64,000 nt of DNA from the NCBI GenBank assembly GCA_949317995.1, contig OX439052.1, forward strand, positions 41,164,599 through 41,228,598, in the 5' to 3' direction. Both the position numbers and the translations under genes were made by a program. The notes below the pieces were generated by a model. That model was not told the DNA's origin, searched no databases, and worked only from the letters and a program-made list of their open reading frames with translations. Source of the DNA: Acholoe squamosa (taxonomy: Eukaryota > Annelida > Polychaeta > Phyllodocida > Polynoidae). Shown piece by piece: positions 1-64,000 of this stretch (positions are counted from its first letter, which is position 1; every line of letters begins with the position of its first letter).

Positions 1-29
1 TCTGTTGATCCTTGTTAGAGCGCACCTGG

Positions 30-245
30 TCAGGGTAACCACGCACTCTGAAATAAAATGTCAAAATAACAACAGAATCTTCATTCAAAAGTTGCCAGAG
101 ATCTATTGTTATTTTCACAGAGATTCCTCATACTTTTGTGTAACACCGTACTGCCCGCGTCTTGTAAAAACTACACTGGTTTACTGCAACAGTATAATTA
201 TTACAGTGGTTTACTCTTCAGTTTTACCGGGATCCCTGTTAGATT
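30..245 (-). repeat. Interspersed repeat R1, copy 1
   Basis: Reverse-orientation copy of a family also seen at 3125-3300, 5065-5221 and 12360-12425. Shared blocks are a GGATCTCTGG-like core, a (T)TTTGAACAAGGATT-like block and a start resembling GATCCYTGTAAAACGAACAGTG. No coding potential is visible. I cannot assign it to a named class; it could be a SINE or a MITE fragment. Confidence 0.5.
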
Positions 246-3124
246 CAACGGTTAATATTTACAGTGTGGGGTTGGTTGTTTGTATGTATAATGTAAACAC
301 CAGAAACCACAAAGGCTCGCTTAAGCACCAGAGTCACAAATAAGCACCAAATAAGCGACGGGGGAGGGGGGTATAGGGGTTTTTGAAATTAATCTTGAAG
401 GTATATATCCCAGTTCAATTAAGCATGATTTACCAACAGTATCTCTTAAATGCTCTTGACCATTTTATAATGATGTGCCTTGATGTCAGATAAGCAGTAA
501 GTTTGAGAAGTTTCATTTCAATATTGTTGGTAATTTTCTCAAAAAAGAAGAGAAAAAAGAAATAGTGTGTTTTGGTACAGAGAACGATTGTAAAAGGTAT
601 CTTTCCTTCATAAATCCATCAATCAAAATCTAGGTCTCTAAAGTATTGACTTCTTGGCTTTTCTGACATCGCCCCTCTGAAACTTTTAGTGTCAGGGGCG
701 GTTTTTATGACAATGTGGCAAAACTGAAAATGAAGAGGAAACTGAAGGCGTCATGATATTGAAGCCCTGAAAGGTTTAAATCAATTTCGTCCAGGCTATT
801 TCACACTTTGCCCAACATGGAATCCAAAGAATATTTTTAGCTCGGTAATTTGCCAGCTCAACTGGAAAGATATTTTACCAGCTCAAAAAACTGTAGTTTC
901 CAAGCACCTGTTCACAAGGAATATCTACGTCGAAGTTTACTTAATGCTCAAAGGTTAATGATTCCCAGTGCACTGCCTCAGGGTCAGTGTACAACACCCC
1001 TCAATGTCTATCCCCATGCAGTACCTTGAGAGTCTATAGATCAATACAACAGGACTGGGCGACCTTTTTTACAGATAAATTGGTGTTTGGTTCCAATTTG
1101 TTCGCCGTCCTGAAACATGGAAATAACTTACGTTAGGAGATTCATGAGACAATTATCTTGATGAAATGATGTAGATTAAATGGCAGGACGTCCAATGTGT
1201 ATTTGTGTTCTCATTAGTTGAACATCATAAAAAGACCAAAATTGTCTTCGAAAATCACCCTTTCTTGCCGTTCTGACCTATAACTTTGAAGCGTAGTAGT
1301 GCTGAGCAGTTCAGTAAGCTTTCAGGATTCTGAGGAATAAAGCCACTATATACCACTGTGTTCAAAATGCACCGTTCTTTTAGATCGAAGAGGATCCCGA
1401 GTAGATTCAACAGGAATCCTCGCTCTGTTTATTTTTAGGTAGAATTTGGCGTAACACTGACATGGTATAAGATAGGTGTGACCAACAATTGAAAATGAAA
1501 CCTTGAGGTGTTGAGTATTTAACCTCATTCGACCTCATGCTGTTACCCCTTTCCACACTGTTAGAAATTTTCTGTAGAAAAAAGAAGAATCATTGGCAAC
1601 AATGGATGCCAATCTTTCATTGTTTCTTTAATGGTCACTGTTTTTTCAAAGTCACCGTAATCTTTACGGATTTTCACCGTTATTTCTAAACAGTGTCTAA
1701 GGGTGATTAATAACACATTGTTTTGGTTCTAATGCCATGCACCATTAACTTATCATATGAATATTTAGACTCTGGCTTGACATTCTAGAAATTCTAGAAA
1801 AGTTATGATTATAAATGAGTCCTTGATAGGCATATCATGCCCTTCCTAACTCGGTGTAACAATCTATTAACATAGATCACCTCTGAATCATGATTACTTG
1901 AAAACTGCAGTGGTATGCGTATAGATGTGACCAGGCAAGCAAAAACACCCCTCTGCAGGGAAATTCATTATCAAAGTTCATCTCAAGATCTTTAAAATGA
2001 GACATCATTGGATTAAATATTCCTAGTAGTTATGTCAGAAACCCTCCTTGAACATAGGTCATTATTCATATCTGAAATCGAGGATTAAGCTCTAAATACA
2101 TAATAAACTGTAATAATGTCTAAAAACACAATAAATCAGCCTTTTACACAAAAAGTGAATAATATTATGGTGATTTTTATCATAAATGTTGATCTAGAAG
2201 GAATTTTTCATTTCTGTTTTTCAGTTTTGGGTTTGTGGTGAGAATCCCCGAAAATTTGCATAAATATCTTGCAAATTTTGATCATTGGAATGGTTGCCAT
2301 GGCAACCAGGAACAGGCATATAGGTCGATTTCTCATGAAAAATGTTCATTTTACCATCCAAATATGGGCCATTTCTACTGAAAATGGTGCATTTTAAGTG
2401 AAACCATTGAATTCTGCACAAAAATTAGCTTAATATATTTTCAAAATTATTTTAGAGTAAATTTGCCCCTCCAATGTCCCCTAGTGGCCAAATGGGAATT
2501 AAAAATCCCCCATGGAGGGGTGTTCTCCCTTGATGGGCCAGAGATGTTCTTTTACTATTACCACATAATGAGTGTTTATGATAACCTGCTACTCGATTTT
2601 GTCAAAAAAGATGGATTATTTTTTGAATATCTGCAATCTATGAACCTACAGTGTAGACTTGCATTTTGATAACATTGTGCCCACCCAGGGGAATACTGTT
2701 TGAATTGTCCTACAATTTGATCTGTTTAGGGTCTAGGACATTGAAGAAAGTCTCAAAGTGAGCCCCAAGGCCACCTAGTGGGAAGATTTGAAACTTCCAA
2801 AATGACAAAGATTCACCGTAAAAGAAATAATGGTACTTTCCCATAGTGTTTTACAAAGATTCACTGTAACATCACTTAATCTAAGGTTGTTTCATTGTAA
2901 TATGAATAACGGTGAAAAACCGTAAAATTTAACAATGATTCTCCTCAAAATCTACAGAATATTTTACAGTGCACCTGGTAAGGCGTGGCCTTTGAAAGGG
3001 AACTGCTCCATCACCTCCGGTTCTACACCTGGAGGCCATAACATACCCTACTAACCCCTTAAGGGTAGCTAATGCAGGAAGCCTTCGGACTGTATGTATT
3101 ACTAAAAGATAAAGTTCGGTAGGA
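246..3124. other. Gene-free AT-rich region
   Basis: No convincing coding exon was found; open frames here are short and lack recognisable motifs. Two patches, about 1640-1700 and 2805-2960, are rich in CACCGTAA/TTACGGTG-type words and may be ends of one degenerate inverted repeat, but I could not delimit it. Confidence 0.5.
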
Positions 3125-3300
3125 TCTACAAGGGTTCCTCAAGAAAGTGAACAGTGAACCACCGTAATTGTATTGACCGAGGGGGCAGTATGGTTGTAAT
3201 CAAATGTACAATGAATCTTTGTGAAAATAGTTCTGGATCTCTGGTAACTTTTGGACAAGGATTGGGCCGATATTTCAACGACATTATTTTTACAGTCTAG
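3125..3300 (+). repeat. Interspersed repeat R1, copy 2
   Basis: Shares with the copies near 5.1 kb and 12.4 kb the order GTGAACCACYGTAATTG, then GTGAAAATA, then GGATCTCTGGTAACTTTTG, then ACAAGGATT, ending near a TTTTTACAG. Divergence between copies suggests an old family. Confidence 0.5.
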
Positions 3301-5064
3301 CTGTTAAGTCAGCATGATAGACTAGAGCTGCACCCATTATATGTAATTTACTGAAATGGTCATTGGCATGATGAGAGTCCACATCATTAACAGTCCCCAA
3401 AGTGTAAAACTGCAATGGTTCAGGGTACCAAACACTGGAGAATATACCAGACCTGAACAACATGAACTAAGATTGAGGTGTTAGTGATCCTTAGACCAAG
3501 AGTAAAGGTGGGTTTCAAGCTAATGGCCCCTCCACCTCAAAGTCTTTACAAGCTCAACAACTAGTCAGTTTCTATTAATACTCTCAGCAGGCTGTTGCAA
3601 AAAGATTTGGAAACGATTTTGTCGGAGGTGGTATTCCCAAAATGGAACTGACTGACCTCAGGTAATCAATTCCCTGTTGGGTTGCAAAAAGATAATTGGT
3701 CATAGAAGTAGTTTAGGAGTGGTCAGGAACTGGTGAATGCTTCCTAATCGAGAACCAATTCCCAGACAGTTCCTTTCTCCAATTCCCTGGCCTTTCGACT
3801 ATGGGAAGCATTCAGGTGGAATTAATCATGGAACCAGTTCCTCAACTTTTTGCAATGCAGTATAATTCAGAGTAAGTCAATTCCATTACAGTATAAGGTG
3901 GGAATTGGTCTCCCTGGGTGGAGAATCGGGAGGAACTGGAAGATGCATTAGTTACAGTGAGAATTGAATTCCAAATCTTTTCGCAACAGCCTCCTGACCA
4001 TTTTTCTAAAAGGTGGAGTTGTTTGCTTCAAGTGTTTGTCTGTGACAAGGGAATGAGTACTGGCCAGGGATGCATGCTCAACAGATGATTTCCGATTACT
4101 TTTAGTTATGTATAGTAGAATGAGCATAAGATTGAGCACTGATTCTTTTTAAAGTCCTAAATGGTTTAGCCCATTTTGTTAAAACCCTTCCCAATACTTT
4201 GATCTATTTCATACGAAAAAAACTGTGAAAACATGATCATAAAACCCATATTTCTTTTTGGTTAAAATCAGCTTATAACTTTTTTCTGAAGGCTAACCCC
4301 AGCTTATGACCGGGGTTTTATCATATAGATTAAAGAGAAAATAATGTAGATTAAACACCAGGAGGTTAATTCAAAACTCTTTTAAATATACACTGTTTTG
4401 AATTTACTTCCTGTATCGGCTCATAACAATTATGAATGTTTACCCCCGGCTTATGACTGAGTTTGGCTTATGGCCTAGGTTTGATGGTATCTGACGAGCC
4501 GCTGCTGTATTCTCTGAAACTGCTACCTGAAATACACCTGTTATTGGTTTACCAGGTGAAATATGAGTTTTTATTGCAGACTTCTTTGTAGATGTATTTT
4601 GTAACTGATGAATGGGGAGTTTTTCTACACCTCCCACTGTAAGTCATCAACCGGCTCGGTAAACATGACTCCACCCTCTGCCTTACTCCTGTCTCATCTG
4701 TACGCACCTTGAACATTTAACTCCTTAACCCTTCAAAGGCCAGGAAGGCATTTCTCAAGATGGTACAACTAGACCCCCTTCAAGTCATAGTGAGATCCCT
4801 CAGTTAAATGCCATTACAGCCCTGCATCTAGTGGTTGCTAATAATTGCACTGATACGATTGCCCTAAAAAATGTAGTTACCGCCTTAAGTGCTAATCATA
4901 CGGAGTAGTTGTAGAGTTTTACCTACGATCACCCACTCTGATATTAAGGATTTCAATTCGTACTGTTGTGTTTGGTCGTACCATCTTGAGAAATGCCCTG
5001 CCGTAGAGTATTATTGTATTTTGCATCTTACCCATTGGTTAGCATGATGCATACTGTAGAAATA
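3301..5064. other. Gene-free repeat-derived region
   Basis: No supported gene. At 4361-4380 it holds a one-sided match (GGAGGTTAATTCAAAA) to the terminus of the TIR element at 13918-14702. The 4700-5050 part resembles 9293-9390 beyond the large transposon: both carry ACCTTGAACAT followed by TTGCATYTTACCCATTGG-like words. Confidence 0.4.
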
Positions 5065-5221
5065 ACTGGGATCCTTGTAAAACGAACAGTGAACACCTGT
5101 TACTGTGTAAGAAGCCCCATGGAAAAGTACCATGATACAAGGAATCCCTCTGAAAATAATGATGGATCTCTGGAGATTTTGAGAAGGGGATTCTGCCATT
5201 GTTACAACAACATTTTTAGAG
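5065..5221 (+). repeat. Interspersed repeat R1, copy 3
   Basis: Starts near GGGATCCTTGTAAAACGAAC and includes GATGGATCTCTGGAGATTTTG and GGATTCTGCCATTGTTACAA. It directly abuts the left target-site duplication of the 5228-9280 transposon, which therefore inserted at the edge of this repeat. Confidence 0.5.
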
Positions 5222-5227
5222 AGTGCA

Positions 5228-5920
5228 AGTAGTATATAGGGGTAAACTCAGCACATAGCTAAAGCTACTGAAATCCGTTTGACCTACTTTTGAACAGGAA
5301 GTGACCTTTTGACCTCGACCTCTCGACCAATCATAAGCCAGCATTTGACCAGAGGCCACACCTATCTTACTTTCTCGAGCTCTGATTGGCTGAGAGCTAT
5401 GACCTCATCACATGATGATCACATGATCAAAACAAAAAACGTTAACAAAAACAAAACGACCATGTGATGCATGCTCGCCACAGAAGAAAACGTAAACAAA
5501 AACAAACAGAGTCTTGCCCTTTTGACCTGGACCTCTTAGCCAATCCGAAGCCAGCATTTGTCCGGAAGCCACGCCCATGTTCATATATTGACATGTGACC
5601 TTTTTTCTTGATCTCTGATTGGCTTAGAGGTGGTTGCCATAGCAACCGTTGAAATAAACAAACTGTGTTGTTGTGACAACACCTAGCTGATATTATTGGA
5701 ACAGTTTATAGCTGGATTTTAGTGGAGACCCCTTGTGGTTAAAAACTAGTGGCGACACCTCGTGGATATTATTGGAACGGCTCATAGCTGGGTTAAGTGG
5801 AGCCCCCTTGTGGTTAAATAATTAGTGATGTTTCACGCCTGACACCTAGTGGATATTAGGCCGGATATTATTGGAACTACTTATAGCTGGGTTTAGACGA
5901 GTCCCCTTGTGGTTAGGACA
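5228..5920 (+). repeat. Left terminal inverted repeat of the 4.05-kb transposon
   Basis: Pairs with about 8675-9280 read in reverse. Inner part (about 5690-5920) has three degenerate tandem copies of a 65-80 bp unit containing TATTATTGGAAC, TTATAGCTGG and CCCCTTGTGGTTA. The two arms differ by small indels, so they have not been homogenised recently. Confidence 0.8.
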
Positions 5921-7307
5921 TGACATACTTATTTTTTCCCATATTGATGCATATTGATGCAATTTAACCGTTACAACAAGAAATGAATGTGTAAATAACA
6001 CAACACAACACAACACAGTTTTTTCACTTTTTAATTTTACAGACAACCTCTAGCTCTTGTCCAATGCATTGACTTTAAGCTTTCTTTCCAGGTATTAAAA
6101 CAACATGTGCTACCGATTCTACCTATATTTGCAATAGCCTAGCCTAAGCCAGAAAGTAGTCGGAGTTTTTTTACGGAAGCTAAAAGTCCTGAAAGGTAGC
6201 CTTCCTTGAAATTTAGCTCAAATGAAAAACCCCAACTAAGTTTAAAGCTGAAAGTTCCAAGATGCATTGTAGACAGGTTAAACATATGGTTACACATATT
6301 TTGTCAATGTTTAGACCACTTTTACAATGACATAATACACCCACGTTGTGGTAAATTTCTAGTTTCTGAAGGTATGCTGGAAAATGTTGCATGCTGCTTA
6401 GTGTGTACCTAGTATAATGTCGTGGACACGTCTCTTTAGTGTGTAATTGATATACTCCAATACACCAATCCTTTGTCTATAATGTAACATTGTTACGTTT
6501 ACAGTAGTCAATGCAAAAGGTAAAAGTATCCCAAAAAGCCTCATTAAAGAACGTGCACATATTAACGCTAGATAGTAATTGCAAAAGGTTTACCGTATGT
6601 TGTGCTCGACTGTAAATGAGGTCGCATATAAAATTCAACGGGAGGGTTAGACATAATGGTGTCTGCTTAGCTAAATTACTACCAAAGACCATGAACTGTT
6701 TTACACAATCACTTTTCTTTTTGCTTTTGCACCTAGTTTTTTTATTTACACAGTATGTATACACATGAGAGAGTTTTACACAGGATATGTGATAGAATAC
6801 AACCTTAACATCTTTTAGTAATTTTCCACACAGCATACAACCTTAAACTATGGAACTTTTTTTTTATTTTTTTCTTGTTTCACACAGGATACATTAACTA
6901 AAGAACACAACCTTTTACACAGTATACATCCTTAAACTATGCAATTTTTACTTTTACGTTTTCACTTTTTTTTTTACTTTTACACAGGATGCATGATAGA
7001 ACACAACCTTAACCTTAACTTTTATAAAAAAATGCTTATATAAATATGCTGACTTGCTTGACCTCTGAATCACTTTTTGAGTTGGTAAATCTGACATTGT
7101 AAACGCTTTTACATCATTTTCTGAAGTTGTAGTCATACGTTTCCATGTGAGAAGAGTTTTTTTTTCTATTTTCAGACACAAAAAGTAAATTTTGTTATTT
7201 TTTCATTGTGCATGCTACAATATAGTTTATATGCATTAAGATGATACACTATAACGCTTTGATGATTGTGCGACACATGAGCACCAGTTGTTATACAACG
7301 CTAAAAT

Positions 7308-7760
7308 TTAACACCAGAGGAGGTGTCTAAACTTTAGTGCTGCAGAGTTAGTAGGATCCTTTAACAGTTGGTGCAGAACCATGCCTGCTTCCAATAATGC
7401 CTGGTTTGTCTGGCTGCTTGACCTTTGGCCAGAAGGGATTATGTCCTGACCATTTTCAGACGTGGTGGGTCCCTGGCTGGCTGTTAACCCACTAGTATCT
7501 TCAGTGAATTGGGCAGCAGCAGCAGCAGCAGGCACACATGGCATATGTTTCAGGATCAAAGGAAAAGTCTCCAGTTCCAGTCTCCCACAACAACTCGTCA
7601 GCATCACAACAACTGGACACTGCTCCATGCTTGTATAATAACAAACAAATTCTGCATCCATGTGTAAGGCGAAAAAGTTTACTACCTCCCCTACATAACA
7701 CCATAAAATTTTCCCCACTGCAAGGTTACAAAAATAAATGACCCTATCAACATGTTCCAA
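7308..7760 (-). CDS. Unrecognised open frame inside the transposon
   Basis: A 150-codon minus-strand frame begins MEHVDRVIYFCNLAVGKILW and contains a six-alanine run encoded by a (GCA)n repeat at 7513-7531. It ends in a Ser/Gln-rich segment followed by QALLEAGMVLHQLLKDP. The overlapping frame (7501-7704) also looks partly protein-like (DFSFDPETYAM), so a frameshift within an older coding region is possible. No family was recognised and no transposase motif is visible. It may be a captured gene fragment, like the death-domain remnant nearby, or a chance open frame around the trinucleotide repeat. Confidence 0.25.
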   Translation of the reverse strand: MEHVDRVIYFCNLAVGKILWCYVGEVVNFFALHMDAEFVCYYTSMEQCPVVVMLTSCCGRLELETFPLILKHMPCVPAAAAAAQFTEDTSGLTASQGPTTSENGQDIIPSGQRSSSQTNQALLEAGMVLHQLLKDPTNSAALKFRHLLWC

Positions 7761-7892
7761 TTATCCTTTTACATAGTGCACCCTACCATGGCACATGTAA
7801 CCCTCATCGTAACATTTTCCCCACCACCACCACCGCCGCAATTTTCAATTTTCTTTTGATGTTTTCAAGGTAGAATTAAGAAGGTGGAAAAA

Positions 7893-7975
7893 AATTAGGT
7901 AGGGTAGGTAGGTGTAAAAGAGGTGGGGTAGGGGTGGGGTAGGGTAGGATAGGATAGGGTGGGGAAGGGACAAAG
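7893..7975 (+). repeat. G-rich GGGTA-type simple repeat
   Basis: Irregular tandem GGGTA/GGTAG/GGATA units with several runs of three to five G, able in principle to form G-quadruplexes. It lies inside the 4.05-kb transposon and has no coding role. Confidence 0.7.
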
Positions 7976-8277
7976 TATGGGGTTGGGGGCACCCCTTAAG
8001 TACTTTAGGAAACAAGGGGACACCACACGCGCGCATATGTATAACATACGCGCACAGAACTACACTGGAAACGCACTGATCACCAAGCGCACACATGCGC
8101 AGAGAAAGAGAGAGTATTGAAGAAGTGATTGTAGTGCTTTAGTGAGTTTATTTTAGTGCTTTTAGTGATTTAGGAGAACTACTCTTCAGAGAGACACTTT
8201 CTGCTGATCCCACAATCGAACCGACTGTGGCGTAAGATTTGGAGTAATACTGCAGACAGTTCATGGCATATCACAAC

Positions 8278-8495
8278 ATGGCGGATTATAGTGAAATACC
8301 TGCAGAGGAATAGAAAGTAGAAACTTTGTTTGTTAACCTTGCACAGAAGTTGGGGCGAGATTGGAAAGAATTAAGGTGTGGAAATACAAGAAGATATCTC
8401 TTCCCAGCAGTGTAATTGTGGCGTTAAACGACATGGGTCGTGCCGACATAGCTCTTTACGTAGAAAGTTTAACAGAGGTTTTAGCTAACTGTTGA
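8278..8495 (+). pseudogene. Broken death-domain-like gene fragment in the transposon
   Basis: An ATG at 8278 opens MADYSEIPAEE, meets TAG at 8311-8313, then continues in the same frame with LAQKLGRDWKEL (ending at 8373), the typical helix 1-2 signature of death domains (LA..LG.DW..LA..LG). In another frame, 8412-8495 reads VIVALNDMGRADIALYVESL and ends at a TGA, resembling the last helices (AL..MGR.D.A...E). Too few bases lie between the two for a full domain of about 80-90 residues, so the middle helices are missing. Death domains mediate adaptor contacts in apoptosis and innate immune signalling. Because the fragment sits between the TIRs, it was probably captured from a host gene. The family call rests on motif similarity only. 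Confidence 0.55.
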
Positions 8496-8674
8496 GGTTT
8501 GAGCTTTCATTCACCATGGATCAACAAGAGCTAACACCTCTTTCTGTCACATATGTATCAAAATGAAATACAAGTGAAAAAAAAACCTATGTTGTGTTGT
8601 GTTTTGTTAATTACTCCTTTCATTTCTTGATGGCAAAAAGGAAAGTAGCCTGTTACATGGTGTACAATACAATA

Positions 8675-9280
8675 GCTGTAAGTAGTTCGCATAATACCCA
8701 CTAGGTGTCGGGTGTAAAGATGTCACTAGTATTTTTTTACCAAGAGGGGGCTCCACTAAAACCTGACTATAAGCAGTTCCAATAACATCCACTAGGTGTC
8801 AGGTGTAAGGGTAGCGCTATTTTTTTTTAACCGCAAGAGGGCTCCACTAAAACCCAGCTATAAGCAGTTCCAATAATATCCACTAGGTGTCAGGTGATTA
8901 CGGGATGGTTGCCATGGAATCCACCTTTTACCTAATCAGAGCTCAAGAAACAAGGTCACAGCTAAGAGGTCGAGGTCAAAAGGACAAGACTCGGTTTGTT
9001 TTTGTTTACGTTTTCTTCTGTGGTGAGCATGCCGACCACATGACCAAATCACATGGTAGGTTTGTTTTTGTTTGCGTTTTTTGTTTTGATCATGTGATCA
9101 TCACCTGATGACGTCATAGGTCTCAGCCAATCAGAGCTCGAGAAAGTAGGATGGGCGTGGCTTCCAGTCAAATGCTGACTTCTGATTGGTAGAGAGGTTG
9201 AGTTCAAAAGGTCACTTCTGGTTAGTAAGTAGGATTTCAGTAGCTGTAGCTATGCGCTGAGTTTACCCCTATATACTACT
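8675..9280 (-). repeat. Right terminal inverted repeat of the 4.05-kb transposon
   Basis: Reverse complement of the left arm with the same block order: three subrepeats with CACTAGGTGTC and TTCCAATAA, two AAACAAAAACAAAC-like blocks, the CCAATCAGAGCTCGAG block, and the terminal CCCCTATATACTACT. The CRE palindrome TGACGTCA (9108-9115) is intact in this arm but degraded in the left one. Confidence 0.8.
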
Positions 9281-9286
9281 AGTGCA

Positions 9287-11060
9287 TCGATGTGCACCTT
9301 GAACATCTAACTCTTTAACCCATCAAGCGCCTATAGAATATTATTGCATTTTACATCTTACCCATTGGTCTGCAAGATGCATGGATGGAACCTTGGCAAA
9401 TGACTAGCCAGGGGGACTGTACTCATGTATCCTGCCAAGGCTGTCTGCAATATTGAAGTGAAAAGCCAGGCGTCATGTGATCATGTGAACCATAGATGTG
9501 CGATTGATATGCACATAAGGCATAGCCTAGGTATGAAGCACCAATTGAAGATTGTATTTTTGCAGAATTATTGTCGATTTTACTAATCTGCATAATTAGT
9601 TATGACATGTAAGCTTGCTTCCTCAGGTATCACGCTAGCCCTACAGAGTTATCCAAGCACTGCCTGGGGCTACTCACTCTATCACCTCATCACTTCTCAT
9701 ATCTCATACCACAGAACATCAGGTGCTCCGTGTGTAACAACCGCTGCCTCTACATTAAACTGTATCTCACTCCTAATAGCTATGATTTGTAATACAGAGA
9801 GTAATTACAGATCTTGTGTAAAACATCTCAAACGGATTTGATTAGCAATATCAAACTGATTCAAATTGGACTTGTTGAAACGAAATTAATAGAAAAATAA
9901 TAAAAAAAATCAAGAAATCATGTGCTTACTCATCACAACCTATGCTTATCTACTCTAAAACTACACTAGCCTCTCCCTCCATAAAACCACCCATAAATCC
10001 CCCCCCCCCCCCAATACACTGAACTACCAGAGCAGCTGCAATGTTCCATGTTATCGCCCATCAAATATGCCGCTTGTGGAGCCACCTATTTCTGGCCACA
10101 TTAACTCCTGTGCTGCTCACCAGGGGGCGATACCAGAGCCACCATGTTGGTTTTTCAGCTGACCCGGAAGTCGTCAGCTCTGCTACTTCCTGCTGGGATA
10201 TCGCCATCTCTCGCAGCATCCTGCGGTCCTGCGAGATATTGGCATACTGGGAGGAAGATAGATGTATCTAATTGGTCCTGTTTGTTTACCATATCCTATA
10301 GCTGACTCTGGGGAAAGTGAAACATGATGAAAACAGTCTGATAACTTTGCTTTGGCACAGGTTTCAGTCGTCTATCGTAGTATCTCTCATATAAAGCAGA
10401 GCTTATGTGATGTAGACCCCAGACTTAGGGTGTGCTTTTTACAAGTGGTGTATGGTTTGTTTATCAGCTGCACTAAAACTCCCAAAAATGTACCACATGT
10501 ACCTTATGGGATTCCATCAAAATCAGCAGACTGCACCTTTTAAGTTCTTAGTTTGATTGTTGCAAAAGGAGGTTTTTGAGTCAAATGCCATAACAGTTCA
10601 GGATCTTGACTGTCAAAAGTAACTGTTGAATCTATACAGATCTCCTCATAAAGCTGAACAATGCACCACTGTAATTGAATAGTGTAGTGGAATTCCCTGC
10701 AAAGGGGGTCTAGTACTTCTCGTTGTGTTCTTAAGTAGAAGGGAACTTGAAAGGGCTCCAAGTTCAGACCACTAGGATGGCAATAACACTAGGTCAAGGA
10801 CAGATGATGACAAGGAAAATACAGTTCAATATATTTTATTACTAAAAGAAGTGCTCAGTATTTGTCCACAAGTCTATGTAAATAAATGAAGTTAACACTG
10901 AGGGGCCAGGATATCGCTAAGCCCACATGTAGGTGATAAAGTATGGATAGGGGCCTGGTCTCCAAACATAAATAAAGTTAGATGACTCCTGCAGCCGAGT
11001 TAAGGATGGTCCATAGAAGTTGAACAACTCCGGCCCAGGGATGACGGTGTTAGGTTGAGT
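9287..11060. other. Gene-free region with a C14 run
   Basis: No supported gene. A homopolymer of C lies near 10000-10013. The minus-strand frame at 10540-10761 is open for 73 codons but shows no family motif. The first 100 bases resemble 4700-5050 on the other side of the transposon. Confidence 0.4.
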
Positions 11061-11070
11061 GTTAAAGGTG

Positions 11071-11345
11071 TTCGGTTCCAGTGGGGTGGACCTGCAAGGT
11101 GCAAAACAGTGCTCTGTTGAGTGACTCAGACTCATTTTAAAGTTGTTTGGTTCCAGTGGGGTGGACCCGGGAAGGTGCGACATAGTGCTCGCTTGAGTGA
11201 CTCGGACTTATGTTAAAGTTGTTCGGTTCCTGTGGGATGGACCCGGGAAGGTGCGACACGGTGCTTGCTTGAGTGACTCAGACTCATGGTAAAATTGTTC
11301 CGTTCCAGTGGGCCGGACCCAGGAAGGTGCGAAGACTGCTCCTGG
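11071..11345 (+). repeat. 76-bp minisatellite, four units
   Basis: The words GGTTCCAGTGGGGTGGACC, GGAAGGTGCGAC and GAGTGACTCAGACTCAT recur at 75-76 bp spacing; the GGTTCC box starts at 11074, 11149 and 11225 and as CGTTCC at 11301. Units differ by a few bases. Downstream, a shorter CAGTGAGGTGGTGGAG-like motif repeats to about 11400. Confidence 0.85.
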
Positions 11346-11474
11346 TTGGCAGTGAGGTGGTGGAGACTGCTCCCTGTTAGCAGTGGGGTGGTGAGCTGGT
11401 GGTGGGTTGCTCCTACTTGGCAGTGTGAGTGTGTGTGGTGAGAGCCAGTTTGGTTCCGCCTGACTGGACTAGCC

Positions 11475-11530
11475 AGACTGCTTATATAGAGCTTGGCTGG
11501 GCCTGACCACCTGACCAGCCGCAGCCAATG
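11475..11530 (-). promoter_or_regulatory. Candidate TATA promoter, minus strand
   Basis: The minus strand reads CTCTATATAAGCAG around 11478-11491, a good TATA box, with an inverted CCAAT box about 40-50 bp upstream (CCAATGGG on the plus strand near 11525). Transcription would run leftward into the 76-bp minisatellite. No convincing exon follows, so this could belong to an unrecognised LTR or an unseen gene. Confidence 0.3.
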
Positions 11531-12359
11531 GGGGAGGGCCTAACAGGACCCCATAGGGCCCAACAGGGCCCTGACAAGACTGTCCTGATTGGCTGGAATT
11601 TCAGCCTGAATTTATGGAATTATGAGACAATTTCTTACAAATACAACAATGCCATGTTGGTCTATGACCCCAAATTAGTGGGAGTCACTACTTGAATTAT
11701 GTAAATATGTCCAGGATTGGCCATCCTGGGGGTGCTAATTTTGGTGACTGGCTTGGGGCCAAAATGGCCACTGCCTCAATTTTCCCAGTCCAGATCAGGC
11801 TGTCAGTTGACATAAAAATACAGTGGTTTGCACTAATATTTTGTCAATAAAACTAATGAGGCTACTTTAATTAAAGTCATATCTAATCATAGTGCTACTT
11901 TAAATTATGTGACTTTGTGCAGATAAGCCATATTTTACAAAGCTTGGGTAGAAACAGGGCCCTGCGGACCGTTACTTCAATCCCTGTCCACAAGTCATAG
12001 GGTGGAGAAGGAAGCTGGAGTGTGGTCACTGTTTCATCAAAATATACCCCTAAACTAAGGAATACAGACTAAACAAAGGTTGGTAGGGGTGCCTAAACTT
12101 CCAGTCCACCTCCCTGACTATGACATATAAGTTTTCTTTGTGTAGATTTGTGAGATTGATGTGGGAAAGAAGGTTGCTGCATGGGCGAAAATAGGTACAA
12201 CTGCAGACAGGGCTCCCTGAAGAGTGGCAGATCCCCGGGGGAGGGCTCAGGCAGCCCGGCAAGGTAGGGAGCGTTCGGCGCCTTGCATCACAATAGTATC
12301 AAACCAGTGTAGTTTGTAGAAAAAGCCCCAGCTGGCAGTACAGTAGTACACAAATGTAT

Positions 12360-12425
12360 AAGGGATCTCTATGGATGTCTAGCAACATTAGAACAAGGAT
12401 TGCGCCATTGCAATAATTCATGACC
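12360..12425 (+). repeat. Interspersed repeat R1, fragment
   Basis: Short piece containing GGGATCTCTATGGATG, then AACAAGGATTGCGCCATTG, matching the 3' half of the copies at 3.1-3.3 and 5.1-5.2 kb. Confidence 0.45.
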
Positions 12426-13640
12426 GGTGCAAAGAAGTAAAGACAGAAAATCTCATCTTCCTTTTATACACTGCCCAAAACCGGTAACTTCAAGTCGGAT
12501 AAACTCACTACAGTAAAATACAGAGGGTTACTTTTCCAGGCAACTGCACATCCTTGCCTGTCAGATAAACTGACATTAGGAACTTTATCTCATTCAATCT
12601 TTTTGAAGGTAGTTATTTTTTGAGCATCGGTCACATCACATTCGCAACATAGTTCAAATCGGCCTGGGCATGTCAAATTGACTGGATCATTATTTTTATG
12701 ATAACGATTTTAAGGTCAAAGTTAAAAAGTGTGTTTTTATCCCCTGTCACCAGAGGCTGCTGCCTTTCCAAGTCGCAAACTGACAATCAAATAAAAAGAG
12801 GAAGGTAGAGCAGTGGCCAAACACGTTATTGCAAACCTTTTGTTTAAAATTACAGAATATTGATACGCATTCGGCTTTAAATAATTTCATTACTATCAAA
12901 AGGTCTACAAAATGTATAAGGTTCATGTTAAACGATGTAGTTTTCTTGCTGTGTAAATACTAATACAACCATGAAGATCATTTTGTTTGATCTTCAGAGT
13001 TAATGAAAGCTAATGTAGAAATCTATCAATTGGAACATAAAGAATCTATATATGTCCAATATCAGTTCCACAATCTCAATGTACATGCATATTCAGAAAA
13101 ATACAAATCCATTCCACAGCATTTAGTTTAAGCTGCACTACAAGCAGTCAGCCTAAACCACATGGGAGAAATACCTTTTCCCAAAGTGAAAACACCTAAA
13201 TCCCATTGCATTCCTTATACTATGCATAAACAGGGCTTCCTTCGGGTACCAGGCCTCTGCTCAGCAGGCCGCATTCCCAATAGATAAGATATGAGAGGCT
13301 TCTGACACTGATACTATCAGTGTACGGTGGGAAGGTAGTGGATGCTGATTGAACATAGACATAGGAGCTCTAACATTGCACCTCCCTATCTCCTAGATAT
13401 ACGGCTGTTTCACTGGCTGCAAGGCCCTCTGGTGGGCAGAAGTGTTACCACTATATATTCTGGTATAAAGGGCATGGGGAGATTGTAATGACCGTGAAAA
13501 TGAGGTTAAATGACCATTGGAAAATAATAAAACAATGAAATTTGAGGCGCAACAGCGATGAGTTTGTGTTACTGAAGCATCACAGTGGATTACAGAGGTG
13601 ATATCTGGAAAATTTCCTTTAGGAGAGATGGACGGAAGGA
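12426..13640. other. Gene-free region
   Basis: No coding exon or structured repeat was recognised. The long open frames near 13.4-13.8 kb come from the adjacent GA/GT microsatellite and are not genes. Confidence 0.45.
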
Positions 13641-13644
13641 CAGA

Positions 13645-13702
13645 GGGGGAGAGAGAAAAAGAAAGAAAGAAAGAAAAAATGAAAGAAAGAAAGAGAGAGG
13701 GA

Positions 13703-13785
<83 letters not shown>

Positions 13786-13787
13786 CA
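13645..13787 (+). repeat. Compound (GAAA)n-(GT)n-(GA)n microsatellite
   Basis: Purine-rich GAAA-type units pass into about eight GT dinucleotides and then a long, nearly perfect GA run with one AAA interruption. It produces spurious Ser-Leu and Arg-Glu open frames on all phases. Confidence 0.95.
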
Positions 13788-13917
13788 TGAGCAGATAATA
13801 TTATAACCATTTATTCCCCATCCCCCGGCCCCATCCACTCCAATGGAAAGGAGAAAATGAAACGTGCCCTTATTATGAATTCCTCAGCTGCTCCATACTA
13901 CACCCTGTACTAGACCT

Positions 13918-14702
13918 GGAGCTTAATTCAAAACATCCTGGGATCCCAACCCCAGCGATCTTAGTGTAGGCACATATCATAAGACCTGGCCGGCTACCCT
14001 ATCTAATGCAGTGGTTGCAGGCCTGTCAAGAATAGCAAGTCCTGGGATCACTTCACTATTCCTTTTCCAGCACTAAGATCACTGCGATCTTAGTGAAAGA
14101 ATTGCATAATGGTTTCACCTGAGTACAAGAGCTCTTACAGGGAACACTCCCAATCGAAAGAGTGAATAGCCTGCTGCATACATAAACAGGGGAAGGAGGA
14201 CATTTACTGAGAGTCCTTGAGGGCCCTTAGGCCTACTCATGCATTAGGGGCACTCTTAGGTAATTCGTCCTTCTCAAGTTTCGAAGTGAAGTCCTACCCC
14301 GCTCCCTTTGGTATCCTCTTGCTGCAAGCCAGACTGTCTCTCTCTATTGAGGTAAGATATTTTTATTTTATACTGGTTGAACATTTGCATTAAAGTTACC
14401 TTATTTACAGATGGAATCTAATATATTTCTTAGCCCATATGGGGACGGGGAACGATGGTATAAGCACTCTTGTGAAGAAGAGTGACTCCACAGCTATTCC
14501 TTTATTTTGAGACTCTTACCCCTGTGCCTAGTCAGTACTTCTTGGAATAGTGTAGGAGGGCTGAGGCTAAGATCGATGTGATCTTAGTGCTGGCTAGGAA
14601 ATGTGAACGCAGTCTGATCTTAAGATCACTTAATAGGATAAGGTAGAATAATTACTAAGATCGTTGGTGTTGTGATCCCAGGATGTTTTGAATTAACCTC
14701 CT
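13918..14702. mobile_element. Non-autonomous TIR element T1, copy 1
   Basis: The left end GGAGCTTAATTCAAAACATCC and the right end (reverse complement GGAGGTTAATTCAAAACATC) are inverted repeats continuing through CCTGGGATC and CGATCTTAGT. A second, shorter copy occupies 32100-32702. A TTAA lies inside each end, as in piggyBac-type insertions, but because GGAGG also lies outside it in both copies, TTAA may be part of the TIR rather than a target duplication. Internal GATCTTAGTG/CACTAAGATC words form further hairpins. No transposase frame is present. Confidence 0.8.
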
Positions 14703-15059
14703 TAACAGCATCTGTGCATCTGTCCATTTCATTAGGGTTTTAGGATTAAAAATCATTTATGTGTCTACTCATTTACGCCAACTTGATGTGTGCCCTCCAT
14801 GCGAGACATACTTACATGAAGATTTATGGTAGGCACAATTAGTATTTGGGGCTCGACTGTCACCTTCCAACACTATATAATCTGTCTGTATCACCGTATT
14901 ATGGGGTAGCTAATTCTATTCATTAACCTGGGATCTATGGCTGAGAGGCATCATAGGCTGTGCTCATATATCCCCTATAGACATGAGGTTGCGTACAATC
15001 CTGCTAGATATGTGAAAATTTATACAACATTAAGTTATGCTGAATAGAATGTCAGTAGA

Positions 15060-15078
15060 GAAAGGCAGACAGAGAGGC

Positions 15079-15109
<31 letters not shown>

Positions 15110-15185
15110 GAGAGGGGAGAGAGAGAGACAGAGAGAGAGAGACAGAGAGAGACAGAGACAGAGACAGAGAGATACAGAGAGCATG
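15060..15185 (+). repeat. GA/GACA microsatellite
   Basis: Alternating AGAG and AGAC units from about 15060 to 15185, with purine-rich sequence on to 15290. The open frames it creates are low complexity and not genes. Confidence 0.9.
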
Positions 15186-15289
15186 AGGAGATGGAGAGAG
15201 AAGGTGATGGTAGCAGAGAGTTGCAACTCAGAGAGGGAAAGAGACATGAGGAAGGCGGCGAAGAGGGAGGGAAGAAGAAATGAGAGGGT

Positions 15290-17230
15290 CCTATGGGTGC
15301 TCAGACAACTAACACTTATATATCAATACAGGTATAACAGTAAAAAGAAATTAAAGGCACACTTATGGGAATGGAGGAAGGGACACTATATATATCAAGG
15401 TGTGAACACTTGAGTTTGCTTTTAAAGGGGGTAAATCTTAGAGGTCTCAGTGAAGGAAGTCCCGCAGAAAACCGGAAGTCATATACGATTGTGGTCAGAA
15501 GTGAATACTGCAGGCACACTGAATGGTCAATAACCATGTTGAAAATAATGCCAATAAATATGAAACCACAACACATGTTGTTGAACATTTGCTGCTTTGG
15601 ATAAAATACCAGGAGGGCATTTCTCAAAGTGCGTACCCATTTTTTCAAAGGTTAGATTGGAAATAGTGAATCTACATTTTATTCAGTGCAGATTTAGGCA
15701 GAATCAGGGTGTTTTTACGCGATAGTCCAGTGCTCAAAATTTTCGTGGTCAATTCATATTTTAAGTCAGCCTATATTATGAAGGAAAGATTTATCTATTA
15801 ATTCTGGGGTGATTTTTAGAAAATGAACATGTTCCAATGGGTGCTATCGCGTTTCGCGCTACATTAAATTATAGTGCGGAACCAATTCCTTCTGTGAGAC
15901 CTAGATATTGGAAAAAAGTCGGTTCAGGTGAGCAGACCACTGGAAGATACCATCCTGTATACCCAAACATTTTTCATCAGCAGTCCAAATGGAATAAGAA
16001 AATCACTATAAACCAGTGCAAATGGAAGATTACCTTTTCGTCCAATCTTGGTAGTTGCAGAGATTTGGGACAGGGTGTGGAATTCGGCCTTAGCCATTTA
16101 AGTATCACATATTGCCTGAAGCATCAGTTTGTCATGATGCACTGATACAGTTGTGTTTGGTTACTCGCCATCAAGATGAATAGAATCACTGAGACAGAGA
16201 CATGGATGGTTCATCTAAATGACACTCTTTGTTGCCGCACAGGTAAGTGATTGTAACCATGACAGGTAGAGGCAGTGAATTAACTAAATGACAATGTTTT
16301 TATCACTCTTTGTTGCAGCACAGGTAAGTGACTTACCAGAAGTGATTGTAAGCATGACAGGTAGAGGCACAGTGAGTTTACCCTTCTATTTGCTACAGAG
16401 TGCATTGATGTGGCACACCCATTGCACATCACTGGCCATCCAGTCACCAAGGGTTTGGTGCGTCATGAGGATTGGCTTGGTGCAACATCAATTGATGCAT
16501 AGCTGCTCTGTAAACTGGCAAGCACTGCACTTATGCATCATGTCAGCAAAGGAGTATTTAGGCATTATGCAGGTGTTTTAAGCTACCAGGAGGCTGTTGT
16601 GAAAAGATTGAGGTCTTGCTTTCCAGAGTAGGTACCTCACTTTCCACATCCCTCCTCTACTTAATCACTCAGTATCACTTCCAACACTGTTGTCCAGAAG
16701 AAGTCACTTTCCCACAAATCAAACTGTGCTGCAAAAAGTGGTCACACCTGAGTGTTTCCCTGACTGCCCACACCTACATACTTATGTGACAGAGTGTAGG
16801 AAACAACCTCCAGATGAGGGGTTGTTAGTAACCACTTCTGTTGGGAAGTGCCATTTGGCAATGCAATAGAGAAGAGACTACCAAAGATGAGTGCCTTCCG
16901 TTTTTGGAAGTACACCTCCAACAGAAGTGACTTCCAAGGGTTTAGCAACAGCCACCAGCACCCACAATCCTTCCCAGAAGGGGTTAAGGACGGAGTGGGG
17001 TTGCAGATAGGAACTATTTAAGCACACAAACCAATCTGCTAATGCCCCAGTGTGAGGTGAAGTGGACAGAAGTGGGCGTGAACCTACCCTCAGTGTGGAA
17101 CATTTACACTGCCGGACATTGACCTGGTCTCAGCACTACGGGGGCTATAAGGGTGAGGTCATTTCATTGCAGCAAACAGAAAGTTTGGTGGGGCTAGCAG
17201 ATCGGTATTGGCGGGTACATGGATAGGGAT
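15290..17230. other. Gene-free region with a short tandem duplication
   Basis: Around 16225-16375 a segment containing ACTCTTTGTTGC, GCACAGGTAAGTGA and GCATGACAGGTAGAGGCA is present twice with variations. Each copy places a strong donor-like GTAAGT five bases after a pyrimidine-rich stretch. No open frame supports an exon. The 102-codon frame at 15837-16145 has no recognisable motif. Confidence 0.4.
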
Positions 17231-17234
17231 GCTG

Positions 17235-17460
17235 TATGGAAAACCTGATGGTGAGGTTAACCTTTTAAAGGCAGCTAATGCAGGAGTGGGTCAGGCCCAT
17301 TTGGTTGTCATAATGCACCAATGAAATACTGACGAGACTGCTCGCCAACACTTGATTGGTGCTCCGGGGTATACCAAACCCATAGTGTTAGTGTGATACA
17401 TAAGCAAATGCCCACGACCATGGGATATTTTTATCCCACCTCGGGTAATACAATGTAAAA
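17235..17460. repeat. ATGATGCA-rich dispersed repeat, copy 1
   Basis: Contains CCTTTTAAAGG, GCTAATGCAGGAGTG and GCACCAATGAAATACTG words found again at 18.4-18.8, 20.6-21.0, 23.5, 51.5 and 63.7 kb. The family has inverted GCACCAATGAAGTGCTGG-type ends and many CATGATGCA boxes. Non-coding, probably a MITE family. Confidence 0.55.
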
Positions 17461-18394
17461 AATCCCATGAAAGTGGACATTTGCATTTATGTCATGGCCT
17501 AGGGGGTTATTTTGCTTTTAAATAAATAAAAAAAAAACCCGCCCAGATCTGTTCAAAATCCAAGATGGTGGACACCCATTGAATACGGACACATTGTATT
17601 CAATGCCCCCCATTGAATACGGTGGTTCTAGTACTAATCTATAGTGATGTTCGTATCAGCCATGACATAAATGAATGTAGGTCTGATAAGTTCATAGCCA
17701 GGGCTGTATGCATGTATCATGATGTCCAATACATCAGCAACCATTAAAGGGTTAAGATTTGCCTACTTGTAATGTTCATAATTAGATGTAGCCTATCCGC
17801 ATTGCTTACGTACATGAGTGCTGCACAAGTCTAAATATCACTTATATCCCCTACTACGAGAGAGGGGGGTGATTTTGTTTTGTTTTCATCATTCTATCAT
17901 TACCATAATTCCTTGATCTTTAAGCGCCCATATGATAGCTCTAGTTCATTGTTCCTTTGTTCTACAAATAGTTCAATTTCAGTTCTAGGAAGCTACTCAA
18001 GACAATGTAATTATTTCTCAGTTATTGTTGTATTTCCTTGGGGATTTAAGCATACATCATCCAACTGCATTCATAAATTCTCAGCCAAATACTCAAGTGA
18101 CCAGGTTTTTGAAATTCACATGGGCAGTACTTTGAAGCACTTGTTTCAGAAACCTGAGGGTAACCTTGGTTCAGGGGAGCAACTGTGGTTGAGTGTATAA
18201 TACTTGAAGCTTGCCTATAATATTATTTGGAGCTTGGGAAGGTTTGGCTTTAGTCAGGACATCCTAAATAAGGGCCATCTCACCTCCTCCTAAGCTAGGA
18301 AAATGGACTTTTCTTCGATCACTCTATGAATGATATAACAATTAACTATCAACCTATGATGTGGCAAGGCAACACCGACAAATAGACTCACCAT

Positions 18395-18810
18395 TAATGC
18401 ATTGCTAATGGGCCTACTGGGCAGAAAAGCAGAAGTGGAGAATGCCTTTTGATCGTCATGATGCACCAATTTAAGTGCTGGAGAGCCAGAGCTGCATTAG
18501 AGCATCATGCAAAACCTCCAGGGTTGTGTTAAAGCCACAGCGTCGAGTAAAACCCCGCGGAAATACTTGCAATTTCTGCATTCATGCATCATGACAATCT
18601 ACAGGCATGATACTTTAATGCATTACTAGTCATATAAGGGTTAACCCTATAAGGGCCTCTGATGCATTAACGCATCAAGCCCATTGGTCGTCATGATGCA
18701 TAAATGTCGGCATGATGCATGAATGAAGACCTGGCGAGCTTGATAGCAGACTTACCAGCACTTCATTGCTGCATCATGACCACCATGATACACTTCTGCA
18801 TCAGCGGCAT
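18395..18810. repeat. ATGATGCA-rich dispersed repeat, copies 2-3
   Basis: At least two adjoining degenerate units with GTCATGATGCA, TTTAAGTGCTGG, CATGATGCATGAATG and CCAGCACTTCATTG blocks, ending in a GTTAAAG. No protein-coding signal. Confidence 0.55.
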
Positions 18811-20420
18811 TTAGTGGGTTAAAGAGCAAAGAAGTTGTGGCAAGAAAAACATGCATAATGAAGCCTCATTTAGACCCGTCCATCAACACTACTTTTGCAT
18901 TCACTGTTGACAGCCTCTTAAGCCAATTTTCTGTATTGATCCAAAAGAAACTTTCCCAGAAAATTGTTTCCCCCGAATAGGGATATCTGTTAGAGAGTTT
19001 GGATGTTTTAGGCAGCCACTCGTAAAAGGAACATGGCGGTCTAAGGGAGTGGAAGCCGTTAAACTTGATTCGCTTCGATTTTACACCAGGTGGCACTGGT
19101 AGTGCTGCGGTGAAGCCAGTAAACCCTTTAACAGAGGACTATTAGGTTACATTCCATCATATTAGCTTTTTGAGTTAGCCATGGATACATTGTCTTAGAT
19201 TGTGTATACTAATCTGACTTATTGACTTCATGCATTTGCTGTAAACCCAGTGTTTAAGACATTTTCTTATACGTAAAGAGTGGCTACTGGTGCATCTGAA
19301 AGGATGAGAAAAAGTTGGGACCAAAATTCACATCTTGATGAAAATATAATACATATTAGCAAGTAACAACATCTATTACGCTGCCAAATGCTGCTAACGA
19401 CGGTCCTCCAGCAATGTTGGGGCAAGGCTTTCACCATTATTGTCATGTTGATTTCTGGTATAGCAGTGCTTTACTGTACTGTGTTCCTGGGTTTCAATGG
19501 CTTTAAGACCTGATTCACGAAGATGATATTTCACTATACAACTAGCTATCATGGATGTAAGGGGATAAGAAAATTCATATTTATAAAAGATTTCAAAAAT
19601 CTTCAATCCTTCTTCTGTTTACAACCACTACCCTCATATACTTACAACTTCTGAAGGTTAGCCATGTCTCCCATCAAATCCATTTAGTTGGAACTATCCA
19701 TTCTGTTATCTGATACTTCTGCCCCCCTTCCCTGCCGACACACACACTCCTCTGTAGAACTACAAGCCCTAGAACATGACCCTAGCAGCCACCCAAACAT
19801 GTTTACCTATGTTACAGCCTTTGAACCCTTTAAGGGCCCTGGTGAATTTATGCATTTTTTTGGTGATGTATTTTTGCATCGTTGCGATAATTTTAGGAGT
19901 GAATCAACCCGAAGGCATAATGCACTAATAAGGGATTTGCTCCAATATGGTGCCAGCACGTAGGCTGGTCAGCCCTTCATTGGTGCCTTTAATCCTACTA
20001 ACCAAGGAATAGGAAGTTTTATGTTGGCCTAGTCCTTGGGTGGTCAAAGCATGCCCCCCTTCAGCACCTTAGCATCCTACAGAGATTGTGTTATCTTGGA
20101 CACGACTCAGTCTTCCTTCAATACCCAACTATTCTTCAACTCACCTCACCTCTACTGCTACACTGGGCTCCCCTGGTGAAATGATCCAGGGGTGGTGGGG
20201 AGGGGGCTTGGGAGTTGTAACTTGAGAGCTCATATACTTGAGTGAATCTGCCCTGGCAAGCATCTAATTTAAGGGAAATTATCTAACTACTAATTTAACT
20301 CCACTTTGTGCATTTAGTTAGAAAAAAGAGAACCACTAGTTTTAGTGTTTTTGGTTTCTTGAAGTTGCCTGAATTGCTCAACATAGGACAACAGAGTGGA
20401 CCAGACTGAACTTCCTCAAG
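18811..20420. other. Gene-free region
   Basis: Open frames at 18866-19096 and 19394-19606 lack recognisable domains and flanking splice evidence. Nothing else is supportable. Confidence 0.4.
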
Positions 20421-20479
20421 GAGCACCCGTGTCTTCCATCAACGCCGGAAGCGTGCAGCGCGCATGCCAGGCACTACAT

Positions 20480-20560
20480 GCTTCCGGCATGCTCAGCCAA
20501 TCAGAGTACAGGGATTGATCATGTGATGTGTGCAAGAACCGATGACGTCATCACTCATTG
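20480..20560 (+). promoter_or_regulatory. CRE/CCAAT cluster
   Basis: A CCAATCAGAG box near 20496, TTGATCATGTGAT around 20515 and a perfect CRE palindrome TGACGTCA at 20543-20550 lie within 65 bp. The same three words occur in the TIR of the 4.05-kb transposon in a different order, so this may be a decayed relative rather than a host promoter. No gene start follows. Confidence 0.35.
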
Positions 20561-20624
20561 TGTCACTGTAACAGGAAGAGATAAAAGGGAGAGGGTTGCT
20601 GGTTGAGAGAGCTGTTAATTCTTT

Positions 20625-20990
20625 TACCCTTTCAGGGCCACTGATGCAGGAGTGCATCATGCCAATTGGTCGACATGATGAAGACATTGGTCGACAGCAG
20701 TCTTTGTGCATTATACCGTCCCTCCGGATGGGTATCAATCCCAATAATTTGATGTATGAATACTTACCAGGGCTGTATCCCTACATCATGAAGACCGAAG
20801 GGCATGATGCATCAATGTATCATGGTCATTGAATTGTAGAGTGCCACATGTGATAATGCCTACAGACCTATAAAGGTTCACTGGTGGTCTGATGCACCAA
20901 TGAAGTATTAACTAATGATGCTTCTGACCAATACTGCATAATGCTGAACCATCAGAAATGTTTGACACCATGTAGGGTGGCCATGGGACA
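20625..20990. repeat. ATGATGCA-rich dispersed repeat, copy 4
   Basis: Begins at CCCTTTCAGGG, then GATGCAGGAGTGCATCATG, several CATGATGCA boxes, and GCACCAATGAAGTATT. The plus-strand frame across it (20596-20832) is repeat-derived. Confidence 0.55.
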
Positions 20991-23900
20991 CGAGTAAAGC
21001 ACTGGTGATTTTATCCATACATCAAAGTGTGCTATGCAACCTTAGAGGACTAAGTGAGGTTGAGGGTGGGTAATAAGGCGTAGAAGACAGAGCTGTGAGG
21101 GTTGTTCTGCAAATACCATGGTAAATACGATAGAAGTACCATGCAGCTGAAGGCAGCAGGTGCCACTAAATAGTGGTAGCTGGTTCGGGAAGGCATTTCT
21201 CAATATTGTTTATTTACCTTATTGAAAAATGGCCTCCTAGAGCCTGTTTCTTCATGTAAGAATTGACAGCTTCTAGCAGTTGCATGCCCTTTACTTTAGT
21301 CTAGATTTACTTCTTACAAGATTACAAACAGGACGAGAGTGTGTGTGCAAAGGCATTTCACATACAATGTCTTTGCACACAATCTCTGAGGGCACAATCT
21401 GCACACACTGTTTGAAGGCCATGTTCCTGCACAAGATGTTTGTAACTTAGAATAGGTAGGCCAGCGCTTTTGGGAATAATTTGCAGCAGGTGTTGTGATC
21501 TCTATCTAAGATAGAGGTAATAAAGAAGTATTCAGAGCTGAAATTTGTGTGATTGTTCCTTAATGGGTTTAGTTACTATACATTTTGTACAGGGGTCAGG
21601 GCTGATCATGTCTCTTAAACCATAATTGACCGGGTGGTTATTCGTGACAATATGGTACTTATATTCTATGCACCACCTAGTGGCTTGCAATAAAATCAAT
21701 ATCTTTAGAATAATAGATATTGCAGTTCTTTACTCTACAAACATATCCCTGTCGACCAAATTCGATCACAGATTATGTTTTGCTTACTAATGTAATGCTA
21801 TTAGATCGATTAGAGCTACAATTTGGTAGGGTCCATCATTGGCCGAGGCTGATCCCTCTGTGTAAACATTGTTACAAGTTGAAGCATGAGTATCCCTATT
21901 CATAATTAATGATTGATTATCTTATAAATACCAAATGATGGTCAAGGGGAGATTTTGAACATCAAAAATTTATGTCCTGAAAGCAGCTTGTAGATAAAGG
22001 ACATAGTTTTTAAGTGAGAGCCATTCTGCTGGATGTCATAGTCAGTGCCTTTTTGTGAAACTTTATCACATGAAATCAGACCTTTTAGTTAAACAATCTC
22101 ATATAAGCTAGCATCTACACAAAGGTTCTAACCTCCTTATGGCTATACATATGATCGGTTTACTATAATATCGATGTAGAACAGAGCTATGGCTGAAACC
22201 AACTGGCTTGCTTAGCACTGTGATAGATACAGGTGTGGGAGCCCTACCTAGGTGCCCTACCTACTTAGAACCCTTTGTACACAATATCTGCAGATTAAAT
22301 TTCATATACAGTGTCTGTAGAACATAATTATTTATCTTTACCAAGCCTTGATATTGGAATGCATGAACAGTTTAGAGCATGTAGTTAAAACATGGCATTA
22401 TATTGCTATTACATACATTATTTTGTAAGCTTATAATAAAGCTTACGAAATAACACATGCAACAGTGAAACAGTGCAAGAAAACATATGTATCTTATAGT
22501 CAATAAACATAGATTAAATATTAAAAGGAAAACCCCCAAAAAACCTTGAGCCCCCAGCAGAGAGGCAATCAGTGAGTTAGTGTGAGGTGCACGTGGTGCT
22601 GTCAGAGCCACATGTGTACAGAGCTGAGCTGTATGGAGCAGGTGTGGAGCTGCTCCCTCCTACTCACCCCTGTCTGTAACACACTGGGTGTACTCACCAC
22701 CAGCTGTTAACCCTTTATGTACCCTGATACAGGGCAGTTAACCCTCACGAAATTGGCGTGACACTCCTGCATGCGTAGTGCATTCTCACATATTCCTAAT
22801 ATTCTGAGCTTTCCAACAGTGAAGGAATTTTTCAACTATTTTTATTGAAACCATAGTTTTGACATGATGAGCAGAAGTCACCAGAATGCATATTTTGACT
22901 TTGGAATTATTAAGATTTTTCTCTGACATTAGACCACCGACTTCCAACTGGTGGTCTCCCTGCTCTACCATCTTCCCTCTCCTTAAATTCCCCTTCTAGG
23001 AGGGTGTTGCTCCTATAGTAAAAGGAAGAGCTGGCTAAAAATGTCCTTGTCTCCAGTCCTTTCTTTTCATGTAGCTATAACTTGTCCCTTTTGTTGCTCA
23101 CAAGTGGACATTCAAGTACGGTGCTCAAAAAGGGGATTTGAGTAGGTACCTAGTCAGGAGAAGTCAGTCAGTATAATATACTATAGAGTGTGTGACATGA
23201 GTAGGTACCTGATAGTGCAGCTCTCTCTGTTTTAAACAAGGCAGGTGACTCTTCAGACTAATGTGGTCAGTGCAAGTTGAATGGTGAAGCAGAGTGTGAC
23301 TTCTTTTGAAAAGAGGGTACCTACTGACAGCTTTTTTTACCATAGGAGCAACATGCTCCTGCTCTACCATACCCTTCCTCTACCATCTCCCAGGCTTCCC
23401 TAGTCTAGTTAAGGCGTCTATATCTCCTCTTTCCTATTTATCGGGGTCATACATAGTGTTTTAACCCCTTAAGAGCTGCTGCTGATGCAGAGGTGAAACC
23501 TGCCCTACTACTCACTAGCACTTCATTGGGGCATCATGCTAAACCCCCGGGAGTGCAGCTCTCTAGGGTCAACCTGGTGTATAGATATAACCCTGACGAG
23601 TTACTTGACAGGGTCATATATAAGTATTATCAATAACTTAATTGCTTTTTGCATAGATATAGTATGCTGTCATTCTTTAAATAAAGGGAACTATAGATCT
23701 ATCGCTTGACATTTTATACGCATATCTAGAATCCCAGAGATCCTCTCTTATTCATCTGATTATCCATCTCGCGAAATAACATATTTAGCTGAAAGTAATC
23801 AGGATAGATTGTTGTAGACCTAGTGAGCTTATCTATACCAGAATAATAGACGAATGTCATTAACCCCTGGCAGAGTAGATTAATGCATCGTATCCACTGG

Positions 23901-24930
23901 TCAATAGGGTGTGGTGAGCCCTGGCGAGTAACTCACCAGACCTACAGTAGGCATCATACCGAGCCTCGATACACTCGCAGAGTGTTTGAATCTTGCATGA
24001 ATGAAGTAATGGCATTTGCTTATCCGCAATTCATTTGTGCATCATTGAGGCTTGTGGCTTGTGTGGGACTGATTACACAGCATCCCTCAAAGGGTATTAA
24101 GAACCTCCCTGGAAATAGCCTGCCTCACCACTGTGATGCAAGTCTGAGTGTGTAGGTTTCTGACCAGGAGGTTTCTGACCTACCATAAAGGTTCCATAAG
24201 AGACTGACAGGTATTCATGCCGTATTCCTGTGGTATCACTATTTCGACGCCCTTACTGCCAAAATGTTCAGGCAAATTTGGCTGAACCTTGTACAAGGGG
24301 TATAGTAATGTAATAGATACACACAAAAACCATTTGAAAAATCCTTACTTTTTGTTAGCTGATTTAAAATACAGCCCAATATAGGAGCTGGTCAGAAACT
24401 TCGGTCAGAAACATTCATTTCCTACTTACATCACTTTTATGAGACATAGCCCTGAGTGACTATTGCCTTTATTGATGTTACCAATAGTGTCAATTAACAT
24501 CAGAAGTACACTGCGGGCTGGGACAGCATTGTTGTACCCAATGATGTCTGTCATTAGAAGATAACCGCCATATTGGGATACTTGATTATTTCTACTCTCA
24601 TCATGCTGGCACCAGCACTTGCCAAATTGGAAGAGTATGAAGATTGAGATCACATTGTGGTTTGTCATCGAGAGCGTCACATGCTTGCTATTTGTTTACT
24701 TCTTTTGGGACAAGAGAAGAGAAAATGCTCTCACACTGCCAGCCCTTAGCACTTTAAAGCTGGGGTTTCAGCTAATCTTGGTGATTTTCTGTTGTCATGA
24801 TGTGTGTATTTATAAAGCCATTCTGTACGTATCTTCTACATTTTACATCTGATACCTCTAAATCAGTGAAAATATAGTCATATCTCTCAGATAGAGTTTG
24901 TGTCCCCCGGACCATTTAGTCAGGGCACCA
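20991..24930. other. Gene-free region with small repeat pieces
   Basis: Short ATGATGCA-family fragments lie at about 23462-23560 and 23860-24150. No open frame shows a domain, repeat periodicity or splice context that I can support. Confidence 0.4.
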
Positions 24931-24942
24931 GTCTACAGGTAC

Positions 24943-25343
24943 TTATACTAAGGATTGCCACTTATCGGTGAATTGCATAAGGTAGGCGGCTTCCATAAAG
25001 TATGTATGCATTTTTTCACAGAAAAATGACCCCCACCCGCATGCTGCTTGATTCTGAGGAACTGGGAGATTTGTATCAGAATCAATAAGATTAGTTGGTT
25101 TCTTCTTAGATTTGGAGGGTATAAATAATTCCATTTTGTCCCAGAAGCTGTAATGATCTATGTTTTGTTATCCTTGATAAATGCAGCTTTGGCATCCCTG
25201 GTTATATTTTTAACTCTATTGCTATGCCTATTTGAGTCCCTTTTATCTTCTTCCCTACCAGATCTGCATGCTCGCACATATGCTCTATTCTTGTCAGCGA
25301 TTTCCTCAATTATTTCATGAGTCATCCATGGACGCCTCTTTTC
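24943..25343 (-). pseudogene. Non-LTR retrotransposon fragment (linker before the RT)
   Basis: Read from 25343 downward, the translation begins RPWMTHEIIEEIADKNRAY and continues through an AKAAFI motif. After a frameshift near 25160 it resumes with FWDKMELFIPSKSKKKP and reaches NLPVPQNQA. This PW.T.EI...I..RN.A / FW..... / V..Q..A order is the stretch between the endonuclease and reverse transcriptase of Jockey/CR1/RTE-type LINE ORF2. Only about 130 codons remain, with a stop and a frameshift, and no RT catalytic motif is present, so this is a dead fragment. The clade cannot be set from so little. Confidence 0.75.
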
Positions 25344-25349
25344 ATATAA

Positions 25350-28300
25350 TTATAAGTAAACAATTTTCTATTGTAAGCAGTCACATTGGTGACCTAGCAC
25401 CAGATTTATAGCACAGTATGTTTTCATGACTGCGACTTTTCACAAAGTGGAAAACCATATCATTTCATATCTATGTTTGTTGACAGAGTGTCTTTTCACA
25501 ACTGTTTTTGCAAGATCACTGATATGGAACACAATTATACATAGTATGACAACATGCAAACAAGAGGAGAGTGAACAAAAAATAAAGCAGCATGAGTAAT
25601 AACTAGTGATATGTCTAACTAGGACAACTACACAGGACAAGATGAGTATGTATGCATTTCATTTACCAGTAGAGCAAATACATAATAAGAGTACAAAGAA
25701 TCAAAGACCTAGAATCCTTAATTTGTTATGCAAGTGTATGATACTGGAACAAAGTCCATAAGTGAACACTAACTATAACTTGGCATGCAGGAAACCATGT
25801 GATAGACTAAAGACACTCAGTTACATGTTTGATGTATGTTATGGTAGAATGTGTCTATAAGGTAAGTAGCATATTTGGTGATGGTGTCCTTGGTGAAATG
25901 AAGACCATATTTCATTGTGCCTGCATATCTACTACCATATCGGCCATTGACACCATTTATAGCTCTTATACCTTCATTCACAATTGGCATGGCATCATTG
26001 ATAACCCTCTGCCTGTCCCAGAAAGGTGCCCCATGTGTGTTTTAGGTGGCCATACTCAGCCCTACTAACTCGCAGATGACCACACTTTTCGCTTTAACCA
26101 GCAGTTCAAGATGGGCTTGTTGGTATTGGGTAAGCAGATGATTCACAATTTGGTACTCTGTATCAAGGTTGGGGGTGCAGTTCCTGTGTGAAATGAGTGT
26201 AGTGAGAGATTGAGCATACCCCTTGAATAACATGGTAGCAAAATTGACTAAAAAGCGGTCTGAACCCACACATGGATAATGAGCAAAAACTGGTAGTGCA
26301 TCCCAAGATGCTAACATCTTGAATCTTGTTCAGGGGACCCTAAGGATCAAAAAAATACTTGGTGCGTTGGGATGTGGGGTGGGGGTGCATGGTGGGCCCT
26401 ATCAGCCCCTGGCCTACTACACATTGCAAACGTAGTGCCACCCTTAAATGGTTGAAGCTGCTGACAGAGAAGAGCCTCCCTCCTCATCAGCCATCAATTA
26501 ACTCACACCCTGAGGAGCTCTGAGTTAGTTGGAGCAATTATCGGTCCTTTACCCTTTAAGGACTGATTATGGGTACTATTTTAGGTCGCTATTCCTTCTG
26601 GAGACATCTTCTTGACTAATGTATGCATTTATAAGTAATGCTTTCTTCTATCATGCCAGTATGCAGCTATAGGGATAATTTATGGCAAAAAAGGAAATGA
26701 TTCTCTGCATTTGCTTTCTAAGGAATTCCAAGCGTGCAGCTGGTACCACTTTTTATAATTGTTATCAATGATTATCCCACTAGGTACCAGAGTGAGTGAT
26801 GGCGGCGCCAACCAGAGGTCATGGTAATGTGGAATAGAGGTTGACAAAAGGGGTGGCAATGATGTACCAATGTCCTGCCACTGAGTCCATTGCTGGAGGT
26901 TTAGTGCAGGACCCTTATGAAAAATAGAATTAGACTTTGGGGTATAGCTTGGTGCTAGAAGGGTTAAGAGTCCTTGATAGGAGAATAAGAGTGTGATAGC
27001 ACCTTGAGGCTATGAAGCTGATTGCAACTGGCAATACCGAGTCTGTAGTCATCAAGTGAAGGAATTATCTTTTTGCAAAGCGGCATTTCTGAAAAATTAA
27101 CTACGTGAATATTCTGAAGCCCACAGATTATAAGCACTGCAAATGAGAATTCTAATTGCTAACAGTTAGACTTAATAGGACTGAATTAAAAAGTTAATAA
27201 AGAATAGTGGTCATTGCCTCAGCATTATTGGAGTAATAGTGCTTTCATGACCATGAAGCTAATTGTCCATTTACAGTGTCATAAATTTCCTTTTAATAGT
27301 TACTAAATAAAATAAAGTACATTTTTCAGGCATTCCGAATTGTTTGCCGGAGATACACCAGAAGGAGGGAAGTTGCTTTCTAAAAGTGAAATATAATTCT
27401 TTTCAAGATGGAAATAAAATTAATCAATTTTTCCAACATCATTCCTAGGTCACTTTAAGTGGATAGGACCTAGTGACATGAAATCTGATCTGCTTCCTTT
27501 TATTTTTTGTTCAAAGAAAAAAAAAGACGGTGTTTATATAAAATGTCACTTCTGTCTGTGAAACTTTCCTTTTGTCTATAACAGACAATAGTTGCACACA
27601 TAGATAGCTAAGGATTGTATCTTTAATAAAAATACACAAAGATCAACTCAAATTGGGCTCACTTAGGAATTGAGGGGATAGTCCTCAGTGAGACTATTTC
27701 CATTGAACCTTTGTTAACCTGGTCTGTGGTCTACATACAACATACAACATGCCCTACCCATTTCACATGGTTGGTGTGAAAGAGTAATTGGTTTGTCAGC
27801 TACAGGTGAAGATGATAAATGGCCATAATGTAGATTACCATAGTATACAGGTGGTTAGAAGCTGTCAGTGAGTACGAACCATCCAAGCAAATTGTTGTGA
27901 GTCCTCGTCAACCTGTGTGAAGTGACTCACACATGTCGCTAGATGGAACACGACGTCGTTATAGCACAAGATCACCAGGAATAGCAATTACTATGCCACA
28001 TGAGTCTAACACACAGTGGCGAAAGATGACGGAATGAGTTATCACTCAAAAAGGAGTCACCATTGATGACCAATCATGGCGACAGATGAAGACAGTTTGC
28101 TGGGATCAGTAGTCCATGTGTTCTGCCTACTACTACACATGTGGGCAACATGTAAGGCTGTGTGTCTGTTCTTTTATTCATATTGAACTGCTGTTATACC
28201 TTTTGTATAAGGTGCGTCTTACAGACAGGGGGTTGAGACAATAGAAACATCCCATCACTCCACAGGCACAACATTCCATCTTGTGTTGTGTTATTGGAAA

Positions 28301-28730
28301 ATGATACCAGTCCTATGAGCAAAATAACATTTGCTTATCTGATTTGATATTACTGAGGATTTTCCACATCTTTCTCACCAATTAACAACTGTGCTATAAT
28401 TAAAAGATTCAATAAGATATTTTGATCCTTCTGATAACTACAGGCATACTTTTTCTCTATAATTCATGTCTTTTTGTTATGGACAAAAGAAATATTGTGG
28501 AAATTCCAATGACAGATTTATGGCATATGGCTCATTCTTATGACACGGTTCATTTTCAGCCAGGAGAGAGACATTTAGCAATATTTTTACAAACGAAAAT
28601 CCCTTTTCATGTACATACTGGGGATCATGGGCCAAACATTGGCAAAGTTGGAAATCTTTAATCAAATAATTAATGCTATTGGATCCAGCCAAACCTACCA
28701 TGCACACACAATGTCAGTAAGATGGTAAGA
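25350..28730. other. Gene-free region
   Basis: No recognisable exon, RNA gene or structured repeat. The minus-strand frame 26042-26317 (91 codons, with TEYQIVNHLLTQYQQAHLEL) looks mildly protein-like but matches nothing I know. Confidence 0.4.
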
Positions 28731-28738
28731 TGGCATTG

Positions 28739-29130
28739 TATGTACAAATAGGTGCAGAATTAGCAAGCAACACTGTACAAGAAGCTTATACACCAGTCAT
28801 ACCCATATGTGAAAAAAACCACATTATCACATTGGATATTGGCTGTATGTAAGAAAGCGATAACTAGTATTGATGGTGCAAATATTCCTGTATTAAAGAT
28901 ATCCCCTGTAATAATATAATGGACACTTTGATATCAAACTGAAAATGTTACATTCATTTGTGAACGAATCTTTTGAAAGGGGTGCTTTAAATCATGTACT
29001 AAAAATAGGACATGTGGTGCCTCTGCCAAAGAATGGTTCGTTATATAATGTCTCTAATTGGATGCCAATTACTATGACCAATGTTTTCTCTTAGTTGATA
29101 CAAAAATGTGTACACTCCCAGCTAATGTGG
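28739..29130 (+). pseudogene. LINE reverse-transcriptase fragment
   Basis: The translation gives VQIGAELASN, then after a frameshift SIDGANIPVLKISP, then SFVNESFERGALNHVLK, GHVVPLPKNGS and NWMPITMTNVFS followed by a stop, with IQKCVHSQL just after. This is the ordered start of a non-LTR RT domain: (S.G.DGIP...LK), (N.S...G..P..LK...V.P..K.G) and (NWRPI......K..E). The catalytic FADD block and the 3' half are absent. Two stops and a frameshift show it is inactive. The LINE 3' end at 31592-32101 is on the same strand and could be the other end of one interrupted element. Confidence 0.8.
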
Positions 29131-29299
29131 GTACAGGTCCTGTTCACGTAGTACAATGATATTCAATGTTTAGTGCCATAAATATATGTAGAGTTATTAA
29201 GTACATAAAGATAAATATTTCAATATATAATAGCGGAATTAAAATATCTGATTTCAATCTGATTTCTTTTCTTTGGCAAACTTGTCTGGTTCGTTGACA

Positions 29300-29760
29300 A
29301 AACCTTCCTGAACCCTAACAGTAGCCACTGTTAGTAGTAGCCACGGTTATTTTACAGCACAAACCTTTGGCAACTTTGGTTCCAATACATATTGCTGTAA
29401 ATCTACAGCAGGTGAGTTGCTGTAATTCTACAACACAATCCACAGTAACCATACAGTAATAACCACACCAACCATACAACAAGATCATTCAGCTCTACAG
29501 AAACATATGTTATAAATAAACAGCAACATATGTTATAGAATTACATAAATATGTCTTGTAAAATAACACTAATATTTTCTGTAAATAGACAGCAAGTTTT
29601 GCTGTAAATGAACAGCAGAATATACTGTAAATTTATAGAAACCTTTGCTGGCAACTGAGGTTCCAGCAACTATTGCTGTAACTCTACAGAAGCTAGGGGT
29701 GTAGTATTACAGCAACAGGTTCTGTGAATCTACCAGAACTGTATTGTATAGTATGTATAG
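29300..29760 (+). repeat. TGCTGTAA/TTACAGCA repeat R2, copy 1
   Basis: Many spaced TGCTGTAAATCTACAGCA-like palindromic words. The segment TTTGGCAACTTTGGTTCCAA near the left end recurs as CTGGCAACTGAGGTTCCAGC near the right end, a direct internal duplication. A second copy lies reversed at 46927-47500. Non-coding; possibly a MITE made of short palindromes. Confidence 0.7.
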
Positions 29761-30744
29761 GCACTGCTATATATACTCTACAGTGAGGTGAGTCCATAAT
29801 ACAATCCCCATTATATTTTTTATGTGTGCATTCTGTGCATGCATTGATACTATAAACCATGCATGCCTGATGAAGACAAGAATGTATCCAATACTAGTGA
29901 AGTGTCATCGCTGAGAATGAGAGAAGTAGTAAACCATCTCCCAAACCATTTCATGGTCAGTTAGTTTTAACACTGGACTAACCTAAAGGCAGGTAGGCAT
30001 ATGTTAGCTTCAAGTTCAGAGTCCAGGCACTTGTATGTACAATTTAGACACAGGTGTGGTGTCTTTGGTGTATACTACTGGTTGTTCTTAGTTTCTTCTC
30101 AGATAACCTTATACATTATTTATTGTGTACAATGTTAGATGCCAGGTGCCAAACTGATCAGGGTTTCTCAAAAAAAGGCACCCTAATATACGCTATCTGG
30201 ACAAAGAAGTAAACACTCCTGCCGAAACGTTGAGTATGTGGTGCCAGAGCTCATACCAGTAATACGACTTTGTACATATTGCTTGAAAACTTTACTGTTT
30301 TTTGTACCATTGTATTTATAGCATTTTTCTTAAATCTGATAATTTTTACAATAGGATTATTCTGACATGGACAATAATCTATTGCACACCTTTGCACCAA
30401 CATCTTGTTTATTGATATCACTGACGAAAAAACAACATCTAGGGCTTTCAAGTGAATGTTACTGGTTACTGGAAATTCTTTTCTTATTCGCCTCAGAAGA
30501 TCAGAAATGGACAAAAATCATGAATTGTCCTAATATGGTAGCTATTTTGTAGGGCTCAGAGCCCTACAAAAGTTGATGATGATCCTTTTTCCTGATGTTC
30601 TTGAACTTGTACATTATATCATCAGGTAAATCAAAACGAGGATTTCTGTGCTATGGGTGGTGGGTATAAACCTTTATCTCATGTTTTAGTAGGGAGGCAA
30701 AATCTCAAAAGAGGCTTAGAAATCACCTTATGAGGGACAGAATG

Positions 30745-30825
30745 TTAGGGGGTGGCATCCATGCAAGACTTGAAGTATGGTCCATACTGATCAGCTTTCA
30801 TGTGGATGCCACGCGCACAAATTGT
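30745..30825. repeat. Small hairpin
   Basis: GTGGCATCCATG near 30752 and CATGTGGATGCCAC near 30800 are inverted repeats about 35 bp apart. Part of an unclassified AT-rich stretch. Confidence 0.5.
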
Positions 30826-30947
30826 TTTTCTCTGAAAAAGGGCCCAATAAAGGTAGCCATTACATAAATTCCTTATGTTTTAGACAAAACTTTTAGACAA
30901 AATTATTTTTTAGTATACAATAGTAACACTCTAGAAAATTTTGTCTA

Positions 30948-31100
30948 AATAGTATGTACCGCGACCAAGACGCTATCCCCATACGACCTCTGGATCCCAA
31001 ATATCCGACACCTACCCCACCCTCCACCTGGGACACGATGTCTGCCTACTTTTCCACTTTTACGACTACTCATGTAACAAATCACAGTTACCCCACTTTC
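30948..31100 (+). pseudogene. Possible C-terminal end of a Penelope-like ORF
   Basis: An open frame reads DQDAIPIRPLDPKYPTPTPP, then TWDTMSAYF, and ends in tandem stops immediately before the hammerhead-like motif at 31103. The (E)AI.IR...P followed by W pattern recalls the tail of the GIY-YIG region of Penelope-like elements, which are known to carry hammerhead ribozymes near their ends. Only about 50 codons remain and no GIY-YIG or RT core is visible, so the family call is tentative. Confidence 0.3.
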
Positions 31101-31102
31101 AC

Positions 31103-31126
31103 CTGATGAGGCCTTTAGGCCGAAAC
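31103..31126 (+). ncRNA. Hammerhead-ribozyme-like core motif
   Basis: The sequence is CTGATGA (31103-31109), GGCC, loop TTTA, GGCC, GAAAC (31122-31126). This matches both conserved strands of the hammerhead catalytic core around a perfect 4-bp stem II. Flanking sequence does not form an obvious stem I or III, so cleavage activity is doubtful; it may be a decayed retroelement-borne ribozyme or a chance hairpin. Confidence 0.5.
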
Positions 31127-31591
31127 CATGCAACAGTAGTCTTGTTCACAACTATATAAAAGAACAGTTCAGCTCCTCCACACTAAAAGATGCATTTTGA
31201 CTATAAAATGAACAATACTGTACCAGAACATAACGGGAGCATAGTTCTCCCTCTTCTGTCCATATATATAAACCTATCATAGGTCTGGACAAGGAAGCGA
31301 TTACCAGAATTGATGGTTTCACCATTTTTTTTTTCTATTAGTGCAGTTACACACTCACTTCATCTGACTGTGTCCCCATTTTCAGGGTCTAGGAACATGA
31401 TAGGGGCATTACTCTTTCTCTCCTTTATGTTTTTATACCTGAGATAGGGTAGCCATGAGAGGAACTAACAAGATTCACATAATGATTACCTCTCAGATAA
31501 GCAAAGGGTAACGAGGTTTTCATCAGCTCCCATCCTGAAGTATCAGAAAATAAATTGTAAAGCATATGAGATGAGTCCTGAAGTAAGGTGT

Positions 31592-32101
31592 GGACAGTTG
31601 TGGAATGCCCTATCACCTGAAGTGAGAAACATTGTTGAATATGATGTCTTTAAGGACAAAATGAAGCAAAAAATGCTCGATACTATTGAAAATCTTGACT
31701 GAACCACGCAACATTACAGATATTGTAAAGGAGTAGACTGTGGGTTTAATATCTATAGGGTTTTTAACTATTATTTTTATTAAGAGGGTACCGGGTATAT
31801 GGATGGCTTAAATGTTCATGATTGTATTGATTCCTTCTTTCTATAATGTACTTGTCAAAAGGATGGAATTCTCATGACGAACACTTATCTTTATATGGGG
31901 GGGCCATAACAACAGTTCACTGATGGTCCCTCCATAAACTAGTTAGCCAATGTTATGTAATTTATATAATAGTTGCATACTGATTCGGTTTATGTCTAAA
32001 ATAATATATTGAAATCTGGCAACATAGTATGTACAGATAAAACCAAACTTATGATTGTATAGTTTTGTGGCTAATAAAGTTTAAATGTTTCAAAAAAAAA
32101 A
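31592..32101 (+). pseudogene. LINE 3' end with 3' UTR and poly(A) tail
   Basis: Codons from 31592 to the TGA at 31702 read LWNALSPEVRNIVEYDVFKD and on through a lysine-rich end, the usual C-terminal signature of CR1/Jockey-type ORF2 proteins (LWN.LP..IR....... FK..L). About 370 bp of 3' UTR follow, with AATAAA at 32073-32078 and an A-run at 32091-32101, the mark of reverse-transcribed insertion. The upstream frame from about 31440 is degraded. The tail is joined directly to TIR element T1 copy 2. Confidence 0.8.
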
Positions 32102-32702
32102 TTCAAAAGGTCCTGGGATTTCTACCCGTGCGATCTCAGTGCACATATATCATAAGACCTAGCCAGTCTACCATATATCTAATGCAGTGGTTGCAGGCCA
32201 GTCGGGCACAGCAAGTCCTGAGATCCCATCACTATTCCTTTTCCAGCCATAAGATAACTTAGTGAAATCATTGCATAGTGGTTTCACCTATGTACAAGAG
32301 CACTCACAGGGAACACTCCTGCTCCCAAGAGTGAATGTCTCTGCTGTACATGTAGAGGGGAGGGAGGAAGTTTGCTGAGAGTCCTTTAGGGCTCTTCAGG
32401 CTACTCAGGCATGAAGTGTACTTGAATGCTGTGCGAGGTCAACTGCACCCTATACTCTATGAGTAGCTCATATAGGGGGGGGGGGATGCTTGTGTAATCA
32501 CTCGTGTGAGAAGGAGTGTTTCCACTGCACAGTGTGTTTTACTTGGAATGGTGTAAGAGGGCTGAGGCTACGATCACTGCAATCTTATTGCTGGCTGTGA
32601 AAAGGCAAGACAGTCTAATTTTAAGATCGCTTAATTGGATAAGGCAGAATAATTCCTAAGATCACTGAGGTAGCGATCCCAGAACCTTTTGAATTAACCT
32701 CC
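32100..32702. mobile_element. Non-autonomous TIR element T1, copy 2
   Basis: ATTCAAAAGGTCCTGGGAT at the left and the inverted GATCCCAGAACCTTTTGAAT at the right define the ends. The interior (TAATGCAGTGGTTGCAGGCC, CCTTTTCCAGC, GGGAACACTCC, GTGTAAGAGGGCTGAGGCTA) matches 13918-14702. It is about 180 bp shorter than copy 1. The left end meets the LINE poly(A), so the original left flank is obscured. Confidence 0.8.
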
Positions 32703-32773
32703 TGATGTCCCGGAAGATGCCAATGGAGAATGGCTTTCAAGGGTAAGCAACATTCTCTCGGGCTCCTATAGCA

Positions 32774-33065
32774 TTCTTATTTGCACTAGATTTTCTAGTC
32801 CTGACATGGGACATCTCAGAACCGGGAAATTTGGAAAACAGAACATATTCAGCTTATGATGGAAACAGGACCCACATCATGTCCTGTATAGTCCCGTGTC
32901 CAAGATATCCTTATGTGGTTCGGTTTCAGTAATTTTCTCATGCAGTCCTGTTTCCTAAATGTCCTGTGTTCAAAAACAACAACTTGGGTGGTCCTGTTTC
33001 CAGTTTCAAAAATGTCCTGTGTACTAGAAACTCTGTGCAAATAAGATCCTTATTCGCACAAGATC
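32774..33065. mobile_element. Foldback element T2 with internal TCCTGT motifs
   Basis: Left end TTCTTATTTGCACTAGATTT and right end GTGCAAATAAGAT, then TTATTCGCACAAGATCC, are inverted. Inside, GTCCTGT/ACAGGAC words recur about every 15-35 bp. A related element with the same TATTCGCACAAGAT ends lies at 41216-41774. Confidence 0.65.
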
Positions 33066-33131
33066 CTCATGATGGTATCATCAGCTGGCATTCAGCATAA
33101 GTTTACCATACCTCTTGGTGAGTATATTTCA

Positions 33132-33599
33132 CTAACAACACTTTTGCAAGCTGAGTACTCTCTTTGCTGAGTATGTTATTTTCTGTAGTGCACCTCTAAA
33201 ATGTACACTACAGGAAATAACATGCCCTACCACTTGGAACTTCCCAAACCCAGCGGGTTTCACTGGTTTACAGCTGGATTTTGGATGAGAGTGGGCAACC
33301 ACGCCATTTGACACACACCATTCGCAGAAATGCCGATGGTGCACGCTGTTGACAACATTATGGCCGGTCTCAGAACACTTGCCATTTAGATATGCAGGGC
33401 AAGTGGGGCCAGGGTTTGCCCTCTTTATGTGCTGAGGGAGGTCTGAAACAACTTGAGGCATACCTTTGTGCTTATTGTCATTAGATGCTTGCTTTTGAGA
33501 TGAAGAGGATTTAGACCTTGAAGTAGTCATTGACCTTGAGCTTGACCTTACATGACTGAGCTCAGATTGAATCCTATGAATTTTGTAAGTGGCATACAC
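33132..33599 (-). CDS. Zinc-finger protein fragment, DIRS/Ngaro or Crypton-like
   Basis: This 155-codon frame has a Ser/Arg-rich N-terminal part and a Cys/His cluster near residues 72-110. The cluster opens CPAYLNGKCSE, continues with a GH and paired histidines, then HRHFCEWCVSNG, and ends HSHPKSSC. The spacing C..(Y/F)N.G.C ... H ... H.C..C ... HP...C is one I associate with putative gag/ORF1 proteins of DIRS-like and related tyrosine-recombinase elements in invertebrates. No recombinase or RT is found beside it, so it is a fragment, or an exon of a host gene of that type. The codons after the cluster are less convincing. Confidence 0.45.
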   Translation of the reverse strand: MYATYKIHRIQSELSHVRSSSRSMTTSRSKSSSSQKQASNDNKHKGMPQVVSDLPQHIKRANPGPTCPAYLNGKCSETGHNVVNSVHHRHFCEWCVSNGVVAHSHPKSSCKPVKPAGFGKFQVVGHVISCSVHFRGALQKITYSAKRVLSLQKCC

Positions 33600-34194
33600 A
33601 AATAAAGGTCACTTATCTCTCACAGTATTTCTATTTCCCATGGTATACAGATATCTATTGAGAAAATATTGTGAAAACGTGTGACCCTTTCCACCCTTTA
33701 ACTCAGTTAATATAAGTTAGACACAAGTAAAAACTGTGCAAGCAAAGGTCTCTCTAATACCAACCCAACCGAAAGGCTAAGAAGAAGATTCATACAGTTC
33801 TTATACAAAAAAGAGCATGTAAAATGACCAAATTTGATATCAAAACGTTTCAAAGGTATGAGCCATGAGAAAGACAGCCTCAAACTACTTCTTATTCATA
33901 CAATATGCCATGTAAAAATCTAGTGAATACAAACTTCCCGACAGAAAACCAGACAAAAAGCAAATCAAGTTTACAGTTTTTATTATGACTTCTTGATACA
34001 GTGATGGAATAGGGTTATGAGAGAGTGGTCACTTATCATCATCAGGGGAATGCAAGGAAGGAGAAAACTGACGCAGTCAGCAAGTACACAAGGGCACCAG
34101 GTGGGTACCCAATGGGATTCCTTGGCAAGCCTGATGTAGGTACAAGCTTGTTCAGCCAAAACGAGCCCACATTTGCCCCATCTGACAGCCAATG

Positions 34195-34390
34195 CAGTCC
34201 CTTTCACCAACTCACCAGTCCTGAATTACTCTCTTAATCCTGAAGATCCACATGCTACATCAATAATTCCCAGCTAAATTAGTCACTGAGGATGAACTAT
34301 TCATCAGGAGTCCCATATAGCCAGTAGAGCATTTATATAACGCTTGGCTTCACCTGAAGGGTTAGCCTATTGTTATGTCATACTAGTAAT
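34195..34390 (-). promoter_or_regulatory. Orphan copy of the GPCR upstream block
   Basis: ACTCACCAGTCCTGAATT, then a GATCCACATG-like word, and at 34355-34375 CCTGAAGGGTTAGCC match the sequence 290-450 bp upstream of receptor 3 (62838-62990) and partly of receptor 2. A further shared piece, ATATCAACAGGTGTGCTCT, lies at about 35724. No receptor coding exon follows, so this may be the remnant of a lost fourth paralogue. Confidence 0.45.
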
Positions 34391-36520
34391 TATGCATGAT
34401 CAAGTTGTCATATGAGAAATATCATATGACTAGTGGTATATAGTGTAAATCCAACAAGCTCTTATAAATAGTGTTATTTCCAGTTATCACTGGTTTATTC
34501 AGCTTTAGGCAACATGTAAGAAATATCAATCACACAGTTGTTAATATGCAGGTAATTTCCACATGCAGTAAATATACAATAGTTTATAAAGTATAATGTT
34601 CTGTTCCACTCCACCTGTGAGGTAATAATAATACAATGTCCAGCATAGTTCTAGGTGGGTTCCCACACCTAGCTCCTGACCTGCTGCTTAGAGGAATAAT
34701 GTAATAATGAATAACTTTACCCTCTGGTGGATGTCTTGAGGAAGATACCCTCTGGCCACTAATGATGGAATCCTATGCCTGTCTAGCATAGTTTCACCAT
34801 AGTGCAGTGGTATAGCAGGTAGCAGGAGATGACTGGAGATGTTACCTCTGGAGCGGTTCTGGAGATTCTGCTTTCTAGGAGGTGCAGCCAGGCTATTTGA
34901 ACCAAATCTTGGCATTGCACCTCAGACTGACTGGGGCCAGTGGCATCTGCCTAACTCTGCAATTGTTTGAGGGGGGTCTTTCATGTGTCACAGGGTGCAC
35001 AAAGGACCCCCATGGACGCCGCTGTGTCCCCCATTGTCCTGGTCGGTTCTGCAACTTCAAACCCTCATATCTCGGAAGTTTACGCCGTTACAACTGCCAT
35101 TTTGGGCATGCGCAGAGTTGAATATGCCAAGTTACTAATGCCTGCTTGCCATGTGCGTAACTTGGGCTGGTTTGTCTGTAGTGCATTCAGAGGTTGAATC
35201 AGTCTCCATGACGTAACTTCCTTAATAATAGGAGTTCTGCCTTGATCGTAGGCTCATTTTGACCGTCTAATTATGGGCTTTCCATAAATGCTTTGATATT
35301 TGACCTAGGTTGCTCAGGAGCGACGCTAGAGCGACCAGAAGGTTATGGCATCGTGCTTATGTAACCTATTGTTCAGTGTTAGGGTGCTCAGACACTCATG
35401 ACGGCGTCAGCAGTGCCCAGGCACCCGTGACGGCCGGTTGCATTCACTTACAAGTTATTATATTGTGCATTGAACCATGAGGTCGCACACTGAGACCCTT
35501 CAAAACATTATATTGTGCAGTGGACCATTAGGTCGGACCCTTTGATGTTGTAACCTATGTATCCTTCCCCTAGCTGGTGTGCAGTGGGGCATGAACGCTC
35601 ACATAGAAGTACAATGTATTAATTCCTTACATATTCTTTGATTAATACAGTAATATGTTACAATTTATGGAATAATAAAATGGTATATGATAGTTACATG
35701 AAGCCTTGTAGAGTGCTGGTCATATCAACAGGTGTGCTCTATGTTCAATGTACAGATAGTGAGAGACGCCATCACTCACCTACCCATGGCCCCCACCCAC
35801 TGGGTCTCTGCTTGAATGGCCATCTTGTCAGATACATCCAAGTGTGTGATTAATCCGCAGCCATGTATTAGCCAGATTGTGGCTTTTGAAGAAGGCTAGA
35901 AGCCAACCCTTTTGCTTTAAAGGTTCTTTATTCTTTATTTTAGTATATATTGGATGAATAAGATTAAAACAATACAATTCTTTCCCTATTCAAAAATGCG
36001 AATCAATTTTAGTTCAATTCCAGAAGCGACCTTGGCATAAGGGATTCCAAGATTGGAGGTGCACATAGGCTTTAATCACTCACCCTTGCTAAAGACTTGG
36101 TATGACAAAAAAAATCCATACCTCAAAGAGATTAATAATTAAATATTGCCCCATTTATCATGAAATAATACTATTGTAGCCTCCCCGTAGATGCACAATA
36201 CAGCATGTATAGTTAGCACACTTTATTTCCTGTCACACCATGTCCACACCATCAAATCTTTTTGACAAACCTAATGCACATATTTGTGAAGGAAGAAACT
36301 TGGCTGATGTCGTCAAGTCAACTCCCTCACAGCACTTGGGCAGCTTTATAGAACTCTCAGGAGTCCTTTTCTCAACATGGAACAACTACATTAATCACTA
36401 TGTTTGAAAACAATCCTGATTGTAGTGGGTGGTGATAGGCCTTCGGCTGCTGAATTTCAGAATACGATTTGGCACTCAGACAGCAACCTGTTTCCGCTGA
36501 CCACTCTACGCTATCAACCT
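34391..36520. other. Gene-free region
   Basis: Two overlapping plus-strand frames at 34882-35197 lack recognisable domains. Apart from the upstream-block fragment near 35724 and the phrase GAAGAAGGCTAGAAGCC (35888-35904), reminiscent of a worn hammerhead-like stem, nothing is supportable. Confidence 0.4.
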
Positions 36521-36527
36521 TTCGTTG

Positions 36528-36774
36528 CTAGGGTAAGTTGTCCCTGACTCGACCACAGGGCATGTTGGTACCATATGTCGACTACCCCAGATCAATTTCT
36601 CTCATGTATCATAGGAAAACCAATTGACTGTATCTCATTAACAACAATAGATAAACCTTGCCCCTGCCCAAAGCAGTACTCATAGATGGTGAAAATAACT
36701 TATGGTGGATGGGTGCTCGACTTAAGGTATGCCAACAAGTCTAGTAGTCGAGTCAGGGGTGACTTACCCTATAG
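36528..36774. mobile_element. 247-bp foldback MITE
   Basis: Ends are inverted over about 60 bp: left CTAGGGTAAGTTGTCCCTGA then CTCGACCAC; right arm in reverse CTATAGGGTAAGTCACCCCT then GACTCGACTAC. Shared inner words are TTGTTGGCATAC-like and GTCGA. The centre is AT-rich and non-coding. Confidence 0.8.
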
Positions 36775-37483
36775 GGCTTAATCGGGAGGTCCAGTATACA
36801 CATCAATGAAAGTTCAGATCTCAAAGGCTCTTACAATGGCTGTGTAGATTCCATATTGTTCGATTGCATGAAGTGCCAGGAACAAGATCATAACTACAAG
36901 TATGTTGATGTACGCAGTATCTTTAACCCTCTTTCTCTGTGTATGTTGTTCATATAATATATTGTATTGGAGCATCCTGTCTGTTTGTCTACTCAAAGCA
37001 TGACAGTATATCAATCACTGCCTCGAAGAAGAGGGATAGAAGAGCTGTGGAGCACTATTTAAATTTGCATACAAGCTGTGGAGCACTATTTCAATTTGCG
37101 TATTATTAAGACACCAATGTTGTATGAATAACATATTTTTCACCAATGCAAAATAATCATATTTGATGCCATAGAAAATTATAAACTTTTCTGCCAAGTT
37201 GATGTGACAGTTTCAGCACCAGATTTGAATGAGTGAAAGTCCTCTTAGACCATTGAGCACCCTCATTGTTTCCATGATCCGTGCGGGTGGTTTTTGTCAA
37301 AGCACTTGCTTGTTGTAGAGTCCTGAGGCCACATGAGCATTCCTTGACCATCAGGGGTGACGGAAGCTACATGACTCAGAGGGTGGGCTGACATGGGCCA
37401 AGTAGGGTGCGTCAACAATTTTCATCACAGCAAGTGAAAGACTTTAATATTTTTAGAGGGTTTAGTGGCATGCCCCCCCCAAG

Positions 37484-37649
37484 GAAAATTTGATCCTGGT
37501 ATTTTGGACAAAAGTGTATATAGGTTTTGAAATTTTGTTGGGGGGGGTGCAAAATATAGATTGGCGGGCCATGACCTCCCCTATTCCGACACCCCTGCTT
37601 TGTGAATTGTCTATGAACACTTTGATGATATTTGCCATGGCTGCATCTT
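37484..37649 (+). repeat. Direct duplication, copy A
   Basis: About 160 bp nearly identical to 37881-38042, from GAAAATTTGATCCTG through a G-run and TAGATTGGCGGGCCATGACC to TTGCCATGGCTGCATCTT. The few differences point to a recent event. Confidence 0.9.
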
Positions 37650-37880
37650 TTTTAAAGGTTGAAGGTTTTTATTGTCAAGTCACTAATTAAAATGAGTGAT
37701 GAAATCTGACAATATGGTGATTCCTTTTAGTCATACAACAGTTTCAGTTTTCCAGCACATTCTAATGAATATAATGATACAATGTATATAGGTGAAGATG
37801 AGGCATACAATATGTATATAAAGCTTAAAAACTAGATTGGAGTGTATTTACAAAAGTAACAGGTTACATTATGTACAATC

Positions 37881-38042
37881 GAAAATTTGATCCTGCTATT
37901 TTGGACAAAAGTGTATATAGGTTTCGAAATTTTGTTGGGGGGGGGCAAAATATAGATTGGCGGGCCATGACCTCCCCTATTCCAACACCCCTGCTTTGTG
38001 AATTGTCTAACACTTTGATGATATTTGCCATGGCTGCATCTT
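37881..38042 (+). repeat. Direct duplication, copy B
   Basis: Second copy of the 37484-37649 segment. It ends only 14 bp past the stop codon of receptor 1 (TGA at 38057-38059 on the minus strand), so it forms the start of that gene's 3' UTR. Confidence 0.9.
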
Positions 38043-38056
38043 GAAAGGTCTCTGCA

Positions 38057-39980
38057 TCAGTTCTGGGGTGGATTTTCTCCCGCTATGGCACATGGTGGCT
38101 GGGGGGTATATGCCAAGCCATGAATGTCATTCCAGTCCCTAAACAATAAGAAATAGAATGTTATCAGTAGAAGTGACTGCATGATAAGCCATTTCCTAGG
38201 GACTGGTGATTAGTTATCTACAGGGACGATGGTGAGTTTGAGGAGGGGGTTTAAAAACTGTTGACTATAGTCAAAGAGGGCCATTAAAACTTTCCCTGCC
38301 TCTGGTCCATCAGGGATGGGGAAGAAATGTTGACTGCATCATCAGAAAAACTCACCACCCAAAGTTGATAAATAATGACCACTCTCTTACTTATATGCAA
38401 CAACCCTGGTGCATTCATGTATCCTGCAAAACCTGAGGGATTGATGTACACTCTCGGGGGTCAGCCATGATGCACAAAATTTATGACTTTGAAGAACTTA
38501 GATTTTGAATTTTTCTTTGAATTCGACACAGGTAAAAAAATTCAATCTGATAAATCACCCCCGGGAAATCACCATTAATGACTAAAAGTAGATTCTCATG
38601 CTTTGTCTATATATCTTAATAAAAAGAAAAAATTCTTACATAAGGATATTTTCGCTCAGTATATCAATGACCACCGGAGTGACACTGTTGATGTTGAAGC
38701 GGAGAACACCACGGAAGGCTGTGTGGAACTTGGGCATGAGGCAGTTCTGGAGGATGGGAAAAATGGTGCTGGTAAGGTGCCACACTAGTAATCCAATTTG
38801 TTGATGGTGAATAGTGAAGCTAGCCATTTTATGAGCCTGCAATTGAGAAAGAACATTTATTTGTCATATGAATCTTATGGTTTTGTAAATTCTAGGGGTC
38901 CCCATCTCACAATAAAGTACCCATTCTGAATAACAAGGATATAATGTTGTTTTTCATCAACTATTTATGTGTCTAGATTTTTACTTAATAAAGCACTAAC
39001 TTGATGTTAAGTGAGTGCCTGTCTTGGATAGACTTCTGGAAATCGCTTTTCGCCAGTTTAGTATTTATGCAGATACAGTATGTATCACTATAAATTCAAA
39101 TTTTCTTGTAAATATGACTCACCTGTGAAGATATTATGACCATGTGTATGGTCAGTAGAGAGTAGACAGCATACAGAATGGCCATAGTTTTTGTCAGTAT
39201 GTGCTGTCTCTTCTCGATGTTCCTTAATGTTGAGTTCATCTGTTGTGGGAATACTTTTCGCTGCTTATGCATGATGAGACCAAGGATGATGTAATTTCCG
39301 ATTGTAAGGGCACTGATGATCAAATAAGGATAGACTAAGAGGATATCTACATCGTCATTGTTCAACAGCAAGGAGTATGCACAAATCGGCATACTCAATG
39401 TTGCAGCAGAGCCAAGTGTGAATATCAAGCTGAATATTGCTAATGTTCCACTCCAAATCAGAATCTGACAGATCAGAGTTCGTTGTAAGGTCAGATATTT
39501 GGCGTATTTGAAGCGGGAAGTGATACAGATGAGTCGGTCAATTGAGATCATATAGAGAGTGATTATATTCACATAGGATGAAACCACAAATAACAACTCA
39601 TTGAAAATGCAGAAACCAATCCATTTTACAGTTCCCTTGAATGAGACTGCAAAAACAGAGAATACCGAGAGTAGAGCATTGAGAATTCCAGTCACAGAAA
39701 GGTTAGCCAACAAGTAACATGTCAGGTTCTGTAGCATTTCATAATGGCTCACAGCAATTATGACCAGGAGATTACTGCATAATCCAACCAGTGACTCGAT
39801 CCAGCGCAACAGATAAAAGTAGACCCCACTTTTTCTGTCGTGACTGATGCCAGCTATCATAGTAGTAAAGTCCAGTGAATGCGATGTTGTATCTAACAGT
39901 GCATCAGTTTGTATATATTTGCCATTCAAGGTACTCATAATCAGAGTAGTGTTCTCCATTGGACCTGAGGTAAAATCCAT
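38057..39980 (-). CDS. Atypical rhodopsin-like GPCR, paralogue 1 (three exons)
   Basis: Exons, in transcript order: 39123-39980, 38640-38836 and 38138-38057. Donors are GTGAGT and GTAAGA, acceptors TTGCAG and GTTTAG, intron phases 0 and 2; the product is 378 residues. Exon 1 gives a short N-terminus with a likely glycosylation site (NTT, 10-12) and TM1-TM6: N70 in TM1, C124 and C200 as the probable TM3-ECL2 disulfide, DRL instead of DRY at 148-150, and W176 in TM4. The usual TM2 aspartate is replaced by G98 and TM6 lacks CWxP. Exon 2 gives TM7, where NPxxY reads FPILQ; exon 3 is a soluble tail, DWNDIHGLAYTPQPPC. Class A membership is clear, but ligand and coupling are unknown; the altered microswitches suggest a lineage-specific sensory or orphan receptor. 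A second in-frame ATG at codon 8 is an alternative start. Confidence 0.85.
38904..39095. other. Intron 1 of receptor 1 (37-bp margins excluded)
   Basis: AT-rich sequence between coding exons 1 and 2; the whole intron is 38837-39122, 286 bp, close in size to the 267-bp intron at the same position in receptor 2. No other feature. Confidence 0.6.
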
Positions 39981-40189
39981 TGTAATTGGTTACTCCAATA
40001 TTAGGCCCAGTCTTTTTTTTCGTCTGTATGTTCTCCTTATCGTGTTAGAATGAGAATGGGTAGCTCACCATTCAAATACCTGAGTTTATAGATGTTCTAT
40101 CAAGAGGTTATACTGATCATGGCTATCTCCTGACTGAGATATGCATTCTGTCGAGGGGCTATCCTGACTCATCATGGCTCTCTCCTGCC

Positions 40190-40260
40190 TAAGATCTCTA
40201 AGTGATGTAAGTATGGAGATCTCCACACCTGTGTCTGTGCTGGCTGGCTACTTCAAGGCA
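40190..40260 (-). promoter_or_regulatory. Conserved upstream block, receptor 1
   Basis: The plus-strand phrase TCCACACCTGTGTCTGTGCT followed by GGCT is shared with 50828-50860 and 62715-62745 upstream of receptors 2 and 3, always 200-300 bp before the start codon. It could be a 5' UTR exon or an enhancer. Confidence 0.5.
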
Positions 40261-40504
40261 ACCCTTCAATGGCTGCAGAATGGGTTAAAGAATTACTTCT
40301 TGTTGTTTTCAAGATTGACCAATGCACTCATGACTCCTGAGATACTGACTAAACCATGTAGAATCTACATAATGTATGAATACATAGTCCATATATCAAA
40401 AGGTTTAAAGCCAATATTACAATAAAACGCTTATCTGTCCTTGAAGAACAAACTCATTATTTATTATGTGGTCAGTAACCCTATAGCCTACTAATGACAC
40501 ATAT

Positions 40505-40600
40505 AGATCAACAGGTGTGCTCTGTATAAATTCACCTGTGCGATTACCTGGTCAGTCTTTCAGGTATTCCCAAGCCTAGGAGGTATTTCATAAGATGTTC
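40505..40600 (-). promoter_or_regulatory. Distal conserved block / candidate promoter, receptor 1
   Basis: GATCAACAGGTGTGCTCT, then ACCTGGTCAGTCTTTCAGG, match 51148-51245 and 63018-63085. On the minus strand the end of the block reads GAAAGACTGACCAG followed by GT, and ATCTTATGAAATAC precedes it, where receptor 2 has TATAAAAG. A promoter plus short non-coding first exon is a reasonable reading but is not proven. Confidence 0.45.
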
Positions 40601-41215
40601 ACTTATTTTGATTACTTGGTTACACTTTTGGGTGAAACTTCTCGTCCCTTACCTTGGTGGGAGGAATGACTTTCCACAAAAAAATATACAACCTAGTTCG
40701 TCAGCAGCCCGTCTGTCCTGACCGGCCACCTCTTATTTTGATTTCCATGAAAACATTGAGCCCCCATGGAATTATTCCTTCATGTAGGTCTCTCACAGAG
40801 CTTATCTTCTCAAACAGACAGAGCAAAAGCCTATTGGCTGAAAAGGATCTGTTAGTGTTAAACTATTTAAAGGCCACATAGCATGTAGTCAGTGTACATT
40901 GTATGCCATGCTTATGAGCTTATAGCTTAAGGTTTTTCCAATGTTAAGGGTAAAAAAATATGAAATATTAGATTCAAAGGGCAGATCTAGAGTGACAAAG
41001 CTAGATCTTGAAGGGTTAAAACCTTTTTAACTTATTATAAGATTATGCGAGCAAGGACCATGGATGGTACATATTCATCAAATCATTTTTATTTGGAGAG
41101 ACATTTCAGATATCATTGACTGATGAAAAGGGTGTGCTACTTTATGTGCTAGAATATCAAACATTTTCTCTGATCATCCATTTCTTAATGAGCTCCTAGT
41201 GCCAATAAGCCCCCC

Positions 41216-41774
41216 TATTCGCACAAGATTTTGTTGGATACAGGACACATACAATATAGGACAATTTATTTCAGAAATAGGACCACCTGAGTATAAGTCA
41301 AGACTGTATAAGAATTCCTAATATACAGGACATGTAAGACCCATTCAAGTAAGATACAGGACATGACCAGGATATGTAAGAAATGTGACTTCAATATAGA
41401 TAGAACTCCCTCAGCCTGTAATCTTTCACGTGTTCCTGGGCCTAGTGGATAAGGCATTGTCTTCTGCTGCGAAGTATTTGGGTAAGATAAGATAGAGGAC
41501 CATTTCAAAAATGCTAAGATCCTTGTGTGGTCCCGTATCTATACATTCTGTATCTTACCATTCCTTGGGATGTCCTGTATTTTATGTGTCCCATATATAA
41601 ATGTCCCGTATCTTATATTTCCCATATCTTACTGCTATTATGAAAACTCATGTGAATACATGTCCTGTATCTTACCAATACTTTGTTGGTTGTCATGTAT
41701 CTTACATGTCCTGTATATTACAAAATATCATGCGAATAGCAAGTCTTATTCACATGAGAATCTTGTGCGAATAA
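41216..41774. mobile_element. Foldback element T2, long copy
   Basis: The ends TATTCGCACAAGATTTT and (reversed) TTATTCGCACAAGATTCT are inverted. The left half carries ATACAGGACATGT-type words and the right half their complements, ACATGTCCTGTATCTTAC, about ten in all, so the whole unit folds on itself. Related to 32774-33065. Confidence 0.75.
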
Positions 41775-42823
41775 CATCGGCCCAATAAAACCGCGTTCGT
41801 CAGCTGGCAAACACCAAATATCATCAGCCTTCCACATATCACCATGTGGATGCATGTGAACGACAGAAAACTGACTGACAAAATGTTGACAACATTTCAC
41901 TGGCTGATTACTCATGATGGCGAAAACTCCTAGATTCTGATCAAACATGTTGGATGTTTAATGCCTAAATAGGCCGATTTTTTATAAGGTAAACTAAATT
42001 ATGAGCTGCATGTGTCCTCTTTTAGGTGCCATGAGAACCTTTTATCATAAAACATTTCACAGGGTAAAGCATATGCAAATCTAGCACTTCCTTTCCATCA
42101 TATGTTGGACAAGTATTATAGGCATCTTATGTATAGAAGAAAGGACTCGATCAGCCCTCTGCTTAATGAGGTACTAAAGGATACCTATTAGATGCCCGCT
42201 AATTAGGCCCTTTACTCTACCCCTGGGAGTGGACCATTCAAAGTCTATCAAGATGTTTTAATGCCATGTTGACACTGGACAACTTCTCAGGAGGTGGCTG
42301 AAAAATTTTATTTCCATCGATGATAAAAGCCAACGTCAAATCATGTCTGTCATCCACTAATTTTATCGCATCTACCTGTAGATACATGTGTACAGTGAGT
42401 GGTCCTGTGTGCATACTCTTGTATACACCTATGCCCTAGGCCTACCAGTATCCCCAATGGTCCTAAAAGGGGTTTACCTAATTAGCCTTATCTGTGTAGG
42501 TTCTCTCACTGGGGACTGCAGTTTGTAAATAGGTGTAGTACATCTGAAATATAAGTGTCTTGACTATGAGGTTGTAGCTAACAAAGGCCTTTAGGCTAAC
42601 ATCTGCCTTTAGGTTAATTCTTATAGTCATATGAGACTTACCTCTCTCCCAAGTTGAAGCATAATTGAAGTTATTCTGAGGGAACCCGTGGGGTTCAGGG
42701 GAATAGAAATTGTTTGGGGGAGATGGTTCTCTACTTCTCTCACCCTCAATAGTGCCTCAAGAATGGAATTCATTGGGATTGGAGACATTTCTGTCTTCAT
42801 TAGGCATGCATGGTTTATAGTAT
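41775..42823. other. Gene-free region left of the LTR element
   Basis: No recognisable exon or repeat. The last bases before the LTR are TTATAGTAT; with the 3' LTR missing, no target-site duplication can be tested. Confidence 0.45.
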
Positions 42824-43242
42824 TGTAGGGGCACGGTTTAGTAGTAGTGTTTATGGCTTACGGGTTGCCTAGGTTCAGAGCGGAGCGGCCTTTCGGGTTG
42901 AGAGCCTGGTACGCCTGGCGGGCGGTAGCAGCACCACCCTCCGGGCTGCGTGGGTTAAACACGAGAGGTCGCCACCCAACCCCTGTGGCTATATAATAGT
43001 CGGGTCGGAACCTAGGACGAGGAGAATCCTACCGGATTCCCTAGGAATACCATCTGAACTTTACTGACTCCGAAGCCTTACCTGGTAGTCGTAAATCCGA
43101 GCTTTCCGAACAGTCCCTTTACCATACGGAATCTATTTAGCTCCCTGTAACTTAGGATACTGAATAAAGACTTGTTGCCTTTTGAAACCGGATGTCCTTG
43201 TATTCGTGATCCTTTCCGAACCATTAACGGTCATACATTACA
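42824..43242 (+). mobile_element. 5' LTR of a retrotransposon
   Basis: Begins TGTAGGGGCACGG and ends CATACATTACA, the TG...CA pattern of LTRs, and is immediately followed by a primer-binding site. A TATA box (TATATAA, 42990-42996) and a poly(A) signal (AATAAA, 43163-43168) mark U3 and the R/U5 part. The LTR is 419 bp and clearly more GC-rich than its surroundings. No second copy occurs in the window, so the element is truncated at its 3' side. Confidence 0.8.
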
Positions 43243-43243
43243 C

Positions 43244-43261
43244 TGGTGCCGTGACCAGGAT
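43244..43261 (+). other. Primer-binding site, tRNA-His type
   Basis: TGGTGCCGTGAC is complementary to the CCA-tailed acceptor end of animal tRNA-His (…GTCACGGCACCA); the next bases CAGGAT would extend into the T stem. It starts two bases after the LTR end, as expected for minus-strand priming. Confidence 0.7.
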
Positions 43262-43398
43262 CCAGTTTTCGGAAGTGCGCAGCCCTGTCTGAACAAGGCG
43301 AGAATCAGAGTCCGGAAGGTGGGTTTCTGGGAAGCCATGGTGCCCCGGGCCTAGCCTATCAGGAATATAGGGATCCATCTCGGAATGAGGCCGAGACA

Positions 43399-46112
43399 TT
43401 GGATTCCGGGAGTGAAGTGTCTACGGTAGAGTTGGACGCTACAACTGACGACCATCTGATCGCACCGGCTAACCAAACCGCGCCCAATATAAGATCATCA
43501 GATTTATTGAGGGATGGGGATTTTAGTAGTCCCATCACCTTGGCCCAAGTCCCTGGTACTGAGCCACGAGGACGGGGGAGAGATCCGATTCACCTTGTGC
43601 CCTTGGCTGGTCAAGGAGTTTTTTTGAACCACCTAAATTCAGCATCCCTTTCTGACTCCATTTTCAATCCCGGTGGGTCCAGTCAACCGGCTCCTGTGAT
43701 AGATACCGGGAGGAAAGGAAAGGAATAAGTATGAATCAGAAAGGACAGCTCATGCGGAATGGAAGCGGATGAGCGATCAGGAAAAGTCCATGGGTGAAAA
43801 GCTGCTGGAATATCAGAAGAAAGAGACCGAGTGGAAACAGAATAAGGTAAAAGAGTTAGAAAGGGAGGTCGAAGACCTCATAGACGAAATTGGGGGCCTA
43901 CGTAAGAGTAAGGGATTGTTAGAATGTACCACAGAAACCTTGGAACAAGAGGTGGATGTCCACCGTACTCGACTCCGAGAGATTGAGGCTATGATTCAGG
44001 GTAAGAAAGCCGAATATGAAAGGTACGGGAAGAAAGTTGAGGAAGTCGAACTGCAACTGAGTCTGGCGACCTCCACCCTGGAAGCTAAGACTTCAGAGCG
44101 GGACGAGACTATGGGACAATACCGAACGGGGCTAGGTGTCGCTGGTAAGCACCTTACCGATTTGAAAAACCAAATTGATGCCCAACATGAGATTTACGAA
44201 AAGAATCGGAAAATCATAGAGAAACAACAGAAAGAACATGTGGCCCTTCGGGAGAAACATATTCAGGAGAACGATCGGTTGATCACTGATATTCAGGATA
44301 ACAATCGGGAGTTGTATCAGGAGAGAGATGATCTCATATATGAAATTACTAAGCTGCAGATGATGCAGGAGGGGTCCGAGGATTCCGAGGAAGAAGAACC
44401 GGATCTCGAGGAGTCAGATGAGAATGAGGGAGCATTGGAGGATCCCAATATCAGTTGTTTCCCACGGGATGGCGGGGAGGAAGGTCCACCGATCACCTCT
44501 ACCCCAAAACCCATTCTGAAGAAGGGGTATGACCCCTTTGTGAATAATCAGGCCACCCGGAATGTCGTAGGGGACACATATGTTTCCGGCAATGATAAGA
44601 ACGTTCGGCTAAGTGTGGGTCAAAAGGACGCCACCTTCACCACCGACGGTAAATATCAGTACATTGACACCAGGGGGCAAGCCCTGACCCCGAGTCACTT
44701 CAACCACGCTCCTCCAGGGAGCGCTGGAGAACTAGGCGACATACCTAGCCACTGCAGGACAGCAGTCAGTCTATTCCGAACAATCAGACCTATAGGGTGG
44801 ATAGTCAGGCGTGTAGTACCGATCAGAATAACAACGACACCCCGTGTGATAGTGGGACTTACCACACCGGTGCTCAGGCTCCTGGGGGTATAGGACCCCA
44901 ACCTGGTATGAATACAGGGTATGGGTTTACCTTCTGGAATAGTCCGAACAACAGTCATCCGGGATCCGGTGGTCCGGGATCCAATGGATCTGGTGGGGGT
45001 GGTAAGAAAACCAAGGATCAGAAAATGTTAGATTGGAGTCTGGAGCAATGTACTAGGTTGAAAAGTAGGGAGATCTCAGCTAAGAAGAATCAGATCGAAA
45101 CTAAGTCCTTCGATAGGTCAGAACCATGGAGAGATTGGTTTTCGGACTTCACGGATGACCGTGAGGTAGATGGATATGATGAAGACGAATCGTTACCTAT
45201 ACTGGTCAGATGCCTGAAAAAGGGGCCAGGTAGGATTGCGGTCGACCATTGGAGAGAACAGTATAAGAATAGGGGAACGTACACTCAGTTAGTTGAGATT
45301 TGTAGTTCCTATCTCGGAAATATAGTGTCGGAGGATCCGATGACTCAATATAGGAAGAGAATTCAGAAGCCGGGAGAGTCGGTTCAGGTTTATGGATTGG
45401 AACTTCAGATATTACTACGGAAGGCTAGACCTAACCTGGTAATGGATGATGATTATGTGAGTGATGAATTGATCTCACACTTCGTGTGAGGACTACGAGA
45501 AAAAGACCACCAGGACTGTGCTTACCGAGCATGGGGTCCGGGTGCGACTATGAAAACGTTATGTGATGCCATAACCAATTTGAATAAGAAGAAAACTTTT
45601 CTTTCCGGATTTGTCCCTCGGGAAACCACCAGTATGGTACTCCCTGATCTGAAACCAGTAATCCCTACTGCAGCAGCCGCTGTCTCGGAAACTGAAACGG
45701 AATATGAGACAGTAGAATATGAGGAAGAAGACGGAACAATCTCAGCATTGAGGTTCCCTAAGAATGCCAAGAAGTTCATTCCCAGAAGGACCTTGACTAC
45801 TCAGCCAAGGTGGGGGGTTCCCGAGAGTCGCGATAAGAGTGTTTCCGAACCCAAGGAAACTATAGTTAAGAAGGATGAGAGTAGGCCATCTGGAAGCCTA
45901 GATATGAAGAGTATGATAGAGAGAGTATGCTGAAGTCTTTCCGGGAGGACCTTGAAAGTCACCGGTATAGTAGGCCGAGGTATGATAAGTCTAGGATCAG
46001 ATGTTATCGCTGTCAGAAAATGGGTCATGTAGCCTATGAGTGCCAGGCTGCTGAGCCAGTTCCCCGGAATATGTCGGCAGTTGAGGAGATGGAACCTAAT
46101 TCGCAAAATTAA
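43399..46112 (+). pseudogene. Broken gag of the LTR retrotransposon
   Basis: In order: a Ser/Pro-rich start (43399-43728), a frameshift, a long Glu/Lys-rich coiled coil (43769 to about 44370) and an acidic linker. A second frameshift near 44755 leads to a Gly/Asn-rich linker and a gag core (about 45010-45490). The core contains WRDWFSDFTDDREVDGYDED, LPILVRCLKKG, a W in DHWREQY and the KPGESVQVYG stretch typical of Retrotrans_gag domains. An in-frame TGA at 45487-45489 interrupts it, after which the frame resumes to 45933. The 45927-46112 frame holds a CCHC zinc knuckle, CYRCQKMGHVAYEC. The order capsid then knuckle fits Ty3/gypsy-like gag; the long N-terminal coiled coil is unusual. No protease, RT or integrase is present, so the copy is dead. 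Confidence 0.8.
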
Positions 46113-46391
46113 GGAGGGTTGAGGATGTGGCGGATTGCTCAACCCGGAAACTTGTTGTATGCCAGAGTACTGTCCCTGATAAGCCGTCTGATGAATCCGA
46201 AATGACTACACCCGGGGAGGAGGGATCCGAGATTGATCTCCTCGCCCCTCCTATGGCCGGGGACTCCAACATAAGTGAGGACACTGAATTTGTAGTAAAG
46301 GAAAGTATGCGCATTGGAGAAGAGGAAGGGTGGATAGAGGTATTCACACGTGTATGTGCGGCACACCTTCCCCCGAACCATCCATGTCTGG
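46113..46391 (+). pseudogene. Retrotransposon remnant after gag
   Basis: An open frame from 46127 (acidic and Ser-rich, with DLLAPPMAGDS and GWIEVFTRVCAAHLP) continues until the tRNA-bearing repeat begins at about 46392. It may be the gag-pol linker. No aspartic protease motif (D-T/S-G) is visible, so truncation precedes it. Confidence 0.4.
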
Positions 46392-46926
46392 AGGTTGGGG
46401 GCTGTGTAGGGGAACATGATTTCCCGTGCCCGGTTGGCCGACCCGCAGGGGCGGGTCACCGGGTAGTCACATGTTCCCTATCGGTATCACACCGATCCAG
46501 GCGTAGGTGGAAGGTAGAGAACGTCAGGTCAGGGGAAGTAGCTCAGAGGAAGAGCTTCTGCTTTGAAGTTGGAGGGTCCCGGGTTCGAGTCCCGGTTTCT
46601 CCAAAGACGTTTTCCGCCGACCTCTACACTGGTGGAGAAACCAAGTAGTCCTGACCCGCATGAGGGGGGCCTACGGAACTCGGTCCCTGGGTTGGTGTGA
46701 TACGGCAAGCGCTTCGACCTGCTAGCACTGGGAGACTTGGAAACAGGTGGTACATACAGTACGTCCTGGGAACAGGACAAATCGGAGCTGTGTGTGACTC
46801 AGTGCTGGTTAATTCGGTGGTCGAAGCTGGTTGGGGGCTGTGTAGGGGAACATGATTTCCCGTGCCTGGTTGGCCGACCTGCAGGGGCGGGTCACCGGGT
46901 AGTCACATGTTCCCTATCGGTATCAC
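46392..46926 (+). repeat. tRNA-bearing tandem repeat, array A (1.2 units of 436 bp)
   Basis: The word TGTAGGGGAACATGATTTCC starts at 46405 and again at 46841, giving a 436-bp period. The second unit stops after about 90 bp, so the array has the same segment at both ends. Each unit begins with a compound hairpin: TAGGGGAACATG (46407-46418) with CATGTTCCCTA (46470-46480), enclosing GACCCGC-AGGG-GCGGGTC (46440-46457). A tRNA-like segment and a 225-bp tail follow. It lies directly on the broken end of the LTR element and is homologous to the array at 54225-55291. Confidence 0.8.
46532..46603 (+). tRNA. tRNA-like gene or tRNA-derived SINE head, array A
   Basis: A 72-nt cloverleaf-like segment: acceptor GGGGAAG/TTTCTCC, D arm GCTC/GAGC, T arm CCGGG/CCCGG with loop TTCGAGT. 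The A box (TAGCTCAGAGG) and B box (GGTTCGAGTCC) are intact. The anticodon stem pairs poorly (TCTGC/TTGGA), and the nominal anticodon TGA would mean serine, yet there is no serine-type long variable arm. It is more likely tRNA-derived than a working tRNA. Confidence 0.5.
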
Positions 46927-47500
46927 AAAACAAAACCTCTTGCTTTAGTTCTACACTTCTAGTTTCTGTAAAATTACAGCAATAGTTGCTTCAACCTCAG
47001 TTGCCAGCAGAATCTTCTGTAATATTTACAGTACATTTTGTTGTTCATATACAGCAAAACTTGTTGTTTATTCACAGAAAATCTTGTGGGCTTCCCTAGC
47101 CCACTTAAAAGGGTCTACTTCTCATCTTTCCTATCCCCTCAGGATGTGTGTGGTGCACATATGCATTGGCACTGACACATTCCTCTGTGAAATTGTGTAA
47201 TGTCGTTCTCGCCATGAATATATGACCTTAGCTGTCGAAATGGCGTTAAACATCTATAACTATAACTATAACAGAAAATATTGCTGTTAATTTATAAGAC
47301 ATATTCTGTAATTTTACAACATATTTTGCTTTTAATTTACAACATGCATTTCCCTAGCTCTGAGTGGTCTTTCTGCATGATCACAGTGGTTGTTACTGTA
47401 TGATTATTGTGGATTGTGCTGTAAAACTACAGTGTTTCACCTCCTGTAGATTTACAGCAAAAGGTACTGGAACCAGAGTTGCCAATAAGATTTGCTTCAT
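46927..47500 (-). repeat. TGCTGTAA/TTACAGCA repeat R2, copy 2
   Basis: Reverse complement of the 29300-29760 family: on the minus strand it reads TTGGCAACTCTGGTTCCAGT, TTGCTGTAAATCTACAGGAG, TTACAGCACAATCCACAATA in the same order as copy 1. It is interrupted by the short insertion at 47083-47270. Confidence 0.7.
47083..47270 (+). mobile_element. Short SINE or LINE 3' end with TATAAC tail
   Basis: 188 bp ending GAAATGGCGTTAAACATC followed by three TATAAC-like units, the microsatellite-type tail of many non-LTR elements. It is flanked by ACAGAAAAT at 47074-47082 and 47271-47279, an apparent target-site duplication. No open frame. Confidence 0.65.
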
Positions 47501-48690
47501 AAACCTTAGGTGTGCTGCTTAGGGTTTAAACCATGCAGTGACCAAGTAGCATCTCCCCATGACTGCTTATATAGTGAAGGCTTTTGTATTCACATAACTT
47601 GAGTCACTTCTATTGCCGTCACCCTATTCCGTCAGTCATGATTCCATCATGATTTGGTCACAATTTTGGATGGAACGGCAATGGAATGCTGACAGAATAC
47701 AATTGCATTATGATTAGGGATTAAACACTAGTGTATATAGGTTAACCACCTGTTTAAACAGTTAAATTTGTCCCATTTTTCTAAACACTTTTTAGTGCTA
47801 AATGCATTCAATTTTAAATGTGTTTAAGGTTCGATGAAATGTTTAACAATTGTTTAAAAGTTAAACCCCTAAACACTTCAAGTGTTAGGTGTTTAAATGC
47901 TGCTGTTGAGAAAATTTGGTGTGTATTTTTAAACACCTTTTTTGCAATGTGGTCACTAGTATTAGCTACATAAACTAAGATCAAGTCTTGAAGTTTCCCT
48001 TAAAGGGGCAAATCCATTGCCACCACTCATTCCATTTTCCATGATTTTGTGGTGATTCTATCATGATTCAGAATCATAATGCATCATTTAATTGACTGGA
48101 TAATACACTTTTTAGGACGGGCGATGAATAACACAAAGACTTTGAACGTGGCATATGGAGTGCATCCTATAAATATTTACATAATCCTCAATCTTGTATC
48201 AAACTAACTCAGATTGTTTGTAGATAATGATCTGTTGATTCCTGATGGGCCAGTTAGACCAACTTCAAAATATTCCATACATAAGTACTATGTCAACTGA
48301 TAATTACTGCAGGCCCTTTACAATATTGGGCCACCTCAAGATCTACCATGACCAATCTACCATAAAATTTATGCACTGTAAATAAAGGTTGTCAAAATGA
48401 CAGTTAAATCCTTGTTCCAAAATTGATGATTGTAGACACTAATCTAATAAATATGACATAAGGTGCTCCTAGTAACTTAAGTTAAGTTAGGGAAATATCA
48501 CCTGTGATTAAACATTTGCCAAGTACAATAAACTGTTTTAACTATGCAAGTGTTTAGGTTTTAAGAGTCTTAAAGAGCAGATGAATGTTTCATATCCATG
48601 AGTGGGTTTCTTCCTTTTGAGCCTACCAGTACTTGTAGTAAAGTCCTGAAGATATGTTAAATTCCCTCAAAAGATGTCTGTATGGCTAAT
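47501..48690. other. Gene-free region with TTTAAAC-rich patch
   Basis: From 47745 to 47945 the words GTTTAAA, TTTAAAC and TTAAACA recur about a dozen times in both orientations, including TGTTTAAACA-like palindromes. Around 47615-47720 CATGATTCC/ATCATGATT words repeat. No gene. Confidence 0.5.
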
Positions 48691-48724
48691 TTTGGCCAAG
48701 TCTGAATGATGAAGTGTCTCTACA

Positions 48725-50639
48725 TTAGTTCTGTGGAAGATCTTCTGTTGTGAAGGGACAGGGCCGTGGTGGTGTCATGTACGCCAAGTTGTGAATTTCC
48801 CTGAAAAAATAGAAAATGAATCCATTAACTTTTTGAGAAACACTGTGTATAAGCTGCAAGTGCCTATAAGCCACACCCTGATATGCTGTCTTGATATTTA
48901 TAAGAAAAAATGCAGTTTAGGCATAGACAGTTTATGATGGAATTAAGGGGGCACAATAGGCTGGGTTGAACTGAACACCTAAACCTGTATAATTTAGAAG
49001 AAATCTTTCGTACCTTTGCACATCATACGCCATTATGTCCATATTGAGGTGTTACCATGGAATGAAATAGTTTTTTTTGGCTTTTGTTGCTTTGAACAGC
49101 ACTGACGGATAGAACTTATATATTTCTAAGATAGGATGAATCAAAATTGGAACTTTCTGAGGGTGTTTTCTTTCTTTAGTTCCTACCCCAAATATTAAGG
49201 TCTACAGAGGCATTTGAATTTCAATAGTTACCAAAATTGCAAAAAGAATCCCTGCTTTTTGGTAACTATGGAAAATATAAATAAAGCTCTTACATTAGGA
49301 AACCATCGGTGAATATATCGACGATTATTGGGTTGACGGTAACAGGGCGGCAGCAGGAGATATGGCGGAAGCTGAGCAGATGGTGGAATGCAGTCTGGAA
49401 TTTGGGTATGAGGTAGTTCAGGAGCAAGGGAAAAATGGTGCTGTTCAGGTGCCACACTAGTAATCCCACTTGTTGAAGGTGAACAGGGAAGGGATCCATT
49501 TTTTGAACCTGCAATTCAGATAAAAAACATTTAATTCTGACTCTTAGGGTGTCTACTTCAAAATAGGGTGCCCGTTAACAAAGATGAATGCTGCTGTTTC
49601 TTCCCTCTATTCGTATTAATATAAATAAATATATTTGGTTGATTTTCAAATTTAACTAAAATTGTCACTTGGCCCTTTAGGTTATTTCAATATCAATGCA
49701 TCAATAATTACCCTTAGGAGATATGTGAGACTGTGTTACAATTCGAATTCTAAATTGTTCATAAATTTGACCCACCTGTAAAGAGATTATGACCATGTGT
49801 ATAGTGAGGACAGAGTAGACGGCATACAAGATAGCCATTTTTTCTGTCAGAACGTGCTGTCGCTTCTGAATGTTCCGCAATGTCGAGTTCATCTGTTGTT
49901 GGTCTTTTTTCCGCTGCTCTTGCATGATAAATCCAAGCATGATATAATTTCCAATGGTTAGAGCGCTGATGAACAAATATGGATAAACTAAGAAGACGTT
50001 TATGTCTTCACTGTTCAACAGCAAAGGGTATGAACAAACAGACATACTCAATGTTGCAGCAGATCGAAGTGTAAATATCAAGCTGAATATTGCTATGATT
50101 CCAATCCAAATCAGGAGCTGGCACATCAGGGATCGGTGTAGGGTCAGATATTTGGCATATTTGAAGCGGGAGGTGAGGCAGATGAGTCTGTCAATTGAGA
50201 TCATATATAGAGTGATTATATTGACATAGGATAAGATCACATATACCAGCTCATTGAAAATACAGGATACCATCAATCTGACAGTTCCCTTGAATGAGAT
50301 TGCAAAAACAGAGAAGACTGACAGTAGAGCATTGAGGATTCCAGTGACAGCTAAGTTAGCCAACAAGTAACATGTTGGGTTCTGCAGCATTTCATAACGA
50401 CTCACAGCAATGATGACTAGGACATTACCGCATAATCCAATCACCGACTCAATCCAGCGGTATGGACCGAAGTAGATCAGACTTATTCTGTCATCACTTT
50501 TGCCAGCTATGGTAGTACTGAAGCCCAGTGGATGCAATGTTGTGTCTTGTAGTGCCTCCGTTTGATTATAGCGGCTATTAGACATGCTGAGAAGGCCTGT
50601 GTTAGTAGTGTTCTCCATCGTACCTGAGGTAACAGTCAT
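48725..50639 (-). CDS. Atypical rhodopsin-like GPCR, paralogue 2 (three exons)
   Basis: Exons, in transcript order: 49776-50639, 49294-49508 and 48800-48725, giving 384 residues with no stop. Donors are GTGGGT and GTAAGA, acceptors end TTGCAG and TTTCAG, intron phases 0 and 2 as in paralogue 1. Features: GN at 71-72 (TM1), LANLAVTGILNALL in TM2 with G100 where most class A receptors have Asp, C126/C202 as the likely disulfide, DRL at 150-152, W178 in TM4, and a TM6 without CWxP. Exon 2 supplies TM7 (VWHLNSTIFPLLLNYLIPKF), in which NPxxY is FPLLL. The tail, EIHNLAYMTPPRPCPF, keeps the LAY..PP.PC motif of the other two copies. Probably a functional seven-pass plasma-membrane receptor of unknown ligand. 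An in-frame ATG at codon 8 is an alternative start. Confidence 0.88.
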
Positions 50640-50824
50640 TGTAATCGATCACATCAATATCAAACCAGTCTTTTTCATCTATATAATCTCATATTTATAA
50701 GTGGTAGGAAGAGGAAAGGCTTCTTGTTATTCGAAGTAATGATTTTAGGTATAGTGGAGATGTCTTGACCATGGCTGCCTTCCGAGTGAGCTGATTCTTC
50801 TAAGTGATAAATTGATAAAGGTAC

Positions 50825-50865
50825 AGAGTTCTCCATACCTGTGTTTGTGCTGGCTCCCTACTGTG
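50825..50865 (-). promoter_or_regulatory. Conserved upstream block, receptor 2
   Basis: CTCCATACCTGTGTTTGTGC followed by TGGCT matches blocks at 40190-40260 and 62715-62745 at a similar distance from the coding start. Confidence 0.5.
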
Positions 50866-51143
50866 AGGCTAAACATATAACAACTGCATGAGGCTTGACA
50901 AGAGTTATGCCTAAATGTTATCAAGAGGAACCAACGCAAAAAATATATATTCCATGGTGAATAAATCACTGATCTAGAGATCGACGTTCGATCTAGAATA
51001 GCTATAATACATGAGCCTTTCCGTTCATGGTAAATTCCTGCTATATTCATGTATCAAAAAGGAAAGCTTTTAGTACAAAACAATCAGTTACCATTGAAGG
51101 GTTAGTGTATTCTTATTTTCCTATAGACAGCCTATTCATGGCA

Positions 51144-51275
51144 TATCAACAGGTGTGGTTCCTATCCAATTACCACTCAGGTGAGATCACACCACCCATC
51201 TGACTAACCCACCCTCCCTTACTCACCTTGCCAGTCTCTCAGGTGTTCCCAATGCTCAATGTTCTTTTATAAGAT
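51144..51275 (-). promoter_or_regulatory. Candidate promoter and first donor, receptor 2
   Basis: On the minus strand TATAAAAG (51264-51271) is followed by AACACCTGAGAGACTGGCAA and then the donor GTGAGT (51221-51226). The same arrangement, with weaker TATA words, is seen upstream of receptors 1 and 3. A short non-coding first exon is inferred; the start site is not determined. Confidence 0.45.
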
Positions 51276-51514
51276 GGTGTCTATTTAGAAAACCATAAAA
51301 CCCTCCATACAAGCTACACTCTTATAATAGGATGTAACTGGTAAAATCCCGATCAACAACTTGTTTATAAGCTTAACCCTGAATTCAGATTAATTCTATA
51401 AATCGTCTATAAAGTCAATCCAATTTTCTTTTCTCATTACTTAATGGCACGGGAGGATTGTACCATGGTCCATGAGCAAGAGAGCCTCAATTAACTGTTT
51501 ATCCATACACAGGC

Positions 51515-51710
51515 ATTGGTAACCCTTTACAGCTGATGCAGGAGTGCTTTATGCCCATTGGTTCACATGATGGTCAAATGAAGAGCTGGCAAGGCTGCTT
51601 GCCAGCATCATGTCAACCAACCGTGCACGGGTGTATACATTGATCATGTAGGGTCAGCATGAAGCATGGATGCATCCCTGACCAGGAATGCATTATGATG
51701 ACCTGTGAAT
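51515..51710. repeat. ATGATGCA-rich dispersed repeat, copy 5
   Basis: AACCCTTTACAGCTGATGCA, GGAGTGCTTTATGCCCATTG, AAATGAAGAGCTGGCAAGGC and GGTCAGCATGAAGCATGGAT follow the order seen at 17.2 and 20.6 kb. A degenerate piece also lies near 52430-52610. Confidence 0.5.
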
Positions 51711-52985
51711 AACCACTACCTTATTCAATGTAATTAGAACACTGTTTGCTTTGGAAATATCCTAAATATTTTTCCAGTGGTTGAGAGTTTAATTGTTCTT
51801 CGAGAAATGGGACATTCTAGATGATTTATAGTCTATGAATGTCACCAAAAAGAGGAAAAGCAGTTATTAGGGTATGTGCACTTATTAGGTTGAATACGGT
51901 AGAAATACACCATCTTATTATTACCATCTACACCTGATACAACAGTGAGCTGCCACCTGCCAATGTGTGAATGTATGGGTTGGTGATGTGATGGTTTGAG
52001 CAAGGGACAATAGTCACTTGTTATGAACAGGGGAAGGGTACATTTTGACACCTCCTGAGGAGGGGATAAAAAGTATCTGCCTGTTTAACATGTTTCTATG
52101 GCTCAAATAGTGATTCAAAAATATCACTGGGATTTTAGAAAATTTTAAACAACCTTAATGGTGTGATGGCATGTTAAAAGAAATATAAGAATAAGATTAA
52201 GAACAAATTCAACATGAGAACAACGAAACAAGACACTTGGTTTGCTTTAGCCATGTTAGAATGAGCTGCATGTAGAAATGACCTCACTTACTCCATACAA
52301 TTGCTCCACTCAACAGAGCATTAGAGTGCCACAAGTCATTCTCAAATACATGCTTAGATTTTTCCAGGAAGCACAAAAAACAGTTATACAAAGGAAAAGG
52401 TTAAAAAAAAATCAGTTTCAGCCTGGAGTGTGCATAACATGATGCATGAAGGCTGCAATGATGATCAGCAGTATCACATCATGATGACAGATCGGCAACA
52501 TGCAGCCCCTAAAGGATTAACCAATTACTCTACACCACTGAAGAGTCAAACAGACTCATATTAAGGCACATGTTTTTGTCGCATCACGCTTACCGGCATT
52601 TAACCCTGTAAGAAGCACTAGCTGCTTCCCTGACCATGTCCATTGCTTATCTTGGTGAGCCAATGCACTGTTGAGAGTGGATTTATAAGAACTGGGTTGG
52701 AGCCAACCCTTAAGGTTCCTTCAAAGGGGTTCAGAATGGTGAAGTGATGCCCCACTGGATAGCGCAATACAAATTCCTGAAAATTATTGGTCAGTTCTGA
52801 GGTTGGCAGAGGGTTGAGTGACAATGCAATTGAATTGAATAAGAATGGTCGTCTGAGTAAACCTGGTGGATGTGAGGATGTGAGGGTGGTTTACGATTGG
52901 ATGGGGGATTAAAGAGATCTTACTGTTTTGATGAAATAACCTGTATTATCAGAAAAATGGGTATGGAGATGGTATCAGGTCGCCC

Positions 52986-53300
52986 TCAATGGGGTATGTG
53001 GTTGATTACTACACAATGACCTCCCAGCTTAGCATGACATTTGACTTTACAAGTAGATATTTTTCTTGAGGTTTGTTTTGACGTTTTGACAAGGGGACCT
53101 TGTGTACTAATTAACAGAGAGAAGTGGCCACTGTTGTTTTCGTGTCGGTGGTCATCTTTTTTAGGCATGGTGCAACAACATAGCTGGAAACCACCCCTCC
53201 GGGGAGGTTGCTGGTGGATCATTCCTGTACTTTCATCAGAATCGGTGCTCAGATTTGTAGTTGCAGTTTTTAAGAATTTCTTTGCTGGTATATTAGGCAA
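52986..53300 (-). CDS. Unrecognised 104-codon open frame
   Basis: The minus-strand frame contains STDSDESTGMIHQQPPRRGG, a Cys triplet and a lysine-rich C-terminal half. An antisense frame (53041-53310) is equally long, so strand choice is uncertain. No domain, signal peptide or splice context was recognised. It could be an exon, a transposon fragment or chance. Confidence 0.15.
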   Translation of the reverse strand: MPNIPAKKFLKTATTNLSTDSDESTGMIHQQPPRRGGFQLCCCTMPKKDDHRHENNSGHFSLLISTQGPLVKTSKQTSRKISTCKVKCHAKLGGHCVVINHIPH

Positions 53301-54224
53301 ATCTGGTTAAGAGGTAAACTTTCTTCCCTCGTGGCATGACCAAACCAGAATTTCAGCTGACAATTTAAGCACCTTTGAGCTCAGGGCCCTCTGACCTATC
53401 CCGACCCCCCCCCCCCCAATGCAGCCAGACCCCCCCCATCCCATTGGTAATGTTGTCCTAATAATGAGCTTGAATTTGCCTCCAGTCCCATCACTCTAAG
53501 GCTAACGATTTACAAGATATATGTGTTAAACCAATGAGGGAAGTAGAGAATCTGGGTTGTTCTGTTGAAAATTGCAAAATCTAATTTCTTGACAACTGTT
53601 GGTCCAATCCACTCAAGACCGGATCTGCATTTGATAAGAAATCAAAGCTTCTTTGTAACTGAATCTGATAGCAGTCTCTGAGCTTTTCAAAAATGTTTTA
53701 ACCTTGTAATTCCCTCAATTATATATTGATATCTGAGGAGGATGGTGAAACATAGGTGTACACTCTCTTTTTCCACAAGAGAAGAAAAGGTATGTTACAT
53801 TCAAGCTTCTTTTTCTCCTGTTTTCAGGAAAAGAGACTAAGGGTGGAAATCACTGCCAGATAAAGGAAATGTATGGCTCAATCGTGCAATTGAGGCCGAG
53901 TGGACTATGGGTTTTATGAATAAAAAAACCTCCAGAACTGAGCCAATGAAAGACAGCATCGACAGAGCAGTAAAGGACCTACAGGTGGTACTGACAAGTG
54001 AGGAGATTTTATAGCTGGGTGATCAGGTGGTGGGGTGCAAGGCTTTCATCTTGTCACTTTCAGGGAATCCATAATCATCAACTTAGAATAAACATTTAAA
54101 TGTGGCATGGTTAATAAGTACATTTCACTCTAATTTTATAAAAAATTGTTGAATTAACCTGCCAATAGGTTCAAACCCAGAGACACACAGAAATGAAAAG
54201 ATCTCATAAATACGTTGCTATATA
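53301..54224. other. Gene-free region with two C runs
   Basis: Poly(C) tracts near 53405-53417 and 53431-53437; otherwise nothing recognisable up to the tRNA-bearing array. Confidence 0.5.
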
Positions 54225-54352
54225 AGTGTAGGGGCAGTAATTCCCTGTACTCGGTGGCAGACCCCCAGGGGCGGGTCTCTGGGTAATCACTGCCCCCCCT
54301 AGTGTGTATCATACCGATCCAGGTGTGGATGGAAGGTGGAAATGTCAGGCCA

Positions 54353-54424
54353 GGGGAAATAGCTCAGAGGAAGAGCAGCCGCTTCGAAGTTGGAGGGTCC
54401 TGGGTTCGAGTCCCGGTTTCTCCA
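54353..54424 (+). tRNA. tRNA-like segment, array B unit 1
   Basis: 72 nt; acceptor GGGGAAA/TTTCTCC, D arm GCTC/GAGC, T arm CTGGG/CCCGG, A box TAGCTCAGAGG and B box GGTTCGAGTCC intact. The anticodon region is GCCGC-TTCGAAG-TTGGA, with little pairing and a CTTCGAAG palindrome, so aminoacylation identity cannot be assigned (nominal anticodon CGA). Confidence 0.5.
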
Positions 54425-54773
54425 TGACATTTTCCGCTGACCACTACATTGGTGGAGAAACTGAGCATCCTAACGCAATCACGGATTGAAGGTACGGGAA
54501 CCCCATATCTTAACGCAATCATGGATTGAGGACTCGGGAACTGGGTCGGTATGATACAGATAACGCTTCAGCCTGCTAGGGGTGAACTAGTCACCTGCTG
54601 GAGGTTGAGTTGGAGGAGCAGGGTTGGTTGAAGCTGATGGGGAGGAGTGTAGGGGCAGTAATTCCCTGTACTCGGTGGCAGACCCCCAGGGGCGGGTCTC
54701 CGGGTAATCACTGCCCCCCCTAGTGTGTATCATACCGATCCAGGTGTGGATGGAAGGTGGAAATGTCAGGCCA

Positions 54774-54845
54774 GGGGAAATAGCTCAGAGGAAGAGCAGC
54801 CGCTTCGAAGTTGGAGGGTCCTGGGTTCGAGTCCCGGTTTCTCCA
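54774..54845 (+). tRNA. tRNA-like segment, array B unit 2
   Basis: Identical to unit 1 across the cloverleaf. Its GGTTTCTCCA end (54836-54845) is perfectly complementary to TGGAGAAACC at 54874-54883. Confidence 0.5.
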
Positions 54846-55194
54846 TGACATTTTCCGCTGACCACTACATTGGTGGAGAAACCGAGCATCCTAACGCAAT
54901 CACGGATTGAAGGTACGGGAACCCCGTATCTTAACGCAATCATGGATTGAGGACTCGGGAACTGGGTCGGTATGATACAGATAACGCTTCAGCCTGGTAG
55001 GGGTGAATTAGTCACTTGCTGGAGGTTGGGTTGGAGGAGCAGGGTTGGTTGAAGCTGATGGGGAGGAGTGTAGGGGCAGTAATTCCCTGTACTCGGTGGC
55101 AGACCCCCAGGGGCGGGTCTCCGGGTAATCACTGCCCCCCCTAGTGTGTATCATACTGATCCAGGTGTGGATGGAAGGTGGAAATGTCAGGCCA

Positions 55195-55266
55195 GGGGAA
55201 ATAGCTCAGAGGAAGAGCAGCCGCTTCGAAGTTGGAGGGTCCTGGGTTCGAGTCCCGGTTTCTCCA
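55195..55266 (+). tRNA. tRNA-like segment, array B unit 3
   Basis: Identical to units 1 and 2 across the cloverleaf. The unit is cut at about 55291, so the downstream complementary box is missing. Confidence 0.5.
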
Positions 55267-55291
55267 TGACATTTTCCGCTGACCACTACAT

Positions 55292-57600
55292 AAGTTTGTT
55301 CCCTAGCTACTCTCTAATTAAAATGCGTATTGGCCAGCATTAAAAAATGCATATAAGTAGATTACTTCACTTTTATTCTACAAGAAATCATACTTTTGAT
55401 GTTTAATTCAAATTCTACATATACCTTTATTACCTGCCACACCTTGGCCACACCATCTGATCATAATTAGACAAAGGTGCACGAGAATATGTTACCACTG
55501 AGAATTATTACATAAGGCAGAGCGCAGTTTGGTAACACTCAGTGGTGATAGTGGTTATCAATTTGAGAGCACCATTGTATATATCTCAAGGTATAAAAAT
55601 CACAAGGATATAATTATATTTAAAAAAAAATCCCGACTATTTGGTATTAGAAAGGATCTTATCACTTTGGTACAGTAATCAGCAGTGTGATAGTGGGTAG
55701 GGTTATAACACAGGGGATGTGATACAGATGTTCTCGGTAAATTCCTATAGGCCCGTCAGATTTAATTTCTCGAATGCAACCTTGTATACAGACAGATCAG
55801 AGAATAAGGAAGCGGGTCTGCATGGCATTTCTCAATAGGCTATGCCTTGAGCTATTGCAGTTGTAGCAAAAGGATGAGGTACGACTAGATTACAGTCTGA
55901 GAATGCAGGAGGCTACTTCTAAAGGCACTAGGACTACACATCACTACTACAATTAGACAATCCCAGGAACCAGTGCAGGTGAACGTAGGATCTGCCTACG
56001 GCTGCATTGTAAGATAGGCACTTATGCCATAATTACATAAGGTTTGGTAGAACAGCCGTACTGCTGCAGGCAATGCTAACCATTAGTGTATAATAATGTA
56101 ATGGCATTATTGCAAGGATCCTCACTACGATTTGAAGTGCAGCAGTTATATTATGTTACGAAATGGCATCCAGAGCAATTGTATTGTCACCAGTAGCTCC
56201 CAGAATTTTGAGGTTGAGTTTGAGTTTTGAATATTTTTATTGCTGACTTTCATTTACATGATATTAATAAGCAATATTGGGCTGCCACGAACCTCTGGAT
56301 GGTATTAGATACTGCGTTATATGTTGTCTCTGACACTATTATTGAATGTGTCACAATACAATATTCTGTATTCATGAGCCAAGGATATTGAGGTATTATA
56401 TAGGAACTAGTATACATCTATTATGCACCATAACAGAATACAACATATAATCTTACACCTTGTCTTAGCCTAGACATAGGATTGATATCCTCCCTTAGCA
56501 AAAAGAAATCTTGAGTTCCTCAAGCTTATTCAGAAAAAAACACGGTAACTCTCATGCTAACAGTATGAAGCCCTGCCTAATACAAGTTCTATATTATATG
56601 CTAGAGATATATGATAGAGAATGGATTAATAGTGGTCGTAAACGCATGGCTTACTGCCCCTTCCTGTACTAATAATATAACATACCTTTTTCGTAACAGA
56701 TGTATTACTAGACCCAGTCCTGACTTACTAAGTTACTCAAAAATGTCACCTTGATAAACATTTCAAAGTTTTTGACATGCTGTTCCTGTACTGATGATGA
56801 ATTACAAGAAGAATGATTGAGATATGAGTACTAGTGGTCCATTCATTTGATTCAGTATTATGACAAGATAAGAGTTCAAATGTGCTTTTGGTAAAACTTC
56901 AAAGTAAATTTTCGAAATTAAAGTAAAAAGTAAATTTTCGTACAACTGCAAAGTATGACTTGAGGTATTCTGAGTAATATTAGCTGTGTCTACTGGCATA
57001 AAGTTGAGAATTGCCCTCTAAATTTTGTTGGTTGAGGCTTGTGGCCAGAACTGTCCCTGTTGTTCTAGAACTATTGTAGGGGGTAATTAACTAGTCGTTA
57101 ATTAATTAAGTCCCAAGATATATACCAGGTTCTTGGCTCATTAAATTTTCATTCCTGTGTTAGTGGTAGTGGTCCTCCTGTTGTGTGTACATACGGCTAG
57201 CCTCAGGCCTCAGTTTATTGCACTAAAAGTACCCTGCCATTAGCTGGTCCCTGCCCTACTCACTTCGCGCTGCTCCCTCCTAGATCTGTCCACACCGCTG
57301 ACACCCGTATCTCCTGCCCTTAGTCATACTTCTTAGTTCCCCACAGTCGCTACGTCAGAGGCCTCCGTATTGAACACTACTAAGAAAGTAAGATTAGCTG
57401 CCTCTCTTACACCTTCCCGGTAGCCGCTAGTGCTAATAAAACCATTGGCATACACTCAAATCACTGTCTTGTCTTTTCCTTCCTAATAGCGAGACTTGAA
57501 CCACAGAACTGGTAAAACAAACCATTTCAATGTTAATAAATATTGTGAAGAAATGTCCTCCTGTTACACTTCATCCTTTCTTTTGTACAACTATTAACCC
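55292..57600. other. Gene-free region, possible solo LTR at its end
   Basis: No coding exon recognised. 57154-57504 starts TGTGTTAGTGG, contains AATAAA about 65 bp before its end and finishes CCACA, which would fit a solo LTR of about 350 bp, but no flanking duplication or second copy supports this. Confidence 0.35.
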
Positions 57601-57607
57601 AGATAAC

Positions 57608-58030
57608 CCTACTGTCCTACATGTAGGACGCCTAAGTGACATCATGGGAAGAGGTCTATATTCGCAAGTAAACTTAACAGACATGGAAGTAGAAATGCTC
57701 CATATGGGTATTCTTAGGTACTTTTATGACATTACACACATGTCCCAAAACACCTACTTCTTAGGAAATTACCTTCTGGTAAAGATTTGGACCTTTTCAG
57801 AGAAGAAAGACACCCAAAGTCCTACTGTCCTACATGTACGACGGTGCTGATCTCTGGATCCGCTATAGCTAAAGCTTTGAAATTTCTTGTATGGCATTAA
57901 TGGCCATATAAAACCCTATATGTCAGTTTTCGGCACTCTTCTACAGGAATTGTGGTTTCCATGGCAACCAAAAGAACACAAATTTCAAAGGACAGCAGTC
58001 CTAAGTCCTACTGTCCTACATGTAGGATGG
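57608..58030 (+). repeat. Three spaced copies of a palindromic 23-27 bp motif
   Basis: CCTACTGTCCTACATGTAGG and its extension occur at 57608-57630, 57818-57844 and 58004-58030. The core TCCTACATGTAGGA is a perfect palindrome in the first and third copies and has one change in the second. Spacing is about 210 and 186 bp; sequences between copies are unrelated. Confidence 0.8.
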
Positions 58031-58592
58031 TAAGCAATCCCTCATATCTCTGGACAAGGTGCAGGTAAAAGTCCGAAATTTTGTACAGGGTTTATTTGGT
58101 CATATATAAGCCACTTTAGGGCTATCTGGGTTAACCGACCATTGCTTTTTTGATAAATGCAGGTGTGTTGCTTTCCTTACGATGAGCAATACACCAGCAC
58201 CATTTATCCATCTATACAGCCATATAGAAATAGAAATAAAGAGATTATAATGTCACATCAATAAAAATAGCACATTGTCATAAAAAAAAAGAATTACACT
58301 GTCATATCAAATAAAACATCACACAGTTTGATAAACACATATTAGATCCTCAATTCTTGTATCGTCGCCCTATTGCAAAAATGTTGTAATTGCCTATAGC
58401 AGGAGAGGCTGAAGTTTTGCAGGAGATTATTAAACTTGCTCGTACCAATGAAGAACTTTGTAAGCATGCACTTGTATGATTTTCTTTCAATTTTCATTCA
58501 TTAATTTATTGATAACCATTGGCTATATATAGCGCTTTCCTTGTATGCTGTCCTTCATTTCTGATCTTTGTTTAGTTATGGGTATTTAGTAG

Positions 58593-61500
58593 TTATGCAT
58601 GTGCTTGTTCTTGTTCTTCTGCTTGTGCCTGTTCTTGTTCTTGTGATTGTACCTGTGCGACACAGGGCGGTGGGGCAATGTATGCCAAGCTGTAGATATC
58701 ACTCCAATCCCTATAGAAATGAGAAAAATGTACCATTTTGAGTTCCAAGTGCTCCCTCATACCAGATAAAAAAAATTTGTGTGGTACCATGGTTTCTAAA
58801 ATAGGGTGGATAAATCTAATGATATACATTTTTTTCCAATTGTTAGAGCTTGTTAAACTCTGAATTTCTAGATGGTAATATATTATAGTTTATACCACAC
58901 TTGGGTAGAAAGACAATGGAAAAGCACAGGTAATATATTGCATATAGCTGTTGTAAGTTGATGCTGTCCACTGAGCGCACACTCTCCCCCATTGTCTAGC
59001 TTGTCAATGGTTTTGAGTGGCTGACAAGTGGGGCATAAGTGAGATAAACACCTCTTTGGGCAGTGTAGCCAGTATATAGACAACAGGCCGTCAGTAAATA
59101 CAGTGACTAAACTTGGTGTTTATCTACCACATAAGCAGCTGGAATAGCGTTCCTTTAGTTTTAGAATTAACAGAGACATTTCAAGTGTTGAAAGAATAGG
59201 CCTGCATGGTGAACAAAATGACAGATGGTACCTTAGATGCCATGAACAACATGCTTTATCAGATTCAACACAACATTTTACCATCATAATAAACTATGCT
59301 CTCTATAAGGAAAGACTATGATATATTAATTCTGCTTCAATCCAAATTTGGTCATTGAGAACAGTTGCATATAGATCCTTTTTTAACACCATGTATTCGG
59401 GGTTGAGAAATATCAAGTCATCAAAGTTTTTTTCAATATGATAAATCTATACATAAGTTTGTAAATGAATAAATAGTTATGATATGCATCAGATATTTCA
59501 TTCCTGTCATAAATTGTTTTTTTAACTAAAAAAGGAGAAAATAAAAGATTCTTACAGATAGTCATCATAGCTGAGCATTTGAATGAATCCTGGAGCGACG
59601 CTGCTGGTTTTGAAGTGGAGAATACATCGGTAGGCAGTGCTAAACTTTGGCAAGAGGAATTTATACATGATGGGGAAGATGCAGCTGTTTAGGTGCCACA
59701 CCACTAATCCTATTTCCTAAATTAATATACTGACTGTAGCCATTTCGTGAACCTGCAAAAACACATAAGCAATAGATATATAGATAAAGTATCATGAGTG
59801 TGAGTTCGCTTGTCACTTATGGGGGGGGGGCAATTCATACAAACTGACAACCAATCTAGGTATAATGGTCACCAGTTTGTATGAATCTACCTTGGTGGAA
59901 ATCTTTTGCATTGCATTTTTTTACCAGCATAGCAAGGCTACTTGACAGAATATAATAGCTGTCAGGAGCCAGAAATGTACATTTGCATGTATATCTTCTT
60001 TTCTTTTTAAAACACATATTTCCTTTTGTATCTTCTACTGAGATTATACGCATAGAACTATGTTTGTGTTATAGGACAGTTTCTACGGCTCTGCCTCAGT
60101 GACAATTCAAATTTACATTTTTAGCTGAAATCGTTTTAATTTCCACATGGTCATAGGAAGACATGGTATTTTGATATAAATGTGTTGATGAATGATTGTC
60201 AATTACCAACATAAATACTCAGATGAACATTATGTTGGTCTTCGCCATGGCAACATGATAGAGACTGCATATTTCTGAGAATGACTCTAAGTTAATGTAA
60301 TTTTGGAAAATGAGGTTGTTGAATGGTATAGTATTAGTTATTAATTGGGTAATTCTATTTTAAATGGAAAATAACATCACAATCTTTTTTGTTGTTGTTG
60401 TCTATTTCAAAAGGTTAGCCTTGCACTATGACTACTTAGTATGAGTAAACCCCCAAAGAACTAGGCTCTATAACCAATCGTCTTTGTGATTTCTGTATGG
60501 GTAGATATTTGACGAATAAGTTATAGGGATTATTACAGAATAAAGAGGCATGATACATAACATTATACTTTCTTGCTAAAATTAATTGAAACTTCCCTCC
60601 CCAATCCTAAAGCAGTTGTTCAAATACCCCCATCCCTGCCCACCTTTGAACTACTCTTTGATATGTGTTTACCAACTTTTTAAAGACAAAGCGGGGTTTG
60701 TAGCATAAATTGATGTGTCCACAAGGGAATTTGTAAGACTAAATCTGTCTTTCATTTCAGACGATATATTCACTTTTTTTTCCAATGATATGAATCAAAT
60801 ATATGTTTGAAGTTTGAACAAGTTTTATTGTAGGAAATGGAAAACAGAAGTGGTTTTCTGTCATTACAAGTTCCATTGCTCTGTGGACACACGCCTTAAG
60901 GAAATAATGCAACGGGTTTAGGTAGAGAAACATCAATGATAAAATTATTCTACCGAAAGAATATCACTAGGGAAGTAGACGTTTAAAGGAATATCTAAAA
61001 AGTCTAAAAATTACATAATTTTTGGTTTCTTTTCTAAATCTAGAATACCTATTTGATAACATTTTTTCACATGAAAGATGACGTTTTCCCTGCAAGTGTG
61101 TAATGAATAATACAACGCTTTGTTTGATCAAAATGATGCATGTTGCCCAGCTCATGAGTAGCTCATGAGTAGCTCATCAGTGCTGTAAAAATCTATGTTT
61201 CTCGAAATTTGAATACAGCTCTTGTTAGTGGAATCAAAAAGACATCATTCATGCATCTTGAACACTCCCATGGAGATCTCGCCTGTCTTGTATACTGGAA
61301 TTCTCGCACACAATATTTTTCTCCCCTGAATATTCCCGTCCTCTTTAGAAATCCCAGTTCCACCCATTAGTCTAAAGGCAAAGGAGGTGAGAAAGTTAAA
61401 GGCGAAGATAAGGTTTAGAGAGAGCTCTAGGTGTGTAGGGTTAGAATCAGTGTTAGGAATCAATATTTGGATATGGTTAGGAATGAGGTTATGGATAAGG

Positions 61501-62550
61501 ATATATGAATAGGGATAGGGACAGGATAATGTTAGGTTTAGAACCCTTATTTGACAAGGAAATTGATATAAACCTATAGTCTGACTGTACATCTATAGGT
61601 ATGACGGGAGGAAATTTCTGGGGAGATGATTTCTAGGGTAGGAATTTTTTGTTGGTTGAGGGGGGGTTGGGTCCAGGGAGAAATCTACTAGAACTGTAAG
61701 TTTGACCCACCTGAGAGGATATGATGACCATGTGTATGGTGAGGACGGAGTATACGGCATACAGAATAGCCATCGTTACTGTCAGGTCTTGCTGTCTCTT
61801 CTCAATGTTCTTCAATGTTGAATTCATCTGTTGTGGTTCATTCTTCCTCTGATCCCATACTATAAAACCAAGCATGATGTAATTGCCGATGGTTAGAGCA
61901 CTGATGAACAAATATGGATAAACTAAGAAGAGGTTGACATCTTCATTCCTCAAAAGTAAGGGATATAAACAAACTGGCATGTTTAATTCTGCCTTTGAAC
62001 GGAGAGTGAATAGCAGGCCAAAGATTGCTGTGATTCCCATCCAAACTAGAATCTGGCAAGTCCCTGTCCGGCTTAAAGTCAAATACTTGGCGTACTTGAA
62101 GCGGGAGGTAAGGCAGATGAGTCGGTCTATGGAGAGCATATAGAGGGTGATTACATTTATATAGGACGAAACCACAAATAACAACTCCTTGAAGACACAG
62201 AAACCAATCCATTTGGCATTCCTTTTCATTGAGATTGTGAAAACTGAAAAGACCGATAGTGTTGAATTGAGCAAACCAGACACAGCCAGGTTAGCCAATA
62301 AGTAGAAGGTTGGGTTCTGAAGTGCTTTGTAACGCCTCACAGCAACTAGTACTAAGATATTACCACATAGGCCAACAAGTGACTCCATCCAGCGGAATGG
62401 ATTGAAGAAGGGCTTTTCTTTGCTGTCACTGATGCCTGTAGTATTGAGGTCCAATGGTGGCAATGTTGTAACTGACAGTGCCATGGTTTGGTTATAGAAT
62501 AGATTCAGTAGATCAGTAGTGTTATCTATCGCACCTGAGGTAGAATTCAT
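58593..62550 (-). pseudogene. Rhodopsin-like GPCR, paralogue 3, with premature stop
   Basis: Exons, in transcript order: 61711-62550, 59556-59752 and 58710-58593, with the same phases as paralogues 1 and 2 and longer introns (1958 and 845 bp). Exon 1 is fully open: GN at 63-64, C118/C194, DRL at 142-144, W170, NLAVSGLLN in TM2. Exon 2 carries an in-frame TAG at 59717-59719, at the codon where paralogue 2 has Gln, just before TM7; the rest stays open (VWHLNSCIFPIMYKFLLPKF) and keeps the final Tyr of NPxxY as FPIMY. Exon 3 reads DWSDIYSLAYIAPPPC, then a Gln/Glu-rich tail from an expanded GAACAA-type repeat. With one lesion and intact splice sites the loss looks recent, or the allele is null in this individual; a sequencing error or read-through cannot be excluded. 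Confidence 0.82.
59820..61600. other. Intron 1 of receptor 3
   Basis: Contains a G-run near 59820-59830, a triple AGCTCATGAGT-like repeat at about 61150-61182, and a degenerate GGATATGG-type simple repeat at 61435-61535. No other gene is visible. The intron is some seven times longer than in the other paralogues, probably through insertions. Confidence 0.5.
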
Positions 62551-62679
62551 TATTGTGGGCTATTCCAGTCTACCTCTTTTCTTTGTCTGTACCTTCCAAT
62601 CATATGTAATGAATTTTCTGTTATTCTAATAGAAAGAAACCTTGAGCGTGGATGCCTCCAGAGCAAGATGCCGTCTCTA

Positions 62680-62760
62680 AATGAGGAAGTGATAGAATGG
62701 TAAATATGGAATTCTCCACACTTGTGTCAGTGCTGGCTTCCAGCTATGAGGCTAGCACTT
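62680..62760 (-). promoter_or_regulatory. Conserved upstream block, receptor 3
   Basis: CTCCACACTTGTGTCAGTGC followed by TGGCTTCC corresponds to the blocks at 40190-40260 and 50825-50865; a neighbouring GAAGTGATAGAATGGTAAAT is partly shared with receptor 2. Confidence 0.5.
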
Positions 62761-63014
62761 GTAAGACTGCAGAATGGCCCAAAAATCATGCTCAGTTGTT
62801 ATCTCTATGAAACAAAGGAGTCCTTGTGAGTGACTCACCAGTCCTGAATTTTTCTTTCAACCTTGTAGGATCTACATTATATATGAATAAGCAGAGTCAC
62901 TCGGCATGGCTAAAAAAAGAAAGTAAAAGTGGATAGTACATTAATGTTTTAAAAGCACTTACCTTCCCTCAAGGGTTAGCTCATTGTCTATATATGTATC
63001 CTTGGCGACTGCTG

Positions 63015-63125
63015 ATCAACAGGTGAGCTTTATATCCAATTTACAGGTAGGTGAGAAGCACTCACCTGGTCAGTCTTTCCGGTGGTCCCACACAAAGGTA
63101 GGAGCTCTTTTGTAAGATATTTTTA
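63015..63125 (-). promoter_or_regulatory. Distal conserved block / candidate promoter, receptor 3
   Basis: GATCAACAGGTGAGCTTTAT and ACTCACCTGGTCAGTCTTTC match the distal blocks of receptors 1 and 2. On the minus strand it reads GAAAGACTGACCAG then the consensus donor GTGAGT, with ATCTTACAAAAGAGC upstream in the place of the TATA box. Confidence 0.45.
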
Positions 63126-63654
63126 TTCTTGTGATAACCATCAAATCATGTATATATAAGCCAAGCCAACGTCAAAGCCCTGTTTTAGCCGAATCTTCAC
63201 TTTTGGGGAATTCTTAAGCCACACCTGATAAAAGCTGCCATTTATTCCTTGAGTCTATAATATATATAAAGAATTCTATGTCTGGAGGCCATTTCTTAAC
63301 ATCCTACAATTGCACCTATCAAGTCATACCAAAATCCCGATAGGATTAGCCTAGGCATGTAGTCGTAGAGTATTGTGACTGATCATAGCACCTTAGGAAA
63401 TGGCCTCCTGTGTATGTTTGTGATAAATCTCTTCAATTCCTGCTATTTATCAAAGTGTTAATGGCTGGGTCGGCTGTGTTGTGTAACATAAGCAAGGGAA
63501 ACTTAAGAGAATTGTCTGCTGAATAACATATTTTGCTATCATAGATCTCCTTCTGAATTCTTGTCTGATTTTCACACTTTCCTATATTTTTATGGAGTGC
63601 ATGAGTTACCTGGCAGTGCTGCATTATTGCAATCTGACAACCAATGGGTATGAT

Positions 63655-63835
63655 ATGTTTAACCCTTCATGTCCATCGGTTGTGATGATGCACCAGTGAT
63701 GTGCTGGGGAGATTGCTTGCCATGCCCACCCAATGGGGTTGATACATATATACTACCGGAGGGTCGGCATGATGGTCCAATAAAGTGCTGGTTAGCAATC
63801 TCGCCAGCACTTCATTGGTGCATGCAATAAATCAT
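63655..63835. repeat. ATGATGCA-rich dispersed repeat, copy 6
   Basis: GCACCAGTGATGTGCTGG (63690-63707) and CCAGCACTTCATTGGTGC (63804-63821) are inverted ends, with GTCGGCATGATGGTCCAATA between. This is the clearest copy for defining the family's arms. Confidence 0.65.
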
Positions 63836-64000
63836 GCTCCAAGTCAGAACGTTCAGGGAGAAATTTAATTTGGGAACACACCAGAACAAAGCTCATTATA
63901 CTTTATTCTTCTCAGAGGTCAGGGTATTGTCATTGTCTATATTGTCGGCTTCTTGACATGCAGCTAGCAGTGGACCTAGTTCAAAATACCGATTATAGCG

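Follow-up and report, generated by a model that had tools for sequence, protein, structure and literature searches.

We asked what kind of element makes up two short tandem arrays, A and B, in a 64,000-nucleotide stretch (the window) of a 1.48 Gb, 63-contig host genome, and why their units carry a tRNA-like gene together with a short box complementary to it. An earlier note on this DNA had described tandem SINE-like units sharing one architecture of hairpin, tRNA-like gene and anti-tRNA box. The shared architecture holds (436 bp in A, 421 bp in B), as do the intact tRNA, the anti-tRNA box and the pairing of the hairpin; the SINE-like or satellite nature falls, because the units have long terminal repeats (LTRs) and target duplications. 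The arrays are miniature LTR retrotransposons (TRIMs) and, on the sequence evidence presented below, these TRIMs, which are of the Helenus type, probably encode their own primer for reverse transcription.

Tandem Repeats Finder reports array B as 2.5 copies of a 421-bp period with 98% match at 54225-55291. It is a single insertion in the order LTR-interior-LTR-interior-LTR, with outer ends at 54227 and 55290 and TAAG on both sides; the left copy of this target site duplication (54223..54226) stands directly before TGTAG, and the right one (55291..55294) follows from the parse against genomic copies. Every LTR begins TGTAG and terminates CTACA. All further features of both arrays lie on the plus strand, and the LTRs were placed by their boundaries and by the same parse. 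LTR 1 (54227..54448, 222 bp) opens with a head hairpin (54231..54296, arms GGGGCAGT and ACTGCCCC) and contains a tRNA gene (54353..54424) to which ARAGORN gives a Ser CGA anticodon and whose 3' end is TTTCTCCA. TTTT at 54430..54433, the sole four-T run of the unit, occupies the position of a Pol III terminator. One base 3' of each of the first two LTRs lies a primer binding site (PBS): TGGTGGAGAAACTGAG at 54450..54465 and TGGTGGAGAAACCGAG at 54871..54886. The short interior that follows PBS 1 (54466..54638, set by the element boundaries) leads to the polypurine tract GGGGAGGAG (54639..54647), which directly precedes LTR 2 (54648..54869) and recurs at 55060..55068 directly before LTR 3 (55069..55290). 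Both tracts were assigned by position, and a similar tract precedes the 3' LTRs of other copies. LTR 2 carries a tRNA gene at 54774..54845 with TTTT at 54851..54854, and LTR 3 one at 55195..55266.

Array A (46405-46927) follows the same plan. Its first LTR (46405..46628, 224 bp), placed by boundaries, parse and alignment, is identical to the B LTR in 180 of 226 aligned columns; it contains a tRNA gene (46532..46603) that likewise ends TTTCTCCA, with TTTT at 46610..46613. The PBS TGGTGGAGAAACCAAG (46630..46645) and, by position, the polypurine tract GGTTGGGGGCTG (46829..46840) come before a second LTR that ends after 87 bp (46841..46927, from repeat match and parse). The unit spacing of 436 bp is seen between 46393-46491 and 46829-46927, which match at 98%. 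The array breaks off inside this second LTR, and from 46928 a dispersed repeat begins that is also present, inverted, at 29367-29725.

To place the arrays among known elements, we turned to their genomic copies. First-look searches of the genome gave 2353 candidates for the B LTR and 2675 for the A LTR, with 40 scored per search, and the parsed set comprised 29 unique loci out of 40 fetched. An exact 4-bp target duplication flanks 15 of the 26 loci in which both outer ends are present (11 of 16 multi-LTR and 4 of 10 solo-LTR copies). Because such duplications flank multi-LTR and single-LTR copies, we read the tandem form as a TRIM with shared LTRs. TRIMs have two LTRs of ~100-250 bp in a unit under 1 kb, a PBS 3' of the 5' LTR, a polypurine tract before the 3' LTR and target duplications of 4-6 bp; here the LTRs measure 222-224 bp and the units 421 and 436 bp, PBS and polypurine tract are in place, and the duplications are 4 bp long. 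Arrays A and B are thus non-autonomous TRIMs, tandem via shared LTRs. The hairpin becomes the 5' part of the LTR, which also houses the tRNA-like gene, and what had been called the anti-tRNA box is its PBS.

A tandem SINE or a satellite with the hairpin as its structured head would also present tRNAs with A and B boxes, and units in tandem. SINEs, however, have no LTRs and insert by target-primed reverse transcription (PMC10886601). The LTR termini, the PBS, the polypurine tract and the 4-bp duplications at multi-LTR and solo-LTR copies leave that reading next to no probability; the duplications around solo LTRs refute it by themselves, and LTR termini with target duplications suffice to rule it out. 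A search for plasmid matches found none.

The earlier note recognised no standard class for the units, but a class with a tRNA in the LTR of a TRIM has been published. The available text of Kojima 2024 (PMC10886601) defines Helenus (TRIMp3) as TRIMs with tRNA-derived sequence in the LTR and, in animals, 4-bp duplications. By that published description of features the arrays are of the Helenus type: they share the TRIM form, a tRNA-like sequence within the LTR, PBS, polypurine tract and 4-bp duplications. They differ in one respect. According to the same text, the tRNA-like sequences proved not to be complementary to the PBS of their elements and were concluded to play no part in priming; the idea of a self-priming tRNA was weighed and rejected for the families examined, and a functional tRNA doubted. 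A tRNA in a TRIM LTR is therefore already known from Helenus. A PBS that matches the tRNA of its own LTR is what Kojima 2024 sought without success; here the PBS does match, and also co-varies with that tRNA. Other TRIMs are more distant: Cassandra, as described in PMC10886601, also has a Pol III gene in its LTR, but this is 5S rRNA rather than tRNA and is presented as a promoter, not a primer. The bivalve biv-TRIM (PMC6934838) likewise comes from animals and occurs both solo and in tandem, and tandem TRIMs with shared LTRs are reported there for bivalves and plants; unlike here, the available text identifies no canonical PBS and does not mention a terminal-repeat tRNA gene.

The hairpin opens the LTR, and its outer stem pairs in both arrays. 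Against shuffled sequence only the A head stands out (z -4.4); the B head is ordinary (z -1.3, with 20 of 200 shuffles as low). Across 12 LTR families, in which the arms co-vary, the mean pairing energy is -13.6 kcal/mol when each family keeps its own arms and -11.4 (sd 0.57) when arms are permuted between families, and 0 of 1500 permutations did as well, in a statistic that ignores the relatedness of the families. With that proviso, the covarying stem proposed earlier gains support.

Each complete LTR in the window contains one tRNA, and all four tRNAs are found by both ARAGORN and Rfam RF00005, at 47.5-47.6 bits; the A and B boxes described earlier as intact in all four segments are borne out. 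One TTTT per unit follows 5 or 6 bases 3' of the tRNA (checked in unit A and in both complete units of B), so that cloverleaf, A and B boxes and a T-run terminator, the sequence marks of a functional tRNA gene, are all present. In a further LTR family, D, whose tRNAs end TGTCTCCA, the scores reach 68.8 bits, among the best RF00005 matches of the genome (63 of 97417 candidates scored), and all 19 family D places fetched (L165-L183) lie inside LTRs of the tRNA-bearing kind. Because some LTR sets were chosen by homology or by TTTCTCCA plus TTTT, conservation of those letters in them is circular and we made no use of it.

The PBS is complementary to the 3' end of this tRNA. The box TGGTGGAGAAACC occurs exactly at 46630 and 54871, with a chance expectation of 0.01 exact matches in the window, and with one mismatch at 54450. 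At 54871, TGGTGGAGAAACCGAG pairs over 14 unbroken nt with the LTR tRNA end CGGTTTCTCCA plus CCA; contiguous pairing with the own tRNA plus CCA spans 12 nt at the first B PBS and 13 nt in A. In families A, B and C, the PBS TGGTGGAGAAACCGAG matches the own tRNA plus CCA over 14 contiguous nt. The usual PBS of family D, TGGTGGAGACACCGAG, pairs over 14 nt with the D tRNA, and cross-pairings between families reach only 9 nt. One D-type tRNA breaks the pattern, being followed by TGGTGGTTGATTC as PBS (L165). In the LTR the tRNA is followed by letters other than CCA, and therefore the first three PBS bases would pair with an end added after transcription, as with any tRNA primer.

If the PBS is kept to fit the element's own tRNA, the two should change together. 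We took loci by PBS and spacer base from listed places before their LTRs were seen, using a search pattern tied to the LTR end (ACA, one base, PBS). In the genomic copies sampled, PBS and LTR tRNA indeed change in step, through three states. With A at PBS base 10, tRNA nt 67 is T in 19 of 19 loci; 20 of 1450 places were fetched, all on contig C1, and 19 of them end their LTR tRNA in TTTCTCCA, the twentieth (L162) having an internally deleted LTR and being left out. With C at base 10, nt 67 is G in 17 of 19, A in two (L189 and L190, the counterexamples to the rule) and T in none; the end is exactly TGTCTCCA in 14. This sample took 20 of 253 places, from 100 listed and spread over the base before the PBS, and L192 was excluded for loss of its tRNA 3' half. 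For T at base 10 we wrote the expectation down before fetching: nt 67 is A, and nt 66-68 TAT, at all 11 places in the genome search, six of which carry exactly TATCTCCA, the other five being changed at nt 71 or 72 (read by eye). Four of these places cluster in 28 kb of C4 and two more in 0.5 kb of C11, and the 11 therefore represent fewer independent events. More generally, copies of one family are related and the counts are not independent events, so that the Fisher p of 1.2e-10 for the A and C states (T and G counts) is too small. A closer pair is L160 and L203: over the 60 nt that begin with the PBS they differ in base 10 alone, which in each tracks its own LTR tRNA.

Base 11 adds a second position. 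It is A, fitting the element's own T66, at 1450 places, against 85 with another base, of which 80 have C; in the C state it is A in 98 of 100 listed places and in the T state in 11 of 11. Among 20 fetched of the 85 rare variants, five tRNA-bearing LTRs go against this (L106-L110, with C, C, G, G and T). The published Helenus property of a PBS not complementary to the LTR tRNA is thus not what these copies have.

Might the true primer be a host tRNA-Ala, with the LTR tRNA serving only as a Pol III promoter, as in the published Helenus model, and the PBS likeness stemming from common descent from tRNA-Ala? We read 20 host Ala genes of 218 pattern matches: the 12 Ala-AGC genes end GTTCTCCA, the others CATCTCCA (seven) and CGTCTCCA (one), and the end TTTCTCCA is absent from all 20. 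With the A-family PBS, host Ala-AGC pairs over 10 nt, breaks at base 11, and reaches 16 of 18 overall, including bases 17-18. Since host AGC, CGC and TGC genes likewise show T, G or A at nt 67, base 10 alone could mean a change of host primer from one isoacceptor to another. Base 11 separates the two sources: with few exceptions it is A in each of the three states, as T66 of the LTR tRNAs requires, and the host genes read would put C, G or G there. Base 10, moreover, follows the own LTR even on the identical interior of L160 and L203.

Three Ala-AGC genes that do carry T66 give the host primer its best case. They lie in a dense tandem cluster of host tRNA-Ala-AGC genes (C12:51451334-51477176; one T66 gene read, L184). 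With the A-family PBS they pair over 14 contiguous nt and 17 of 18, better than the own tRNA (-28.5 against -26.5 kcal/mol); with the B PBS the two are about equal (-27.0 against -26.5), and with the C PBS the host gene is slightly worse (-26.9 against -28.0). The three genes fit the state with C at PBS base 10 poorly, at 9 contiguous nt, and cannot account for the T state. A host gene with the TTTCTCCA end may exist outside the Ala cluster; 30 of 1330 matches were inspected for one, all on C1.

Elements primed by the host look different. In the 20 places fetched of the 85 with base 11 other than A, ten carry an 18-nt host Ala-AGC PBS (L091-L097, L100, L104, L105), and in none of these ten is there a tRNA in the ~300 bases upstream, LTR parts farther out being beyond that view. 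The length of the match speaks against the own tRNA: it breaks off after 14 nt, base 15 of the common PBS being a mismatch, and the host-primed elements match over 18. Four more places (L098, L099, L101, L102) have neither the 18-nt host PBS nor a tRNA. We rejected L103 as a tRNA-LTR copy with a host PBS and read it as a deletion product of a tRNA-LTR, because the interior of family C holds nearly the same letters. Nine LTR-PBS places of a host-Ala-primed element at C16:47240804-47254904, spaced ~1761 bp apart, form a tandem array of another LTR element. Weighing both sides, we find priming by host tRNA-Ala improbable.

We favor priming by the element's own tRNA. From LTRs, duplications, PBS, polypurine tract, tRNA, terminator, PBS:tRNA match, covariation and an 18-nt footprint, all read in the DNA, we infer steps of transcription, processing, CCA addition and priming, and the existence of a partner. 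RNA polymerase III would transcribe the LTR tRNA gene via its A and B boxes and stop at TTTT. Host enzymes would trim the product and add CCA. Its last 14 nt would then pair, on the element RNA, with the PBS one base 3' of the LTR, and prime the minus strand, which a partner retrotransposon's reverse transcriptase would synthesize. A more tentative extension, which we regard as possible but doubtful, is a leaky Pol III gene: stopping at TTTT would yield the primer tRNA, and read-through to the next LTR a genomic RNA ending in the same tRNA; once cut and given CCA, that end might also prime its own or a sister PBS, and the element would be free of host primer tRNAs.

Footprints at the PBS bear on the form of the primer. 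In retroviral replication, plus-strand synthesis stops at the modified A58 of the primer tRNA and leaves an 18-nt copy. The PBS of L166, TGGTGGAGACACCGGGAT, is an exact copy of the 3'-terminal 18 nt of the tRNA in its own LTR and is followed by the family's usual interior; judged by its letters, this footprint has the length expected for such a stop. A PBS running at least 22 nt into the tRNA was found at 28 places, 26 of own-tRNA type and two of host type. T-loop letters fit the own tRNA in 17 of the 19 of these with a parsed LTR tRNA (L115 and L122 do not fit; seven more of the 26 are unparsed). We rejected the idea that 72-nt footprints mark full mature tRNA ends, since they were shortened by comparison with a different LTR. 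Many of the copies L113-L136 are palindromes of LTR, PBS and inverted LTR centred on the PBS:tRNA match. These palindromes show contact between PBS and LTR tRNA in the course of replication; as evidence for priming they are weak, because template switching could also make them.

The extended footprints raise the question whether a free tRNA is needed at all. The genomic RNA itself might prime: its 3' end, cut after the tRNA of the 3' LTR and given CCA, would fold back on the PBS or pair with it in trans, the tRNA then being a tRNA-like priming structure at the 3' terminus. The complement does run through tRNA and LTR head to the LTR start or at most 2 bases off in 16 of the 26 extended footprints, some reaching the interior, as such a primer would leave. 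Yet template switching at the PBS:tRNA match can give the same palindromes, the footprint in L166 ends after 18 nt, the length that a modified mature tRNA would leave, and the TTTT terminator suits a free tRNA. We consider priming by the genomic RNA unlikely, if somewhat less so than priming by host tRNA-Ala.

Priming by a self-encoded tRNA would depart from what is usual. To our knowledge, tRNA-primed LTR retroelements depend on a host tRNA for the start of copying. Tf1 takes its primer from the 5' end of its mRNA rather than from a tRNA gene. Tf1-type elements, named as self-priming in the available text of PMC6934838, are alike in that the element supplies the primer. A literature search for self-encoded tRNA primers, with most subscription journals and preprints outside its range, found nothing beyond Kojima 2024. 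If the proposal holds, the PBS is kept in step with the element itself and not with the host, the retention of a whole tRNA where a bare promoter would suffice is explained, and these TRIMs offer a natural test case for primer choice.

A gag-bearing LTR element adjoins array A. It occupies 42824-46404, with its 5' LTR from 42824 and the PBS TGGTGCCGTGACC at 43244, which we take to be tRNA-His-like. Its reading frames are broken, with a CCHC knuckle near 46000 (by eye). We saw no pol in 42824-46404, and a Pfam search of four reading frames of the gag stretch gave three matches, each below its cut-off and all in a single frame; the remaining frames had none. The element starts TGTAGGGGCA, like the B LTR, and on its 3' side runs directly, chimera-like, into a shared polypurine tract and the A-type tRNA-LTR. 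This start and this join suggest that reverse transcription brings the two kinds together.

Elsewhere in the genome, 24 places have an odd PBS after a B-type LTR end. Of six fetched, one (L144) is of the B type but has an altered PBS, and the other five (L139-L143) do not match the tRNA-LTRs; their LTR end is GACCACTACA, like family B. The PBS of L139-L142 is presumably tRNA-His-like, with one base changed in L142, and that of L143 a variant. These five elements are a candidate partner type. The window also holds three related reading frames at 39096-39980, 49701-50639 and 61633-62550 (minus strand), seven-helix-receptor-like by eye and forming a local gene family, and a 76-bp tandem repeat of 3.6 copies at 11060-11332.
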